This document shows positions 1-64,000 of a stretch of DNA of 64,000 nucleotides, one piece after another (position 1 is the first letter of the stretch; every line of letters begins with the position of its first letter). This stretch comes from Butyricimonas synergistica DSM 23225. Its GTDB lineage: Bacteria; Bacteroidota; Bacteroidia; Bacteroidales; Marinifilaceae. The stretch spans positions 1-64,000 of the forward strand of contig NZ_KB903371.1 of NCBI RefSeq assembly GCF_000379665.1. The letters are read 5' to 3'. The notes beneath the pieces are model-generated. The model searched no databases, was not told the DNA's origin, and was given only the letters and a program-made list of their open reading frames with translations. The translations under genes were made by a program, and so were the position numbers.

Positions 1-1
1 A

Positions 2-931
2 AACAAAGATATATTATTAGGAACAGCTATAGGTGATGCTTTAGGATTGCCAGTTCAATTTTTAGATAGAGAAGTTATAGCAAAAAATCCAGTTACGACA
101 ATGGAGGGACTCGATCAGTTTAATATACCAGCAGGTACATGGTCTGATAATACTTCTTTATCCTTTTGTCTAGCAGAATCCCTCTGTAATGGTTATGACC
201 TAAATGATATTATCAACAAGTTCACGAAATGGATGTATGAAGACTATTGGACACCAGCTAACGAAACATTTGATATAAACTATATAAATTATTTTGCCAT
301 TGTAAATTTAAGAAATAATGGATCTCCACATGTAACAGGGATAGACAATAAACGAGGTAACCGTGACGGATCACTCATGAGGATTCTTCCACTAGTACCT
401 TATATCCTTAACATGGAGGAAGAAAATAGATTTAGGATAATAAAAGAAATTTCCTCGTTAACCTACAGGCACTCAGGAAGTATTTTAGCCTGTATCGCAT
501 TATGTGAATTTGCCATACAGTATATCAACCTCCAATTAGTAGAGGAAGCCTACCAAGCTATGCAGCAAACAATACTACAACTTCTGAAAAAGGAGATGTT
601 TATTGAAGAAGATATTCCTTTTAAAAGGTTAGTAGGCTTATCTTATGAAGAATTTAAAGCTATTGAATTGAAGGATATTCATTCTACAGAATATGTTATA
701 GATACACTAGAAGCCAGTTTATGGTGCATCTTCAATACTACTAACTATAAAGATGCTGTTTTAAAGGCTGTAAATTTAGGTGATGACACTGATACAGTTG
801 GAGCGATTACAGGAGGATTAGCAGGGATTATATACGGTTATGATACTATTCCTTCTGAATGGTTGGAGGTATTAGCAAAAAAAGATGATATTATTGAATT
901 AGCTGATAAACTGGATTCAATAATGAAATAA
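2..931 (+). CDS. ADP-ribosylglycohydrolase family protein (5' end cut by window)
   Basis: Members of this family (DraG/ARH) remove ADP-ribose from proteins, nucleic acids or small molecules using a two-metal centre. The open frame runs from base 2, upstream of any start codon, and its first visible residues give the family hallmark GTAIGDALGLPVQF, so only about ten residues are missing. The other signatures are present: GSLMRILPL in the middle and the C-terminal metal motif GDDTDTVGAITGG. The first metal motif, normally [ST]DDT, reads SDNT here (codons TCT GAT AAT ACT), so one aspartate ligand is replaced by asparagine. The gene is AT-rich, unlike the chromosomal genes to the right, and lies with recombinase genes, which fits mobile cargo. 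It could be an immunity or anti-ADP-ribosylation protein whose partner lies left of the window; that is inference. Confidence 0.88.
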   Translation, partial: NKDILLGTAIGDALGLPVQFLDREVIAKNPVTTMEGLDQFNIPAGTWSDNTSLSFCLAESLCNGYDLNDIINKFTKWMYEDYWTPANETFDINYINYFAIVNLRNNGSPHVTGIDNKRGNRDGSLMRILPLVPYILNMEEENRFRIIKEISSLTYRHSGSILACIALCEFAIQYINLQLVEEAYQAMQQTILQLLKKEMFIEEDIPFKRLVGLSYEEFKAIELKDIHSTEYVIDTLEASLWCIFNTTNYKDAVLKAVNLGDDTDTVGAITGGLAGIIYGYDTIPSEWLEVLAKKDDIIELADKLDSIMK

Positions 932-955
932 CAGTTTTAATACAATCATACATAT

Positions 956-987
956 AGGGTTTACTTCAAGAGAGGTAAGCCCTTTTT
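956..987 (+). terminator. Intrinsic terminator after the ADP-ribosylglycohydrolase gene
   Basis: A hairpin with arms AGGGTTTAC and GTAAGCCCT (one G-T wobble) around a short loop is followed by TTTTTATTT. It lies 25 bases after the stop codon and is well placed to end that transcript. Confidence 0.7.
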
Positions 988-1114
988 ATTTGTGGAATGT
1001 ACACTTTCTATATTAGTGAACGTTTCTCTTATTATCAATCACTTACAATTTAGGGCTATTTTCTGGCTCTACAAAATATTCACTTACATATTTAATCTTA
1101 TAAATTTGAACGTT

Positions 1115-1702
1115 ATGAGTTTGAAGTATTCTAACACCACGGCAGACCGTCTGGATTGGGCTGATATGCTTAATCTAACTAGAAAACTAATACAGGACGG
1201 GAATTATAAAATCGCTTTGTTTATCACGCTAGGTTCTTTCTGGGGATTACGTGTGTATGACATGAAGCAACTCACTTGGTTGTTGATTCTGGATAAGGAT
1301 GAAATCATCATCACGGAGCACAAAACGGAGAAGAAAAGGACTATTCCCATTTCTCCACAACTAAAGAAGTTCATCACGGATTGTTACAACCACATTAACC
1401 CCGTTTGCCTTAATTCTCCTGTCTTTCTAAGCCAGAAGAAAACCGTTTACTCCACCCAACAGCTAAACAGGATTCTAAAGCAGATAAAGACTAAGTACAG
1501 GGTAAACGTCAAAAATTTCTCCTGTCATAGTTTACGCAAGACTTTTGGGAGGCAGGTTTACAACCAGAATCCAGAGAATGCGGAAAGGGCTTTAGTTATG
1601 CTTATGGATATGTTTAACCATTCCTCTTTGGCTATCACAAGACGGTATATTGGATTGAGGCAGGAAGAGGTTGCGCAGACTTATGAATCTTTGTCATTCT
1701 AG
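1115..1702 (+). CDS. Short tyrosine recombinase/integrase (catalytic domain only)
   Basis: The product cuts and rejoins DNA through a tyrosine nucleophile. At 195 residues it is about half the length of a typical Bacteroidales integrase and lacks the N-terminal SAM-like and core-binding domains. The catalytic set is visible: Arg in WGLRVYD, a beta-hairpin Lys in HKTEKKRTI, HSLRKT (H-x-x-R), NHSSLAITRRYIG with the last His and the Tyr. I chose ATG 1115 because the in-frame extension back to 992 reads like non-coding AT-rich DNA. Small catalytic-only recombinases of this size, such as FimB/FimE, can act as inversion switches, but no flanking inverted repeats were found here. It could equally be a remnant of a longer integrase. 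Confidence 0.8.
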   Translation: MSLKYSNTTADRLDWADMLNLTRKLIQDGNYKIALFITLGSFWGLRVYDMKQLTWLLILDKDEIIITEHKTEKKRTIPISPQLKKFITDCYNHINPVCLNSPVFLSQKKTVYSTQQLNRILKQIKTKYRVNVKNFSCHSLRKTFGRQVYNQNPENAERALVMLMDMFNHSSLAITRRYIGLRQEEVAQTYESLSF

Positions 1703-1705
1703 TAA

Positions 1706-1741
1706 AAAGCCTATTCCTTCAATTTAGAGGGGATAGGCTTT
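1706..1741. terminator. Bidirectional terminator between convergent recombinase genes
   Basis: Arms AAAGCCTATTCC and GGGGATAGGCTTT (one wobble pair) flank a short loop, with A-rich sequence on the left and T-rich sequence on the right. It sits between the rightward tyrosine recombinase and the leftward serine recombinase and can serve both. Confidence 0.65.
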
Positions 1742-1763
1742 AATTTTAATAGATATATTATAT

Positions 1764-3548
1764 TTATTCTTCACGTTTCATTTTTAAGTTTTCATTATAC
1801 TGTTTTCGATATGAATAGTCTATTCTTAATGATCTTAGTTCTGCAATTTCACTTTTTAGATATTCTTGAATAGTTATTTCTTTTGTTGTAACAGTAGTGT
1901 TTAGGGAGAAATTTTTTAGACTTGTATTTTTAGATGTTTCTTTATATTCTGTAATTAGAAGGGTATCTTTGTTTAGCGTATATTTATCTGGTAAGATAGA
2001 AACTAGAGGGCTTCTAGCAGTTTTTCTAACAGCAATGATGAACTCTAAACCACTTCTAAATTGAATGACATAAAAACCTTGCATCATAGTGACAGTGTAA
2101 TAGGTAACAGAGGCAAGATGTTTGTGGAATAATTCTCCTTTTTCCTGAATATTAAGATTATCTAGTTTCTCTTTTTTTCTGGTGTCAATTAATCTTAGTT
2201 TATCAGCTTCTTTACTGAGTTTTGCATCAGTTAGTTTGTTCATTTCTTTTTTAAGAGCTTCAATTTTATTTTCTATTTCGATTTGTTTGTTTTGTACCGC
2301 AGTGCGTAATGTGGAAGAACGTGCTTCTAAATAGCTTTGTACTAATTCTTGATTTTCTGCTTCTAGGTTTGAACGAATTAACTCTTTATTTTTGATTTGT
2401 TTATTCAAACCGTCAATCTCTTCAATTAAGTTTTGTACTTTGTTATCAATTTGTCCTTTGAAAAAGTCAATATTTTCACTATAATTCATGTATTTGAATA
2501 AGCTATATATAATTTCATTGGTTAGATGATAAGAGATTTCATCCTTAAAATGGCAGGCAATAGGATTGTCTTCTGTTCCCACGTAACTACATCTGTATGT
2601 GAGTTTGGTGACAGCCTTTTCTGGTTTCTTGTCCTTTACAATCATGGAACGTCCACATCGACATTTGAAAATTCCTTTTAATGGGTTGTATAAATTTTTG
2701 CCAGTTGATTTATATTTATGATTTTCTTTTACCAAAAGATTTGCCCTGTCAAAATCTTCTGGTGTAATTATTGGTTTAATATTGACAGAAATGATGCTTG
2801 CTTCTTCTCTATCGAATTTTAATTTCCTTTCTCTAACTCCTTTGTAAATAGAATGTTTAATTAATCTACCTAATAACTGTCTGGTAACAAAGAACCCTCT
2901 AAATGTAATATTTCTATTATTGAAGTATCTTGCGACTTCTCCAAGTGAATATCCTGATAATATTAATTCATAGACTTTTTTTATGTGTTCAACTTCTTGT
3001 TCATTTTCTTCGAGAATTTTTTTAGGTCTACGTCCATTAGGATTATAGATTGCTTGGAAGCCAAAAGGTATATTACCATCAACCATAGCATAGGGGTTAT
3101 TTGATAATATAGCTTGTTTGCCTTCTTGATTTTTTCTTTTTATTTCGATTCTTTCTTTTGCATTTTTGTCGGCACTAACAAGTAAGGTTATTAGTTCTAT
3201 TAAATTCAGAGCTTGATTAGCTTTATAATATTTACTTGCATCGTCTAAAAATACCACGTCTAAGCCATGATATATAATATTTTGAATTGTATTGACTGTA
3301 ATTAATGTTTCCTCCCTGCTCAATCGAGATAATTCTGAAATTACTAATATTTCTCCATCTTTATCTGTAAGAGATTGTAACTTAATATAGCCTTCTTGAT
3401 CAGCTCTTGCCCCAGAAATTCCGTAATCTACAATTTCTTGAACAATTTCATAGTTGTTTCGATCGCAATACTCTTGAATTTTCATCCTTTGTCTTGCGAC
3501 ATCTTGCATTTTAGTTGAAACTCGAATATAAGTAATAGCTTTTTTCAT
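1764..3548 (-). CDS. Large serine recombinase (site-specific integrase)
   Basis: At 594 residues this matches the large serine recombinases that integrate and excise mobile elements at short attB/attP sites. The N-terminal resolvase domain (about 1-150) has the catalytic serine in YIRVSTK (Ser11) and the conserved arginines in SELSRLSR. A recombinase domain follows (about 155-290), then a zinc ribbon with CRCG and further cysteines (near 295-335), and a long coiled coil (about 370-445) typical of the subunit-interaction motif. The start codon lies 48 bases from the att-like repeat at 3596-3625, the usual position for an integrase next to its own att site. A TATCTTTG box on the minus strand (3573-3580) is a likely -7 element. 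The gene is strongly AT-rich and probably moves the element that carries it. Confidence 0.93.
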   Translation of the reverse strand: MKKAITYIRVSTKMQDVARQRMKIQEYCDRNNYEIVQEIVDYGISGARADQEGYIKLQSLTDKDGEILVISELSRLSREETLITVNTIQNIIYHGLDVVFLDDASKYYKANQALNLIELITLLVSADKNAKERIEIKRKNQEGKQAILSNNPYAMVDGNIPFGFQAIYNPNGRRPKKILEENEQEVEHIKKVYELILSGYSLGEVARYFNNRNITFRGFFVTRQLLGRLIKHSIYKGVRERKLKFDREEASIISVNIKPIITPEDFDRANLLVKENHKYKSTGKNLYNPLKGIFKCRCGRSMIVKDKKPEKAVTKLTYRCSYVGTEDNPIACHFKDEISYHLTNEIIYSLFKYMNYSENIDFFKGQIDNKVQNLIEEIDGLNKQIKNKELIRSNLEAENQELVQSYLEARSSTLRTAVQNKQIEIENKIEALKKEMNKLTDAKLSKEADKLRLIDTRKKEKLDNLNIQEKGELFHKHLASVTYYTVTMMQGFYVIQFRSGLEFIIAVRKTARSPLVSILPDKYTLNKDTLLITEYKETSKNTSLKNFSLNTTVTTKEITIQEYLKSEIAELRSLRIDYSYRKQYNENLKMKREE

Positions 3549-3572
3549 AACTTTGTTCCTAAATAGATATCA

Positions 3573-3580
3573 CAAAGATA
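3573..3580 (-). promoter_or_regulatory. -7 promoter box of the serine recombinase gene
   Basis: The minus strand reads TATCTTTG, a match to the Bacteroidota TAnnTTTG element, 25 bases upstream of the recombinase start. No clear TTTG -33 box is visible at the right distance, where the att-like repeat lies. Confidence 0.45.
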
Positions 3581-3595
3581 ATCAATATTTTCTGT

Positions 3596-3625
3596 CATGG
3601 GTTAATCCGAAATGTTATTTGAGTA
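3596..3625. repeat. Left copy of att-like direct repeat in the DUF486 reading frame
   Basis: This 30-base segment, beginning CATGGGTTA and ending TTATTTGAGTA, is repeated at 5393-5422 with 28 of 30 identical positions. Both copies sit at the same codon position of a DUF486-type gene, just before the segment coding for the ANR-G-GNGGPFSLMQLK region. The left copy has an in-frame TAA at 3603-3605 that the right copy lacks. It is probably a recombination product (attL or attR) of the neighbouring serine recombinase. Confidence 0.6.
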
Positions 3626-3836
3626 TTCATTTCAAATTCCAGCAAATCGTATTGGCTTCCACGGGAATGGAGGCCCATTCTCGTTGATGCAATTGAAAAT
3701 AATTCAAGAAGTTATAACCTTAATTGTTTTTACAATCTTTACTGTCGTTTTTTTTAAAGGTGAATCATTACAGTGGAATCATTTTGCAGCTGGCGTTTGT
3801 TTGGTGCTTGCAGTATATTTTGTATTCTTGAAATGA
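3612..3836 (+). pseudogene. 3' fragment of a DUF486 (DMT-type) membrane protein gene, element-borne copy
   Basis: The 74 residues match the C-terminal two thirds of small DUF486 membrane proteins: the PANRIG motif, GNGGPFSLMQLK, IIQEVITL, then two hydrophobic helices. The first transmembrane segment is missing; complete members are about 110-120 residues. In frame upstream is a TAA at 3603-3605, so it is not joined to a 5' half here. It is AT-rich and clearly diverged from the second fragment at 5394-5633, which suggests a replacement 3' end carried by an integrated element. Translation from ATG 3612 is possible but a function is doubtful. Confidence 0.7.
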
Positions 3837-3866
3837 TTACAGGAAGAAAATTCTTTTCAATGCAAA

Positions 3867-4964
3867 TCAATAATCAATCTTTCTTGAGATTCTTGATCTG
3901 ATTTTATATTGAGAAGTTTCATAGCAATATCTACCAAGTACGACACTTGGATGTATACCTACTTTATTTGCGAATTCAATTAATTTTTTGTCAAAAATTG
4001 CATGATTAATGCAAATGTTTTCTCGTTTAAATTTTGACCATTCATCTTTAGGAATCAAAATATCTTTGGCAAAAACATTTGCTTCGTTTTCTTTTATAGA
4101 AACTTCATCTTCAATATTCAATTCTCCGTTATTACCCTCTGTATATAGATGATTATATACATGATAAATTTCATGGAAAATAGAAAATATGAAATTATCA
4201 ATTGTGGCTTTTCTTAAAGTAACAGCAATAACAGGAATATTGTCACTCAAAAAAGAATATCCGTCAATTGGTGCTTGTTCTGGTTTTGAAAGAATGATAA
4301 ATTTTATACCATATTTGTTGAGAATATTTAGGGTTTGGCTTTCTAAATTTTTTCCATTTAAATAAGCAGTTTTTAGATCTCTAACGAGTTCATCTTTTTT
4401 TGATAAATCAAATGGATTTTGCAAACAAATACCTTTAGCTTTATAGCGGACTAATTGGCACCAGCCTCCAATATTTACAGCATTATTACATAGTTTTTCT
4501 GACTTTTTGAAATATGCTTTTTGGGTTGCAACATAATGAAGTAAATCATTTATATCTCTACACTGATAAATATCCCATATTCTCTCAATATTTTTGCTAA
4601 GAGAATTAGTTAGTAAGCCTAATTTTTCAAAATATTTGACAGGAACATTTTCTTTAATAATTTTCCAAAGCTCGATATCTTTTATACGTTCGATGTTCTT
4701 TTGCTGAATAGAGGCTGAATCTAGATCATATTGATTTTGGAGATCCAACCAAAATTTAGCATCAATACCTAAACTAGCTTCTAATAATATAGCTGTATCT
4801 ACTGTAATTGATCGTTTACCTTTTATGAGTTCATTTAATGCTGTTACTGGCATACCTATTTCTTTTGCAAAATCTTTTTGCTTTATTTCTCGTGCATCCA
4901 ACTCATCTTTTAGAATCTCTCCTGGATGTGTTGCTTTGTACGGTAGAGTATTTTTTGTTGCCAT
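3867..4964 (-). CDS. HigA-type antitoxin with ImmA/IrrE metallopeptidase domain
   Basis: The 365-residue product begins with a HigA-style Xre helix-turn-helix (about 8-65, with THPGEILKDEL near its start) that should bind the operator upstream of the operon. The C-terminal half (about 220-325) is an ImmA/IrrE-type zinc peptidase with HEIYH at residues 264-268 and the following E-A-N-V-F-A helix. The gene starts 6 bases after the stop of the RelE/HigB-like toxin gene, so the two are cotranscribed with the toxin first, the usual Hig order. The protease domain makes it a long antitoxin. In related proteins such domains cleave repressors, so it may both repress and be a switchable partner; that part is inference. 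Confidence 0.85.
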   Translation of the reverse strand: MATKNTLPYKATHPGEILKDELDAREIKQKDFAKEIGMPVTALNELIKGKRSITVDTAILLEASLGIDAKFWLDLQNQYDLDSASIQQKNIERIKDIELWKIIKENVPVKYFEKLGLLTNSLSKNIERIWDIYQCRDINDLLHYVATQKAYFKKSEKLCNNAVNIGGWCQLVRYKAKGICLQNPFDLSKKDELVRDLKTAYLNGKNLESQTLNILNKYGIKFIILSKPEQAPIDGYSFLSDNIPVIAVTLRKATIDNFIFSIFHEIYHVYNHLYTEGNNGELNIEDEVSIKENEANVFAKDILIPKDEWSKFKRENICINHAIFDKKLIEFANKVGIHPSVVLGRYCYETSQYKIRSRISRKIDY

Positions 4965-4970
4965 AAAACA

Positions 4971-5291
4971 TTATTTATAATGATTACTTAATTCTAATAG
5001 AGAGCAAATTATAACCTTATTAGGTTCTCTTTCTTCTTCATAGGAACGAAATTCTATCCTATACTGATTGTTTACTCGAACAGATTCAATATTTTTCTTA
5101 TTTCCTTGAAGTTTTTCATAGTTCAAATTGTGGAGTTTATATAAAAACTCTGTATTAGGAGCATTTTTTAGAGTGTCAACGACTCTTTTATATCTATCAA
5201 TAATAGAGGGTTGAAACCGATATTTCTTATTTTTCGCCTTACCCTCTTCATATAATTCTCTTAAATATTCATTTTCAAAAACAATCTCCAT
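4971..5291 (-). CDS. HigB/RelE-like toxin
   Basis: The 106-residue product has the layout of RelE/HigB mRNA interferases: a basic helical front part, the HNLNYEKLQGNKK segment, then the strands SVRVNNQYRIEFR and VIICSLLELSNHYK, which match the catalytic sheet of HigB (NxxYRIxFR). I chose ATG 5291 over an in-frame ATG at 5342 because a TAnnTTTG promoter box lies at 5311-5318, between the two. The antitoxin gene follows after 6 bases. The module lies between the two DUF486 fragments, so it appears to be the cargo of a small element, possibly stabilising it. Confidence 0.82.
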   Translation of the reverse strand: MEIVFENEYLRELYEEGKAKNKKYRFQPSIIDRYKRVVDTLKNAPNTEFLYKLHNLNYEKLQGNKKNIESVRVNNQYRIEFRSYEEEREPNKVIICSLLELSNHYK

Positions 5292-5310
5292 ATTGTTTAT
5301 AAATATACGA

Positions 5311-5318
5311 CAAAGATA
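5311..5318 (-). promoter_or_regulatory. -7 box of the toxin-antitoxin operon
   Basis: The minus strand reads TATCTTTG, fitting TAnnTTTG, 20 bases upstream of the chosen toxin start. The expected -33 position falls inside the palindrome at 5332-5360. Confidence 0.6.
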
Positions 5319-5331
5319 TGAAATTGTTTCT

Positions 5332-5360
5332 AAATAATTCACTATTATAGTGAATTATTT
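5332..5360. promoter_or_regulatory. 29-base perfect palindrome, likely antitoxin operator
   Basis: Arms AAATAATTCACTAT and ATAGTGAATTATTT are exact reverse complements around a single T. The palindrome covers the expected -33 region of the toxin-antitoxin promoter, the classic place for autorepression by a HigA helix-turn-helix. No other gene in the window has this sequence. Confidence 0.65.
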
Positions 5361-5392
5361 TTTTGTGTTGTTATTTTGGTAATACTAAATAA

Positions 5393-5422
5393 CATGGGTT
5401 ATTTCGAAATGTTATTTGAGTA
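5393..5422. repeat. Right copy of att-like direct repeat in the DUF486 gene
   Basis: This is the second copy of the 30-base repeat at 3596-3625 (28/30 identical). Here the frame is open (ATG GGT TAT TTC GAA) and continues into a DUF486 3' end with the base composition of the chromosome, so this copy marks the junction between AT-rich accessory DNA and host DNA. Confidence 0.6.
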
Positions 5423-5633
5423 CTGTGCGCAGGTGCCGGCTAATCGCTTGGGATTCATCGGTAACGGGGGACCTTTTTCTTTGATGCAATTGAAAGTTAT
5501 TCAGGAAGTAATCACCTTGGTCATTTTTATTATTTTTTCTGTCCTTTTCTTCAAAGGGGTGACTTTCCAATGGAATCACCTGGCTGCTTGTATCTGTCTG
5601 GTACTTGCCGTGTACTTTGTTTTTATGAAATAA
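5394..5633 (+). pseudogene. 3' fragment of the host DUF486 (DMT-type) membrane protein gene
   Basis: The 79 residues cover the C-terminal part of a DUF486 protein: EYCAQVPANRLG, GNGGPFSLMQLK, VIQEVITL and two hydrophobic helices ending in VYFVFMK. The N-terminal membrane helix is absent because the accessory DNA begins at the repeat. Codon use and GC resemble the genes to the right, so this is probably the original chromosomal 3' end, with the 5' half expected beyond the left edge of the window. It ends 5 bases before the convergent btuD stop. Confidence 0.72.
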
Positions 5634-5638
5634 AGTTT

Positions 5639-6457
5639 TTACAGGTCAGGACTTTTTCTTAGGTGAAGGTGATGCTTCTCCGATACGGGGAACACGCATG
5701 GTTTGCCGGAGAGCGGGTTGCTTTGGGTTAGGACTAAAGTGTCATACACGCTTTCAATATTCTCGTAAGTAAGCACTTCTTCCGGGGTCCCGGCGGTGTG
5801 GATGCTTCCCTCTTTGAGCATGATTAACTGGTCGCTGAACTCGCTAGCGAGGTTGAGGTCATGGATAATCAGCAACACGGTAAGGTTCTTTTCCCGGTTT
5901 AGGAGTTGCACGAGGTTAAGAATCCTCATTTGGTGCGATATGTCAAGATGGGAAGTCGGTTCGTCAAGCAGGAGTATTTCCGTTTGTTGGGTAAGTGCCC
6001 GGGCGATGGCTGCCAGTTGTTGTTCGCCACCGCTAAGTTGGTTCATGAGTTTTTTCCGTTTCTCCCATATCCCTGTCAGTCGCATATTTTTCTCGGCAAT
6101 GGCATAGTCCTCGCTGCTTTCGAAAAGTTGTAGCGGGGCATGGTATGGCAGGCGTCCCATGAGCACGTAATCTTCAATGGAAATGAAATCTGCTTCCACG
6201 GTTTGGTTGACAATGGCAATTTGCCTTGCCCTCGCCTTGTGCGTCATGCGGGTTGCGTCGTTGTCGTTTATGCGTATGGAGCCTTCTAGCACGGGCAACA
6301 TCCCGGTGATGGCACGGAACAGGGTCGTTTTGCCCGCCCCGTTGGGACCGATAATAGACGTCAGCTTACCCCGTTGGACGTTGAACGAGATATCGTGTAT
6401 TGTGAATTTGTGACCGTAGCCGCACCGGAGGTTTTTTATTTCTATCGCGTTTTCCAT
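5639..6457 (-). CDS. btuD: ABC transporter ATPase, B12/iron-siderophore type
   Basis: This 272-residue ATPase powers import across the inner membrane with the permease next door. It has Walker A GPNGAGKT (37-44), a Q-loop at VNQ, the signature LSGGEQQ, Walker B LLLDEPTSHLD and the switch His in IIHDLN, in the layout of FepC/BtuD proteins. The ATG is one base after the permease stop, so the two are translationally linked. Sequence alone cannot separate haem, siderophore and cobalamin importers; the nearby B12 regulon and a riboswitch-linked BtuF make cobalamin the best guess. No riboswitch precedes this pair. Confidence 0.85.
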   Translation of the reverse strand: MENAIEIKNLRCGYGHKFTIHDISFNVQRGKLTSIIGPNGAGKTTLFRAITGMLPVLEGSIRINDNDATRMTHKARARQIAIVNQTVEADFISIEDYVLMGRLPYHAPLQLFESSEDYAIAEKNMRLTGIWEKRKKLMNQLSGGEQQLAAIARALTQQTEILLLDEPTSHLDISHQMRILNLVQLLNREKNLTVLLIIHDLNLASEFSDQLIMLKEGSIHTAGTPEEVLTYENIESVYDTLVLTQSNPLSGKPCVFPVSEKHHLHLRKSPDL

Positions 6458-6458
6458 A

Positions 6459-7475
6459 TCATGCTATCGTTTTTTCCGTTCGGGTATTACTCATGACAAG
6501 GATAAAAATGATGCCGCCGATGATGCCGGTAATAACCCCGATCGGAAGTTCATTGGGGGCAATAATCGTTCGGGCAAATATATCGGACAGGATCAGGAAA
6601 ATGCCTCCCCCGATAAAGGAACTCGGTAGCAATATCCGGTAGTCGGAACCAATGATAAAGCGCATCAATTGTGGGATAATCAATCCCACGAAACCGATAA
6701 CCCCGACGATGGAAACACAGATTCCTGTGAGCAGCGAACTGAGCAAAAATAGTATTTTGATTGCCCGGTTGGCATTAATCCCCAGTTGAATCGCCTTTTC
6801 CGCCCCTAGGCGCATGGCGTTCAAGGTTGGTGTGTAGAAAAATGCCAGACATAGAACGACGAGGCTGGTCGTGGAAATCAGGGTGATGAGAGCCGGGGCG
6901 GTTTCGTTCAGGGAACCCATGATCCAGAATACGATGCCGTGCAGATTCTCGCTTTTCGTGACGGACATGATGAGCAACATGAGCGAGGAGGAGATAAAAC
7001 TAATCATCACTCCCGTCAGCAAAAGATTGTGGATGCGTACTTTGCCCCGCCGTATCCCGAGCGTGTAGACAAGAACGATCGTCACGAGTGCCCCGATGAA
7101 TCCGGCAATAGGAAGTATCAGACTGCCGTATAGGGTATGCAATGACAGCACGATTGCCGCGGTGACCCCCACGGATGCTCCTCCCGATATTCCTAGGGTG
7201 TAGGGCTCCACGAGCGGGTTGCGGAATATTCCTTGCAAGATAACTCCCGACAGGCTTAAGGTCCCGCCGACAATGAATCCGAGTATGATGCGGGGGATTC
7301 TTAATTGGCGCAGGATATTTAAACGAACATCATCCGGATCGCCGTTCCAAAGCTGAAAAAGATCTTGTATGGAAAAACGAATCTCCCCGAAGCAAAGTCC
7401 GGCAATGATACTTCCTGCGAGCAACAGTAGCAAAAAAGCCAGAAAGACAATCCATTTGTAATATTTTCCTTGCAT
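6459..7475 (-). CDS. btuC: FecCD-family permease, likely BtuC
   Basis: A polytopic inner-membrane permease of the FecCD/BtuC family with about ten hydrophobic segments, including LRIPRIILGFIVGG near the N-terminal third and GFVGLIIPQLMRFIIG near the C-terminal third, both conserved in the family. I chose ATG 7475 (338 residues, the usual length) over an in-frame ATG at 7532 because a promoter-like CATCTTTG (minus strand, 7514-7521) lies between them. It pairs with the ATPase downstream. Assignment to cobalamin rests on the neighbourhood, not on residues seen here. Confidence 0.83.
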   Translation of the reverse strand: MQGKYYKWIVFLAFLLLLLAGSIIAGLCFGEIRFSIQDLFQLWNGDPDDVRLNILRQLRIPRIILGFIVGGTLSLSGVILQGIFRNPLVEPYTLGISGGASVGVTAAIVLSLHTLYGSLILPIAGFIGALVTIVLVYTLGIRRGKVRIHNLLLTGVMISFISSSLMLLIMSVTKSENLHGIVFWIMGSLNETAPALITLISTTSLVVLCLAFFYTPTLNAMRLGAEKAIQLGINANRAIKILFLLSSLLTGICVSIVGVIGFVGLIIPQLMRFIIGSDYRILLPSSFIGGGIFLILSDIFARTIIAPNELPIGVITGIIGGIIFILVMSNTRTEKTIA

Positions 7476-7634
7476 GGGAAATTTATTTGTTAAGATATAG
7501 CGGTTTCCGGTACAAAGATGCGAAATATTCATTAAACTTGAAAGTTATTCTTGTATTCGTCCAGTGGAACGAGTTTTTGGTGCTTTTCTGTAACTTCATG
7601 CGGGGATTGACGTTAAAAACTAAAAAAAGATGTT

Positions 7635-9449
7635 ATGCTCTCGGTGGAATTTCAATATAGGGTAAGAAAGATTTACAAGTCGCTCAAGCACTTGGTGGAA
7701 GTGGTGAGCAACGTATTGTTGTTTTTGGCTTCATTTCTGGCGATCATTCTGGTGATTTATCGCTTCGGGTTTAGGATGCCCGACACGTATTCCCACGAGA
7801 TATACTATACTTTCCGGGAGATCATGCATCTTTTCCTGGCGCTGGGTTTGCTTCGTTTCCTGTTTAATTTTAAGCTGTTGCGAGCGGAGAAAGGTTTCTG
7901 GATAGAGGTATTGGTGTTGCTTTTCCTGTTTGCCTTGACCTTATTCTCGAGGCATTTTGACAAGCCGGATTCCGGGGCGATCAGTCCGCTACTCTTTAAG
8001 GTGGAGCGGATATTGACTTACGGGGTGGTGTTGCTGTTAAGCATCATCCAGCTCTCGAAGCAAATATTCGTCGTCTTGCGAAGCCGGGTGAAAACGGAAG
8101 TCCTTTTTGCCGGAAGTTTCTTGTTCATTATCTTGTTAGGATCGGTATTGTTGAGGTTGCCCAATGCCACTTACGAGGGCATCAGTTTCACGGATGCGCT
8201 TTTCACGTCGACGAGTGCCGTATGTGTGACGGGGTTGACGGTTGTGGACACGGGCACCACGTTTACTTTGATGGGGCAAGTCGTCCTGTTATTCTTGATT
8301 CAGGTCGGGGGGATCGGGGTGATGACCTTCACGAGTTTTTTCGCCATGTCCTTTTTAAGCGGTACTTCTTTTCATGACCAGTTGATGATGAAAAATCTTC
8401 TGAACGAGGCTTCCTTGAGAGATATTTTCCGGACAGTCGTGTACATCGTGTTGACAACCTTTATTATCGAGGGCATCGGTGTGTATTTGGTATATTTGCA
8501 GGTACAGAATGTGGCGGACATCGGGAATAAAACGTTTTTCGCTTTGTTCCATGGTATCTCGGCATTCTGTAACGCGGGCTTCTCCACGTTGCCCGGCAAT
8601 CTTTACGACCCGTTGATACGCCATCTGTATGGATTGCAGGTGATCCTGGCTTTCCTGATTATTTTCGGGGGTATCGGTTTCCCAATCTTGTTCAATTACG
8701 GGAGATTGCTGCATTACGGTATCCGGAACAGGGTGAAATGTATGCTGGGAATGGGGTACAAGGTTGTCCATGAACCCCGTATCGTGAGTACGACGACCCG
8801 CATCGTGTTACCCACGACGTTGGTATTGCTGGTCGTGGGGACGGGTTTATTCTGGATATTCGAAGACCACAACGCCTTGGAAGGAATGTCCGTGACGGGA
8901 AAGTTCGTGACTTCGTTCATGGGGGCGGTGACTCCCCGTACTGCGGGATTCAACAACGTGGATATGTCTATTCTGCACCCGTCCACCATTTTCCTGACCA
9001 TGGTGTTGATGTGGATTGGTGCGGCGCCTATGTCCACGGGTGGCGGTATCAAGGTCACGACCTTCGTGATCGCGTTGAAAAATATCTGGGCGAACCTCAC
9101 GGGTAACGACCGGGTGGTGGTAGCCCATCGGCAATTGACCCGGGAGAACGTGAACCGGGCACATTCGGTGATCGTGCTTTCCGTGCTCTGGATCATTTTA
9201 GGCACATTCGCTATTATTTTGTTAGAACCGACGGCAACCATCACGCAGGCTGCTTTTGAGATTATATCCGCGTTAGGTACGGTTGGATTGACGCTGAATC
9301 TGACCCCGACCATGAGTGTCGCCGGGAAACTTGTTGTTGTTTTCACGATGTTCGTCGGTCGTGTCGGTCTGTTGACCCTCTTGGCTTGTTTCATCCGTCG
9401 TCAGGAAGCAAAATTGTATACTTACCCGGACGACACGGTAATACTCTAA
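7635..9449 (+). CDS. ktrB: TrkH/KtrB-type potassium uptake channel subunit
   Basis: A 604-residue membrane protein that moves K+ (with Na+ or H+) across the inner membrane. The core has four pore repeats with selectivity-filter glycines, for example TSAVCVTGLTVVDT, HGISAFCNAGFST, GAVTPRTAGFNNVD and a final ISALGTVGLT. About 150 residues with four extra hydrophobic segments precede the core, longer than the 450-residue KtrB of Bacillus. The NAD-binding gating subunit is encoded 25 bases downstream, forming a two-gene operon. It stands on the strand opposite to the B12 genes and separates btuF from btuCD. Confidence 0.93.
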   Translation: MLSVEFQYRVRKIYKSLKHLVEVVSNVLLFLASFLAIILVIYRFGFRMPDTYSHEIYYTFREIMHLFLALGLLRFLFNFKLLRAEKGFWIEVLVLLFLFALTLFSRHFDKPDSGAISPLLFKVERILTYGVVLLLSIIQLSKQIFVVLRSRVKTEVLFAGSFLFIILLGSVLLRLPNATYEGISFTDALFTSTSAVCVTGLTVVDTGTTFTLMGQVVLLFLIQVGGIGVMTFTSFFAMSFLSGTSFHDQLMMKNLLNEASLRDIFRTVVYIVLTTFIIEGIGVYLVYLQVQNVADIGNKTFFALFHGISAFCNAGFSTLPGNLYDPLIRHLYGLQVILAFLIIFGGIGFPILFNYGRLLHYGIRNRVKCMLGMGYKVVHEPRIVSTTTRIVLPTTLVLLVVGTGLFWIFEDHNALEGMSVTGKFVTSFMGAVTPRTAGFNNVDMSILHPSTIFLTMVLMWIGAAPMSTGGGIKVTTFVIALKNIWANLTGNDRVVVAHRQLTRENVNRAHSVIVLSVLWIILGTFAIILLEPTATITQAAFEIISALGTVGLTLNLTPTMSVAGKLVVVFTMFVGRVGLLTLLACFIRRQEAKLYTYPDDTVIL

Positions 9450-9474
9450 TTTTAATTCTCAATTTTCAATTCTT

Positions 9475-10143
9475 ATGAAGTGCATTGTATTTGGATTAGG
9501 AAATTTCGGGGTTGCGTTATCGCAGCGGTTGACGAAAAGGGGCAACGAGGTATTAGGCGTTGACTCGGATATCAGTAAGATAAATTTGTACAAGGAGGCG
9601 ATCACGAACACGGTGGCATTGGATGTGAAGAATGCGCAGGCATTGCAGACCTTGCCTTTATTGGACGTGGATGTCGTGTTCGTCGTGTTCGGGAAGGATT
9701 TCGGGACATCGTTATTCGTGATAGCCTTGTTGAAACAATTTGGCGTGAAACGTATCGTTGCCCGTTCCATCTCGCCCGTGCACAAGGTGATCTTGCAATC
9801 CATGGGGATCACGGAAGTGATAAATCCCGAGTGGGAATATGCCGATTTCTTTGCCACGAAAGTAGAATTGGGAACTACTGTCGATTCTTACGTGGTGGAT
9901 GAGGACCATTTAGTTATCGAGTGGGAAGTACATTCTACTTTCTTGGGGAGAAAATTGGAAAATGCCAAATTTGAGGAAGAGTTCGGCTTGAAATTGATTG
10001 CCTTAAAACGCTATGATCCTAAAGCCGGTAAAGCTTTAGTCGTGGATAATCCCCCTGCCGACCTCGTGTTCACGGAAAAGGATGTCCTCGTATTTTTCGG
10101 ACAGCCGAAGAATTTCCGTAAACTCGGGGTTCAGATAGTATAG
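9475..10143 (+). CDS. ktrA: TrkA/KtrA-type potassium channel gating protein
   Basis: A cytoplasmic regulatory subunit of 222 residues with one RCK-N Rossmann domain (VFGLGNFGVALSQ nucleotide loop at the start, acidic D in GVDSD) and one RCK-C domain (about 135-222). That single-unit layout matches KtrA rather than the double E. coli TrkA. It follows ktrB closely and should form the ring that gates it in response to nucleotides. Its last 13 bases overlap the end of the convergent btuF gene. Confidence 0.93.
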   Translation: MKCIVFGLGNFGVALSQRLTKRGNEVLGVDSDISKINLYKEAITNTVALDVKNAQALQTLPLLDVDVVFVVFGKDFGTSLFVIALLKQFGVKRIVARSISPVHKVILQSMGITEVINPEWEYADFFATKVELGTTVDSYVVDEDHLVIEWEVHSTFLGRKLENAKFEEEFGLKLIALKRYDPKAGKALVVDNPPADLVFTEKDVLVFFGQPKNFRKLGVQIV

Positions 10144-10964
10144 GGGGTAGGCGTTATTTCCTGCTTCATCAATTGAATCAACTCTTCCACCGTCTCCACG
10201 AACGTGACAGGCGTGGGGCTGCAAATATATTGATCCAACGGAAATATTTTATTATTCTTCACGGCATTGAGGCTTTTGATCTCTTTCCATTTGGTGATCT
10301 CGTTTTCGCCCACGATGCCCATGCCCACGACAAAAATGATGTCTGGGTTTTGGAGAAGAACGAATTCTTTGGATACCATGGCATTGTCAAGGTCTTGTGC
10401 GATGTTTACCCCTCCGGTTTGTTGGATATAGTCGTGCATGAACGAGCCGGGTAATGCCGAGAATAGCGGGTCACAACCGATCTCCATGAATACTTTGGGA
10501 GGATTGTTGAAATTGATTCCTTTTTTCAGGTTTTCGAGTCGTGCTTTGCATTCCTTCACGGTAGCTTCCGCCTTGTCAGCTTTGCCCGATATCTCACCCA
10601 GGGTGATGAATTGCTGGCATATCTCCTCGAAGTTTTTGGGTTGGTTCAGGCGTTTGGTTTTTATACCCATGCGCTCGAATCCCTCGAGTACTTTCGGGGG
10701 AGTCAATCCGCTGGCGAGCACGATGTCCGGTTGCAGTGCCACGATCTTTTCCATGTTCACGCTCACCGCGTCAGCCACGACCGGGATAGAATCCGTCGGT
10801 TCCGTGATGCAAAAGCGGGTACAGCCCACGATGTCTTCGTTTGCTCCCAAAAGGTACAGGTTTTGCGTGATGGAGGCGGCAAGCGATACGATACGTTTAT
10901 GCTTTTGCGAGTATCCGGTGATTGCCGTGATAAGTAATATGAATAATAAAATGAACTTCTGCAT
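10131..10964 (-). CDS. btuF: Periplasmic cobalamin-binding protein, BtuF-like
   Basis: A 277-residue type III (helical-backbone) substrate-binding protein with a Sec signal peptide at about 1-19 (LLITAITGYSQ) and no lipobox. The family features are KRIVSLAASITQNLYLLG at the start of the mature protein, then PDIVLASG, and the C-terminal lobe with SLNAVKNNKIF. It starts 45 bases after nrdG with no terminator between, so it belongs to the nrdD-nrdG-btuF transcript headed by a cobalamin riboswitch. That is the best evidence that the ligand is B12 rather than haem. Its permease and ATPase are 2.6 kb away, beyond ktrBA. Confidence 0.86.
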   Translation of the reverse strand: MQKFILLFILLITAITGYSQKHKRIVSLAASITQNLYLLGANEDIVGCTRFCITEPTDSIPVVADAVSVNMEKIVALQPDIVLASGLTPPKVLEGFERMGIKTKRLNQPKNFEEICQQFITLGEISGKADKAEATVKECKARLENLKKGINFNNPPKVFMEIGCDPLFSALPGSFMHDYIQQTGGVNIAQDLDNAMVSKEFVLLQNPDIIFVVGMGIVGENEITKWKEIKSLNAVKNNKIFPLDQYICSPTPVTFVETVEELIQLMKQEITPTPYTI

Positions 10965-11009
10965 GATCTTGATATATAAAATGAGGGTGTAAAAGTAATA
11001 TTATTTAGT

Positions 11010-11636
11010 TTATTCGTGTATGTGTTTATCCAGAATATCCCCGTCCCGGAACTCTTGAATGACGTAGTGTGAACCCGAGAATTCTTTTTGTAAGCTTTGT
11101 ATTTCTTCGGGGCTTTGCACTCGTGGGATAACCGTCGTCCGGAATTGGTATTCCAGTCCGGAGGTTTTGATAATCCGGATAGATTCTTGTATCTTTTCCA
11201 GCAACGAGGCAGTCATCGTGTAATTTACCTTTCGGTAACCGGGAAGCGAGAGGGAGGATTTGATATCCATAGCCACGGCATCTATCCACTGTCCGGCGAT
11301 CAATTGTTGCAAAACCTCCGGGTTCGACCCGTTCGTGTCGAGTTTCACGGGTAACCCGAGGGCTTTTATTTTTTGGATAAACGGGAGCAGGTCTTCGTGC
11401 AACGTCGGTTCTCCCCCGGATATGACCACCCCGTCGAGCCAATCCCGCCGTTTGTTGAGGAAGCCGAATACGTCCTCTTCCTTCATGTCCTGTGTCTGCC
11501 GGAGTAATTCCGGCAGTACAAGAGATGGGTTGTGGCAGTACCCGCAACGGAAATTGCATCCTTTCGTGAATATCACTGCGGTAACTTTCCCTTCCCAGTC
11601 AATCAGGCTTTGTTTGACGAATCCTCCTATTCGCAT
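11010..11636 (-). CDS. nrdG: Anaerobic ribonucleotide reductase activating enzyme
   Basis: A radical-SAM enzyme that places the glycyl radical on NrdD. The [4Fe-4S] motif CNFRCGYC (Cys27, Cys31, Cys34; C-x3-C-x2-C) is near the N-terminus, followed by the SAM-binding GGEPTL segment. Length 208 is in the normal range. The ATG lies inside the last codons of nrdD (10-base overlap), so the pair is translationally coupled. It is controlled with nrdD by the upstream cobalamin riboswitch. Confidence 0.95.
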   Translation of the reverse strand: MRIGGFVKQSLIDWEGKVTAVIFTKGCNFRCGYCHNPSLVLPELLRQTQDMKEEDVFGFLNKRRDWLDGVVISGGEPTLHEDLLPFIQKIKALGLPVKLDTNGSNPEVLQQLIAGQWIDAVAMDIKSSLSLPGYRKVNYTMTASLLEKIQESIRIIKTSGLEYQFRTTVIPRVQSPEEIQSLQKEFSGSHYVIQEFRDGDILDKHIHE

Positions 11637-13768
11637 AATACGCTTTCTTTTTTCTGGACGCTCTTGTCAAACAGTTTCCGATCATTGAACTCGGCTCGTT
11701 TCCCGTTGTTCCATTGGCTTACGGGACGCATGTAACCTACAATCCGGCTGTACACCTCGGAGGATGCCCCGCAATGCGGACATTTGAAATGTTCTCCCGC
11801 GATATAGCCATGCGAGGGGCATATGCTGAATGACGGCGAGAGCGTGATATAAGGCAATCGGAAAGTAGACGTCACCTTGCGAACCATGTTTTTCGCCGCT
11901 TGCGCGGAGGTCTGCTGCTCCCCGGTAAACACGTGGAAAACGGTTCCACCCGTGTACAGCGTTTGCAACTTGTCTTGTTGGTCAAGAGCCTCGTACAGGT
12001 CATCCGTGAAGTTCACGGGCAGATGCGTGGAATTGGTATAGTAAGGTTGTGCGCCTTGCTTGTATTGCTCGTGGTTCGCAACGATAATATCGGGATATTC
12101 GGCAGTGTCGAGCAGGGCGAAACGATAAGAAGTACTCTCTGCCGGGGTTGCTTCAAGATTGTATATATTTCCCGTTTCATCTTGGAATTGCGTCAATATA
12201 TCCCGCATGAAGTGCATCACCTTTTGGGCGAACTCCATCCCGTCCGGGTGTGAAATGGGTACCCCGAGAAAATTCATGCAACACTCGTTCATGCCGTTGA
12301 TGCCAATCGTGGAGAAGTGGTTTTTCCAGAAACAACCGTAGCGTTCCCTGATATAGCGTAAATAATATTTGGAATAAGGGTACAGTCCTTTCTCGGTATA
12401 ACGTTCAATCACTTTGCGTTTGATTTCCAGGCTTTCCTTGCTGATCTCCATCAAATGGCGCAAGCGTTGGAAAAAATTCTCTTCCGACGCGGCTTCATAT
12501 CCCAGCCGGGGCAGGTTGATGGTTACCACTCCCACGGAACCCGTCAGCGGGTTGGCGGCAAACAATCCTCCGCCTCGTTTCATTAACTCCCGTTTGTCCA
12601 GCCGGAGGCGGCAGCACATACTGCGCACGTCGTCCGGCTTCATGTCGGAATTCACGAAATTGGAGAAATAGGGAATGCCGTATTTTGCTGTCATCTCCCA
12701 GATGCCCTCGTAATCCGGGTTGTTCCATTCAAAGTCCGGGGTAATATTGTACGTCGGGATGGGGAACGAGAACAGGCTGCCGGAAGCATCGCCTTCGCTC
12801 ATCACCTCGGCGAATGCTTTGTTGAGCATCGTCATTTCGGCTTGGAAATCCCCGTACACTTCTTCTTTCACTTCACCGCCGTGCACGATATGTTCGTCTT
12901 TCAGAAAATCGGGTACAGTCAAATCCATCGTGATATTGGTAAAAGGTGTTTGGAACCCGACCCGGGTCGGCACGTTCAGGTTGAATAGAAATTCCTGCAA
13001 GCATTGTTTCACTTGCTTGTAATTCAAATTGTCGTAGCGGATATAAGGAGCGAGGAACGTGTCGAAGTTCGAGAACGCTTGAGCCCCGGCGGCTTCGCCC
13101 TGCATGGTGTAGAAAAAGTTCACGATCTGCCCGAGAGCCGTGCGAAGGTGTTTTGCCGGGCTACTCTGTGCTTTTCCCTCTACCCCCCGGAATCCGACCG
13201 TCAGCAAGTCTTTCAGATCCCAGCCTACGCAATAAACACTCAGGAATCCCAAGTCGTGGATATGCAAAGCCCCGCTTTTATGCGCTTCCGAGATACGTTC
13301 CGGGTAGAGTTGGCTCAACCAATAATTGGAAGTGATTTGCGTCGCTATATGTTGATTCAGTCCTTGCAGCGAGTACGAGGAATTGGCGCTCTCTTTCACT
13401 CTCCAATCGCTCAATGACAGGTAATTATCCATGACTTCTATATTTGTCAGCAGCGTCTTCGAGTTGCGTATCTGCTCGTGTTGCTTGCGGTAGAGCAGGT
13501 ATGTTTTCATCAATTGCAGGTCGCCGTGTTGGAACAGAACGAGTTCCACCGTGTCCTGGACTTGTTCCACGTGCGGAAGCTCCCGCTCTGGGGTGTTCGC
13601 TTCAAGGATTTGCACGACTTTATGACACAATTCCCGTGCTGTTTTACGATCGGGCTGTCCGATAGCTCTCGTTGCCTTGAAAATGGCTTGTTCAATCTTT
13701 TCCGGTTTGAAATCGCAAATTTCCCCGTTGCGTTTCACGATTCTTGAGAACGTGGTTGATGTTTCCAT
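11627..13768 (-). CDS. nrdD: Anaerobic (class III) ribonucleoside-triphosphate reductase
   Basis: Makes deoxyribonucleotides without oxygen and without B12. An N-terminal ATP-cone (about 1-95, beginning IVKRNGEICDF) gives allosteric control. The catalytic barrel has SMCCRLRLDKREL and GINGMNECC with the expected active-site cysteines. Near the C-terminus are a zinc site (CPHCG) and the glycyl-radical loop SRIVGYMRPV (Gly678). I chose ATG 13768, giving 713 residues; the in-frame extension to 13810 is AT-rich leader. It is the first gene of nrdD-nrdG-btuF and lies 80 bases after a hairpin belonging to a cobalamin riboswitch, so its synthesis is probably lowered when B12 is plentiful. Confidence 0.95.
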   Translation of the reverse strand: METSTTFSRIVKRNGEICDFKPEKIEQAIFKATRAIGQPDRKTARELCHKVVQILEANTPERELPHVEQVQDTVELVLFQHGDLQLMKTYLLYRKQHEQIRNSKTLLTNIEVMDNYLSLSDWRVKESANSSYSLQGLNQHIATQITSNYWLSQLYPERISEAHKSGALHIHDLGFLSVYCVGWDLKDLLTVGFRGVEGKAQSSPAKHLRTALGQIVNFFYTMQGEAAGAQAFSNFDTFLAPYIRYDNLNYKQVKQCLQEFLFNLNVPTRVGFQTPFTNITMDLTVPDFLKDEHIVHGGEVKEEVYGDFQAEMTMLNKAFAEVMSEGDASGSLFSFPIPTYNITPDFEWNNPDYEGIWEMTAKYGIPYFSNFVNSDMKPDDVRSMCCRLRLDKRELMKRGGGLFAANPLTGSVGVVTINLPRLGYEAASEENFFQRLRHLMEISKESLEIKRKVIERYTEKGLYPYSKYYLRYIRERYGCFWKNHFSTIGINGMNECCMNFLGVPISHPDGMEFAQKVMHFMRDILTQFQDETGNIYNLEATPAESTSYRFALLDTAEYPDIIVANHEQYKQGAQPYYTNSTHLPVNFTDDLYEALDQQDKLQTLYTGGTVFHVFTGEQQTSAQAAKNMVRKVTSTFRLPYITLSPSFSICPSHGYIAGEHFKCPHCGASSEVYSRIVGYMRPVSQWNNGKRAEFNDRKLFDKSVQKKESVLCE

Positions 13769-13803
13769 GATTAAAATTTTAATAATTAAAAAATACTTCG
13801 GGG

Positions 13804-13825
13804 AAAACACGAGAAAGGATCGTGT
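13804..13825 (-). promoter_or_regulatory. Possible weak terminator hairpin in the nrdD leader
   Basis: On the minus strand ACACGA and TCGTGT pair around seven bases and are followed by TTTTCCCC. The stem is short, so it may be an attenuating terminator controlled by the riboswitch or chance. Confidence 0.3.
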
Positions 13826-13847
13826 ATGGCAGAGAATTGTCTTTTTC

Positions 13848-13864
13848 GCTTTTCACCCGAAAGC
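13848..13864 (-). promoter_or_regulatory. Riboswitch L13-type hairpin before nrdD
   Basis: The RNA GCTTT-CGGGTGA-AAAGC forms a five-pair stem with a seven-base loop, 18 bases after the B12 box. The loop contains CGGGT, exactly complementary to ACCCG (13980-13984) in the predicted L5 loop of the riboswitch. This matches the known L5-L13 kissing interaction by which cobalamin riboswitches sense ligand. Confidence 0.6.
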
Positions 13865-13881
13865 TCCAATTTATTTGCAAT

Positions 13882-14036
13882 CGGCAGGTCTTCTGACTTA
13901 CTCTCGCTTTTGAATCTCCTTCCCATCGACAGCGTGACAGTGGATTATTGATTCAAGCGTTGAATAGAGCTTACAGCTACGGGTATAGTGCGGGATTTTC
14001 ACCTGCTTCCCTGTTCGTCACCGGAGTGAACCGAAT
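13882..14036 (-). ncRNA. Cobalamin riboswitch controlling nrdD-nrdG-btuF
   Basis: Read on the minus strand, the element has the conserved cobalamin parts in order: GGGAAGCAGGTGAAAATCC, GTAGCTGTAAG, CCACTGT, GGGAAGG, and the B12 box AGTCAGAAGACCTGCC at the 3' end. It starts just after a good promoter (-7 box at 14043-14050) and ends 115 bases before nrdD. Ligand binding is expected to reduce expression of the downstream genes. Confidence 0.93.
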
Positions 14037-14042
14037 GCATGG

Positions 14043-14072
14043 CAAATGTATGATAAAATAATTGTATTTCAA
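14043..14072 (-). promoter_or_regulatory. Promoter of the nrdD riboswitch transcript
   Basis: The minus strand has TTGA, a 19-base spacer-sized gap and TACATTTG (TAnnTTTG, 14043-14050). Transcription would start about seven bases on, at the 5' edge of the riboswitch. The rest of the interval up to 14330 is AT-rich and shows nothing else I can support. Confidence 0.6.
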
Positions 14073-14332
14073 TAGCAGTTTTCAAATAAAATAATTTCCT
14101 TGAAATGTATGTATTGTTAATGTGATGAATTATAATTTGTTGTAACAAAAATTGGATAACTTTTTGGATGGATGTGTTTTGTTGTCTTTTTGAATTCGGA
14201 AAATTTATAGCCAAATGTGAATAAATGAATTTTTGAATAGAGTTGATTATTTCGTCCGGTCTTTGGCTATGAATACTTTATAGGGTTACGAGATACTTGA
14301 CAACGTAGTACGCTCCTTTTAAAAAGTAAAAC

Positions 14333-14361
14333 CCGATTGCTTGGATTTGATTAGCAATCGG
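14333..14361. terminator. Bidirectional terminator after the 14387 lipoprotein gene
   Basis: Arms CCGATTGCT and AGCAATCGG pair perfectly around an 11-base loop. Plus-strand continuation is ATTTTTT and minus-strand continuation is GTTTTACTTTT. It ends the leftward lipoprotein transcript. Confidence 0.8.
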
Positions 14362-14386
14362 ATTTTTTCAGAATGATAGTCTATGA

Positions 14387-15349
14387 CTATTTTTTGTTGG
14401 GTTCTGCTGCTTGCAATAGACGGGGAATGGGTAGAGTGTTCCTCATCTCCTCATAGTCAATGGGGGACAGAGTCCATGCATCCCAAGAAAGGTCTTCCAA
14501 AGAACGATAGATCACGAAAAAGTTGGAATAGTCGAATTCTTCGGACTCCGGAACTACGTTGCCCTGTCCTAGCCAATAAGTGGGATAAGCTTTGTATAGC
14601 CCTCCTAACCAATAATCTTCCGGATCAACGGGTTTCAAATTATCAAAGTCTTGAGATGAAAGTTCATAGAAGCCGTCAACAAAGTTGTCTTGAGAGATTG
14701 TCAAGTTCCCGTTACTTACTTCAATTTTTCCGTCATTGTTTCCATCATAGCCAAAACCGATAATATAACTGCCCGATTGAGCAATATAGAGGCGGGGATC
14801 TTCTTTCGCGATCGCCCGCAACATATCGATACCTAGAGGTTCTGTCCCTTTTTCCCAGCGATATCCCCATGCGAGAAAGAAAACTTCGTCATCTGTAGGT
14901 TCCAGCATATTGGTACCGGTGATCCATTGAATTGCGAGAGCAGAGCGGTTTTCACCTTCCCCTGTCCAGTTTTTTATGTTGGCGAAACGGAATTGACCGT
15001 CAGATACGTTGATTGTCAATGTGTCGGCATCGGAACCCACGGAATTGGTTGCCGTGAGGATGATCCGGTATTCTCCGAAATCTTCGGGAGTGAATTTATA
15101 AATAGTGTCGGTGGAAACTTGTTCCCCTTCGAGTGTCCAAAGAAGGGCAACGTCCGTGGGATCAAGCAGCCTTGCTTTCAATTCGACGGTTTCTTTCGGA
15201 AGGCAAGTAGTGATTCCGCTCACGTTAATGATGGAAACTTCCGGTAGGGTAGGAATGTGAGGGGGCTCTTGCTCCTTGTCATCACTACATGCGCTAAATA
15301 ACGAGGTCATCAATCCCCACACGATAAAAAAGAAATACAACTTCTTCAT
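14387..15349 (-). CDS. Surface lipoprotein with Ig-like domain, B12 regulon
   Basis: A 320-residue protein with a lipoprotein signal ending LFSACSDDKE; the acidic residues after the cysteine match the Bacteroidota surface-export signal. An Ig/PKD-like domain (about 38-118) precedes a larger domain with NWTGEGENRSALAIQW, AWGYRW, then DMLRAIAKEDPRL, GFGYDGNNDGKIE and YWLGGLYKAYPTYWLGQG. The same second domain occurs in the gene at 15905-16924. The gene stands alone behind its own cobalamin riboswitch, so it probably binds or helps capture corrinoids at the cell surface, as BtuG and BtuH lipoproteins do in Bacteroides. I cannot tell whether it is a BtuH homologue. Confidence 0.75.
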   Translation of the reverse strand: MKKLYFFFIVWGLMTSLFSACSDDKEQEPPHIPTLPEVSIINVSGITTCLPKETVELKARLLDPTDVALLWTLEGEQVSTDTIYKFTPEDFGEYRIILTATNSVGSDADTLTINVSDGQFRFANIKNWTGEGENRSALAIQWITGTNMLEPTDDEVFFLAWGYRWEKGTEPLGIDMLRAIAKEDPRLYIAQSGSYIIGFGYDGNNDGKIEVSNGNLTISQDNFVDGFYELSSQDFDNLKPVDPEDYWLGGLYKAYPTYWLGQGNVVPESEEFDYSNFFVIYRSLEDLSWDAWTLSPIDYEEMRNTLPIPRLLQAAEPNKK

Positions 15350-15491
15350 AATTGTTTAATTTTGAATTAATTTTATATATTAAAAAACGCAATAATTAAT
15401 TCATATCCATGTATCCCACGTGGACACAAACATTTCTGTTTGCCGGAAAAGATGATCGTCAAATATCGATATGTAAACGGTACTGGCGTTT

Positions 15492-15514
15492 ATGTTCTCC
15501 TTCCCCTTGAACAT
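15492..15514 (-). promoter_or_regulatory. Riboswitch L13-type hairpin, second riboswitch
   Basis: The RNA forms ATGTTC / GAACAT with the loop AAGGGGAAGGA, 17 bases after the B12 box. The loop's AGGGGA is exactly complementary to TCCCCT in the predicted L5 loop (15634-15639). The third riboswitch has the same loop with a stem changed by compensating bases. The 140 bases from here to the gene start are AT-rich, with nothing clear. Confidence 0.6.
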
Positions 15515-15531
15515 GAAACATATTAGCATAT

Positions 15532-15722
15532 GGCAGGTCTTCTGACTTGTTTCCTTCTCCGGGCTTCCTTCCCGTCCCTCGTGCGAGGGACAGTGGATAA
15601 AGTATGTCCGGGAAGTATCGTGAAACTTACAGCAGGGGATTCTGTTCAGGACTTACACCTGATTCCCTTTTCATCCCGAAACGCGATTCGCGAAGCGGGA
15701 CACCACTTGCTTCCATTATTCT
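15532..15722 (-). ncRNA. Cobalamin riboswitch controlling the 14387-15349 lipoprotein
   Basis: On the minus strand the element carries AAGGGAATCAGGTGTAAGTC, CTGCTGTAAG, CCACTGTCCC, GGGAAGG and the B12 box AGTCAGAAGACCTGCC (3' end at 15533). A consensus promoter lies directly upstream. Only one gene follows before a terminator. Confidence 0.93.
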
Positions 15723-15725
15723 TGG

Positions 15726-15757
15726 CAAAAGTAAAGAAATGATGTTAAATAGTCAAA
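15726..15757 (-). promoter_or_regulatory. Consensus promoter of the second riboswitch
   Basis: The minus strand reads TTTG (15754-15757), a 20-base spacer, then TACTTTTG (15726-15733), a full match to the Bacteroidota housekeeping promoter. The start would fall at the riboswitch 5' edge. Confidence 0.75.
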
Positions 15758-15835
15758 TATTTTTATTATATTTTGCATCCATGGGAAAGACGTTTTAGCC
15801 TATTCTTGGAATATATTAATGATGTGAAAGTAAAA

Positions 15836-15858
15836 AGCTCCCGGGCATCCCGGGAGCT
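15836..15858. terminator. Strong terminator of the btuG-btuB operon
   Basis: A perfect 10-pair GC-rich stem, AGCTCCCGGG / CCCGGGAGCT, with a three-base loop is followed on the minus strand by TTTTTACTTTC. It lies 47 bases after the last gene of the four-gene B12 operon. Confidence 0.85.
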
Positions 15859-15904
15859 CAAGTATAAAATTATTTTTAGTTAAGCGTTTTGGAATATACT
15901 ATTG

Positions 15905-16924
15905 TTATTTGATTGTTGCCGTTTCCAACAAACGGGGTAGGGGCAGGATATTCTGCTCTGCATCATTGATCGGGGAGAACGTCCAGGCGTCCCAGCTCTC
16001 GTCTTCCAGTTCACGGTTGTTGGCGTAAAAATTGGAGTACTCGTATTCTTCCGATTCCAGTACCGCTTCCCCGTATCCCAGCCAGTAGGAAGCGTACGCC
16101 ACGTGCCAGCCGCCAATCCAGTAATCATCCTCGGTGAGCAGCTTGAAGTCGTCGATGTTATCGTCCTCTCCTTGTACGTATATGCCCTCCTTGAAATCTT
16201 TTTCCGTCAACGTGATTCCCTGGTATGTCTTGCCCCCGTATTCAAAGTCCTCGCTTTTAATTTTGATTTTCCTGTCACCGTTGCCGTCATAGCCGAATCC
16301 TTTGATGGTAAACCCGAGGGCATCGCTGGAAACAATAACGAATAGGCGGGGATCTTTTTTGGCGATAGCCTTGATCAGGTCAAATCCCGTGGGGGTATCC
16401 TCTCTTTTCTCCGGTTTCTTCCATTTATACCCCCATGCCCGGAAGAATATCTCTCCGTCCTCGGGGTGTAACAAATCCTTCACGTCTTGGGACACCCATT
16501 GTATCGCCAGCACCGAGCGGCACTCGCCTTCTCCCGTCCAGTTTGTGACGTCCGAAATTTTGAAGCCGTCCATCACCGTGATATTCACGCTGTCCGATGC
16601 TTCCCCGAGTACGTTGGAAGCCGTCACTTTGACCTTGAACGCACCTTCCTTGGCAGACGAGAACTCGTATATCGTGTCCTTTGACATTTCTTTCCCGTCC
16701 ACGAACCATTGGAGTGCGGCTTCCGTCGTGTTGATAATGTTCGCTCTTAACCTCACCTTCCTTTCCGGGAGAATAGCACTTTTCAGGCTTAGATTCTGTA
16801 CGGAAACTTCCGGGGGAGTCAGAGGTTTGTCGTCACCTCCGCCTCCGCCATTGTCATCGCTACAAGAACTCCACATTCCCGTGAAGATCAATATAGCTAG
16901 TGCATAAAGTAAATTCTTTTTCAT
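15905..16924 (-). CDS. Surface lipoprotein with Ig-like domain, paralogue in B12 operon
   Basis: A 339-residue lipoprotein with signal ending MWSSCSDDNGGG, giving a surface-export type mature end followed by a glycine-rich linker. It has the same two-part plan as the protein at 14387-15349: an Ig/PKD-like domain, then NWTGEGECRSVLAIQW, AWGYKW, DLIKAIAKKDPRL, GFGYDGNGDRKIK and YWIGGWHVAYASYWLGYG. I chose ATG 16924, 7 bases after the previous stop, because the frame further upstream lies inside the neighbouring gene. As last gene of the riboswitch-led operon with BtuB and two propeller lipoproteins, it is probably a surface accessory for corrinoid capture; the exact role is unknown. Confidence 0.75.
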   Translation of the reverse strand: MKKNLLYALAILIFTGMWSSCSDDNGGGGGDDKPLTPPEVSVQNLSLKSAILPERKVRLRANIINTTEAALQWFVDGKEMSKDTIYEFSSAKEGAFKVKVTASNVLGEASDSVNITVMDGFKISDVTNWTGEGECRSVLAIQWVSQDVKDLLHPEDGEIFFRAWGYKWKKPEKREDTPTGFDLIKAIAKKDPRLFVIVSSDALGFTIKGFGYDGNGDRKIKIKSEDFEYGGKTYQGITLTEKDFKEGIYVQGEDDNIDDFKLLTEDDYWIGGWHVAYASYWLGYGEAVLESEEYEYSNFYANNRELEDESWDAWTFSPINDAEQNILPLPRLLETATIK

Positions 16925-16931
16925 TACCGTT

Positions 16932-18275
16932 TTATTCAAAATTGTACGTGAAGAATATTCCGGCGGGGAAACGGGTATAGTCGTTATATGCAGCACTGAT
17001 TTCGGGTTCTTCTCCACTAAAATCAAATGCCGTGATTTGATTTATCAAATAATTATTTCCCCAACCTTTTAATGTGTTCATGAAAACTTTTCCTGTTTTA
17101 GGGTTAACGGCAACGGTGTTGTAGACCTGTCCGACGTTCTCAACCATTGTTTTGGCATCTACCATGAAATCAGTTTGATTTTCACCGAAAATGTGACGAT
17201 AGATTTTTGATGAGGTGCTATTTATATACAAGGTATCTCCTTTGGCTGTAATATTAGGAGTAGCTGGGCGAGCGAAAGTATTGGGTTTTAATTCATTTGC
17301 CGCATCTCCTGTTAATGTGTTAGCTTTTAGAATTTCACAGGTATTGGCATCCACTTTTGAGATTTTACCGGATGCGTCTGAAACCCAAAGATTATTATCT
17401 GAAGATTTAATTACTCCGGAAACATTACCCTCAAACGTAATTGTTTTGGCAATTTGGTCTTTTCCTTCTTCGAAGACAAGGACAGTATTGTTTCGGGTGG
17501 CAAATACTTTGTTGTTTACAACAGGCATTGTGTTGTTACGTGCTCCTGAGGTGCCTTCAACGAGTAATACTTCTCCTGTTGAAGGATGAAATATTTTGAT
17601 ACCTTGACCATCACGAATATATATATTATCCTCGTCTAATACCGCAATATGAGTAGGGGAACTTACTTTACCCTCTAATTCTTCTTGGAATTTGCGTTCT
17701 CTTTTTAAGGTTTCTGCATTGAGAATAGTTACAAAACCACCATCATACCCTCCGGATTGAGAAACAATATACATTTTATTGTCTTTGATAAATAAGTCTT
17801 GGGTTAAGGCTCCTAATTCTCCTCCATTTTCAAATTGATAAACATTATTGGTTATTTCTCCTTTTGAATCAATGAAAATTAAACTTCCGGGCGATCTACT
17901 TCCTTCGTTAAGAATGAAAGTCCCGTACTTGTATTTCCCGTGAACCTCGATCATGGTTGTGGTAAATGCCTTCCCGTCTGCATTGGATACGGCAAGCATC
18001 ACGTTATATTTTCCAAGTTCTTCAGCCTTGAACGTGTAGATAGAATCTGTCGATACTTTTTCCCCATTTACCAACCAAGCCAAACTCGTTTCTATCGGGC
18101 TATCGACCTTAGCTTTCAAAACAATAGATTCTGTCGGGAGCATCGAAAAACTACCATTTGCGCTTTCGATAGTTACTGTCGGCGGCGTCGGAATATATTT
18201 ATCATCATCACTACAAGAACTCACTAATCCTGTCAACACTCCTAAAAACAATAATACTAAATAAAACTTCTTCAT
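16932..18275 (-). CDS. BtuG-like propeller lipoprotein with N-terminal Ig-like domain
   Basis: A 447-residue surface lipoprotein (signal ending LVSSCSDDDK). An Ig/PKD-like domain (about 33-112) resembles those of the two neighbouring lipoproteins. The rest looks like a DUF5074/YncE-type beta-propeller: it opens GTFILNEGSRSPGSLIFID and has recurring blades such as NKMYIVSQSGG, DNIYIRDGQG, NKVFATRN, NNLWVSDASGKISKVD and GKVFMNT. BtuG proteins of Bacteroides are surface propellers that hand B12 to BtuB, and this gene is directly downstream of btuB. It is more AT-rich than btuB. Confidence 0.75.
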   Translation of the reverse strand: MKKFYLVLLFLGVLTGLVSSCSDDDKYIPTPPTVTIESANGSFSMLPTESIVLKAKVDSPIETSLAWLVNGEKVSTDSIYTFKAEELGKYNVMLAVSNADGKAFTTTMIEVHGKYKYGTFILNEGSRSPGSLIFIDSKGEITNNVYQFENGGELGALTQDLFIKDNKMYIVSQSGGYDGGFVTILNAETLKRERKFQEELEGKVSSPTHIAVLDEDNIYIRDGQGIKIFHPSTGEVLLVEGTSGARNNTMPVVNNKVFATRNNTVLVFEEGKDQIAKTITFEGNVSGVIKSSDNNLWVSDASGKISKVDANTCEILKANTLTGDAANELKPNTFARPATPNITAKGDTLYINSTSSKIYRHIFGENQTDFMVDAKTMVENVGQVYNTVAVNPKTGKVFMNTLKGWGNNYLINQITAFDFSGEEPEISAAYNDYTRFPAGIFFTYNFE

Positions 18276-18323
18276 AATTCTAACCTTCTCTGTTTACTGT
18301 AAAATAATATATTAATAGATACT

Positions 18324-20345
18324 CTAAAATTCCCACATCAGCGACACGAGGCAATTCCGTAACGGCATCGGGTAATACTGTGTCGATTCGTAATACGTGT
18401 CCAGCAGGTTGTCCACCCGAACTTGCGGGGTCAGGCTCATCCCGTTGCGGAACTCGTACCGGTAACCCGCGAGGATATTGTGCACCGAGTAAGGGTCGGT
18501 AGCGTATTCCTGGTCGGTGGTGATAAAGCGGCGTCCGATATAGGTCACCTGCCACGAGAAAAAAGCTCCCCGGTAATCGGCTGCAACCCTCACGTTCCAT
18601 TTGAAGCGGGGCACGTAAGGAATCTGCTTCATGTACGAGCCGTCGTCCTCGTGTTGTTTCTTGCGGGTACGGGATTGCGACCAGCTGTAATTGCCCGATG
18701 CGTTTACCCTCAAATCCCCGATCTCGTAGGTCAGCTTCCCGTACAATTCCACCCCTTCTGAACGCACGTTGCGGTGGTTCTGCGGTGTCCATATCCATTG
18801 GTTCCCGTCCTTGGGCAACCATAGTATCCAATTGTCGATATACATCAGGTAGCCCGACACCTCCGCGTCCAGCGAGAGTCCCTGGCACAGGTGCTTCCGG
18901 TAAGCCACGGAAGCGTCGTACGAGTACCCGTCTTCCGGCTTCACGTCCGGGTTGCCTCCCGGTCGCCAGTAGAGGTCGTTCATGCTCGGGAACCGGTAGT
19001 TGTAAGCCATGCTTCCCTTTACCTGCAATTCCCGTTCCAACAGGTTGAACACCACGCCAGCCGACCACGTGGATACGCCCCGGTTGTCGTTCTGTTCGAA
19101 CATATACTGCCCGTTCAGCATTATCCACTCTACCGGGGTCCACAATGCCGACGCCTGCCACGAGAGCACGTTACGGTGGTGGTGGAAGGGCGGTTCCACC
19201 TCCGGGATGTCATAATCCACGTCGCCCAGCGTGTACTTCGACGAGTCGATGTCGATGTAGCTGCTCACCCGTATCAAGTCGTGCGAGTAAGTCAGGCTTG
19301 TGCCCAGCACGAGGTTTTCCCGCGGGGTAAACGTGTAATCGGCGATACCTTGCCACGTCTGCGACTGGTTCTTGTTACCCTCCGGGTCGAACATTCCCCC
19401 GGCGTACCATTTGTCGTACTTCTGCCGGTAATAGAGCCACGCCGCCTTCACGTGCAGGGCGTGTATGCCGCGGGTGAAATCCACGCCCGCGTATGCCCGG
19501 AAATTGGTTTCCCGTTGCTTCTCGTGCGATTGGTTGACAATCCCGAGAGCGGGAGGCAACATCCGTTCGCCTTCCTGAAACCACGCCACTGCCGTCAGCC
19601 GGGTGTAAGGGGATAACCGGAAGTAGCCTTCCTGCATTGCCGCCCATTGCGTGTAGTCAGCGTCTTGCCGTTTCTCGCGGAAAGGCTCGTTGGTCAATAT
19701 CTTGTTCAGGTAAGTGTAATTATTGTCCGAGTGCTGGTAGTATAGGCGGGTTTTAAAAGTCGATTTTTCTCCGCCCGAGTTCACTTGCGCTCCCGCCGTG
19801 TACGTGCCGTACGAGCCGTATTCGCCCAAGGCTTTCCCGCTCACGCCCTTGCGTCCGTCCGGGTCGGTGAAGAGGTTGACGCTTCCCCCGATGGCTCCCG
19901 TCCCGTTCTTCACGTGGCTGCTCCCGTAGTACAGGTTCACGTTGTCCGTGAAGAACACCGGGATTTGCGAGAAATCGAAAGTCCCCGACATGGGCGGCGT
20001 GATATTGATGCCGTTCCAGTTCACCCGAGTCTGCGAGGGACTGGCTCCCCGGAAGGAGGCAGTCGACAGGGCGCCCATTCCCAGGCTTTTGATGTAAATC
20101 GCCGTGTAGTCCGTCAGTAACTCCGCCAGCGAGCGAGTTTTATTTGCCTGCATGATTTCCGGGTCTATCCGGCTCACCTTTGCCCCGGCGTTCGCCTCGT
20201 TGGCGTGCCGGATACGTTGGCTGACCACCTGCACCGTGTCGAGCGTCCCGCGCATCGTCACCGAATCCCTTCGTTGTGCCTCTGCCTGCATCCCGCTTCC
20301 CAGCGTGAAACAGATACATAATCCTATCGTTATTCTTTTAAGCAT
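18324..20345 (-). CDS. btuB: TonB-dependent outer-membrane receptor, BtuB-like
   Basis: A 673-residue receptor that brings cobalamin across the outer membrane using TonB energy. A signal peptide (about 1-23) is followed by the TonB-box region at DTVQVVSQR, a plug domain (about 40-155, with SLAELLTDYTAIYIKS, ASFRGASPSQTRVNWNG and GAIGGSVN) and a beta-barrel ending in the aromatic VSLMWEF. There is no STN or carboxypeptidase-like domain, unlike the SusC in this window. It starts 10 bases after the BtuG-like gene, in the operon led by the third cobalamin riboswitch. GC content is visibly higher here than in the next gene. Confidence 0.9.
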   Translation of the reverse strand: MLKRITIGLCICFTLGSGMQAEAQRRDSVTMRGTLDTVQVVSQRIRHANEANAGAKVSRIDPEIMQANKTRSLAELLTDYTAIYIKSLGMGALSTASFRGASPSQTRVNWNGINITPPMSGTFDFSQIPVFFTDNVNLYYGSSHVKNGTGAIGGSVNLFTDPDGRKGVSGKALGEYGSYGTYTAGAQVNSGGEKSTFKTRLYYQHSDNNYTYLNKILTNEPFREKRQDADYTQWAAMQEGYFRLSPYTRLTAVAWFQEGERMLPPALGIVNQSHEKQRETNFRAYAGVDFTRGIHALHVKAAWLYYRQKYDKWYAGGMFDPEGNKNQSQTWQGIADYTFTPRENLVLGTSLTYSHDLIRVSSYIDIDSSKYTLGDVDYDIPEVEPPFHHHRNVLSWQASALWTPVEWIMLNGQYMFEQNDNRGVSTWSAGVVFNLLERELQVKGSMAYNYRFPSMNDLYWRPGGNPDVKPEDGYSYDASVAYRKHLCQGLSLDAEVSGYLMYIDNWILWLPKDGNQWIWTPQNHRNVRSEGVELYGKLTYEIGDLRVNASGNYSWSQSRTRKKQHEDDGSYMKQIPYVPRFKWNVRVAADYRGAFFSWQVTYIGRRFITTDQEYATDPYSVHNILAGYRYEFRNGMSLTPQVRVDNLLDTYYESTQYYPMPLRNCLVSLMWEF

Positions 20346-20355
20346 AATCTTTCTT

Positions 20356-21510
20356 TTAGCGTTGACTTCCGGGGAAATAGACCTGACCGGGATAAACTCC
20401 CACCTTGTGGCTGACCTTCGAGCCGTCCTTCAAGTAGTGGCGGATGTATCCTCTTTGTGCCGTGTAATCCAGGCAGTCGCACAAGTAGACGTCCCCCTCC
20501 GGGCTAACCGCGAATCCGTACATCATGCCCACCTCCGGCAGGTCGTAATAATGCTCGAACTCGCCGTTATCCACGTTCATGCGGTACACGCTTTGTTGTT
20601 CTTTCTCGCCCTTGTCGTTCGCTTCAGCCGAACGGGTTTTCACGTTGAAATATATCCATGTCCCCGTGGGATCGATGTCCGTGCGGTTGTAATTGATATA
20701 GCCGATGATCTCGCCCGGTGTTTGTGAATTGGGGTCGCCGATGGGCAAGGTGTGTGATTCGACCACTTTCTCCCGCTTGGGGTCTACGCGTTTCAGCGTG
20801 ATGCCCGTGACCACCCCGCTTCTTTTCTGGTACATCAGCCCCCAGATCATTCCTTCCTTGTCGATCAACATTTGGCACGTTTTCGTGTATTCTTCGTTAT
20901 ATACCTCTTTGATGACCCGGGCGTAATCCTTCTTGATGTTGTCGGCGTCGAACACGTACAGACCTCCCTGCGTCATGCCGAACACTTTATTTTCCGCCAC
21001 GACCAAGTATTCCACCCACCGGGGGATGGAAATGTATTCCAGCGGCTTCCCGTAAGGCGGCACGGTTCGGACGCGTACCAGTTGGCGGTTCAAGTCCGAT
21101 ACGACTGCTTCCGTGGGGGAGATGGGCACGATCTGCCGCGGGTAGCCCGCCTGCGTGTAGAGTATTGTCCCCTCGGACTTGAAGGTCACGGGGTTGATGA
21201 TCTCGATCTTTTTCGAGTTGTTCATCGCCACGAAATACTTCCCGTTAATCATCGTGATGGATTGTGCCACGTCGCCCATCGGGCGATGGTTCACGTCTTG
21301 GAAGGCATCCACTACCACCTTGCCGTCCTTGTATATCACCGAGATAGCCCCGGCATTCGTGTTAATCAACCCCTCGTTCAGCACGAGAGCCTCGATATCC
21401 CCGTTGCCCAACACTCCGTCGGGGTAAGGCATCCCCGGTTTGTCGCATGACGACAATACCGTACCTATGCATAAAATAATCAGAAAACAAAACCACTTTT
21501 TCGCGAACAT
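20356..21510 (-). CDS. btuG: BtuG-like surface propeller lipoprotein (DUF5074 type)
   Basis: A 384-residue lipoprotein with signal ending TVLSSCDKPG. The mature part resembles a YncE/DUF5074 beta-propeller: EALVLNEGLINTNAGAISV at the start, then repeated blades such as GKYFVAMNNSKKIEIINP, NKVFGMTQGGLYVFD, GMIWGLMYQ and GDVYLCDCLDY. In Bacteroides such proteins (BtuG) bind cobalamin very tightly at the surface and pass it to BtuB. Here it is the first gene of the operon, just upstream of btuB and just downstream of a cobalamin riboswitch, which supports the name. Confidence 0.8.
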   Translation of the reverse strand: MFAKKWFCFLIILCIGTVLSSCDKPGMPYPDGVLGNGDIEALVLNEGLINTNAGAISVIYKDGKVVVDAFQDVNHRPMGDVAQSITMINGKYFVAMNNSKKIEIINPVTFKSEGTILYTQAGYPRQIVPISPTEAVVSDLNRQLVRVRTVPPYGKPLEYISIPRWVEYLVVAENKVFGMTQGGLYVFDADNIKKDYARVIKEVYNEEYTKTCQMLIDKEGMIWGLMYQKRSGVVTGITLKRVDPKREKVVESHTLPIGDPNSQTPGEIIGYINYNRTDIDPTGTWIYFNVKTRSAEANDKGEKEQQSVYRMNVDNGEFEHYYDLPEVGMMYGFAVSPEGDVYLCDCLDYTAQRGYIRHYLKDGSKVSHKVGVYPGQVYFPGSQR

Positions 21511-21576
21511 AATCTCCCTTTTAAGCAGGAAAAGGCTTGACGTATCCGGTCGACAATTGTTAAGCTATCGGCGTTC

Positions 21577-21600
21577 ACGTTCTTCCTTCCCCTTGAACGT
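21577..21600 (-). promoter_or_regulatory. Riboswitch L13-type hairpin, third riboswitch
   Basis: The RNA forms ACGTTC / GAACGT around AAGGGGAAGGAA, 18 bases after the B12 box and 67 bases before the gene. The stem differs from that of the second riboswitch by a compensated pair (T-A to C-G) while the loop is kept. The predicted L5 (TCCACT) pairs with AGGGGA with one mismatch. Confidence 0.55.
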
Positions 21601-21618
21601 TAAACAATGTGATCGTAT

Positions 21619-21805
21619 GGCAGGTCTTCTGACTTGTTTCTTTCCCGGCGTCCTTCCCATCCCCGATATACGGGACAGTGGATCACGAGTGCCGGAGAAA
21701 TTGTTATGAAACTTACAGCAGTGGATCTGTTCAGGATTTTCACCTGATTCCCTATTAATCCCTGGTAAGGTTGTAGAAATATCTTACCCGGGAACCATAG
21801 CACCG
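21619..21805 (-). ncRNA. Cobalamin riboswitch controlling the btuG-btuB operon
   Basis: The minus strand has TAGGGAATCAGGTGAAAATC, CTGCTGTAAG, CCACTGTCCC, GGGAAGG and the B12 box AGTCAGAAGACCTGCC. A near-consensus -7 box, TACTTTCG (21806-21813), lies just upstream. It heads the longest B12 transcript in the window, four genes up to the terminator at 15836. Confidence 0.93.
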
Positions 21806-21885
21806 CGAAAGTAATACCTATTTTTTTATATTACTAATGAATGGTGGAAAAGATTTTCCCGTGAAAAAGACATTTTTTGTCTTTA

Positions 21886-21916
21886 TTTGTATATATCAGA
21901 TAATTCATTATGTTTG
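21886..21916 (+). promoter_or_regulatory. Consensus promoter of the flippase gene
   Basis: TTTG (21886-21889), a 19-base spacer and TATGTTTG (21909-21916) match the Bacteroidota promoter. A small T-rich hairpin (AAAGACA/TGTCTTT, 21866-21884) just upstream may insulate it. The leader to the gene is about 105 bases. Confidence 0.65.
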
Positions 21917-22025
21917 TATTCTTATTATTCTACTATGCAACTTTGTGTCGATTGTCTGCTATAGAGATTGTAAGGCGGTTAAATACTGATGTTTGTATTT
22001 TTTTAGTATGATCTTGAATTGAAAC

Positions 22026-23561
22026 ATGATGAAGCGGGAGATTGCGATCGGTAAAACTAAAACGGAACAAGCGTTGTGGTTGGTGCTTGCTAATGCGTTG
22101 TCGTTATGTATGGCATTGATAATATCCGCTATTCTTAGCCGGTACATGACAACTGTCGAGTACGGAACTTATCGACAGGTGATTTATATTTACTCGACCT
22201 TGTTGATCATTTTTTCCTTTGGACTTCCTAACGCGTACTCTTATTTTCTTGCACGAGTTCCTATCGAAGAAGGGCAGGCGGTGATTCGCAAATTGAACCT
22301 GTTGTTCTGGGGACTTTCTGTTGTTTTCTCGCTTTTGTTGTTCACGGGGGCGGCTCGAATAGCCGAATTGCTGGCAAACCCGTTATTAACTGTCAATTTG
22401 AAATATTTTGCCGTAACTCCCATGCTATTGATGCCGGTATTGGGTGTCGAGCGTGTTTTGACCGTGTACGGGATGACACGTGTCGTGCTGGTGTACGTCT
22501 TGCTAGGTCGTGTGTTCTGTATACTTTTTTCCGTGTTGCCGGAGATTATTTTCGATGCCGGGGTTACCGGGGTCGTCACCGGGCTGGTGGTTGCTTCTTT
22601 GGGTTCGAGTCTTGTCGGTTTTCGACTTTTGTCGTTGCCGTTTAAGAATGTTACACCCGGGAAAACGGAGATAACAATTCGGGATATATTGCGATTTTCG
22701 ATGCCGGTATTTACTTCAAGCTTGTACGGATTTATTATCGGGTCCGCGAGCCAATTTTTCGTGAGCCGTTACCTGGGAGTTGAAAATTTTGCCATGTTCG
22801 CGAACGGCTACAAGGAACTTCCTGTTGCCGGAATGGTGATTGGCGCCATATCCGGTATTTTATTGCCCGAGTTTTCCCGGATGACCCAAAACGGGGCTGG
22901 TAACAAGGAATATATAACTCTCTGGAAAAGCGTGATATTCAAGTCCGCGTCAATAATATACCCCTTTGCCGTGTTTTGTTGCGTTTTTGCCCCGGAAATA
23001 ATGGGAACCTTATACGGGAGCGTTTATCGTGAAGCGGCAGATTTGTTCAGGATTGTTACTATAATAAATTTGGCGCGGATCGTGCCGTACGGACCGTTGA
23101 TGTTTGCTTTAGGCAAAGGCAAGGTATTCGCGAACGCCCATATGGTCACGGCAATCTCCTTGCTTGCGCTTGATTTGTCGTGTGTTTATTTTTTCCCGTC
23201 TTTATTGGCGATCGCAGTAATCACCACGGCAACCACCTTTTTTTGTCTCATGGCTCTAATGATAAGTACAGCGCGTATTTTGAACACGAGCCTGTTGGGG
23301 CTGCTACCCTGGAAATCGATGCTCAAAATCCTGTTGGCATCCGCCTTCTCGTGCTTTTTGGGAAGCTTGGCGGTAAGTCGTGTCGGAATCACTCGCGACT
23401 TCCCCGTTCTTGTCATGGGATTTTTAGTATCAGTCGGCATCTATTTGCCCGTTTCCCGGGCTCTGGGCATTAATTACACGGTATTATTGAAACCGTTGGT
23501 GGCTTTCCAGAAAATGAATAAGATATTTTTTTGTCGTAAATGTAATTGCACGAATCAATAA
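22026..23561 (+). CDS. Polysaccharide flippase-type membrane protein (MOP superfamily)
   Basis: A 511-residue protein with about 12-14 hydrophobic segments, in the layout of Wzx/RfbX oligosaccharide flippases: an N-terminal segment with LSRYMTTVEYGTYRQ and a later repeat-like region with VSRYLGVENFAMFANGYKELP. It would turn lipid-linked glycans across the inner membrane. A glycosyltransferase gene follows after 8 bases, so the two form a small glycan-assembly operon. ATG 22026 and 22029 are equally possible starts. No other polysaccharide genes are near, so the substrate cannot be inferred. Confidence 0.82.
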   Translation: MMKREIAIGKTKTEQALWLVLANALSLCMALIISAILSRYMTTVEYGTYRQVIYIYSTLLIIFSFGLPNAYSYFLARVPIEEGQAVIRKLNLLFWGLSVVFSLLLFTGAARIAELLANPLLTVNLKYFAVTPMLLMPVLGVERVLTVYGMTRVVLVYVLLGRVFCILFSVLPEIIFDAGVTGVVTGLVVASLGSSLVGFRLLSLPFKNVTPGKTEITIRDILRFSMPVFTSSLYGFIIGSASQFFVSRYLGVENFAMFANGYKELPVAGMVIGAISGILLPEFSRMTQNGAGNKEYITLWKSVIFKSASIIYPFAVFCCVFAPEIMGTLYGSVYREAADLFRIVTIINLARIVPYGPLMFALGKGKVFANAHMVTAISLLALDLSCVYFFPSLLAIAVITTATTFFCLMALMISTARILNTSLLGLLPWKSMLKILLASAFSCFLGSLAVSRVGITRDFPVLVMGFLVSVGIYLPVSRALGINYTVLLKPLVAFQKMNKIFFCRKCNCTNQ

Positions 23562-23569
23562 AAGTAACT

Positions 23570-24781
23570 ATGAATATTTTAATAGTCACGCAGCGTTTTT
23601 ATCCTTACAATCGCATTGCTTCTTTTCGAATCAATTCGTTCGCGAAATATTTTCGCGAGGCAGGCTATTCGGTTACGGTAGTGACAGAAGGTGAGCGTGA
23701 TGAGGCAGTCAATTGGAATGGTTGTGACGTTCACTATATCAAAGATCCGATAATGACTCAAATGCAGTGTAATAAGTTTGTGAGGGAGAATAAAAAATGG
23801 GTACCAAGACGTGCGCTTAGGGCGTTGGAAACGAGAATTTTGTGGGGCGGACCATGTATTTGGCGTGCCAAAGCTTATAAAAAGATAGAGGAATTATTTC
23901 AAAAGAATAATTTCGACATCGTATTGAGTTCTTACGGGCCTTTGGCTCCCCACGTGCTCGTTATGAAATTGCTAAAAAGGGGGTACAAATTCTTCTGGAT
24001 CGCGGATATGCGTGACGAAATGTCAAAACATCCGCTAAATACTAAATTACGCACGTATCGATTCGCCATTTATGAACGTAAGATATTGGCGAAAGCGGAT
24101 TTGGTTGTGTCCGTGTCGAAACCAATTATTGATGATTTCAAAACGATGTGTTCACACGGCCGGTTTTTGGAAGTGAAAAACGGGTATGATTACGAGGAAT
24201 ACCATGAAGTGAATTTCCAGTCCCAATTCACGATGGGGTATATTGGTAATTTTTATGGTATGGCTGTGCCAGGTAATTTGTTTAATGCATTTTCTGAATT
24301 GATCGAGGAGGGAAGGCTTCCTCGGAATAGCCGAATTAAAATTGTCGGGAATTCTTTGAAACTTGATATTCCGGACAAGATCGCATCAAACGTGGTTCAA
24401 TATGAAGCAGTTCCACATGAAGAGGCCATCAGGATATCCATGACTGAAGTTGATGTTCTCCTGATGGTGCACAAATCCGGTAGGAAAGGCGTGTATTCCG
24501 GGAAATTATTTGACTACCTTGCCACGAATAAGCCTATTCTGGCATTATACGATCCCAACGACGTGGTCGCACCTCTGCTTGCCGAAACTAAAGCCGGATT
24601 TATCGTAGATGAAGCCGATAAAGAAGGAATCAAGGATATGATGATGAAATGTTATCGGATATGGAAGAATAAGGAGGTGCTTCCGCGAGATTGGGATAAA
24701 ATAAGACAATACTCGCGTCGCAATCAAATTCAGATCCTTTTAGACTATTTATCCGAGGTGTTTTGTCGCGGAAATAATTAG
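23570..24781 (+). CDS. Glycosyltransferase, GT4-like
   Basis: A 403-residue GT-B-fold transferase. The N-terminal domain starts MNILIVTQRFYPYNRIAS and includes VVTEGER; the C-terminal domain has MGYIGNFYGM, IVGNS and a GKLFDYLATNKPILAL segment, which matches the nucleotide-sugar site of GT4-type enzymes. I chose ATG 23570 because it starts the conserved beta-strand; an earlier TTG lies inside the flippase gene. Its last four bases overlap the end of the convergent gene at 24778. Confidence 0.83.
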   Translation: MNILIVTQRFYPYNRIASFRINSFAKYFREAGYSVTVVTEGERDEAVNWNGCDVHYIKDPIMTQMQCNKFVRENKKWVPRRALRALETRILWGGPCIWRAKAYKKIEELFQKNNFDIVLSSYGPLAPHVLVMKLLKRGYKFFWIADMRDEMSKHPLNTKLRTYRFAIYERKILAKADLVVSVSKPIIDDFKTMCSHGRFLEVKNGYDYEEYHEVNFQSQFTMGYIGNFYGMAVPGNLFNAFSELIEEGRLPRNSRIKIVGNSLKLDIPDKIASNVVQYEAVPHEEAIRISMTEVDVLLMVHKSGRKGVYSGKLFDYLATNKPILALYDPNDVVAPLLAETKAGFIVDEADKEGIKDMMMKCYRIWKNKEVLPRDWDKIRQYSRRNQIQILLDYLSEVFCRGNN

Positions 24782-25437
24782 ATAACCGCATATTCGCTCG
24801 GGGAGAAGCGGTCCGGGTTCCCGTTGCCGAAGAACAGGTACAGGTGCAGAGGTGTTCCGTCCGGTTGGCCTGCCGCGGGGATTTCCACGGTTACCTCGCC
24901 GTCACCGCGGCGCATGCCGGGGCAGGCGATCATTTGCGGGGAACGGGGTTGCGTGTCGTAGAAGTACCCGAGGTACACTTGGTCCGAGGCGCTCGCTTTC
25001 GGGCGGTCTGAGTCATTTTCCCAGCGGAGGGTGACGCTCCAGCCATCTCTTGCCACGTCCGTGATCACCGGGGCTTCCAGGGTTCCCATGGAGAAACGGA
25101 ATGTAGGGAATGCCCACACACCCTCGCCCGGGCGGAGGCATCCGCCGTTCACGGAGTGGAATGCCGAGTCGCTTTTAGCGATCCCCGTGGCCCTTGCCCA
25201 CGCGCGCCATATGGGCAGTTCCCCGGTAGCACGGCGGTATATTCGCCACATCTTTCGCACCTCGGTGAATTGGCTGGAAGATTTCTCTTCTCCCTCTGTC
25301 CTGGATTTCTTGGGTCCTCGTTTGGATTTGCATTTCCGTACTGTTCCCCCGTACAAGTAAAACGTGACGCCGTCCATTTTCAAGGGACCGTTAGTAAGTA
25401 AAGCGGCGAGTAATGATGAGTTCCTATCCATAACCAA
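24778..25437 (-). CDS. DUF6266-like protein of unknown function
   Basis: A 219-residue protein without signal peptide or membrane segment. It is basic near the front (KCKSKRGPKKSRT), has FTEVRKMWRIYRRATG and a C-terminal beta-rich part with VTLRWEND, QVYLGYFYD and LHLYLFFGN. The layout resembles the DUF6266 proteins of Bacteroidota and the divergent neighbour at 25713, though it is more distant from the family core. High GC compared with the AT-rich gap upstream. The function is not known. Confidence 0.55.
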   Translation of the reverse strand: MVMDRNSSLLAALLTNGPLKMDGVTFYLYGGTVRKCKSKRGPKKSRTEGEEKSSSQFTEVRKMWRIYRRATGELPIWRAWARATGIAKSDSAFHSVNGGCLRPGEGVWAFPTFRFSMGTLEAPVITDVARDGWSVTLRWENDSDRPKASASDQVYLGYFYDTQPRSPQMIACPGMRRGDGEVTVEIPAAGQPDGTPLHLYLFFGNGNPDRFSPSEYAVI

Positions 25438-25531
25438 TATGATTTAAGTATTAATTCCGAATTAATTCCGGTGCAATAGTACTTAAAATATTTTAATTAT
25501 GCAATAGCTACTCTTTATGAACGCTATTTAT

Positions 25532-25586
25532 TATAGGGTTCATATAGGGTTCATATAGGGTTCCTATAGGGTTCGTATAGCGTTCA
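25532..25586. repeat. Five tandem copies of an 11-base unit
   Basis: TATAGGGTTCA is repeated five times without gaps; copies 3-5 differ by one base each (last base C or G; one G to C). The unit length equals about one helical turn. It lies in the 275-base gap between two divergent genes. It may be a binding array or a slippage tract. Confidence 0.8.
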
Positions 25587-25712
25587 TGACGGAATTCATA
25601 CCGGATTGATACGGAATTATAATTGAATTAATGTATGTAATTGTCTTATCTTATTATGGTTTTGGTAAAAAAATTGTATATTTGGCAAGTGAAACATTAA
25701 AATAGATAGGGT

Positions 25713-26405
25713 ATGGCAGAATTTGTGAACCCGATAGGAAAAATACGGGGGAAATACGGGAACGTGATCGGTTACGTGAGGGAAAACGGGAAGAATTGTT
25801 GCAAAAGTGCCGGGTTGAAGCGTAAGCCGAACGGGGAGGTACAGAAACGGCAGTCTATCGCTTTCGGCGCGACGGCAGAAAGAAAACGATGGCTGATGGT
25901 CGCTATCCGGTTGGGATTTCCCGGGGGGAACGGTTACCCGAAAGGATTCAACGGGTTCGTGAGCGCGAACGTGATGAATGCCGTGAGCGTGGAAAAGATA
26001 GACCCGGAAGCACCGGTTAACCCGCGCAAAAAAGCCGGGCGGGAATTCAGGGGAAGCATTGATTACCGGAAATTGCGGGTAGCTGCCGGGCAGTTGGTGC
26101 CGCCGTCGGTTAGTACCGAGGTGGACGCGGAGAGCCGGAAGGTGCGTTTTGCTTCCCCGGGTGTGCAACTCGAGTCGATCGATTGTTTTTTGGATGATAA
26201 AATTTATGGTGTGGTGGCTGGCACGCGGGGTAAGCGTTGCCGCGTGGTGGAATTAGGTACGCGGGGCGAGGCGATTGATACGAGCGTGGATTTCCCGAGA
26301 AATGTCGAGGCGGACGAGATTGTCGTTTACGTGTTCGCCGCGAGTGCTGACGGGAAGGATGTTTCCGATTCAGTGTGTTTGCACGTGTCGTCGGATGAAA
26401 TTTGA
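25713..26405 (+). CDS. DUF6266 family protein
   Basis: A 230-residue protein with the family signature: a front part NPIGKIRGKYGNVIGYVRE, then KRQSIAFG, a region around RLGFPGGNGYPKGFNGFV and the hallmark DYRKLRVAAGQLVPP. The C-terminal half is a beta-rich domain. DUF6266 proteins are common in Bacteroidota and often occur in several copies; no function is established that I know of. It is divergent from a related gene across an 11-base repeat array. The mmcQ-like gene follows after 11 bases and may be cotranscribed. Confidence 0.75.
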   Translation: MAEFVNPIGKIRGKYGNVIGYVRENGKNCCKSAGLKRKPNGEVQKRQSIAFGATAERKRWLMVAIRLGFPGGNGYPKGFNGFVSANVMNAVSVEKIDPEAPVNPRKKAGREFRGSIDYRKLRVAAGQLVPPSVSTEVDAESRKVRFASPGVQLESIDCFLDDKIYGVVAGTRGKRCRVVELGTRGEAIDTSVDFPRNVEADEIVVYVFAASADGKDVSDSVCLHVSSDEI

Positions 26406-26416
26406 CGGTTTATAAA

Positions 26417-26785
26417 ATGAATATTGAAGAATTTAGAGAATATTGCCTTTCGCTGAAAGGGGTGCATGAGAAAATGCCTTTCCCGAATGTTGCAGACAGG
26501 TATAGCCGGGATGTATTGTGTTTTTACGTGGCGGACAAGTGGTTTTGCTTCGTGAATATCGAGGTATTCGATTTTTGTTGCATCAAGTGTGATCCCATGG
26601 AATCGGGAGAGCTGCGGGATCAATACGCTGGGATTACTCCCGGTTGGCACATGAACAAGAAGTATTGGATTAGTGTCTATTTCAACCAAGACGTTTCGGA
26701 CTATAAGATACGGGAACTTGTGAAGAAATCTTACGATATTGTTGTAAAGGGGCTTACGAAGAAGGAACGGGAATTGTTAGGGTGA
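26417..26785 (+). CDS. MmcQ/YjbR family protein
   Basis: A 122-residue cytoplasmic protein of the MmcQ/YjbR (CyaY-like fold) family: MNIEEFREYCLSLKGVHEKMPF at the start, then FYVADKWFCFVNIE, IKCDP, ITPGWHMNKKYWISVYF and a C-terminal SYDIVVKGL helix. The conserved His in WHMNKKYW is present. The role is uncertain; these are described as putative DNA-binding proteins. I chose ATG 26417 since the family begins there. Confidence 0.85.
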   Translation: MNIEEFREYCLSLKGVHEKMPFPNVADRYSRDVLCFYVADKWFCFVNIEVFDFCCIKCDPMESGELRDQYAGITPGWHMNKKYWISVYFNQDVSDYKIRELVKKSYDIVVKGLTKKERELLG

Positions 26786-26982
26786 ATATTTCCTTTGGAA
26801 GTTAATTGTTTTTCTTTATTTTGGACATTCCCGCGGTGTTTGGTTTTATGATTTGCGGGGTACCGAAATAGGTGATGGAGGATACTCCGGTTGGCTCGGT
26901 GCTGAGTTCTTGTATCACGTGGATGTTGATATGTGAGGTTCGACTTCGACATTTGCCGTTGTGCTTTTCTATTAAAATATAG

Positions 26983-27008
26983 AATCGGACTCTTTTTCTC
27001 CGATTTTT
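26983..27008. terminator. Terminator between mmcQ-like and marC-like genes
   Basis: Arms AATCGGA and TCCGATT pair perfectly around a T-rich loop and are followed by TTTT on the plus strand. It can serve both convergent genes. The rest of the 300-base gap shows nothing I can support. Confidence 0.65.
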
Positions 27009-27085
27009 ACATTAAATAATGTTAAATTAAACATTTCTTCTGCGGAGAGGGAAATCGTGTCGCGGGGGAAGGGATCCTGGGAGGG

Positions 27086-27679
27086 TTACTGTAATGACTC
27101 TAATAGAATGTTCAAGTTGGAAGTGAAAATCTTCACGGACATGGCGAGCAGGATGATACCAAAGAATTTCCGCAAGATGTAGACACCGCCTTTCCCGAGA
27201 ATCCGCTCGACCAGATAGACGTTGCGCAGGACAACGTAAACGACCGTCATGTTTAGGATAATGGCAATGATGATGCTGAATACGCTGCATTCGGCTTTGA
27301 GGGTGAGCGTGGTGGCTAATGCCCCGGCTCCCGCGATAAGAGGGAAAATGACGGGGACGATGGTGGCGGAACCTTCGGGACCGTCGTTGCGGAATATTTC
27401 GATATTGAATGTCATTTCAATGGCGAGGACAAAAAGCACCAGTGCCCCGGCGAGGGCAAAGGAGTATATATCTATGTTGAATAGTCTTAGCAGTCCGTCA
27501 CCGGCGAACAGGAAAGCTATGAATATGAGAAGAGATATTCCAGCCGCTTTGCCGGCATAGACTTTTTTCCCCGCATTGTTAAGCCCGATGATGATGGGGG
27601 TGGAACCCGTGATGTCGATCACGGCGAAAAGTACCATGAAGGCGGTGAATATTTCTTTTATATTAATGCTGAAATCCAT
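27086..27679 (-). CDS. MarC family inner-membrane protein
   Basis: A 197-residue protein with about six transmembrane segments and the family pattern FMVLFAVIDITGSTPIIIGL at the front, IVPVIFPLIAGAGALATTLTL in the middle and a LRKFFGIILLAMSVKI end. MarC proteins (formerly UPF0056) have no settled function. A minus-strand TAAATTTG (27774-27781) could be its -7 box. Confidence 0.88.
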   Translation of the reverse strand: MDFSINIKEIFTAFMVLFAVIDITGSTPIIIGLNNAGKKVYAGKAAGISLLIFIAFLFAGDGLLRLFNIDIYSFALAGALVLFVLAIEMTFNIEIFRNDGPEGSATIVPVIFPLIAGAGALATTLTLKAECSVFSIIIAIILNMTVVYVVLRNVYLVERILGKGGVYILRKFFGIILLAMSVKIFTSNLNILLESLQ

Positions 27680-28029
27680 TTTTGAATTGTGTTATAATAA
27701 AACTTGCAGGTTACAAATGCAGAGGTCAATCATTTATGAAACGGACAATGAAAGACAGCCATTTGTAAGTCTGCAAATTTACGATTAATTTTTATAATTC
27801 CCATATCTCGGCATCGGACGGTACGTGTATCCGTTTTTTCCTGTAATCCTGTTTCATGTAGAGGGGCGGGGTGCGTGAAAGGTACGCTAGACAAAAAAAC
27901 TTCAATATAGGAGATATTGTTGGCTTGAAAATTTCTGGAATCACCTTTTTTATTATACTTTTGTCAAATGCACCCTGGCGTAGGGTAAGAAGATGTATGA
28001 ACATTTCGACACGTCATGTGCCGACGTAA

Positions 28030-30771
28030 ATGAGGAACACAATGAAAAAAAGCGAAATGTCTTCTCGTGAAGACTATAAAAAGTCTTTTGAGGATGAAGT
28101 AACCGAATTGATGCAAGGACAACTCTTGTTCTCGGAAAGCATATATACCAGTCTGCCGATGGGTGTTGAAATCTATGATGCCGCGGGTCTTTTACGCGGA
28201 ATCAATGACCATGCCTTACAGATGTATGGTGTTGATGACCGGAATGCAGTGGTGGGTACGGTTAATCTTTTCAATAGTCCTTATTGTGACGAGGAGCTGA
28301 GGGGGAAAATTCAGAGAGGAGAGGATATTATATTAGAGTTCGAGTACGACTTCGATCGGATCAATGGTGATGCCTATTTTGAGTCCCACAACCAAAATTC
28401 CATTATCTATGAGGCGAAAGTTGTACCGATACGAAATAAGGAGAAAATGATTGTCGGGCACATCTTGCTTACTAATGATGTGACTCCCATGAAGGAGGCG
28501 GAATTTCGCACGGAGGAGAGCAAGAAGAATCTGGAAATGGCGATGGATACCGCTAATATGTCTTCATGGGTGTATGACACGTACAAGAAAACGTTCCACA
28601 CGTTGTATGGAAGTGCTGTCGTGAAGGATGGCTTGACGTTGGAGCCGTTGTTGGAGGCGTTACACCAGCAGGACAGGGAGCCTTTGGTACAGATTTTTAC
28701 TCGATTGATAAATAAAGAGATTTCGCAGGGGCAGATCACCGTGCGTTTTTATAACGAGGAGGAGAAGCAGTATCGCTATTACGATAGCCGGATGAGGTTG
28801 TCTTCCGAGCATTTGGGAAAATTACTGATTATTGGGACACAAATGGACGTGACGGAGAAGGTGCAGATGGCGAAAAAAACACAGGATTTGATAGTGAAGC
28901 GCGAGCTGGCGATGCAGTTCAATAGTATCGTGCATTGGGATTTTGACGTGCGGAACCAAACTTTCGAGTCTTATAACGATCCGATTAACGATTATGCCAG
29001 TGACCGGCTGGTGAAGATTTCGGAGTACATGGATGTCATCCATCCCGACGATCGTTCCATTTCACACGATGCGATACAGTCGATGTTGTCGGGTAAAGAT
29101 ATAACAGTCGATTTTACTTGCCGGATGCGAACCAAGCACGACGAGGGGTGGCAGTATTGCAATATCACGGGTGTTCCCTTTGAACGGGACGAGGGTGGGA
29201 ATATCATCCGTTTCACGGGATTCCGGCAAAATATCTCGAAACTTCACCAGTTGAACGAGGAGGTGAAGGAGAGAAATTACAAGATGGAGCTTACTTTCAA
29301 AACGGTCGGGATGTCTTATTGGGATTTTGACGTGGAAACAAGACAATTCCGGGCGTTCAATGATCCGGTAAATGATTTCCATCCCGAAAAGCCAATCACT
29401 CCCGAGGAGTACCTGAAGTCTTCCCACCCGGATGATTTGAATTGTGTCCGTGAAAATCTGGGGCATATGCTTCAAGGGGTAGATAAGGATTTTAATTTTA
29501 AATATCGTTCCAAAACGAAATGGGATAAGGATTGGCAGACCTTGTTGGTTACCGGGGTCCAGATCGAGAGGGACAAGAGGGGGCGTGTGATCCGTTATAC
29601 CGGGATCAAATTCAATAACACGGAATGGGAAAACGTGACGCGGGAGTTGAAGGAGTTGAAGGATAAAGCGGAGCTTTCCGATCGGTTGAAGTCGGCTTTT
29701 CTTGCTAATATGAGCCACGAGATACGCACCCCGCTGAATGCCATCGTGGGGTTCTCCGAGTTGATGATTGGTTCGGATGATCCGGCGGAGAAAGAGGAAT
29801 ACATGAGTGTTATCCAGTCCAACAATGAATTGCTGTTGCGGTTGATTAACGACATCTTGGATCTTTCCAAGATAGAATCGGGTATTCTCGAACGCAAAAG
29901 GGAGAGATTCAACCTGGCGAAAGTGCGTGGCGAATTGTACATGATGATCCAGCAGAAGATCACGAATCCCAATATCGAATTTATTTTGGATGATTCCGCC
30001 CCGGAGTGCTGGGTGTTGCTGGATCGAAACCGGCTCAAACAGGTGTGGGTGAATTTCCTCACCAACGCCGTGAAATGTACGAGATCCGGGTATATAAAAA
30101 CGGGATATTCTCTTGAAAAAGGAGGGGTGCGGGTGTATGTCGAGGATTCCGGGGTCGGAGTCCCGAAGGAGTTGCAAGATCGATTGTTTGGCCGCTTCCA
30201 GAAGCTGAACGATTTCGCGCAGGGGACGGGATTGGGATTGGCTATTTCCAAGGCGATTATTGAAGCGGCAGGAGGAGAGGTTGGATGTGAGTCTACTGTT
30301 GGCGTCGGGTCAACTTTTTGGGCATGGGTTCCTTGTGAGATTTCCATGCAAGAGGATGGAGAACCCGTTGTTCCCCCGGAGCCTTTAAGGCAGCCTTCGC
30401 CCTTGAGCCGATTGGAAGGGAAAGATTTGAAGATTTTGATAGCCGAAGATAACGATAGCAACTATTTGTTGGTTCAGCAAATTCTGAAGAATTATGATGT
30501 TACGCGGGTACTGAACGGAGCCGAGGCGGTGCAGGCAGTCCGTGATGGAAATTTCGATCTTGTCCTGATGGATATGAAGATGCCGGTTATGGGAGGCTTG
30601 GAGGCGACTCGGAGAATCCGGGAATTTGACCCGGAAATGCCGATCGTTGCCCTTACGGCTAACGCATTTGACTCGGATAGGACTCTTGCCCTAGAAGCCG
30701 GATGTAATGCATTTTTAACGAAACCTTTAAAGAAAAGCGAATTGCTGGAATTGTTCGCTATGAAACGATAG
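28030..30771 (+). CDS. Soluble hybrid sensor histidine kinase with PAS domains and receiver
   Basis: A 913-residue kinase with no visible signal peptide or membrane segment. Order: a PAS domain (about 35-150), a second PAS-like domain (about 170-280), two similar PAS/PAC units (about 300-405 and 420-540, both with WDFDV and HPDD motifs), HisKA with phospho-acceptor His563 (NMSHEIRTPLNAI), HATPase (NFLTNAVK, EDSGVGVP, GTGLGLAI) and a C-terminal receiver with Asp848 (LVLMDMKMP) and the acidic pair EDND. No response-regulator or output gene is adjacent, so it is an orphan. A TACTTTTG box at 27956-27963 is a likely promoter element. The 350-base gap upstream holds this and little else. Confidence 0.9.
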   Translation: MRNTMKKSEMSSREDYKKSFEDEVTELMQGQLLFSESIYTSLPMGVEIYDAAGLLRGINDHALQMYGVDDRNAVVGTVNLFNSPYCDEELRGKIQRGEDIILEFEYDFDRINGDAYFESHNQNSIIYEAKVVPIRNKEKMIVGHILLTNDVTPMKEAEFRTEESKKNLEMAMDTANMSSWVYDTYKKTFHTLYGSAVVKDGLTLEPLLEALHQQDREPLVQIFTRLINKEISQGQITVRFYNEEEKQYRYYDSRMRLSSEHLGKLLIIGTQMDVTEKVQMAKKTQDLIVKRELAMQFNSIVHWDFDVRNQTFESYNDPINDYASDRLVKISEYMDVIHPDDRSISHDAIQSMLSGKDITVDFTCRMRTKHDEGWQYCNITGVPFERDEGGNIIRFTGFRQNISKLHQLNEEVKERNYKMELTFKTVGMSYWDFDVETRQFRAFNDPVNDFHPEKPITPEEYLKSSHPDDLNCVRENLGHMLQGVDKDFNFKYRSKTKWDKDWQTLLVTGVQIERDKRGRVIRYTGIKFNNTEWENVTRELKELKDKAELSDRLKSAFLANMSHEIRTPLNAIVGFSELMIGSDDPAEKEEYMSVIQSNNELLLRLINDILDLSKIESGILERKRERFNLAKVRGELYMMIQQKITNPNIEFILDDSAPECWVLLDRNRLKQVWVNFLTNAVKCTRSGYIKTGYSLEKGGVRVYVEDSGVGVPKELQDRLFGRFQKLNDFAQGTGLGLAISKAIIEAAGGEVGCESTVGVGSTFWAWVPCEISMQEDGEPVVPPEPLRQPSPLSRLEGKDLKILIAEDNDSNYLLVQQILKNYDVTRVLNGAEAVQAVRDGNFDLVLMDMKMPVMGGLEATRRIREFDPEMPIVALTANAFDSDRTLALEAGCNAFLTKPLKKSELLELFAMKR

Positions 30772-30790
30772 GGCGTTGAAATGAAAAGAT

Positions 30791-30836
30791 AAAAGCTAAA
30801 AACTAAAAGGAGTTCAACTTTTAGTTTTTAGCTTTT
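30791..30836. terminator. Bidirectional terminator, 19-base perfect inverted repeat
   Basis: AAAAGCTAAAAACTAAAAG and its exact reverse complement flank an eight-base loop between the convergent hybrid kinase and pgk genes. A third partial copy (TTTTTAGTTTTT) follows. The long AT-rich stem with flanking A and T runs can stop transcription from both sides. Confidence 0.75.
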
Positions 30837-30848
30837 AATTTTTAGTTT

Positions 30849-32042
30849 TTATTTTCCTCGTATTGCCGTGATTCCCGGTAATTCTTTCCCTTCGATGTAT
30901 TCAAGTAAGGCGCCTCCTCCGGTGGATACGTAACTTACTTTGTCGGCGAGTCCGAATTGGTTGATGGCAGCCACGGAGTCGCCTCCGCCGATGAGCGAGA
31001 AGGCGCCTTTGGCGGTTGCTTTCACGATGGCATCGGCAATCGCTTTTGTGCCCACTGCAAATTTAGGCATCTCGAAAACTCCCACGGGACCATTCCAAAG
31101 GATGGTCTTGGATTCCTCGATGATTTTCGAGAATGCGGCGATGCTTTCCGGACCTACATCCAAACCTTCCCATCCGTCGGGTATTTCCATGGAGGGTACG
31201 ATGCGGGTGTTTGCGTCGTTGCTGAAAGCGTCGGCAGCCACGGTGTCTGTTGCGAACACGAGGTTCACGCCTTTTTCTTTGGCAATTTTTATGATGTCAA
31301 GAGCCAAGTCGAGTTTGTCGTCTTCGCAAATGGAGTTGCCGACGTGTCCGCCTTGGGCTTTTTTGAATGTATAAGTCATTCCTCCGCCGAGGATAAGATT
31401 GTCCACCTTGTCCATCAAGTTCATGATAATCTCGATCTTGGAAGAAACTTTGGAACCTCCCATGATGGCTGTGAACGGGCGGACGGGGTTGTGCATCACT
31501 TTGTCTACGCTTTCTAGTTCGCCCTGCATCACGTAACCGAATATTTTGTCATTCGGGAAGAATTTAGCGATAACGGCAGTAGAAGCGTGGGCACGGTGTG
31601 CGGTACCAAACGCATCATTGATCCACACGTCGCCGAGGGAAGCTAATTTTTGGGCGAAACCCTCGTCGCCTTTCTCTTCTTCTTTGTAGAAACGGAGGTT
31701 CTCGAGTAGAAGTACTTCGCCGGGTTTCAAGGCGGCGGCTTGTTCCTTGGCACTTTCGCCGATACAGTCATCTGCGAATTTCACGGGAGTGCCTAACAGT
31801 TCTTCCAGGTGCTTCCGGATATGATTTAGTGAAAATTTATCTTCGGGTCCATTTTTCGGGCGTCCGAGGTGTGACATCAAGATGACGGAACCTCCGTCTG
31901 CCAGCACTTTCTTGATCGTGGGGATGGCTGCCCGCATACGGGTGTCGTCGGTGATCTCGAATTTGTCATTTAACGGCACGTTGAAGTCTACGCGGATAAG
32001 AGCCCGCTTGTTTTTAAAGTTGTAATTATCAATTGTCTGCAT
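30849..32042 (-). CDS. pgk: Phosphoglycerate kinase
   Basis: Glycolytic enzyme that moves a phosphate from 1,3-bisphosphoglycerate to ADP. The 397-residue sequence shows [13 protein letters not shown] near the N-terminus, [35 protein letters not shown] and the C-terminal GGGDSVAAI nucleotide site, all standard. Monocistronic, convergent with the hybrid kinase. Confidence 0.98.
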
Positions 32043-32214
32043 AGCAATTGTTTTTTAATGAATAAAATGACTTAATTGACAGATAAAGGTAAGTATAAAT
32101 TCATATTAAAATAAAAAAACAGTGGCGAAAATTTGCATCGCTCACGGAAAATACGGATTTTTACTCCCTGTATATAGTGGTACGGATTTGCAATTGAAAA
32201 AGTTAGCATGGCAA

Positions 32215-32658
32215 ATGATAGATAAGCACGAGATATTTATGCGTAAGGCTTTAGAGGAGGCTCGCCTAGCAGAAGAGGAAGGAGAAATCCCCGTGGGGGC
32301 GGTGGTGGTATGCAAAGATCGTGTGATCGCACGAGCGCATAACCAAACAGAGCGATTGAATGACGTGACTGCGCATGCCGAGATGCTGGCGATTACCTCG
32401 GCGACTTCCACGCTGGGAGGGAAATACTTGAATGACTGCACGCTCTACGTGACGTTGGAGCCTTGCGTGATGTGTGGCGGGGCGTTGGCATGGGCGCAGT
32501 TGGGGGAATTGGTTTACGGGGCTGCCGACCCGCACCGGGGATATGACCGGCTTACCCCTGCCGTGTTGCACCCGAAAACGAAAGTGACGGGGGGCGTGCT
32601 GGAAGCAGAATGTGGCGAATTGGTGAAGGCATTTTTCGCTAAGAAAAGGGAACGGTAA
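32215..32658 (+). CDS. tadA: tRNA-specific adenosine deaminase
   Basis: Converts A34 to inosine in tRNA-Arg. The 147-residue product has the zinc site HAEMLAI (His and catalytic Glu) and PCVMCGG, and the front IFMRKALEEARLAEEEGEIPVGAV. I chose ATG 32215; an in-frame GTG at 32122 would add 31 residues that do not match the family. It is followed by ruvB after 79 bases. Confidence 0.95.
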   Translation: MIDKHEIFMRKALEEARLAEEEGEIPVGAVVVCKDRVIARAHNQTERLNDVTAHAEMLAITSATSTLGGKYLNDCTLYVTLEPCVMCGGALAWAQLGELVYGAADPHRGYDRLTPAVLHPKTKVTGGVLEAECGELVKAFFAKKRER

Positions 32659-32737
32659 GGCTGATTTTTAATTGTTTTATTGTACATTTACCAATTGAAT
32701 TTGCGATAGACAGATGGATTAAAAATAGATTTAGTAC

Positions 32738-33763
32738 ATGGGAAGTTTTGATATAAGAAACGGGAATGTGCCTGATAGCGAGAAGGAGGTGGAAAAAGCC
32801 TTGCGACCTTTGAGTTTTGGCGATTTTCAAGGACAAAAGAAGATCGTGGAGAATTTGGAGATTTTCGTGCAGGCGGCAAAGATGCGGGGGGAGTCTCTGG
32901 ACCATGTCTTGTTGCATGGACCTCCCGGATTGGGGAAGACAACGTTGTCGGCGATCATCGCCAACGAGTTGGGCGTGGGAATAAAAATCACTTCCGGTCC
33001 GGTGTTGGATAAGCCGGGAGATTTGGCGGGGTTACTGACCAATTTGGAACCGAATGATGTGTTGTTTATTGATGAAATCCATCGGTTAAGCCCGATCGTG
33101 GAAGAGTACTTGTACTCGGCAATGGAAGATTTCAAGATAGACATCATGATTGACAAGGGACCTGCCGCACGTTCCGTGCAAATTCAATTGAGTCCGTTCA
33201 CGCTGATCGGGGCGACTACCCGCAGCGGATTGTTGACGGCACCGTTGCGGGCACGATTCGGAATCAATAGCCATTTGGAGTATTATGACCTGGATGTGTT
33301 GACGGGAATCGTGGAACGTTCTGCCGCGATATTGAAAACGAAAATAACCAGCCAAGCATCCAAGGAGATCGCTTCCCGTAGCCGCGGAACGCCTCGTATC
33401 GCGAATGCCCTGTTGCGGAGGGTGCGTGATTTTGCCATGGTGAAGGGGAACGGGGTGGTGGACCACGAGATCACGACTTATGCGTTGGAGGCGTTGAATA
33501 TCGATAAATTCGGATTGGATGATATGGATAACAAGATATTGTTGACGATTATCGATAAGTTCAAGGGTGGTCCCGTGGGATTGACCACGATCGCCACGGC
33601 GGTGAGTGAAGACCCGGGGACTCTGGAGGAAGTGTACGAACCTTTTCTGATTAAAGAGGGATTTTTGAAGCGAACCCCGAGGGGACGGGAAGTGACAGAT
33701 TTGGCTTATAAGCATTTGAGAAAAGACAGGAGAAAGGACGACTGGCAACCCTCGCTTTTTTAA
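32738..33763 (+). CDS. ruvB: Holliday junction branch migration helicase RuvB
   Basis: The hexameric motor that drives branch migration with RuvA. At 341 residues it is full length: Walker [10 protein letters not shown], Walker B FIDEIHRL, sensor GATTRSG, and the C-terminal winged helix ending [15 protein letters not shown]. ruvA and ruvC are not in the window. Confidence 0.98.
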
Positions 33764-33957
33764 AGCGGGAAATATATAAGTTATTGAACTATTGAATGGT
33801 TTAGAGCTTTTACGAACGTTAAATATTAATCCGGGGAGAGAGGATGGCGTTTTAGTCCGGTTTTCGTGGAAAAATATTAGAACGTCAGATAGTTATAGTT
33901 TAGTTAAATTTTGCTAAGCATACCAATTGTTAAAATTGAATTGTTAAATTTGCGTGT

Positions 33958-35502
33958 ATGAGAAAACAACAGATCATCATATTAGGGATTGTGTTTGGCA
34001 TTTCTTTGCTGGGATTAGTTATCTTGCAGGCGAGTTATTTCCAGACGGCTTACGATGTGAAAAGGGAGCAATTCTTTTTCACCGTGAATCGGGCTATGGA
34101 TAAGATCGTCGATTATATCCGCCAGAAAGAAGAGTCGGGGAGAATTGTGCAAGACCAGAATCTGTTGGAAGCGAAAAAACGGGGAATAGCGATAAACGCA
34201 CCTATGTATATAGACCCGAAACGCCCGATCCCGTCGAAGAATGACCGTGCCTTGATGCTAGGGGCGACGCTGGCGTCGGTAGATGACAATTCGGACGTGC
34301 AGGACGTGAGCGAGTTCATGGGGAGTAAGTTCAAGGAAGATAATCTGGCGACCTCTATTTCTAAATTGCAGCAGGCGATCAAAGAACGCACGGGAGAGAA
34401 TTATAAGTTCGTGCCCGAGGGAAGGGAAGACAGGCACCTGATTGAGGGACGGGTGGATTTGGATAACTTGTATGGTTTTATCGGCAACACGTTAAAGGAC
34501 GCGGGTGTTAGTTCCCGTTTCGAGTTCGGTATCAAGGAAGAAGGGAAATTTATTTTGAGTTCCAGAGATTTCTTGAACCAAACGTCTAATGATCTCACTT
34601 TTAATCGGCAAATATTCCCGGGCGAGGGTAATTCTGCCATATTATATTTGAAGTTCCCTGATGCATCTTCCGATACTTCCGGTTCGATTTGGATGGTATT
34701 GCCGGGATTGATTATCACGGTGATGATTGTTTTCTGTGCCGTTTTCTGCCTAATTGTCATTGTGCGACAGAAGAAATTGTCCGTGATCAAGAATGATTTC
34801 ATCAATAATATGACACACGAGTTCAAAACGCCTATTGCAACGATTTCTTTGGCAGCCCAAATGTTGAAAGATGGTGCGGTGACGAATACGCCGGAATCGG
34901 TAGACCGGGTGGCAACGATCATTCGGGACGAGAGTAAACGCTTGACTTTCCAGGTGGAACGTGTGTTGCAAACCGCTTTGTTTACGGAAACCCGGATGAA
35001 GTTGAAACTGAAGAATATTAATATGAATCAGTTGATCGAGGATTTGTTGCCTAAATTTAGTTTGCGCGTGGAAGACAAAGGCGGGAAGTTCTCGGCTTAC
35101 CTTGAGGCAGAGCAAGATGAAGTGCTTGCTGATGAGGTACATATAACTAACGTAATCTCTAATTTGGTGGATAATGCTATAAAATATTGCGTAAAATCAC
35201 CAGAAATAACCATTTATACTCGTAATAAAGATAAAGAAATTGTAATAAGTGTGATCGATAATGGCATAGGAATTGCTAAGAAAGATCAGAAGCTAATCTT
35301 CGAACGATTCTATCGGGTGTCCACGGGAAATTTGCATGATGTGAAAGGTTTCGGCTTGGGACTGTCATACGTGAAAAAAATCGTTGAGGCTCACGGTGGA
35401 AGGATTGACGTGGAAAGCTCCTTGGATAAAGGTAGCTGTTTTGACATTATTTTACCATTAACTGTGAAAAAGCAAAAGATAAAGAGAACTTTATTTTTCT
35501 AA
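33958..35502 (+). CDS. rprX: Sensor histidine kinase, RprX-like
   Basis: A 514-residue membrane kinase with an N-terminal helix (about 7-27), a periplasmic domain of about 220 residues, a second helix (about 247-270), HisKA with phospho-acceptor His287 (NMTHEFKTPIATIS) and HATPase with NLVDNAIKY, DNGIGI and GFGLGLSYV. The response-regulator gene follows after 75 bases. The pair matches RprX/RprY of Bacteroides in order and domain content; I use the symbol on that basis. Confidence 0.9.
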   Translation: MRKQQIIILGIVFGISLLGLVILQASYFQTAYDVKREQFFFTVNRAMDKIVDYIRQKEESGRIVQDQNLLEAKKRGIAINAPMYIDPKRPIPSKNDRALMLGATLASVDDNSDVQDVSEFMGSKFKEDNLATSISKLQQAIKERTGENYKFVPEGREDRHLIEGRVDLDNLYGFIGNTLKDAGVSSRFEFGIKEEGKFILSSRDFLNQTSNDLTFNRQIFPGEGNSAILYLKFPDASSDTSGSIWMVLPGLIITVMIVFCAVFCLIVIVRQKKLSVIKNDFINNMTHEFKTPIATISLAAQMLKDGAVTNTPESVDRVATIIRDESKRLTFQVERVLQTALFTETRMKLKLKNINMNQLIEDLLPKFSLRVEDKGGKFSAYLEAEQDEVLADEVHITNVISNLVDNAIKYCVKSPEITIYTRNKDKEIVISVIDNGIGIAKKDQKLIFERFYRVSTGNLHDVKGFGLGLSYVKKIVEAHGGRIDVESSLDKGSCFDIILPLTVKKQKIKRTLFF

Positions 35503-35577
35503 TTTCGTATATTTTTTCAGACAAATTAGAAAAGAGAATGATTAAAATCAACACGAATTATTAAAAACAACATAGCT

Positions 35578-36267
35578 ATGGATGAGAAAATTAAAATTTT
35601 ATTAGCAGAAGACGATACCAATTTGGGTATGCTTCTTAAGGAATATTTGAGAGCTAAAGGGTTTGAAACCGTTTTATGTGAAGATGGAGAAATTGCGTAT
35701 GAAACGTTCTTGAATGCACCGTTTGATATTTGCATTTTTGACGTGATGATGCCGAAAAAAGATGGGTTTACTCTCGCGAAGGAAGTAAGACAAATCAATA
35801 GCGAAATTCCAATTATTTTCTTGACGGCTAAATCAATGAAAGAGGACGTGTTGGAAGGCTTCAAACTGGGTGCCGACGATTATATGAGCAAACCTTTCAG
35901 TATGGAAGAATTGTTGCTTCGTATCGAGGCTGTGTTGAGAAGATCAACCGGATTGAAACCCGAAGACGAGCAGGAAATTTTCAAGATTGGTAAATTGACA
36001 TTCAATTCCAAGAAACAAACTTTGTTTGATGGCGAGGAAGAACAAAAGCTGACCACGAAAGAATCAGAGTTACTTCGTTTGTTGTGCTTGAATGTAAACA
36101 AAGTGCTGGAAAGAAATTACGCTTTGAAGAACATCTGGGCTGATGACAATTATTTTAATGCCAGAAGCATGGATGTTTATATCACCAAGTTGCGTAAACA
36201 TTTGAAGAAAGATCCGTCAGTGGAAATCATCAATGTTCATGGAAAAGGATATAAGTTGATTCTTTGA
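35578..36267 (+). CDS. rprY: OmpR-family response regulator, RprY-like
   Basis: A 229-residue regulator with a receiver (acidic pair in LAEDDTN, phospho-acceptor Asp55 in CIFDVMMPKKDG, Lys in MSKPFSMEE) and a winged-helix DNA-binding domain ending MDVYITKLRKHLKK and VHGKGYKLIL. It acts with the kinase encoded just upstream. A strong terminator closes the operon. Confidence 0.93.
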   Translation: MDEKIKILLAEDDTNLGMLLKEYLRAKGFETVLCEDGEIAYETFLNAPFDICIFDVMMPKKDGFTLAKEVRQINSEIPIIFLTAKSMKEDVLEGFKLGADDYMSKPFSMEELLLRIEAVLRRSTGLKPEDEQEIFKIGKLTFNSKKQTLFDGEEEQKLTTKESELLRLLCLNVNKVLERNYALKNIWADDNYFNARSMDVYITKLRKHLKKDPSVEIINVHGKGYKLIL

Positions 36268-36286
36268 TAAGGTCATTAGATAAAAT

Positions 36287-36318
36287 AAGCGCTTCCGGTA
36301 ACGGGAGCGCTTTTTTTT
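36287..36318 (+). terminator. Terminator after rprY
   Basis: AAGCGCTTCC and GGGAGCGCTT (wobble-tolerant) pair around a six-base loop and are followed by eight Ts. It lies 19 bases after the stop codon. Confidence 0.88.
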
Positions 36319-36365
36319 GTGGAAATTTGTTTTGTTTGCCGGTTACGACTTTTCTTGATTTTTTG

Positions 36366-36506
36366 TACCTTTGCACCCGCAAAAATGAAGAAGTATAGTT
36401 AATGAAACATATGAGGTATTCTGATAATCATGTATTTATCCCTTCTCGATTAACCTTTGCCAACTTGTGGGGTGGTGAATGGAGAATACCTAGTTGCTGC
36501 ATCTAA
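36366..36506 (+). promoter_or_regulatory. Leader of the efflux operon with -7 box and a small open frame
   Basis: TACCTTTG (36366-36373) fits the -7 element, without a well-spaced TTTG. The leader to the efflux gene is about 180 bases and holds a 34-codon open frame (36402-36506, ATG to TAA) ending in Cys-Cys-Ile. It may be a leader peptide or chance; there is no clear ribosome site. Confidence 0.3.
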
Positions 36507-36555
36507 TCTTTTCGATTTTCTTTCATTATATTTCATAATTCATAAATAAAAACGT

Positions 36556-37875
36556 ATGGACAAGTTATTTGTGTTCATAACGATGTTCTGTGTGTCGTTA
36601 TGGACAGGGGGTGTGTATGCCCAAAATGCAAGTGGGCGGGTGATCACTATCGAGGAAATGTTTTCTCTCGCGGATCGAAATGCCAAGGTATTATATCCAT
36701 TTGCCACTCTGATAGAGGAGTCAAGTCAAAATGTAAAAACGGCTAAAAGTGCCCGTCTTCCCGATGTGGAGGCGTCTATTTCCGCAAGTTTCTTGGGTAA
36801 CGGTGTTTTGCTGGATCGTGATTTTTCAAATTCAACAAAGGCTCCCATGCCGCATTTCGGGAATAATTTTGCTTTGGAAGTATCCCAGGTGATATACGCG
36901 GGGGGAGTGGTAAACCGTGGAATCGAGATTAGTAAGCTGCAGGAAAAGATGGTTGGCCTTTCCCTGGAAAATGAGCGGGATAAACTGCGGTTTATGCTGG
37001 TGGGGTATTATCTTGACCTATTTAAACAAAGAAATCTTCTTCGGGTTTACGAGCAGAATATCGAGTTGACCCGTCAAGTTCTTGTCGATATTAAGGCAAA
37101 ACATACAGAAGGTGTAGCTTTGAGAAATGATGTGACAAGGTACGAACTTCAACTTTCAAATCTGGAATTGACTTGTACTCAAATCCGTAATTTTATTGCT
37201 ATTTTGAATAATAATTTGGTAACGATCCTGGGATTGCCCCGTGAAACAAACGTGGAGCCGGACACTACTCTCGTGTCCCGTTTTATGCCGCTCGATGAGG
37301 CGGGACATTGGACGGGACAGGCTTTACGGCATTCACTTTCGTTGCGGCAGAGTCTTTTGACTGTGGAGATGAACAAGCAGCAGGAACGAGTGGCTCAATC
37401 GGAGATGCTTCCCAAGATTGCTTTTTTCGCGAGTAATCATTTTGACGGTCCGATCACGATAGAGGTGCCGCCTATTGACAAGAATTTTAATTATTGGTAC
37501 GTGGGAGTAGGGGTAAAATATAATATCGCATCGCTTTACAAATCGAATAAATCCCTTAAACGTAGCCGGCTTACGACTCGCCGGGCTCTACAGCAATATG
37601 ATGACGCGAAAGAACAAACGGAACTTGCCGTGAAGGCGGATTATATCAGGTACATGGAAGCGCACGAGCAATTGAATACACAAATTAAGAATGTTGAGTT
37701 GGCTAACCAGAATTACGCGATCGTAAATAACCGGTACAAGAATGATATGGCGCTTATAACCGATATGCTTGACGCAAGTGCTGCCAAGTTGTCGGCGGAA
37801 CAGCAATTGGTGAATGCCCGCATCAATATTATTTACCATTATTATAAACTTCTCTATGTATCAGGAACACTTTAA
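36556..37875 (+). CDS. TolC-family outer-membrane efflux protein
   Basis: A 439-residue protein with a signal peptide (to about residue 22, GGVYAQ) and the two long helical repeats of TolC-type channels, seen as SLADRNAKVL, VSQVIYAGG and QSLLTVEMNKQQERVAQSEM. It forms the outer duct of a tripartite pump whose adaptor and inner-membrane parts follow after 11 and 4 bases. Substrate unknown; drugs, bile salts or fatty acids are typical for such EmrAB-like systems. Confidence 0.92.
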   Translation: MDKLFVFITMFCVSLWTGGVYAQNASGRVITIEEMFSLADRNAKVLYPFATLIEESSQNVKTAKSARLPDVEASISASFLGNGVLLDRDFSNSTKAPMPHFGNNFALEVSQVIYAGGVVNRGIEISKLQEKMVGLSLENERDKLRFMLVGYYLDLFKQRNLLRVYEQNIELTRQVLVDIKAKHTEGVALRNDVTRYELQLSNLELTCTQIRNFIAILNNNLVTILGLPRETNVEPDTTLVSRFMPLDEAGHWTGQALRHSLSLRQSLLTVEMNKQQERVAQSEMLPKIAFFASNHFDGPITIEVPPIDKNFNYWYVGVGVKYNIASLYKSNKSLKRSRLTTRRALQQYDDAKEQTELAVKADYIRYMEAHEQLNTQIKNVELANQNYAIVNNRYKNDMALITDMLDASAAKLSAEQQLVNARINIIYHYYKLLYVSGTL

Positions 37876-37886
37876 AATATACTATT

Positions 37887-38921
37887 ATGAATAGAAAAAC
37901 TAGAAAAATCGTTTCAAATACTATTGTTGTTATTGTTATATTGATCGTGTTTGCCGGGGTATGTACCCGTTTCTTTCATTTCGGGACGGTCGAATACACG
38001 GATAATGCACAAGTACGCCAACATATTGTGCCTGTTAATAGTCGTATTCAGGGATTTGTTAAGAATGTTTATTTTGATGAATACCAGCAGGTGCACAAAG
38101 GAGATACGTTGGTATTGATTGAGGAGGCGGAGTTTGTGCTTCGGTTGGCTCAAGCGGAAGCCGATTATCAGAATGCGATTTCGGGGAAGCATATCGTTTC
38201 TACCGGGGTGAGTACGACTCAAAATAATGTTGCCGTTTCGGATGCAAGTCTTCAGGAGGCGAAGATATTGTTGGATAACGCGGAGCGTGATTACAAGAGA
38301 TTTAAGAATCTTTTGGAACAGGATGCGGTAACCCGCCAGCAATATGATAAAATGGAAACGGCTTATTTGGCAGCTAAAGCAAGGTATGAATTGCTTTCCC
38401 GGCAAAAGAAGTCGGCTTCGCTAGTTACTCTGGAACAAACCCGGCGTTTGGAACAGACTGAGGCGGGAATAAAACTTGCCGAAGCGGCTCTTTCTCTTGC
38501 CCGGTTGAATCTTTCGTACACGGTGATTATAGCCCCGTGTGATGGTATTACCGGACGGAAAAATATTCAGGAGGGACAACTTGTGCAACCCGGACAGACG
38601 TTGCTGAACGTGATTGACGAGAACGATAAGTGGATTGTGGCTAATTACAAGGAGACGCAGACCCTTCATATTGCTCCGGATTATGTTGTCGATATACAGG
38701 TTGATGCTTTACCTGATATTACATTCAAAGGGGTTGTGCGTTCTGTTTCTCAAGCCACGGGAGCTTCACTCTCGCTTTTGCCGCAAGATAATTCGGCAGG
38801 GAATTTTGTAAAGGTGGAACAACGTATTCCCGTGAAAATTGAATTCACGAAAGATAATGATCCGCGGGATCTTCGTCGCCTTCGTGCCGGGATGAATGTT
38901 CAATGTTTCGTAAATTATTGA
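37887..38921 (+). CDS. HlyD/EmrA-type membrane fusion protein
   Basis: A 344-residue periplasmic adaptor anchored by one N-terminal helix (about 9-28). After it come EYTDNAQVRQHIVPVNSRI with the lipoyl half-motif, a coiled-coil hairpin (about 75-200), the second lipoyl half with SYTVIIAPCDGITGRKN, and a beta-barrel domain. The DNAQ segment is typical of EmrA. It joins the TolC-like channel with the MFS pump of the same operon. Confidence 0.93.
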   Translation: MNRKTRKIVSNTIVVIVILIVFAGVCTRFFHFGTVEYTDNAQVRQHIVPVNSRIQGFVKNVYFDEYQQVHKGDTLVLIEEAEFVLRLAQAEADYQNAISGKHIVSTGVSTTQNNVAVSDASLQEAKILLDNAERDYKRFKNLLEQDAVTRQQYDKMETAYLAAKARYELLSRQKKSASLVTLEQTRRLEQTEAGIKLAEAALSLARLNLSYTVIIAPCDGITGRKNIQEGQLVQPGQTLLNVIDENDKWIVANYKETQTLHIAPDYVVDIQVDALPDITFKGVVRSVSQATGASLSLLPQDNSAGNFVKVEQRIPVKIEFTKDNDPRDLRRLRAGMNVQCFVNY

Positions 38922-38925
38922 TGAT

Positions 38926-40623
38926 ATGCATGACCATAGTAAGTTTTCGTTAGCTTTCATGCGTGATTTTGTCCCGGAAAAACTTCGCCCTTGGATCATG
39001 GTTCTCATTGCCGTTGTTTTCCAATTTTCGGGCGGCGTGTATCTGGCGGTTGTAAGCGAGATGGGGGGAGCGCTTGCCTTGAAGCAGGAGGATATTATGA
39101 TGGCGGGGTATGCCTCTATGGTAAGCATGGCTCTTTCCTTTGCTATTCTGTTCCGGCTTAAATTCCGGTTCCCGCCACGAACATCATTATCGGTTTGTGC
39201 TGTCGTTATAATCCTTGCTAATTTAATTTGTCTGAATACCGGAAACGTGGTGGTGCTGGTGCTCGTGAGTTTTATCGCGGGATTTTTTCGTATGTGGGGG
39301 ACATTTGAATGTAATTCGTCGTTGCAGCTTTGGATTACTCCCAAGAGGGACTTGTCGATATTTTTTTGTTATATTTTCCTTATGGTGAATGCTTGCATTC
39401 AGCTTTCGGGCCTGACAACTGTGCATATTGCCACGTGGATTAACTGGCAGTATATGCATTGGTTTGTTATTGCGCTGTTACTTGGTGTGATTATTTTTGT
39501 GCTTGTCGGTTTTCGTGATGATCGTTTGATGAAATATTTGCCTCTCTACGGGATTGATTGGCTTGGTGGGGTTCTTTGGGGGATCACCGTGTTGGCTATC
39601 GTGTTCGTGGGCGTGTATGGAGAACATTACGACTGGTTTGCCTCTCCTCATATCCGGACGGCTTCGTTTATAGCGGTGGTTTCTCTTTTGTTCAATATAT
39701 CGAGAGCGTTGGTTATCCGTCATCCTTATATCGATTTGTCGATTTGGACGTATCGACCCATGTGGTTGACGTTTGTGCTTTATATTGTCATTGATTTTTT
39801 GTTGGCTCCCCAGCACGTGTTGGAACATATCTTTATGGAAGGAATTTTGGGATACGATGCCCTGCATTTGATTTCGCTGAATTGGATGGTTTTGTTGGGA
39901 ATCGTAGCCGGAGGGGTTTTCACGTATTATACTTTTGCTCTCCGGAAATGGGGATACAAGCGGATGTTGGTTTTTGCCATGTCGTGTATTACCGCTTATC
40001 TGCTGGTGTTTTATTTTTATCTAGATTATAATCTCCCCAAAGAAGCGTTGTATTTGCCTGTTTTTCTGCGAGGGGTGGGATATGTCGTCGTGGCGATCTG
40101 TTTCCTGACAGCCCTATCGGGAAGCGTGCCTTTTCGTGTATTCTTTCACGCGGTTACCACTCAAACGCTTGTTAGTGCCACTTTGGGTGGAGTGATCGGC
40201 AACGCCCTCCTGGGACGGATATTGAATGTTGTGGTGACAAAAAATACGATGTTGTTGAGTGGGGAGCTTGACAGCGTGCATACGACGGCAACAGGAATCC
40301 CTTTGCCTCAGTTGTATGGTATTGTGCGGCAGCAGGCTATGATGGTTTCCATGAAAGAGATTTTTGGTTGGTTGGTATTGTTGTCTTTAGCTTGTTTGGG
40401 TGTGTTTATATTGAAAGGAAGTAGCTTGCGAATGGGAAATATTATTCATCCTAAATTCAGTACAATTCGCAAATTGATAAAACATGAGCTTCGGTTAGAC
40501 CGGATATTTGTCACGAGGCGTTTGTTTTCGGTCGGTCGTAAATTGTGGTTGTTGGTGATAATTTCTGTTGGAATGACCCTTGTAATAGACAATTGTATTA
40601 CCTTTGTATGTAGAAATGTATAA
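38926..40623 (+). CDS. MFS-type inner-membrane efflux transporter, EmrB-like
   Basis: A 565-residue protein with about 14 hydrophobic segments, the number seen in the DHA2 group of the major facilitator superfamily. The usual DHA2 motifs are poorly conserved, for example the region FRMWGTFECNSSLQLW. A cytoplasmic C-terminal tail-like stretch (about 505-540) is followed by one last hydrophobic helix. Its start is 4 bases after the adaptor stop, so the pump is encoded as channel-adaptor-transporter. Confidence 0.85.
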   Translation: MHDHSKFSLAFMRDFVPEKLRPWIMVLIAVVFQFSGGVYLAVVSEMGGALALKQEDIMMAGYASMVSMALSFAILFRLKFRFPPRTSLSVCAVVIILANLICLNTGNVVVLVLVSFIAGFFRMWGTFECNSSLQLWITPKRDLSIFFCYIFLMVNACIQLSGLTTVHIATWINWQYMHWFVIALLLGVIIFVLVGFRDDRLMKYLPLYGIDWLGGVLWGITVLAIVFVGVYGEHYDWFASPHIRTASFIAVVSLLFNISRALVIRHPYIDLSIWTYRPMWLTFVLYIVIDFLLAPQHVLEHIFMEGILGYDALHLISLNWMVLLGIVAGGVFTYYTFALRKWGYKRMLVFAMSCITAYLLVFYFYLDYNLPKEALYLPVFLRGVGYVVVAICFLTALSGSVPFRVFFHAVTTQTLVSATLGGVIGNALLGRILNVVVTKNTMLLSGELDSVHTTATGIPLPQLYGIVRQQAMMVSMKEIFGWLVLLSLACLGVFILKGSSLRMGNIIHPKFSTIRKLIKHELRLDRIFVTRRLFSVGRKLWLLVIISVGMTLVIDNCITFVCRNV

Positions 40624-40658
40624 CTAATGCTGTTTTGGCAGCTATAATTTTAATAAAG

Positions 40659-41090
40659 ATGAAAATAGCGATAGCATGTGACCATGCCGGTTACGAGTAC
40701 AAGGAACGATTAGTGAAATATCTTCAGGAAAGAGGTCACGAGGTAAAAGATTTCGGTGCTTTTTCTGCCGAGAGTATGGATTATCCGGATACGGCTCATC
40801 CGATGGCTTCTGCTGTTGAGTCGGGAGAATACGAGAAAGGGATTGCTATTTGCGGAAGTGGTAACGGTATCTCGATGACAGCCAACAAGCACCAGGGAAT
40901 TCGTTGCGCTTTGTGTTGGAATATGGAGATTGCCGCTTTGGCTCGTCAACACAACAATGCTAACGTGGTTGGTCTGCCCGCCCGTTTTATTGCTTACGAG
41001 GAAGCTCAAAATATAGTAGATACTTTCCTCGTAACGGATTTCGAGGGAGGACGTCACCAGAGAAGGATTGACAAGATACCGGTGAAGTAA
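40659..41090 (+). CDS. rpiB: Ribose 5-phosphate isomerase B
   Basis: Interconverts ribulose and ribose 5-phosphate in the pentose phosphate pathway. The 143-residue product has ACDHAGYEYKE at the front, the GICGSGNGISM phosphate loop-like segment followed by NKHQGIRCALC, and the HNNANVVGLPAR segment, all conserved in RpiB. I chose ATG 40659, at the start of the first beta-strand. Confidence 0.96.
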   Translation: MKIAIACDHAGYEYKERLVKYLQERGHEVKDFGAFSAESMDYPDTAHPMASAVESGEYEKGIAICGSGNGISMTANKHQGIRCALCWNMEIAALARQHNNANVVGLPARFIAYEEAQNIVDTFLVTDFEGGRHQRRIDKIPVK

Positions 41091-41102
41091 TTCTGTGATT
41101 AA

Positions 41103-41161
41103 ATGATTTCCGATTCAGTGATTATAGGTTCATTAAAAACAATCACTCGATCGGAAATCAT
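41103..41161. terminator. Bidirectional terminator between rpiB and maeB
   Basis: Arms of 21 bases (ATGATTTCCGATTCAGTGATT and its near-complement) pair except for a two-base internal loop, around a 17-base loop. It lies between convergent genes. Confidence 0.75.
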
Positions 41162-41176
41162 AAAATTGTCAAGTCA

Positions 41177-43450
41177 TCAGATTCTGCACATATCCACCGG
41201 CATTTCTTTCTGTGCATCTGTCACGGCGAGGGTGGTCATGTAAACAATATCTCTTACACTACATCCCATTTGTAATATATGTACGGGTTTGTTCAAGCCT
41301 AGCAGGACGGGACCGATGATTTCGTTGTTCCCGAGTTCTTGCAGCACGCCCAAGGCAATACTTCCGGAGCTGAGGTTCGGGAAAATGATCGTGTTCACAT
41401 CCTTGTTTGCCAACGGGGAGAAAGGGAAACGGGCTTGTCTGAGTTCCGTGTTGAAAGCAATGGATGCGGACATTTCACCGTCGACCAGTATTTCGGGATA
41501 TTTGCGATGCAACGTATCCACGGCTTCCTGTATCTGTGCCGGACTTCCCAGATGATATTCTCCGAAATTGGAGTATGATGTCAGTGCAATAACAGGCTCA
41601 ACGTTGAATTGTTTCACGGCTTCGTAAGTTAAGATGGTCACACATTCAAGCGTGTCAGCTGACGGGTGGCTGTTGACGGTCGTGTCGGCGAGGAAATAAG
41701 TTCCTTTTTTGTTCGTCACGATGTGCATCCCCACGGCATATTTGCAACAAGCTCTTAATCCGATAATGTCTTTGGCGGCACGCAGTACATCGTGGTAATC
41801 GGAATGTACGCCGGAGATAAAACCGTCGGCATCGCCGGATTCCACCATCATCAACCCGATGAAGTTTGAGTCTTTCATCAATTCTTTGGCTTGTTCCAGA
41901 ATAATCCCTTTACGTTGTCTTTTCTCGTAATAAGCCCGGGTGTATTGATCGATTTTCTTTGTTTCTTTAGCCGGGTCGAAAATGGTCAGCTCGGGGAGTT
42001 CCAGCTTGTATTGTTTCTGAAGGGCTTCGATCTCTTTTTTCGTACCGATAAGCACGGGATGGGCTATTTGTTCCGAAAGGATTTCTTGTACAGCCATCAA
42101 CGTTTTGATGTTGGCTCCTTCCGAGAAAACGATGCGTTTGGGATTGGTCTTCGCTTTGCGGGTCATGCGGCGCATAAGTCTTTCATCCTGTCCCATTCTT
42201 TTTTCCAGTTGGTCGCGATAGGCATCCCAATCCTCGATGTTTTTGCGGGCAACACCCGATTCCATGGCAGCCTTGGCTACGGCGGGAGCGATGTGACTAA
42301 TCAGACGGGTATCCAACGGTTTGGGAATAATGTAATCCCGTCCGAACGCGAGTGACGGATCGTTGTATGCCATTTTCACGTTTTCGGGTACGGGTTCTTT
42401 CGTGAGTTCTGCCAGCGCGTAAGTGGCTGCCAATTTCATCTCCTCGTTAATTCCCCGTGCTTGGACATCGAGGGCTCCCCGGAAAATGTAAGGAAAGCCT
42501 AGCACGTTGTTGATTTGGTTCGGGTAATCGGAACGTCCGGTGGCGAAAATGATGTCCGGGCGGCTATGAATGGCTTTGTCATAACTGATTTCCGGGTTCG
42601 GGTTTGCCAATGCGAACACGATCGGGTCTTTTGCCATACTCCGGATCATATCTTCCGTTAATATGTCCGCGACGGAAAGTCCCAGGAACATATCGGCTCC
42701 CACGAGTGCTTCGGGTAAAGTGCGTGCGGACGTTTCGACAGCGAATTCCTCTTTCTCGATATTGAGTCCGGCTCTTCCCGTGTAGATTACGCCTTTGCTG
42801 TCGCACATAATTATGTTTTCTTTCTTCACGCCTAGTGCTTTGTATAGGCGGGCGCAGGAAATAGCAGCCGCTCCGGCTCCATTGACAACAACACGAATCG
42901 AGTCGATCTTTTTCCCGTTAAACTCGAGGGCATTCAATAGCCCGGCAGCCGAAATAATGGCAGTCCCGTGTTGATCGTCGTGCATCACGGGAATATCCAG
43001 TTCTTCTTTCAGGCGGCGTTCGATCTCGAAACATTCGGGGGATTTGATGTCCTCCAGGTTGATTCCCCCGAAAGTAGGGGCGATCATTTTGACGGTTTCG
43101 ATGAATTTATCGATGTTTTTTGTATCCACTTCAATGTCGAATACATCGATGTCCGCGAATATTTTGAAAAGAAGTCCTTTGCCTTCCATGACAGGTTTGC
43201 CGGATAAGGCTCCGATGTCACCCAACCCGAGGACGGCTGTCCCGTTGGAGATGACTGCCACGAGGTTGCTCTTGGCGGTATATTTGTAGGCGTCGATCGG
43301 GTTTTTCTGAATTTCCAGACAAGGCTCGGCTACTCCCGGGGAATAGGCTAACGAGAGATCATATTGTGTGCTATGCGGCTTTGTCGGAATGACTTCTATC
43401 TTGCCGGGACGTCCCATGGCATGATAATGTAAAGCTTGTTTTTTATCCAT
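41177..43450 (-). CDS. maeB: NADP-dependent malic enzyme fused to phosphotransacetylase-like domain
   Basis: Oxidative decarboxylation of malate to pyruvate. The 757-residue protein has the malic domain (about 1-160, with SPGVAEPC and the lysine and acidic metal residues in HDDQHGTA), the NAD(P)-binding domain ([12 protein letters not shown]) and a C-terminal phosphotransacetylase-like domain (about 430-757, with [16 protein letters not shown]). That fusion is the standard MaeB layout; the C-terminal part usually serves regulation rather than transacetylation. Monocistronic. Confidence 0.96.
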
Positions 43451-43608
43451 TTTATTAATGTTCTTACTTGTTTTAATCGAGTGTAAAACTATTTAGACTT
43501 AATCGAATAACAAGATGTTAAATGTTAATAAAAAGTTAAAGTTTAAATATTAATCGAGGTTAAAAGAAGTTATTATTAATTTAGGCTATTGTAAAATAGG
43601 CAAGCTAG

Positions 43609-44961
43609 ATGATGGGTAAGTTTGGTGGTATATTGTTGATATTAATAGGTTTGATGTGGTGTTGTAATACCCGTAAAACTGTCGTGGAGTTGAATTTGAT
43701 TGGTTCTTCCGGGATAAAACCGGAAATTTTGGTGAACGGGAGCGAACGTCCGGTGGATGTGAATGAGTCGGGATACGCCAAATTGGTGATGGGGGACAAG
43801 GAAAATGGTTACGCTTTGTTAAAATACGGGAAAGATCGTATCCCGTTATTCATAGAGAAAGACAAATCTTTGGTTATATACGTGTATGGCGACCAAGCGA
43901 GAGGAAATACTCGTTTCGAGGGAAATGGAGCACCGAAGAATATATACTTGAGCAGTTTGGAGTCGAAGAACAAGTCCTTTGATTACGAACTGGATGGGAT
44001 GGAGTTTTTGCAGCAATTGAAGGAGCAGGTGGAGGAGCAAATGTATTATTTGGATACCATGGAGTTTGACGAGGAGTTCAAGGAGATGGAGCGCCACCGG
44101 ATCAAGTTCTCGGCTTACACGGCATTGGAAAATTATCCGTTGTATCATGCCTGGAGCACGGGAAATAAGGATTACCAGCTCGATACGACTTTTTTAGCGA
44201 CTCTCAAAACGTTTATCAAGGAGGATGAAAAGTTGCTGGTATTGAAGGAATACCAGGAGGGAATGGCTTCATTGGTTTCGGTAATCAGTTCCTCTCGTTT
44301 AAAAGAATACGATGCTTACAAGCAAGTGATAGCTCAGTTCGAATACGTGATTCATAACCTGTCGAACAGCACGCTAGTCGAATTTCTGATAGACCATTAT
44401 GCTTATAATTATTTGTTAGGTGCAGGAGCGGACGAACACATGGATGAGATTCTGAAAACCTATGATAGGTACGTGAAGGACGCGAGAATGAGACAGCGTT
44501 TTTACGACGGGTACGAGCGATGCATGAAAATTGTGGCGGGACAACCGGCATCGAATTTCGTGTTCACGGACGTGGCGGGACAGGCTTTCCGGCTGGAAGA
44601 CTTCCGGGGCAAGTTCCTTTTTATCAATGTATGGGCAACCTGGGGAGTACCTTGTCGTAGCGAGAATATTTATTGGGAGAAGTTGGAAAAGGAGTTCGAG
44701 GAGGAGAATATCGTGTTCGTGGCGGTAGCCTGTGATAACGACCGGGCGATTTGGGAGAAACGGGTGCGGGAGAATCCCAAAGGCGAGGTGCAGTTGTACA
44801 TGGGAAGTGACCGTTCGTTTATGGATTTCTACATGATACGGGGAATACCTCGGTTTATACTGATAAGTCCCGACGGGCGGATTATCAATTCGGATATGCC
44901 CCGTCCTTCCAATCCCGAAACGGCAAAGATTCTGCGGTCTTACCTGAAGGATAAGAATTAA
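43609..44961 (+). CDS. Thioredoxin-like lipoprotein (TlpA-type) lacking the first active-site cysteine
   Basis: A 450-residue protein with a lipoprotein-like signal (LIGLMWCC), a poorly conserved N-terminal half rich in helices and a C-terminal thioredoxin fold (about 315-450). TlpA/ResA relatives have W-C-x-x-C; here the site is WATWGVPC, so Gly346 replaces the first cysteine and only Cys349 remains. The rest of the fold is normal (FLFINVWATW, a cis-Pro loop at GIPRFILIS). It probably does not reduce disulfides in the usual way and may bind partners or work in another redox mode. Confidence 0.8.
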   Translation: MMGKFGGILLILIGLMWCCNTRKTVVELNLIGSSGIKPEILVNGSERPVDVNESGYAKLVMGDKENGYALLKYGKDRIPLFIEKDKSLVIYVYGDQARGNTRFEGNGAPKNIYLSSLESKNKSFDYELDGMEFLQQLKEQVEEQMYYLDTMEFDEEFKEMERHRIKFSAYTALENYPLYHAWSTGNKDYQLDTTFLATLKTFIKEDEKLLVLKEYQEGMASLVSVISSSRLKEYDAYKQVIAQFEYVIHNLSNSTLVEFLIDHYAYNYLLGAGADEHMDEILKTYDRYVKDARMRQRFYDGYERCMKIVAGQPASNFVFTDVAGQAFRLEDFRGKFLFINVWATWGVPCRSENIYWEKLEKEFEEENIVFVAVACDNDRAIWEKRVRENPKGEVQLYMGSDRSFMDFYMIRGIPRFILISPDGRIINSDMPRPSNPETAKILRSYLKDKN

Positions 44962-44970
44962 AATTTTTTT

Positions 44971-46857
44971 CTATTTGAACCATTGGGTTACATCTTCGTT
45001 TTTCAGGATGTGGATGATCGTTTTCCCGTCAGCCGTGTAATTCGGGTGTTGGCAGGTGAAAAGATTGTCGAAGAGGTCGCTCATTTCTTGCCGATCCAAT
45101 ACCGTGTTGTAATCCATTGCGGCGGCTTTTGCCAGCGACAGAGCGATCCGTTCCCGCATCTTGTCCCGGATGGAGCCTTCCGTGTTTTTGTAGTGCTCGA
45201 TCAGGTTCAGCAGAACTTCTTTTCCCCGGGAGGTCGAGAGGTCGGGAGGGGTAGAATATATAGCATAACAGTTTTTCCCGAATTCGCCCAATTCAAAACC
45301 TAAAAGCATGAGGTCGTCGAGAATGTCTTTCACCAGCATGAAATCCTCTGCCGATAATTCCAGTGTTTCGGGGAATAGGCTCTTTTGCCCTCCGGCGGGT
45401 TGATGGGATAACGTCTCCTTGTAGCGTTCGAACAGGATGCGCTCGTGTGCCCGTTTCTGGTCTATAAACATCAGTCCGGAATGAACGGGGGTCACGATAT
45501 AGCGACCTTTCATCTGCACGAATGAGATCACGCCCTGGTGGTCTTCTTGTTTTTCAGCCATCTCCGGTATCACGGTTTGCACTTCTTCCGGCTTGTCTTC
45601 CAATCCGGCAAAGAGTGCATCCCAATTCGCGGGCACTTGTTCTTTGCGATGATAGTCGTGATTTCGTTGGCTACTATTGCCTCCGCTGTTCCCGTGTGAT
45701 CGTTCCCCTTGCTCGAAATCCGAGTCTTCTTTGGAAATAGACGTCGAATAATTGAACGGGTTGTAATTTGGGTTGTAACTTACCTTCGGCACCTTCGGAA
45801 TGACAGGTACGTCGGGAGCCACGAAATCTACTTTATCTTCCGTGTCGAAGTCGATGGTCGGGATGACGTTGAATTTTCCCAAAGCTTCCTTTACGCAGGC
45901 AAGGATGATCTGGAAAATAGCACTTTCGTCTTGGAACTTAATTTCGGTTTTGGTCGGGTGTATGTTCACGTCGATGATGGACGGGTCTACCGTGAAATAC
46001 AGGAAATAGGATGGGATCATATCTGCGCTGATTAATCCCGAGTAAGCTTCCGTGAGCGCTTTGTGGAAGAAATTATGTTTCATGAAGCGGTTGTTCACGA
46101 AAAAATATTGTTCCCCGTAAGTTTTGCGGGCGTGTTGAGGAACGCAAATGAAACCGTTGATGGTTATAATACCGGTTTCGCAATTCACGGAAAGTAACTT
46201 CGAGTTGATGTTTTTGCCAAAGGCATTCACGATGCGTTGTCGCAACCCGGATGCCGGAAGGTTGAATATTTCATTTCCGTTGTTCGCCAGGGTAAAGGTC
46301 ACTTCCGGGGTGGCAAGGGCTACTCGCAGGAATTCCGTGGTGATATTCCGCAACTCCGTGTTGTCGGATTTCAAGAACTTGCGTCGGGCAGGGATCGTGT
46401 AGAACAAATTTTTCACGAGCATATTCGTTCCCCGTGAACAACTGATGCTCTCTTGGTTTTTCAACTCTGAGTCGGCAACGAAGAGGTAAGTCCCCAATTC
46501 GTCTTCTTCCCGGCGGGTGCGTAATTCCACTTCTGCCACGGAGGCGATGGAAGCAAGGGCTTCGCCTCGGAAACCCATGGTGCGTATATTGAATAAATCT
46601 TGCGCGGAGGAGATTTTGGAGGTTGCGTGTCGTTCAAAAGCCATACGGGAATCTCTCGGCGACATTCCTTTCCCGTCGTCGATCACCTGGATGAATCCTT
46701 TTCCCGCATTTTTTAATATTACCTGTACTTTGGTTGCCCCCGCATCGATAGCGTTCTCCATTAATTCCTTCACCACGGAAGCCGGACGTTGCACGACTTC
46801 TCCCGCGGCAATCTGGTTTGCCACCGAATCGGGTAATAGTTGAATAACATCTGCCAT
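44971..46857 (-). CDS. mutL: DNA mismatch repair protein MutL
   Basis: A 628-residue MutL. The N-terminal GHKL ATPase has ENAIDAGAT, DDGKGM and GFRGEALASI. A long linker (about 345-440, serine- and glutamate-rich) leads to the C-terminal dimerisation domain with FVQMKGRYIV and a CQHPNYTADG end. It couples mismatch recognition to nicking. The downstream-strand order mutL, small membrane protein, flippase-like protein reads from right to left, with mutL last. Confidence 0.97.
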   Translation of the reverse strand: MADVIQLLPDSVANQIAAGEVVQRPASVVKELMENAIDAGATKVQVILKNAGKGFIQVIDDGKGMSPRDSRMAFERHATSKISSAQDLFNIRTMGFRGEALASIASVAEVELRTRREEDELGTYLFVADSELKNQESISCSRGTNMLVKNLFYTIPARRKFLKSDNTELRNITTEFLRVALATPEVTFTLANNGNEIFNLPASGLRQRIVNAFGKNINSKLLSVNCETGIITINGFICVPQHARKTYGEQYFFVNNRFMKHNFFHKALTEAYSGLISADMIPSYFLYFTVDPSIIDVNIHPTKTEIKFQDESAIFQIILACVKEALGKFNVIPTIDFDTEDKVDFVAPDVPVIPKVPKVSYNPNYNPFNYSTSISKEDSDFEQGERSHGNSGGNSSQRNHDYHRKEQVPANWDALFAGLEDKPEEVQTVIPEMAEKQEDHQGVISFVQMKGRYIVTPVHSGLMFIDQKRAHERILFERYKETLSHQPAGGQKSLFPETLELSAEDFMLVKDILDDLMLLGFELGEFGKNCYAIYSTPPDLSTSRGKEVLLNLIEHYKNTEGSIRDKMRERIALSLAKAAAMDYNTVLDRQEMSDLFDNLFTCQHPNYTADGKTIIHILKNEDVTQWFK

Positions 46858-46867
46858 ACCTGAACTC

Positions 46868-47176
46868 CTAGAAAAATTTCATTATGAGGTCTAACTTATA
46901 AGTAACCAAATAAAAAGCGACCATAAGTATAACGATCAATATAAGAAATAAGCGCGTGGCATATCCTAATCCCGTTTTTGGGCGATTGCTTCTTTGTTTG
47001 TTATATTCCCGTTGTAAACTGGCTCGCACGTCGGGGATGTATTCATTCCCGTTTTCATCGAGACCCAATTCGGTACGGATACGTTTCTCCCGTTCCTTGC
47101 GGGCTTCCGCTTCCGGGTCCCAGTAACGGGGTTTTAGGTTGAAACGCCTGTATTCCGGTTGTTTAAATAGTCCCAT
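46868..47176 (-). CDS. Small conserved single-pass membrane protein
   Basis: A 102-residue protein with a charged soluble front (PEAEARKEREKRIRTELGL) and one C-terminal membrane helix (about 74-96). I recognise it only as a conserved hypothetical of Bacteroidota. It starts 23 bases after the gene at 47200 and ends 10 bases before mutL, so it is likely cotranscribed with both. Confidence 0.7.
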   Translation of the reverse strand: MGLFKQPEYRRFNLKPRYWDPEAEARKEREKRIRTELGLDENGNEYIPDVRASLQREYNKQRSNRPKTGLGYATRLFLILIVILMVAFYLVTYKLDLIMKFF

Positions 47177-47199
47177 GATTCAATTGTAACTTTAAATAT

Positions 47200-48288
47200 T
47201 TACTGCTTCTCTTTCTTGGTGGATTTCCCGAAACTTCGGGCAATCCACTTGGGTACGATGAACGCTCCTATGAACAGGTAAGGATAGTAGCTGATGAGTC
47301 TCCAGAGAATAGCCATCGCAATGGCGACTCCCGCGCTCGGAAGAAACTCCCCGAGGTATTTGGAGAAGACAAATTCAGCGAAACCACTACCTCCCGGTGT
47401 AGGGCTTACCAACATCATGATCCACATGACAAGTTGTCGTGCAAAGATAAGAAAATGTTGCGCCCAATCATAGCGTCCGAACCAAAAAGCTACAAGAATG
47501 GCATTCACAACCCAGTAACGTGCGGTCCACGAGAAGAATGTAGCCCCGAAAGTTTTTAACCAGAAGACGAAGGGCATCTTTCGTAATTCATGGGAGTTAC
47601 GGATGATGTCGGTGCCCGCCTCGTTGGCATCGTGGCGCCATTTGCGAAGGATGCGCCACTTGAATAATTTCATAATTAGCCATTTGAGTCCCCTAGGATT
47701 TTTGAATAACCCGTAACTCAATATCAGGAGATAGGCTAGTTTCACGCTGTAACCGATGGCGGCGAAGGTGATCAGGCTGTCGACAACCGCTTTGGTTGTG
47801 TCGGGCATATGCCATAGGGCTTGGTGGTTCACGCATAAAAGAATGATTGGGAACATGATGATAAAGTATAGTTCGTCGAGGAAAGAGGTCGCCATGACCA
47901 TTGCCGAACTTTTGCCCACGCCGATGCCTTCCTTGTGCACGAAGAGGATCGCAAGGCTGGTGCCTCCAATGGCGGAGGGGGTGACTGCCGACGTGAATTC
48001 CCAAAGAAAGATGATGCGTAAGGATTGGAGCCACGTGAGTTTGTCTCCGGAGAGTACCCGGATTCGTACCACGTATCCGAAATCCCGGATCGCCATACAC
48101 AACAGCGCCACGAATAACCAGAATACCGTGTTCCATGTGAAGGTGATCATATCAAATGCCTTCGGGTCGAATTCTTTGTATAGCATATAAGATACCACTG
48201 CCAAGCCGATGACAATGGGGTATATGATTTTGTAAGGACGAATTTTCTTTGTCAGCTTCTGGTTTCCCTCCGTGCTCTCCTGTGCCAT
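47200..48288 (-). CDS. Lysylphosphatidylglycerol synthase TM-region family protein
   Basis: A 362-residue inner-membrane protein with about eight hydrophobic segments, of the AglD/UPF0104 type (flippase-like part of MprF) without a lysyl-transferase domain. Family features are EFTSAVTPSAIGGTSLAILFVHKEG in the first half and MLVSPTPGGSGFAEFVF in the second. It may move lipids or lipid-linked glycans, but the substrate is unknown. First gene of the leftward group that ends with mutL. Confidence 0.85.
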   Translation of the reverse strand: MAQESTEGNQKLTKKIRPYKIIYPIVIGLAVVSYMLYKEFDPKAFDMITFTWNTVFWLFVALLCMAIRDFGYVVRIRVLSGDKLTWLQSLRIIFLWEFTSAVTPSAIGGTSLAILFVHKEGIGVGKSSAMVMATSFLDELYFIIMFPIILLCVNHQALWHMPDTTKAVVDSLITFAAIGYSVKLAYLLILSYGLFKNPRGLKWLIMKLFKWRILRKWRHDANEAGTDIIRNSHELRKMPFVFWLKTFGATFFSWTARYWVVNAILVAFWFGRYDWAQHFLIFARQLVMWIMMLVSPTPGGSGFAEFVFSKYLGEFLPSAGVAIAMAILWRLISYYPYLFIGAFIVPKWIARSFGKSTKKEKQ

Positions 48289-48349
48289 AATTTCGTTAAT
48301 TTATTCGCTACTAAATTACGAAATTGTATGGAAAAGCAATGAAAACAAG

Positions 48350-48400
48350 TAGTAAAATAAAAAAAGCAATTAACGGATTTAATATCAATTAATTGCTTTT
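48350..48400 (-). terminator. Terminator after tRNA-Ala
   Basis: On the minus strand AAAAGCAATTAA pairs with TTAATTGCTTTT around a 15-base loop and is followed by TTTATTTTAC. It lies directly after the tRNA. Confidence 0.75.
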
Positions 48401-48402
48401 CG

Positions 48403-48476
48403 TGGAGAATAACGGAATCGAACCGTCGACCTTTTGAATGCCATTCAAACGCTCTAGCCAACTGAGCTAATTCCCC
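48403..48476 (-). tRNA. tRNA-Ala (anticodon GGC)
   Basis: The minus strand folds as a tRNA: acceptor GGGGAAT with ATTCTCC (one G-U), D arm GCTC/GAGC, anticodon stem TTTGA/TCAAA around ATGGCAT (anticodon GGC), and T arm ACGGTTCGATTCCGT. The discriminator is A and the CCA end is not encoded. Confidence 0.93.
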
Positions 48477-48614
48477 GTTTGCGGATGCAAATATAGATAA
48501 ATTATTGAAAATAGAAAATATCAGAGGAAAATTTGAACAATTTTTGTCGGGAACAGTATGTGGTAAACGGAAGATTTTTCCGTAAATTTGCACACTGATA
48601 AAAGATGTCTACTA

Positions 48615-49217
48615 ATGAATGCTCAAGGTTTAGAAAATGAGCAAGTATTACTTGCCTTGTTAAGAGAGGGGGATGAAAGAGCTTACTCTTATCTATTCAA
48701 AGCATTTTATCAGGCTTTATTTAATTATGCAGGGCGGGTTGTTCATGATGAGGATTATGCACACAATATAGTACAAGGTGTGTTTTGTCGTTTTTACGAG
48801 AATCGAAAAAAGATAGTCATTGAAGGAACGTTAAAATCGTATCTGTATCGATCCGTTTATAATAGTTGCTTGGATACGCTAAAGCATGAAAAAATAAAAA
48901 ATATTTATAATGATCAGGTTTTACTTGATTTTTATTCTAAAGAAATTGCTTTGGCTCCCGAGGTGGAGTTGAATCTTCGTCGAGAAGAGATTCGTAAAGC
49001 AATAGATGTTTCCATAAATAAATTACCGGAACGTTGCCGACAAATTTTTGTGATGAGTAAGATTGAAGAAAAATCGAATCAAGAAATTGCAAACGAATTA
49101 GGAATTTCTATAAAAACAGTTGAAACTCAGATGAGAATAGCTCTTGCTAAGTTGCGTAAAGATTTAGGTTGGCTATATTATATGATTTTTCTTGATTTTT
49201 TTTCAAAAATGTTTTAA
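48615..49217 (+). CDS. ECF RNA polymerase sigma factor, FecI-like
   Basis: A 200-residue sigma-70 family factor. Region 2 (about 20-90) contains FNYAGRVVHDEDYAHNIVQGVFCRFYENR; region 4 (about 130-190) contains LPERCRQIFVMSKIEEKSNQEIANELGISIKTVETQMRIA in its helix-turn-helix area. I chose ATG 48615, since a TAAATTTG promoter box (48583-48590) overlaps the earlier in-frame TTG. The FecR-type anti-sigma gene follows after 46 bases, and a SusC with an STN domain follows that, the standard cell-surface signalling set. Confidence 0.9.
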   Translation: MNAQGLENEQVLLALLREGDERAYSYLFKAFYQALFNYAGRVVHDEDYAHNIVQGVFCRFYENRKKIVIEGTLKSYLYRSVYNSCLDTLKHEKIKNIYNDQVLLDFYSKEIALAPEVELNLRREEIRKAIDVSINKLPERCRQIFVMSKIEEKSNQEIANELGISIKTVETQMRIALAKLRKDLGWLYYMIFLDFFSKMF

Positions 49218-49263
49218 GGGTAAATCTCGTGTGAGTCGTCTTGAAGATATATAAAAGACGATT

Positions 49264-50400
49264 ATGCAGATTACGGATGACATTATCATACGGGTTTTAG
49301 AGGGAAAAGCCACGAAAGAAGAATTTGTGGAACTGAAAGCCTGGTTGCAGGATGAGGATAACCGACAACATTTTGAATATCTGAGAGAAATTTGGAATGT
49401 GATCGGGGGACCTATGCTTTCCGTGAAGCAAGAAGCTAAAGTATGGACAGATTTCAAGGCATATATGCATAGGTCACGGGTAAAGCAAGTTATTTATAAA
49501 TGTTCGAGATATGCGGCAATCGTTATTGTTTTATTCGCGATTCCTCTGTTTTTTTTATGGATTCGAGGTGATGAGAAGGAGGTTGCTATCCGGCAAGAAA
49601 TTTCTATTAACCCGGGACGTTTTCAGGCTATTTTAACCGTTCCCGGGGGAGAGTCTATTGAATTGCGACCGGCAGAAACAAAATGTATCGATGTCAGTAA
49701 GAACGGGAAAGCAACAAATGGAGAGGGAGGATTGGTTTACGAGAGGCGAACGGGGGCATCTTCGGCGGAATACAATCAAGTACATACCCCGTGCGGGGGA
49801 GAATATTCTGTGATGTTGGCGGATGGGACCAAAGTGTACATGAATTCCGGTTCAACGCTGAAGTTTCCGGTTGTATTCAATGATTCTACCCGAGAGGTCT
49901 ATTTATCAGGGGAAGCGTATTTTGAAGTACAAAAAGATTCAACAAGACCTTTCCGGGTAAAAACGGATGCCATGGTATTGAGTGTTTATGGTACAGAATT
50001 CAATATCAATACATTTGAATCGATTAAGACGGTTCTGTTTTCCGGACGTGTAGGTATTAAAGGAAATGATAACAAGGAATATATCTTGGAACCGTCGCAA
50101 TTGATCGAATATGACAAGAGTGGCAATTTCGTGCAATTGCGAGAGGTCGATACAAGGGTTTATCTTGCCTGGAAAGAGGGATATTTCTTTTTCGATAACG
50201 AAAATTTAGCACATGTTCTTGCCGCTTTAGGCAGATGGTATAATGTCGAATTTGAATATAACGAAGTTGATGTGAAGGATATGCATTTTACGGGGCATAT
50301 AAAAAAGTATGAAAATATGAATGTTATTTTAGATGCGATTCGAAGAATTGTTCACGTGCGTTTTGATATAAACGGGAGAAAAATTGAAGTAACTAAATAA
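49264..50400 (+). CDS. FecR-type anti-sigma factor
   Basis: A 378-residue inner-membrane protein. The cytoplasmic front (about 1-78) should hold the sigma factor; one membrane helix follows (about 79-97, IVIVLFAIPLFFLWI); the periplasmic FecR domain has TPCGGEYSVMLADGTKVYMNSGSTLKFP and GEAYFEV; the C-terminal DUF4974 part has DNENLAHVLAALGRWYNVEFEY. It should receive the signal from the STN domain of the SusC encoded next and release the sigma factor. Confidence 0.92.
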   Translation: MQITDDIIIRVLEGKATKEEFVELKAWLQDEDNRQHFEYLREIWNVIGGPMLSVKQEAKVWTDFKAYMHRSRVKQVIYKCSRYAAIVIVLFAIPLFFLWIRGDEKEVAIRQEISINPGRFQAILTVPGGESIELRPAETKCIDVSKNGKATNGEGGLVYERRTGASSAEYNQVHTPCGGEYSVMLADGTKVYMNSGSTLKFPVVFNDSTREVYLSGEAYFEVQKDSTRPFRVKTDAMVLSVYGTEFNINTFESIKTVLFSGRVGIKGNDNKEYILEPSQLIEYDKSGNFVQLREVDTRVYLAWKEGYFFFDNENLAHVLAALGRWYNVEFEYNEVDVKDMHFTGHIKKYENMNVILDAIRRIVHVRFDINGRKIEVTK

Positions 50401-50469
50401 GAGAGACTCGATAGAGCCTCTCTCGTTAAAATAATGTGATTCTGTGTCCTGGAAAAACAAGAGAATCAC
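50401..50469 (+). promoter_or_regulatory. Two hairpins in the fecR-susC gap
   Basis: The first (50401-50424) pairs GAGAG/CTCTC with inner CTC/GAG and one A-C mismatch. The second has perfect eight-base arms GTGATTCT (50436-50443) and AGAATCAC (50462-50469). Neither is followed by a good T run, so they look like mRNA processing or stability structures more than terminators. Confidence 0.4.
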
Positions 50470-50494
50470 GAGTATTAATTAAAAATACAAAACT

Positions 50495-53400
50495 ATGAAA
50501 AAAGATGGATTATACTTCTCTTTCGGGAAGTATAGTAGACAAAAAATTTTTTTACCTATGAAATTGTGTGTGTTATTTATGTTGTGTTTCGTTGTAGGTG
50601 TATCAGCCAAAGTTGCGGCACAACAAGAAAAAGTGAATTTGGATCTTCAAAATGTTTCCGTTAAACAATTGTTCCTTGAAATTCAGAAACAAACAAATTT
50701 ATCTTTCATCTTTAGTATGGAACAAGTTGCGGCTATCGGGAATGTTTCGGTCAAAGCCGAGCAGGAAGTCGTGGAGAATGTTTTGAGGCGAGTGTTCAAG
50801 GATACGAAGCTTGCTTTTGAGTTTTCCGGTAATCTCATCATTGTTCGCACGGATGATGACAAGAAGGAAAAAAGCAAAGAGATAAAAATTGTCGGTAAAG
50901 TCGTCGATGAAAAACAACAACCGTTACCGGGAGTCACTATTCATGCCAAAGGATATTCGGTAGGGACTTCCACTGATAAAGACGGGAAGTACACTTTTCG
51001 GTTTGTGGAGACAGACAAGGAAACGATACTGATATTCTCGTTTATCGGAATGGAGAAACAGGAGATAAAATACACCGGGCAAGACACGATTAATGTTACT
51101 TTAAAAGAAACCGTGGCACAGTTAGAGGAGGTAGTTGTCAGTACTGGATACCAGCGTATCGATGCGCGTAAGAGTACAAGTGCTATTACCACTGTCCGGG
51201 CGGAGGATATTGTAACTCCTGGGCTGCAAACAATAGACCAGATGCTGGAAGGACGGGTCCCCGGTCTAATGGTGTTACAGAATACGGGGCAGATTGGGGC
51301 AACTCCCCGTTTACGTATTCGCGGTTCGTCAACTGTTTTGAGTTCTCGAGAACCGGTATGGGTTCTTGATGGCGTGATTTTAGAAGATCCCGTGGATGTC
51401 GACCCCTCGCAAATCAATGATCTGGACTTCGTGAATCTATTAGGGAATGCCATTTCAGGGTTAAATCCGGAAGATATTGAGCAGCTTGACGTGTTGAAGG
51501 ATGCTTCCGCTACAGCTATTTATGGTGATAAAGCAGCGAATGGGGTTATCGTGATTACAACTAAAAAAGGACGTCCGGGACCTCCTTCCGTTACTTATTC
51601 GTTATCCGGTAGTTTTACGCAACGCCCGAGTTACAAAGATCGCAGTGTAAACGTGATGAATTCTAGAGAGAGGGTAGCCTATTCGCGCGAGTTAATCGAG
51701 AAACGAATGGCTTACCCGAATGCAGAAACCTGGGTTGGGTACGAGGGGGCATACCGTGATTACATGAATGGATTCATTAACTATTCCCAGTTCCAACGGG
51801 AAGTGGATAAATATGAAACTATGAATACAGATTGGTTCGACATTTTGATGCAAAATGCTTATTCCCATAAACACTCGTTGAGTTTTTCCGGCGGTTCTTC
51901 CGAACTGCGTTATTATGCTTCCATGGGGGTAAACAATGTCATCGGAACCGTGAAAGGCGAATTGAATCGGCAATATACTACTACGTTAAACGTTAATGGT
52001 AATTTCAATAAATTTTCCGTGCGATTCGGTTTAACGGGTAATTCTGCTAAAAAAGAGTATACTCCCAGTAATGTGGGCGTAACCGAATTTGCTTACAATA
52101 CTAGCCGGGCTATTCCCGCGTATGATGAGAACGGAGGATATTATTACTACAAGAAAGAGATGCAGGGTGCGGATGGGGAAACCTTTTATTTCCCGGTAAA
52201 TATTCTGGAAGATATGGATAACTCCTCGCAAACGATCAATCAAAACGGTTTAAATCTTCAGGCTACCGTGGGATACCAGATTATAAAAGATTTGAAAGCT
52301 GAAATTTTGTTAGGGTATAGTTTCTCAAACTCTAAATCTCAAACTTGGTATGGAGAGAGTAGTTCTTATTGTAAGAACTTGAATAAATCTTTGCAATATG
52401 CAGACGAGGCTGAATGGATGGAAAACACGGAATTGCCGGACGGAGGTGTGCTGGGGGACTCCCGCACAGATCGTAACAGTTATACCATACGAGCAACCTT
52501 AAATTACGCGTTTAGTGCAGATAAGGAAGAGAACCATAATTTAAGTGCTTTCGCGGGCTGGGAGTTAAGTTCTAATAGATATAAAACGACAGACAGAACT
52601 ATTCGGGGGTATCAGAAGGATCGGGGAGAAACAATTGCCACATTTGATCTGGATGATTATCCGAAGTATAAAGAATGGATTGAACGTGGAGATGCCTTCG
52701 GAAGATTCTCCAATTCGTTAAGCAATAAAGTATCGGCGTTTATGGTGTTGGGCTATGGATACAAGGATATATATCAATTCAATGTTAATGCCCGTGTCGA
52801 TTATTCCAACAAGTTTGGAGATCGTGCTAATGATAAATTCTTCCCCATTTGGTCTGTAAGTGGTCGTTGGAATATGAAAAACAATATATTATGGTCTGCT
52901 GATTGGATTAATGAACTGGCTCTGCGAGCTTCGTTCGGTTACCAGGGAAATGCCCCAAGCGTGGCTCCGAATATGGTGATTCAGAAACAAGCAACCAGCA
53001 GTTGGTTCAACGAGAAATATTCAACAGTAAAATCTTTCCCGAACCCGAATTTGAAATGGGAGAAGACGTCGAATCTCAATTTTACTTTGGATTTTGCTTT
53101 CTTCCAAAGAAAAATAAACGGATCCGTCAGTTATTATTACCGAAAAACGACAGATGCTTTCCTGGATTCTAAAGTCACGGATATTAATGGAATCACCTCC
53201 TATAAGGTAAATACGGGAACAGTTACAAATCAGGGATACGAATTGGCGTTGAACTTTATTCCGGTAAACACAATTGGCGCTAACGGTAAAGGATTTCGTT
53301 GGCGTTTTGATCCGCAATTGGGATCCGTGATCAACAAGTTAATTAGCCGTGCTATTGATAATAAAGACAAAACTATGCGAGATGATGAGGAGTTAACTTA

Positions 53401-54208
53401 TCAGGATTATTTGAATGGAACCGTACAAACGGTAAATCGCTCTATTGATGGATTTTATTCTTACAAATTTATGGGATTAGATCCCACGGACGGGCGACCT
53501 ATTTTTCCGATTACGGCAACAACAGAAGAGGAATTCGGGGAGAAATTCTCATCGATGACCAACGAAGAACGTTACATGAGCCAGATGGTGTATTCCGGAG
53601 AGCGTACGCCTTTTCTATCTGGCGGGATTTCCAATACGTTCACGTGGAACCGTTTTTCGATGTCTTTGTTTTTATCTTACAGTATAGGATCTAAAATTCG
53701 TTTGTTAAGATTGTACTCCTCGATCAATTCTTCCAATTTGACGATGGCTCCGGACCCCATGGAGAACGTGCGTAGTGAAATAAAAAGACGTTGGAAAAAT
53801 CCAGGCGATGAAACAAAAACAAGCATCCCGGGTATTCTATCGAATAATGCGTTTAAAGAAACGGTATCCTACAACACTGAATGGTGGCGTAGCAGGAGTT
53901 ACAATGCTGCTATCGGGCGTAAGGATGTTGCTGATCACATTTGGCAGATGTATGACTATTCGGATATTCGGGTAGTAAGCGGGGATTATTTGAAGATATC
54001 TTCGTTGTCGGTTCGGTACAATATTCCGGAGAATATCCTAAAGAAAGTTGGAATTCGATCTGCCTATGTTGGCTTCTCGGGCACAAACCTCTATACGTTT
54101 TGCAGTAAAAAGTTGAATGGACAGGATCCCACGCAATCAGGAAGTTCTTCTACGATTACGCAATCAGTACGTCCCACTTATTCGTTGACTTTAAATGTAA
54201 GTTTCTAA
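50495..54208 (+). CDS. SusC/RagA-type TonB-dependent transporter with STN domain
   Basis: A 1237-residue outer-membrane transporter. After a signal region (to about residue 43, SAKVAAQ) comes an STN signalling domain (about 47-120, LDLQNVSVKQLFLEI), a carboxypeptidase-like beta domain (about 131-210, GKVVDEKQQPLPGVTI), the TonB-box region EEVVVSTGY, a plug (DQMLEGRVPGLMV, LRIRGSS, WVLDGVIL, DASATAIYG, ANGVIVITTKKG) and a barrel ending SLTLNVSF. The STN domain ties it to the upstream FecI/FecR pair. It should import a ligand caught by the SusD-like partner encoded 12 bases downstream. Confidence 0.95.
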   Translation: MKKDGLYFSFGKYSRQKIFLPMKLCVLFMLCFVVGVSAKVAAQQEKVNLDLQNVSVKQLFLEIQKQTNLSFIFSMEQVAAIGNVSVKAEQEVVENVLRRVFKDTKLAFEFSGNLIIVRTDDDKKEKSKEIKIVGKVVDEKQQPLPGVTIHAKGYSVGTSTDKDGKYTFRFVETDKETILIFSFIGMEKQEIKYTGQDTINVTLKETVAQLEEVVVSTGYQRIDARKSTSAITTVRAEDIVTPGLQTIDQMLEGRVPGLMVLQNTGQIGATPRLRIRGSSTVLSSREPVWVLDGVILEDPVDVDPSQINDLDFVNLLGNAISGLNPEDIEQLDVLKDASATAIYGDKAANGVIVITTKKGRPGPPSVTYSLSGSFTQRPSYKDRSVNVMNSRERVAYSRELIEKRMAYPNAETWVGYEGAYRDYMNGFINYSQFQREVDKYETMNTDWFDILMQNAYSHKHSLSFSGGSSELRYYASMGVNNVIGTVKGELNRQYTTTLNVNGNFNKFSVRFGLTGNSAKKEYTPSNVGVTEFAYNTSRAIPAYDENGGYYYYKKEMQGADGETFYFPVNILEDMDNSSQTINQNGLNLQATVGYQIIKDLKAEILLGYSFSNSKSQTWYGESSSYCKNLNKSLQYADEAEWMENTELPDGGVLGDSRTDRNSYTIRATLNYAFSADKEENHNLSAFAGWELSSNRYKTTDRTIRGYQKDRGETIATFDLDDYPKYKEWIERGDAFGRFSNSLSNKVSAFMVLGYGYKDIYQFNVNARVDYSNKFGDRANDKFFPIWSVSGRWNMKNNILWSADWINELALRASFGYQGNAPSVAPNMVIQKQATSSWFNEKYSTVKSFPNPNLKWEKTSNLNFTLDFAFFQRKINGSVSYYYRKTTDAFLDSKVTDINGITSYKVNTGTVTNQGYELALNFIPVNTIGANGKGFRWRFDPQLGSVINKLISRAIDNKDKTMRDDEELTYQDYLNGTVQTVNRSIDGFYSYKFMGLDPTDGRPIFPITATTEEEFGEKFSSMTNEERYMSQMVYSGERTPFLSGGISNTFTWNRFSMSLFLSYSIGSKIRLLRLYSSINSSNLTMAPDPMENVRSEIKRRWKNPGDETKTSIPGILSNNAFKETVSYNTEWWRSRSYNAAIGRKDVADHIWQMYDYSDIRVVSGDYLKISSLSVRYNIPENILKKVGIRSAYVGFSGTNLYTFCSKKLNGQDPTQSGSSSTITQSVRPTYSLTLNVSF

Positions 54209-54220
54209 ATAGATGATATT

Positions 54221-55720
54221 ATGAATAAGATATATTTATTTTTAGTTTTGTTATTTCTGGGAACCACGTCTTGTAGTGACTTCCTGGAGGAATATTCGCA
54301 AAACTTATCCTACGTGAACACGATAGACGATTTGGATGAATTGTTGATGGGGGGAGCTTATTGGATGCAAACAAAAAGTAGTATCGATTTTTACTTGTAT
54401 TATTTGAATACAATGGATGACGATATTGCTTCAATAAACATTTCTCATAATGTAAAATCTCCGGGTTATTACATGAGGCATTTTTATACTTGGCAGGAAT
54501 ACTCGTATATATCTAATGACGAGGGCGATAAAACTTGGGGCGTTGATGCTGCATGGGCTAAATTCTATGAGAAGATTGCTGTTTGCAATTCTATTCTAGT
54601 GGATATTGAGCGTTTTACCGGGGAAGAAAAATATAATCGGGTAAAAGGGGAAGCTCTTTTTTTACGAGCCTTTTATTACCTCTACATGGTAAATATGTGG
54701 GGAGAGCCATACGATAAGGATATTGCCACAACCCAGTCGGGAGTGCCAATAAAAACTTTTTCTGAGGTGGAGGACAAGGATTATTCTCGGAATACCGTGG
54801 CTGAATGTTACGAGCAAATAGTAAAAGATGCAAAAGCAGCTTTAAATTACTTGAAAGGGGTTACGCCTTCCTCCGCCAAACGAGTGGGAGAGCAGGCGGC
54901 ACGAGCCCTGTTGGCTCGAACTTACTTGTACATGGGGGAGTATGCTTCAGTTATACAACAATGCGATTCTATATTGAATTCTCCTAAAATGTTAGCATTG
55001 ATGGATATGAATACGATGTCTGTGAGTGACTACGAGGATGCGACAACCCATGTCGGAAGTTCGGAACTTATATTCACGGGGTCCATGGGGCAAAGTTGGA
55101 GAAGTACCTCCGGATATCGATTTACCGTATCGGAAGATTTGGTAAGTTGTTACGAAGAAGGTGGCGACTGGAGGTTTAGACTAAACAAGCAATCTCATTT
55201 CTTTAGTTACAAAACAGCGAAGGGAAAAACTTTCTACACACGATGGTTGATGGATGGTAATCAAGAATGGATTGGTTTTGGTTTCGGTTATCCGGAAATT
55301 TATTTGAACAAGGCAGAGGCTGCCGCCATGTTGGGCAGGAACGAAGAAGCTATCTCCACGCTGGAAAAATTGAGAGAAACTCGAATCGAGAATCCTGCTT
55401 CTATTCGAGGATTATCGGGAGAATCTCTGGTCAAGTTTACTCGTAAGGAACGTCGTCGGGAACTTTGTTTCTCTTATCATCGTTGGTTCGATTTGCGGCG
55501 ATATGCCGTTGCGCCCCAATATCCGGAGGCGATCACGATTAAGCACAAGTGGGATGCTGATGACAGCGACTTGGAGAATGGTACATACGTGTTGAAGCCT
55601 TATCCGGAGGACGGGGGATGGGTATTGCCTTTCCCGACGTATGTTTTGGAAGATAATCATGGCGTGTTGGTCGATAATGTGCGCCCGGCGAGAAGAATAG
55701 AAAGTAGTACAGGAGAATAA
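54221..55720 (+). CDS. SusD/RagB-type surface lipoprotein
   Basis: A 499-residue lipoprotein (LGTTSCSDFLEE, acidic surface-export type end) with the alpha-helical TPR-like fold of SusD: EKIAVCNSILVDIE, KGEALFLRAFYYLYMVNMWG, ARALLARTYLYMGEY and the C-terminal RKERRRELCFSYHRWFDLRRY. It covers the SusC barrel and binds the substrate. Its stop codon overlaps the next start by one base (TAATG), so the following lipoprotein is translationally linked. Confidence 0.95.
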   Translation: MNKIYLFLVLLFLGTTSCSDFLEEYSQNLSYVNTIDDLDELLMGGAYWMQTKSSIDFYLYYLNTMDDDIASINISHNVKSPGYYMRHFYTWQEYSYISNDEGDKTWGVDAAWAKFYEKIAVCNSILVDIERFTGEEKYNRVKGEALFLRAFYYLYMVNMWGEPYDKDIATTQSGVPIKTFSEVEDKDYSRNTVAECYEQIVKDAKAALNYLKGVTPSSAKRVGEQAARALLARTYLYMGEYASVIQQCDSILNSPKMLALMDMNTMSVSDYEDATTHVGSSELIFTGSMGQSWRSTSGYRFTVSEDLVSCYEEGGDWRFRLNKQSHFFSYKTAKGKTFYTRWLMDGNQEWIGFGFGYPEIYLNKAEAAAMLGRNEEAISTLEKLRETRIENPASIRGLSGESLVKFTRKERRRELCFSYHRWFDLRRYAVAPQYPEAITIKHKWDADDSDLENGTYVLKPYPEDGGWVLPFPTYVLEDNHGVLVDNVRPARRIESSTGE

Positions 55721-56688
55721 TGAATGTTATGAAAATGAAGAATATTATTATCGGTTGTGCATATGGAATGCTATTGAGTTTATTCGGATGCTTCCATGAG
55801 GCGGAATTATCTGAATCCAAACAGGATCGGGATTGGTATATCCTGGAGGATTCCGATGATAAACTGGATCATTTGCGATACTTGGTTTTTGAACAATACG
55901 GGGTTCCCATTTTTTATAACGACACGATCGGGAGCCGGACGGACGGAACAGATGTGTATGGTAATCCGGTTATTTATTACGAGATTTTAGACCCGAGTTA
56001 TGATTTGGTAAGCGTTAATGATGAAATTGAAATTAAACTTGCCACAAATCGAGAACAAATCATGGCTGCGGTTTGCTTCATGAGAGATGAAGTTTTGCCG
56101 ATGTTGAATTCTACGGGATTGCTTCCCCGTTGTTTCTTGCTTGTCGACAGTGTCCATGCAGCTTGTTTCAGTTCCAGTGGGGCGTACCGGCATGAGGTTA
56201 ATGTTTGCCGAAGTTTAATGGCTTCTCTTGTTGGTAGGGTGGATCGACTGGAAGAAATGTCCGATGAGGCGAAGAAACGATTTGCCGTAGAAATTGCTGC
56301 AGAAGAATGGGCATCTTACTTGACTCAGTTCAAGAAAGAAGAGTTGTCGCCATTCTACTCGATTAGCGAAACCGAGGTGTATTCAAAATCGACGACCTAT
56401 TCAAAGTATTCGAGTAATACAGGACCGGCTACGCTGAGTGTCCCGTATAAAGATTATCGTGAATATGGCTTTTTAGACTATAGCCATTGGGAGGCATACC
56501 AAGAGGGTTCCTCTTATAAAACGGTAAATAAACAATATGATGTCGCAGACTACGTGGCAGAAGTATTACTTGACGACGATGAGGCTTTTGAAGAAAAGTA
56601 TAAAAATTATAAATGGGTATTGCAAAAATACGAACTCATGAAGGGTATCGTAAAAACAGTAAAAGCAGAGTTGAAGGTAAATAATTGA
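55720..56688 (+). CDS. Lipoprotein of the SusCD operon, possibly a degenerate zinc-hydrolase type
   Basis: A 322-residue lipoprotein (SLFGCFHEAE). It has HLRYLVFEQYGVPIFYND near the front, a segment LLPRCFLLVDSVH in the middle and many aspartates and tyrosines at the end. The position and layout resemble the substrate-import-associated zinc metallohydrolase lipoproteins often found next to SusD genes, but no HExxH is present; IAAEEWASYL lies where one might expect it. I therefore leave the function open. Coexpressed with SusC and SusD; may be an extra surface subunit of that complex. Confidence 0.65.
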   Translation: MNVMKMKNIIIGCAYGMLLSLFGCFHEAELSESKQDRDWYILEDSDDKLDHLRYLVFEQYGVPIFYNDTIGSRTDGTDVYGNPVIYYEILDPSYDLVSVNDEIEIKLATNREQIMAAVCFMRDEVLPMLNSTGLLPRCFLLVDSVHAACFSSSGAYRHEVNVCRSLMASLVGRVDRLEEMSDEAKKRFAVEIAAEEWASYLTQFKKEELSPFYSISETEVYSKSTTYSKYSSNTGPATLSVPYKDYREYGFLDYSHWEAYQEGSSYKTVNKQYDVADYVAEVLLDDDEAFEEKYKNYKWVLQKYELMKGIVKTVKAELKVNN

Positions 56689-56804
56689 AATTTTAACGCT
56701 AGTAATGTCCACTTTAGGAAGGAGAAAAATAATTCTCCCTCCTAAAGGATGGAATCAACTGCTCTTTTCCCAAAGATATTTTTCTAATAATTAAAATTGT
56801 ATGT

Positions 56805-59387
56805 ATGAGAAAATGGATTGTATGGTATGTAATTTTACTGTTAATTCTGTCTTGCGCCTTGCCTGTTGAGGCTATAGCCCGCAAAAAAAAGAAGGCACAG
56901 GTAGAAAAAAAGGAATTAAGCAAATATGATAAATTATTTCAAGGGAAACATGTCACTTCTTCTGCCGGAGAATTCGTAACCTTGCACCGAGTGAACGGAA
57001 AAGTGTACATGGAGTATCCCTTGAAATACATGGGGCGGGAAATATTGTTGGCATCCACCATAACGACTTCTACGAATGGTTTGGTATGTACAAACGGGTA
57101 TAAAGAAAACAAGCCCATGCACTTACGAGTGACGGCAGATTCAAGTGCACTCTTTTTTCACCAGGTGAATGCTTTGATGAATGTGGATATCACGAAAGAA
57201 AAATTGCGAGAGGTAAAGCAACAGAACTTTGAGGATCCAAAGTGGATGAGGTATGATATTTTGACCTATTCTCCGGATAGTTCTTCTGTGGTAATAGACA
57301 TGACAAATTTATTCATGGATTCAGAAAAAGCTCTATCTCCTCTTCCGCCCAAACACCGTGGTCTGGAAATTCAAGCGACAATGAACGAAGAACTTTCTTC
57401 TATTCTAGAAGTAAAAGCTTTCAAGGATAATGCTTCTGTAAAATCTCAGCTAGTCTATCGATATAGCTTGCTAAACCAGAATAGCTATAAAGTTATAGAT
57501 AATCAACCTTTAACGCTAGTTGCCACCCGGACGTTATTGTTATTGCCGGAAAATAAAATGAAACCTCGCCGTTCGGATCTACGTTTGGGGACATTCCTAA
57601 CATCAAAGAGGGAATTCACGGAAAAGGGGGAAATGTTACGCTACACGTATGCCAACCGCTGGGATTTACAGCCGAGGGATATAGAAGCTTATCGGCGGGG
57701 AGAATTGGTGGAACCGATAAAGCCGATTGTATTTTATTTGGATACGTTATTTCCCGCTTCATGGATGCAACCGATTCGAGATGGAATCTCCCGTTGGAAT
57801 CTGGCTTTCGAGAAAATCGGATTTAAAAATGTGGTGTTGGTACGTGATTTCCCTTCCGATGATCCTGATTTTGACCCCGACAATTTGAAATATTCTTGTA
57901 TACGATATATTCCCCAAGCTACGGAAAATGCCATGGGACCTTCATGGGTAGATCCGGAAACTGGAGAAATATTAAATGCAAGTGTCTTCGTGTATAATAA
58001 CGTGATAGACATGCTGCGGGATTGGCGTTTCGTCCAAACCGCTCAGGTAGATGAATCCGTCCGGGGAAAAGAGTTGCCGGAGTCTGTTTTCAATGAATCG
58101 TTAGCTTACGTGGTAGCCCACGAGATCGGTCATTGCCTGGGATTAATGCATAATATGGCAGCCTCTCACGCCTATCCGGTCGATTCCTTGCGTTCTGTGT
58201 CATTTACTCGAACATACGGAACAACACCCTCTATTATGGATTACGCTCGGTTCAATTATGTGGCACAAACCGGGGACAAAGGAGTGCGGCTTACCCCTCC
58301 GAACTTGGGCGTGTATGACGAATTTGCAATACGTTGGCTATATACGCCGATTTATAATGCTTCCCCCGAGGAAGAGGACCGTATCCTGGAACAATGGATA
58401 GACGAGAAAGCGGGTGATCCCCGTTATCGTTTTGGGCGTCAGCAAATATTAAGTCGTTACGATCCGTCGGCAATTGAAGAGGATTTAGGTGATGATGCTG
58501 TGAAATCCAGCGAATATGGAATTCAAAATTTGAAATATATTTTGTCAAATCTCGAATCCTGGATTAAAGATGATGAAGATTTCACTTGCAGGCAGAAACT
58601 ATACCAACAGATATTGGTGCAATATTATCGTTACATACGGAATGTGATATATAATATCGGTGGTATTTATTTGTCTGATGCCAAGGAAGAGAGTGGAATC
58701 AAACGAGTTGCTCCTGTGGAAAAAGCATTACAGAAAGCCTCCATGCGGTGGATAATGACCCAGTTGCATGACATGGCTTGGTTAAACGAAAGAAATTTGT
58801 TGAAGAAAATTACTTTATCTTCTTTACCCTCGTTGGATTTGACGAAAGCTATCGGGGACGTTTTAGCCAATTCTTATTGGAAAGTGGCACTCGCTTCCAT
58901 GTGGAGTGACGATCCTTACACGTTATCGGATTATTTTGATGACTTATATTGGGGCGTGTGGGACAGCGCCATAACGGGCAGGAGGTTGACTCGGGAAGAT
59001 CAAGTGCTACATCAAGTGTTTTTGAAACAGATGGAAGAAAATGTTCGTGCTATCGGGGGAAATCCTTTATGGTTCTTCGGTAATGATCAGAAAATAGATA
59101 TGCAAAAAGTTTATGCGCCATTGGAGTATGACCTTTGTGCGTATGGATTGGAAAGCGGAAGTGAGAATGTATTCACACGAAATTTCGGATTCGGGTATGG
59201 GTGGCAACCCATGGTGAATACTAAAATGATCCATGATACACCCGTTTATTACCTGGAGCACTTGAGAAGGGTGCGGGAATTGCTGGAGACAAAGATGGAT
59301 AGTTTTCCGTCAGAAGAAAAGGACTATTACGAGATGATACTTTATGCCGTGAAACAAATATTGGGTAAACAATCGCGAACTAAATAA
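56805..59387 (+). CDS. Secreted zinc-dependent metalloprotease (DUF5117/DUF5118/DUF4953 type), copy 1
   Basis: An 860-residue exported protease. A signal region (about 1-24, with LILSC, so a lipid anchor is possible) is followed by a lysine-rich stretch, a beta-rich N-terminal part (about 45-290), and the catalytic part with HEIGHCLGLMH at residues 439-449: the full HExxHxxGxxH zinc site of metzincins. SIMDYARFNYVAQ follows, in the place of a Met-turn. The C-terminal third is helical. Two close paralogues follow, and the gene lies 116 bases after the SusCD lipoprotein gene, so it is likely in the same or a linked transcript. Expected job: peptide or glycoprotein breakdown outside the inner membrane. 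Confidence 0.9.
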   Translation: MRKWIVWYVILLLILSCALPVEAIARKKKKAQVEKKELSKYDKLFQGKHVTSSAGEFVTLHRVNGKVYMEYPLKYMGREILLASTITTSTNGLVCTNGYKENKPMHLRVTADSSALFFHQVNALMNVDITKEKLREVKQQNFEDPKWMRYDILTYSPDSSSVVIDMTNLFMDSEKALSPLPPKHRGLEIQATMNEELSSILEVKAFKDNASVKSQLVYRYSLLNQNSYKVIDNQPLTLVATRTLLLLPENKMKPRRSDLRLGTFLTSKREFTEKGEMLRYTYANRWDLQPRDIEAYRRGELVEPIKPIVFYLDTLFPASWMQPIRDGISRWNLAFEKIGFKNVVLVRDFPSDDPDFDPDNLKYSCIRYIPQATENAMGPSWVDPETGEILNASVFVYNNVIDMLRDWRFVQTAQVDESVRGKELPESVFNESLAYVVAHEIGHCLGLMHNMAASHAYPVDSLRSVSFTRTYGTTPSIMDYARFNYVAQTGDKGVRLTPPNLGVYDEFAIRWLYTPIYNASPEEEDRILEQWIDEKAGDPRYRFGRQQILSRYDPSAIEEDLGDDAVKSSEYGIQNLKYILSNLESWIKDDEDFTCRQKLYQQILVQYYRYIRNVIYNIGGIYLSDAKEESGIKRVAPVEKALQKASMRWIMTQLHDMAWLNERNLLKKITLSSLPSLDLTKAIGDVLANSYWKVALASMWSDDPYTLSDYFDDLYWGVWDSAITGRRLTREDQVLHQVFLKQMEENVRAIGGNPLWFFGNDQKIDMQKVYAPLEYDLCAYGLESGSENVFTRNFGFGYGWQPMVNTKMIHDTPVYYLEHLRRVRELLETKMDSFPSEEKDYYEMILYAVKQILGKQSRTK

Positions 59388-59396
59388 ATTATCGAT

Positions 59397-61925
59397 ATGA
59401 GTAAACAGATTATAGTAAATCTAATTTTTGTATTCCTGTTTCAAGTGGCGTTCTCCTTTTCTTCCGTTGCCGAAAAAAAGAAGAACAATGTTAAACCACA
59501 GGGCAAGTACGAAAAATTATTTAAAGATAAATCTTGCATAACTGTTTCCAGCGACTTTATGACCTTGCATAAGGTGAATGGCAAGTTATACGCGGAAATA
59601 CCTTTACGCCTGCTGGGAAAAGAAATGTTGCTATCTTCCACGGCGGCAAAGACGAGTGAAGTGATGGCAGGCATTCCGGGGTACACGCCTAGTTCCTTGT
59701 ACTTGTGTTTCACGCTACAAGATAGTACCGTGCAGATACGCCTTCTGTCGGATTTGGTGACGACAAACGCCGAATCCTCGAAGTCGGCTCGTTTAATGGC
59801 GGAGAATTACGGCAGACCGATATGGATGGGCTTCAATGTGTTGGCATACAACGCAGATAGTACGGCTGTTGTGTGCGATATAACTAAACTCTTTCAATCC
59901 AATATCCCGGAATTGACCCCCGTAATAAAAAGGTTCGGGAAATACGACATCTCCGGAACATTTGTCGAGTCGTTAGCTCGATTAGGAGAGATTCGTGCTT
60001 TTGAAAACAACATAATGGTTACCTCTAATTTATCTTACCAAGTAGACGCAATTTTTGTCTTATTTCCGTTTTTCCAACAGAAGCCTGTTGACATGGAGGT
60101 TGTACGTACCTTGATTTTGTTACCGGAGCAAACGATGGAAACCCGTCTGGCAGATCCGAGAATCGGGGTATTTTCCTCGGAAAAGATAAACATCCCGGAA
60201 GAAGGAGGAACGATGAATTCTTATTCTTTAGCTCATCGTTGGCGTTTGGAGCCGAAAGATGAAGCAGCTTTTCGGCAGGGGAAGGAGACGGAGCCGATTA
60301 AACCCATTGTGATGTACGTGGATAATAACTTTCCTGATGGTTGGAAAGAAGCTGTGCAGCGGGGTATTTTAAAATGGAATCGACTTTTTGAACGAATAGG
60401 ATTTAAAAACGCTATACAAGTCATGGATTTTCCCTCGAATGATCCGACCTTTAATCCTGACAATATAGCTTATTCGTGTGTGCGATACGTGGCTCATGAG
60501 AATGAAACGGCGAAAACGATTTCTTGGACAGATCCCCGAAGTGGAGAAATATTGCATTCAACGATATGTTTATTCCACGGGCTCCGGAATCGTATTCTGA
60601 TTGATCGTTTTTTACAGACTGCAACAATTGACCCGCAAATCCGGACAGGAGAATTGACCGATGAAATATGGACTGAGTCTTTGGAACAATATGTCACCCA
60701 TGAGATGGGGCATGCGCTCGGTCTGCAAGATAACATGTGTGCATCCCGAGCCTATTCGGTCGATTCTTTGCGTTCTGCTTCTTTCACCGGGGTGCATGGC
60801 ATTTCGGCTTCTATCATGGACGAATTGGGTTTCAACTATGTTGCACAGCCGAATGACCATGGCGTAAAATTGACGGCAGACTTAGGACCCTACGATGAGT
60901 TTGCTATCCAGTGGCTGTATTCTCCCTTGTTGGAGGTTCCTTCTGCCAAGGGGAAAAAGGATATATTATCCTCTTGGCTCGATCAAAAGAGTGAGAATCC
61001 GATTTATCGTTATGGGCGAGTATCCTGCGAATATGATCCGTCGTGTTTATCCGGCGATTTGGGCGATGATGCGATAAAAGCCGGTAATTATGCGTTGAGC
61101 AACTTGAAAGAAATCATGTTGCACATGAATGAGTGGATTCAAAACGATCCGGACGGCAGATTACGGAGTTTATTATACCAGGAACTAGTTTTTTATCATG
61201 AAAAATTGTTGGATTACGCCGTCAAAAACATTGGAGGTGCTTACATTAACGTGTCCAAAGAGAATACGGGCATGAATACTTATGACATTATTCCTCGGGA
61301 GATACAGGAAGCATCCATGCACTGGGTATTATCTCAGTTCAGGGATAGTGAGTGGCTGGAGAATCCTCAATTGATGACGTTGGGGACTTTCGGAACGCCG
61401 CCCCTTTGGCGGGTTCGCAAAAGATTTTTATCTGCTCCCATGTTGCGGGAAGATTACGTGTGTCTGTTTTCCGATCTTTCGGATAATCCGTACTCGCTAA
61501 AGGATTTTGCCGAAGACATGTACGAGGAGGTCTGGAAAAGAACTATCGAGAACAAACCTTTAACAGCAATAGATCGCTATATCCAGAAAGAGTGGTTAGG
61601 AGCATCGGAATACAGAATCCGGGTGATGGGTGGAAATGGTTTGTCCAAATCACTTGCTCTTTCTGTTTTAGCGGGAGAAGTTCCTGAAAAAATGATTTAT
61701 GAAAGAGAAAATTTCAATAGTCTTGTTTTCCCTGGACAAATATCCGGAGAATTGGCTAAAATAAATGTCAAACACATGAACAACAGTCATATGTATTTTT
61801 TTAAAGTCATGAAAGAATGCGAACAAATGTTGGAAAAAAGAATATATGATAGCGTTGAAGCCGATAGAGCTCACTACAGGGCTATGTTGTATTGTGTGCG
61901 TGCATTATTGAAAGAAAAGAAATAA
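59397..61925 (+). CDS. Secreted zinc-dependent metalloprotease, copy 2, altered third zinc ligand
   Basis: An 842-residue paralogue of the flanking proteases, with a signal peptide (about 1-25) and the same lysine-rich start of the mature part. The zinc motif is HEMGHALGLQD (435-445): the third ligand is Asp rather than His, with Asp also used by a few metzincin-like enzymes. The Met-turn-like region reads SIMDELGFNYVAQ instead of SIMDYARFNYVAQ. It starts 9 bases after copy 1. It may have different metal affinity, activity or substrate. Confidence 0.9.
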   Translation: MSKQIIVNLIFVFLFQVAFSFSSVAEKKKNNVKPQGKYEKLFKDKSCITVSSDFMTLHKVNGKLYAEIPLRLLGKEMLLSSTAAKTSEVMAGIPGYTPSSLYLCFTLQDSTVQIRLLSDLVTTNAESSKSARLMAENYGRPIWMGFNVLAYNADSTAVVCDITKLFQSNIPELTPVIKRFGKYDISGTFVESLARLGEIRAFENNIMVTSNLSYQVDAIFVLFPFFQQKPVDMEVVRTLILLPEQTMETRLADPRIGVFSSEKINIPEEGGTMNSYSLAHRWRLEPKDEAAFRQGKETEPIKPIVMYVDNNFPDGWKEAVQRGILKWNRLFERIGFKNAIQVMDFPSNDPTFNPDNIAYSCVRYVAHENETAKTISWTDPRSGEILHSTICLFHGLRNRILIDRFLQTATIDPQIRTGELTDEIWTESLEQYVTHEMGHALGLQDNMCASRAYSVDSLRSASFTGVHGISASIMDELGFNYVAQPNDHGVKLTADLGPYDEFAIQWLYSPLLEVPSAKGKKDILSSWLDQKSENPIYRYGRVSCEYDPSCLSGDLGDDAIKAGNYALSNLKEIMLHMNEWIQNDPDGRLRSLLYQELVFYHEKLLDYAVKNIGGAYINVSKENTGMNTYDIIPREIQEASMHWVLSQFRDSEWLENPQLMTLGTFGTPPLWRVRKRFLSAPMLREDYVCLFSDLSDNPYSLKDFAEDMYEEVWKRTIENKPLTAIDRYIQKEWLGASEYRIRVMGGNGLSKSLALSVLAGEVPEKMIYERENFNSLVFPGQISGELAKINVKHMNNSHMYFFKVMKECEQMLEKRIYDSVEADRAHYRAMLYCVRALLKEKK

Positions 61926-61949
61926 TATAAAGATAAAAGTAAATTGAAT

Positions 61950-64000
61950 ATGAAAAATAACATTCTATTGTATATCGTTTTGTGTGTATTTTGTTTGTCT
62001 AGTATTTCGATGTATGCTGCGACAGACAAGAAAAAAAAGAAGAATGTCAAGACAGAACAAACGGAAGAGCAGAAACAGCCTGTAAAGAAAATAAGTAAAT
62101 ACGCCAAATTATTCAAGGGTAAATCCCACGAAATAGCTAAAAGTGCTTTTCTGACACTGCACAAAGTCGATGGGAAAATTTACTTGGAAATGCCGTTGGC
62201 TACCATGGGGCGGGAAATGTTGATTGCGGCAACGACAACTGAAACCAGTGATAATCTTGTGGCAACGAACGGTTACAAGTGCAATGACCCGATACATACC
62301 TATTTTACCTTGAAAGACAGTACCGTGCAAATGCACCAGATTAATGCGCAAATAAATTATAATTCAACAGACAAGCGAATAGCACGAGTGGTGGAACAAA
62401 ATTATCTCAATCCGGTGATTGAAGGATTCAAGGTTTTAGCTTACAGTGAGGATAGTACTGCTGTTGTGTTTGATATGACTTCTATGTTTACCGGGGGAAA
62501 TGCAAAAGTATCTCCCGTTTCAAGAGGATCATTCCCATTGATAATCAAGGCATCTGTAAACAAATCATTATCTTCCGTGGAAACAATCAAAGCTTTTGAA
62601 GATAATGTTTCTGTAAAATCGTCATTATCCTATAAAGTATCCGCGAAATATCTGAAAAACTCTCTATTTGAGGATAAACCATTGACAATTAAGGCAACTT
62701 GGAGCATCTTGTTATTACCGGAAGAACGTATGCATCCCCGGGTGTCAGATTCCCGCTTGGGAGTATTCTTGACGATGAAACAGCAATTGCCGACCGACAA
62801 GGATGGTTTCAAAAATTACTCTTTAGCAAATCGTTGGCGGTTAGAACCCAAGGATATGGAAGCTTACAAACGTGGAGAGTTGGTAGAGCCGGTAAAACCG
62901 ATTGTATTCTACTTGGATAATTTATTCCCGGAAACTTGGCAGGTTGCTATCCGCAAAGGTATATTGCGCTGGAATAAAGCTTACGAGAAAATCGGATTTA
63001 AAAATGCCGTGCAAGTATTGGATTTTCCGACAAATGACCCGAATTTTGACCCGGACAACTTGAAATATTCTTGTATCCGCTACGTGCCTTCCATGACACA
63101 AAATGCGATGGGACCGTCTTGGGTAGACCCTGTCACGGGAGAAATTTTAAACGCATCAATTCTAATATATAGTGATGTCGCTAAGATGTTACAAATATGG
63201 AATTTTGTTCAAACCTCTCAGCTAGATGCTTCCGTGCGGAGTAAGGAGATGCCGATTGACGTGTTCCAAGATGCATTGGCATACGTGACTGCCCACGAGA
63301 TGGGACACTGCTTGGGCTTGATGCATAATATGGGTGCTTCTAGTGCTTTTCCCGTGGATTCTTTGCGATCTGTAACGTTTACTCAAAAATACGGGACAAC
63401 CCCGTCTATTATGGATTATGCGCGGTTCAATTACGTGGCTCAGCCTCAGGATAAAGGAGTCAAATTGACACCCCCGGAATTAGGCGTTTATGATGAATAC
63501 GCGATCAAATGGCTATATACACCAATTCCCGATGCCGCTTCCCTGGAAGAAGAGAATAGAATACTGGAGTCTTGGATTGACGAAAAGGTCGGTGATCCTC
63601 TTTATCGTTATGGTAAACAACAAGTGGCAAGCCGTTATGATCCGAGGGCATTGGAAGAGGACTTGGGCGACAATCCGATGAAAGCAGGCGATTACGGGAT
63701 CAAAAACTTAAAGTACATCCTTTCTCATTTAAACGAGTGGATTCAAAATGATCCTGATGCGGAATTTCGTCAACAAGTGTACGATCAGATTGTGACTCAA
63801 TATGCTCGTTATATTCAGAATGTGGTATATTGCATCGGGGGTATTTATTTGAACGAAACGAAGGAAGGTACTCTGGAAAAAAGATTCCAACCTGTGCCGA
63901 AAGAACGCCAGAAAGCAGCCATGCAGTGGGTGATGAAACAGTTGAGAGATATGGATTGGTTGGATAACGAGAAAGTATGTTCTAAATTCAAACTGCAAAT
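61950..64000 (+). CDS. Secreted zinc-dependent metalloprotease, copy 3 (cut by window end)
   Basis: The frame is open from ATG 61950, 24 bases after copy 2, to the end of the window (683 codons seen; about 860 expected). It has a signal peptide (about 1-24, SSISMYAA), the lysine-rich segment, and the intact zinc motif HEMGHCLGLMH at 449-459 followed by SIMDYARFNYVAQ. It is closer to copy 1 than to copy 2 at these motifs. It probably works with the other two proteases on the substrate of the SusCD pair. Confidence 0.92.
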   Translation, partial: MKNNILLYIVLCVFCLSSISMYAATDKKKKKNVKTEQTEEQKQPVKKISKYAKLFKGKSHEIAKSAFLTLHKVDGKIYLEMPLATMGREMLIAATTTETSDNLVATNGYKCNDPIHTYFTLKDSTVQMHQINAQINYNSTDKRIARVVEQNYLNPVIEGFKVLAYSEDSTAVVFDMTSMFTGGNAKVSPVSRGSFPLIIKASVNKSLSSVETIKAFEDNVSVKSSLSYKVSAKYLKNSLFEDKPLTIKATWSILLLPEERMHPRVSDSRLGVFLTMKQQLPTDKDGFKNYSLANRWRLEPKDMEAYKRGELVEPVKPIVFYLDNLFPETWQVAIRKGILRWNKAYEKIGFKNAVQVLDFPTNDPNFDPDNLKYSCIRYVPSMTQNAMGPSWVDPVTGEILNASILIYSDVAKMLQIWNFVQTSQLDASVRSKEMPIDVFQDALAYVTAHEMGHCLGLMHNMGASSAFPVDSLRSVTFTQKYGTTPSIMDYARFNYVAQPQDKGVKLTPPELGVYDEYAIKWLYTPIPDAASLEEENRILESWIDEKVGDPLYRYGKQQVASRYDPRALEEDLGDNPMKAGDYGIKNLKYILSHLNEWIQNDPDAEFRQQVYDQIVTQYARYIQNVVYCIGGIYLNETKEGTLEKRFQPVPKERQKAAMQWVMKQLRDMDWLDNEKVCSKFKLQ

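Follow-up and report, generated by a model that had tools for sequence, protein, structure and literature searches.

In Butyricimonas synergistica DSM 23225, a chromosomal DUF486 gene is probably interrupted by a serine-recombinase element (element 1) that inserted at a GA dinucleotide of the gene, brought a complete foreign DUF486 copy with it and now forms a composite with a short segment carrying a HigBA toxin-antitoxin pair. The window analysed here comprises 64,000 nucleotides at the start of contig C13 (NZ_KB903371.1), and its first 452 bases are the last 452 bases of contig C11. In the window, a 30-base repeat occurs at 3596-3625 and 5393-5422 with 28 of 30 positions identical. A first reading made from the letters alone (the sequence-only reading) had pointed this repeat out, and it proved unique within the window, as a scan of both strands found no third site with 10 or fewer mismatches. 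Searching a 27-base form of the repeat with up to 3 mismatches returned 1 of 393 genomes of the order, the window's own, solely at those two places; this draw of 393 left out the same-genus relative G004, itself a carrier of the arm. The reversed 27-base control gave no hit in the order genomes among the matches listed, and the arm was not found in viral contigs.

The repeat had been placed at one codon position of two DUF486 3' fragments in the same orientation. Both copies do run in frame into the 3' half of a DUF486 gene (PF04342; profile positions 38-104 on the right and 39-104 on the left), but the bases upstream of 3621 and 5418 are element DNA, and only the last bases of the repeat, from GA onward, belong to DUF486. 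The repeat is mostly a recombinase arm followed by a GA core, which is the start of an invariant Glu codon of DUF486. Repeat and junction comparisons define attR1 (3596..3625, + strand) as the right arm of element 1 plus the GA core at 3621-3622, and attR2 (5393..5422, + strand) as a second right arm plus the GA core at 5418-5419. In a 150-base alignment of the window's two right ends, the DNA preceding the arms was barely alike; the likeness of the arms therefore probably reflects a binding site. The arm at the left edge of the cassette, as we call the DNA between the two cores, is part of the serine-recombinase element; the arm belonging to the cassette itself is the one on the right. From the core of attR1 runs F3' (3621..3836, + strand; PF04342), an open-frame foreign DUF486 3' half from outside the host genus lineage with 75% protein identity to the host half, and from that of attR2 runs the host DUF486 3' half (5418..5633, + strand; PF04342), which grouped with its genus in the tree (95/90). 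The left fragment was AT-rich as described earlier, with 34.1% G+C versus 44.3% and 47.4% in the host flanks; the cassette had 28.6%.

The remainder of the host gene lies to the left of the window. Locus L009, which begins at C11:233000, contains the host DUF486 5' half (L009:776-930, assigned from the contig overlap and sequence) beside an inverted copy of the arm (L009:926-955), and the look leftwards that the sequence-only reading had called for thus recovered both the 5' half and a further arm copy. The third 3' end to which the 5' half was predicted to be joined is ruled out: past the junction, the 5' half reads Lys-Asn-Ser and then stops at L009:944-946, three codons after the junction (FEYKNS-stop). 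Next comes a complete foreign DUF486 gene of 122 aa (L009:1017-1385), read in the same direction as the split gene; in the tree, this foreign gene grouped with the same-family genera g13 and g4 (97/92), apart from the host genus. All six genomes of the genus that were compared have DUF486. The four relatives G001, G002, G003 and G005 each contain one intact copy and provide the empty site, while the window's own genome (G000) gave 4 matches and G004 gave 3. The intact single copy in 4 of 6 genus genomes and the 5' half beside an inverted arm on C11 support DUF486 as the attachment site. The 452 bases shared by C11 and C13 (window 1-452, L009:13241-13692) lie inside an ADP-ribosylglycohydrolase gene of the element 1 cargo.

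A single contig of G004 shows the same arrangement: the host 5' half leads into the inverted arm and the complete foreign DUF486, and further on come the recombinase (99% identical), the arm and the host 3' half. The G004 element spans 29.8 kb overall and does not contain the HigBA segment. Element blocks of the two genomes were up to 98.1% identical, versus 84.5% (933 b), 80.8% (3365 b) and 82.2% (225 b) for matches in the host flanks; that the element blocks are far closer than the host flanks points to interspecies transfer. The other element blocks were 91-94% identical and two short ones about 84% (83-94% as the range given), so the element is a mosaic and its transfer was not a single clean, recent event. 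The cargo in G004 included a protein matching PADLOC PDC-S20 (E 3.7e-158) and an AAA_15/AriA-like protein, and that in the window's own genome an HNH protein and an ADP-ribosylglycohydrolase. The extra cargo of G004 (L027-L029; G004:C2, approximately 204-234 kb) comprised the PDC-S20 and AriA PADLOC matches and a trypsin-TPR protein.

The crossover point was located by comparing the two ends of the G004 element. The shared GA is preceded by C and followed by G in attL, and preceded by T and followed by A in attR; since these mismatches flank GA, exchange is placed at GA. These are the first two bases of the Glu codon in a Glu-Tyr pair that was invariant in 6 aligned DUF486 proteins. When attP was joined in silico, inverted arms centred on the same GA were obtained for element 1, the composite, G004 and a more distant element in genome G272 of another family, with 18/26, 19/26, 19/26 and 16/26 paired arm positions, respectively. 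Among 10,000 shuffles, the same pairing was reached 9, 2, 3 and 122 times, the symmetry being weaker in G272. As element 1, the composite and G004 have arms in common, only two of these four cases are independent.

The G272 element follows the same plan: a host 5' half, inverted arm, foreign DUF486, a recombinase 42% identical to that of element 1, arm and host 3' half. It is 20.2 kb long, its carried DUF486 starts 77 bases inside the element, and the DNA outside the recombinase gave few matches to element 1. The G272 host half grouped with that of its genus mate G352 (95/82), and its carried copy was not placed in the tree. Matches to the recombinase were found in 2 of 393 order genomes at 1e-60 (G272 besides the window's own), in 2 of 56 family genomes at 1e-30 (G004 besides the window's own), in 1 of 340 class genomes with a two-sequence profile (its own) and in 1 of 4 genomes of G272's family (G272 itself); the order and class searches scored only the first candidates per genome, so that distant relatives may be missed. 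A search of genome contigs returned one locus, with coordinates as in G004. DUF486 itself is common, with a match in 206 of 393 order genomes and at least two matches in 7 of these 206. When the six multi-match genomes besides the window's own were re-examined together with three more, only G272 combined a split and an intact DUF486. The second DUF486 of G144 is a decayed near-complete copy, and those of G155, G260, G275 and G370 were short, shifted or weak in the match table; none of these five was kept as a split case. Viral contigs yielded 1 partial relative by recombinase alignment, 2 relatives of HigB, none of the carried DUF486, and 5 loci by DUF486 alignment, in none of which tblastn detected the element 1 recombinase. 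Recombinase relatives were present in 29 plasmid and 43 phage records, all below 60% identity and with less than 80% of the query covered. DUF486 was present in 22 plasmid and 4 phage records, and the two inspected had chromosomal-type neighbours. In Bacteroides finegoldii NZ_OY725936.1 (L115:6440-7366), a record labelled as a plasmid with chromosomal-type genes, a gene annotated as a 'site-specific integrase' adjoins an intact DUF486. Sequence comparison shows that insertion is specific to GA, that different species share the element, that both element types carry a DUF486, and that element and cassette have an arm in common.

Element 1 is 15.9 kb long, or 17.7 kb with the HigBA segment; both lengths depend on the join between C11 and C13, of which G004 is no test because it lacks the gene where the two contigs meet. 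The serine recombinase gene described earlier (1764..3548, - strand; 594 aa) starts about 50 bases inside the right arm. Its product combines Resolvase and Recombinase domains in one long protein, as in large serine recombinases (PF00239 and PF07508 above the cut-off, PF13408 below), and element 1 has a defined attL and attR and an empty site in relatives. The window recombinase had no match at threshold to the CcrB equivalog model and is not assigned to the SCC/Ccr group. The element proteins that were scanned, a subset of the open reading frames, included no relaxase. A tyrosine-recombinase-like gene with the catalytic part only (992..1702, + strand; PF00589 over residues 73-224, profile 23-170 of 172; 195 aa in the G004 copy) adjoins the serine recombinase gene in both the window's genome and G004, and perhaps has a role in excision. 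Together, the serine-recombinase element and the HigBA segment make up a true composite integrative element. Its kind is already known, and its unusual feature is the spare copy of the target gene.

In both element types, the complete foreign DUF486 is the first gene inside the left end. It begins 77 and 84 bases in from the core, runs in the direction of the split gene and has an open frame. Between the window's genome and G004, the carried gene differs by 6 silent base changes and 1 replacement. What is new is that each element brings a complete foreign copy of the gene that it splits. Genome comparison shows that element 1 inserts at GA of the Glu-Tyr codons of a chromosomal DUF486 (DMT_6) and splits it. 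The carried copy probably stands in for the function of the split gene; because it lies 77-84 bases inside the core in the same direction, it is perhaps read from the host promoter. That the gene is instead chance cargo, which does not replace the split gene, we consider improbable. The cases are limited to two element types, and many genomes of the order have a DUF486, but position, direction and open frame agree in two types whose recombinases are only 42% identical.

The cassette measures 1,797 b from core to core. It contains the DUF486 3' half, a gene for a HigA-type antitoxin fused to an ImmA/IrrE-like domain (3867..4964, - strand; 365 aa; PF01381, PF06114, TIGR02607 above cut-off) and a HigB-like toxin gene (4971..5342, - strand, starting at a GTG at 5342 or an ATG at 5291; PF05015, 34.5 bits, cut-off 27), with the serine recombinase gene to its left. 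Both genes are as the sequence-only reading described them. The HigB-like gene matched no NCBIfam or PADLOC family at the threshold used; with PF05015 and TIGR02607 both above cut-off in adjacent genes, the two form a predicted HigBA type II toxin-antitoxin pair. There is no recombinase gene inside the cassette, in agreement with the earlier reading, and its arm is common to the serine-recombinase element. Both flanking sites are of the attR type (P arm plus DUF486 3' end) rather than attL plus attR. Removal of 17.7 kb in silico restored the 122-aa frame of the host protein, and removal of 15.9 kb left an in-frame chimeric DUF486 of 122 aa. Judging from the sites, attL x attR1 could release element 1 alone (15.9 kb) and leave this chimera, and attL x attR2 could release the whole composite (17.7 kb) and restore the host gene. 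The HigBA pair would help the composite to be retained.

How F3' and the HigBA pair came to lie between two right arms can be explained in several ways. For canonical serine integrases, attP pairs with attB and, in the presence of a directionality factor, attL pairs with attR. By this rule, the cassette should not insert into attB, since its own site is of the attR type. In the order of events first proposed, a small cassette with a replacement 3' end entered before element 1 and left a chimeric intact DUF486, and element 1 then joined at the site thus restored, in the manner of CIME-IME tandems or the Dehalococcoides ssrA islands. Such direct accretion yields the exact structure in two steps and the host-F3' chimera would be an open 122-aa frame, but a P.F3' site is of the attR type, whose pairing with attB would be unexpected for canonical serine integrases, and the TAATAACCC motif of the P' arm is absent from F3'. 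Serine-recombinase tandem islands at ssrA, some without an integration module, are known from PMC3146451, and the G272 recombinase is weakly CcrB-like (68 bits against a cut-off of 900), both in favour of direct accretion, which we regard as rather unlikely. We also think it unlikely, and a little more so, that the 1.8-kb segment is a scar, left by an element that once occupied this site, unable to move by itself and carried along only when the whole unit is excised. Only 30 bases separate F3' from higA, the segment has no recombinase or further gene, and the arm was absent from the 392 other order genomes and from viral contigs; however, the two arms match at 28/30 positions and the junctions of arm, core and gene are unbroken, as expected of working sites.

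The most likely origin of the segment's DUF486 fragment, held at slightly less than even confidence, is a nested route. Another element with the same specificity, X, would have carried a DUF486 copy that element 1 entered, and ordinary attL x attR exchanges would then have left the right part of X (F3', HigBA and arm) joined to element 1. In one variant, attL1 x attRX would release the composite as a circle that has a proper attP (PX.P'1) and could enter a new host; in the other, attLX x attR1 would leave a host-F3' chimera that element 1 re-entered. This route fits the pairing rule better, as ordinary attP x attB and attL x attR reactions suffice. No second P' arm or F5' half of an element X was found in this genome. 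At the DNA level, in a comparison that excludes the G004 host 3' half, F3' was nearest to the carried copies (75.1% for G004, 74.7% for the window's genome), followed by G312 (72.9%). At the protein level, F3' was 75% identical to the host half, and an origin from a carried copy is opposed by its being closer to the host genes of G133 (86%) and G312 (85%) than to the element 1 carried copy (82%). The tree did not resolve its placement.

Several features of the composite resemble known systems. PMC5704250 describes IMEs and CIMEs arranged in tandem, and IMEs with a serine recombinase whose insertion disrupts dispensable genes; as here, insertion is site-specific within a gene, tandems share one specificity, some units have sites and no integration genes, and toxin-antitoxin genes are among the cargo. 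Whereas those IMEs hit dispensable genes, the element here splits a gene of which it brings a complete copy. The Dehalococcoides islands at ssrA (PMC3146451) are likewise tandem at one gene, with a serine recombinase beside one end and 15 islands without an integration module; there the 3' end of the gene is repeated as a 20-bp direct repeat, whereas here the gene is cut internally and the element has a whole copy of it. The composite island CGI48 also contains a toxin-antitoxin pair, HipAB, reported to stabilise the island (PMC8978831), but its integration sites and toxin-antitoxin family differ. Integration of one ICE inside another is reported in PMC12942858. PD-Lambda-2, a toxin-antitoxin-like phage-defence system (PMC9519451), resembles the segment in having a HigB-like gene beside a HigA-peptidase fusion, and its component B profile matched HigA-ImmA over residues 5-360 (E 2e-36). 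As this likeness covers nearly the full length, the pair may act in phage defence; unlike the three-component system, whose third component is P4-antitoxin-like, the segment has two genes between the arms and matched component B alone. PMC11968277 was set aside because its subject is DUF4867, not DUF486. Searches on such elements and on DUF486, with a few terms and covering titles and abstract starts of the open-access literature, gave no description of an element with a whole copy of the gene it disrupts.

Because the carried copy keeps the target codons, it would itself be a fresh insertion site. Serine integrases join attP only with attB, so the build-up of several elements at one site needs explaining, and a carried target copy would at once spare the host the loss and offer a new attB. 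We therefore put forward, tentatively, that this element family escapes the cost of splitting a gene by means of a complete copy readable from the host promoter and that this copy may serve as a fresh insertion site, so that elements could nest, swap ends and leave recombinase-free toxin-antitoxin units to be mobilised in trans. A complete gene beside such an element may not be the host's own, and in gut Bacteroidales the carried copy would explain in a simple and testable way how composite islands arise.
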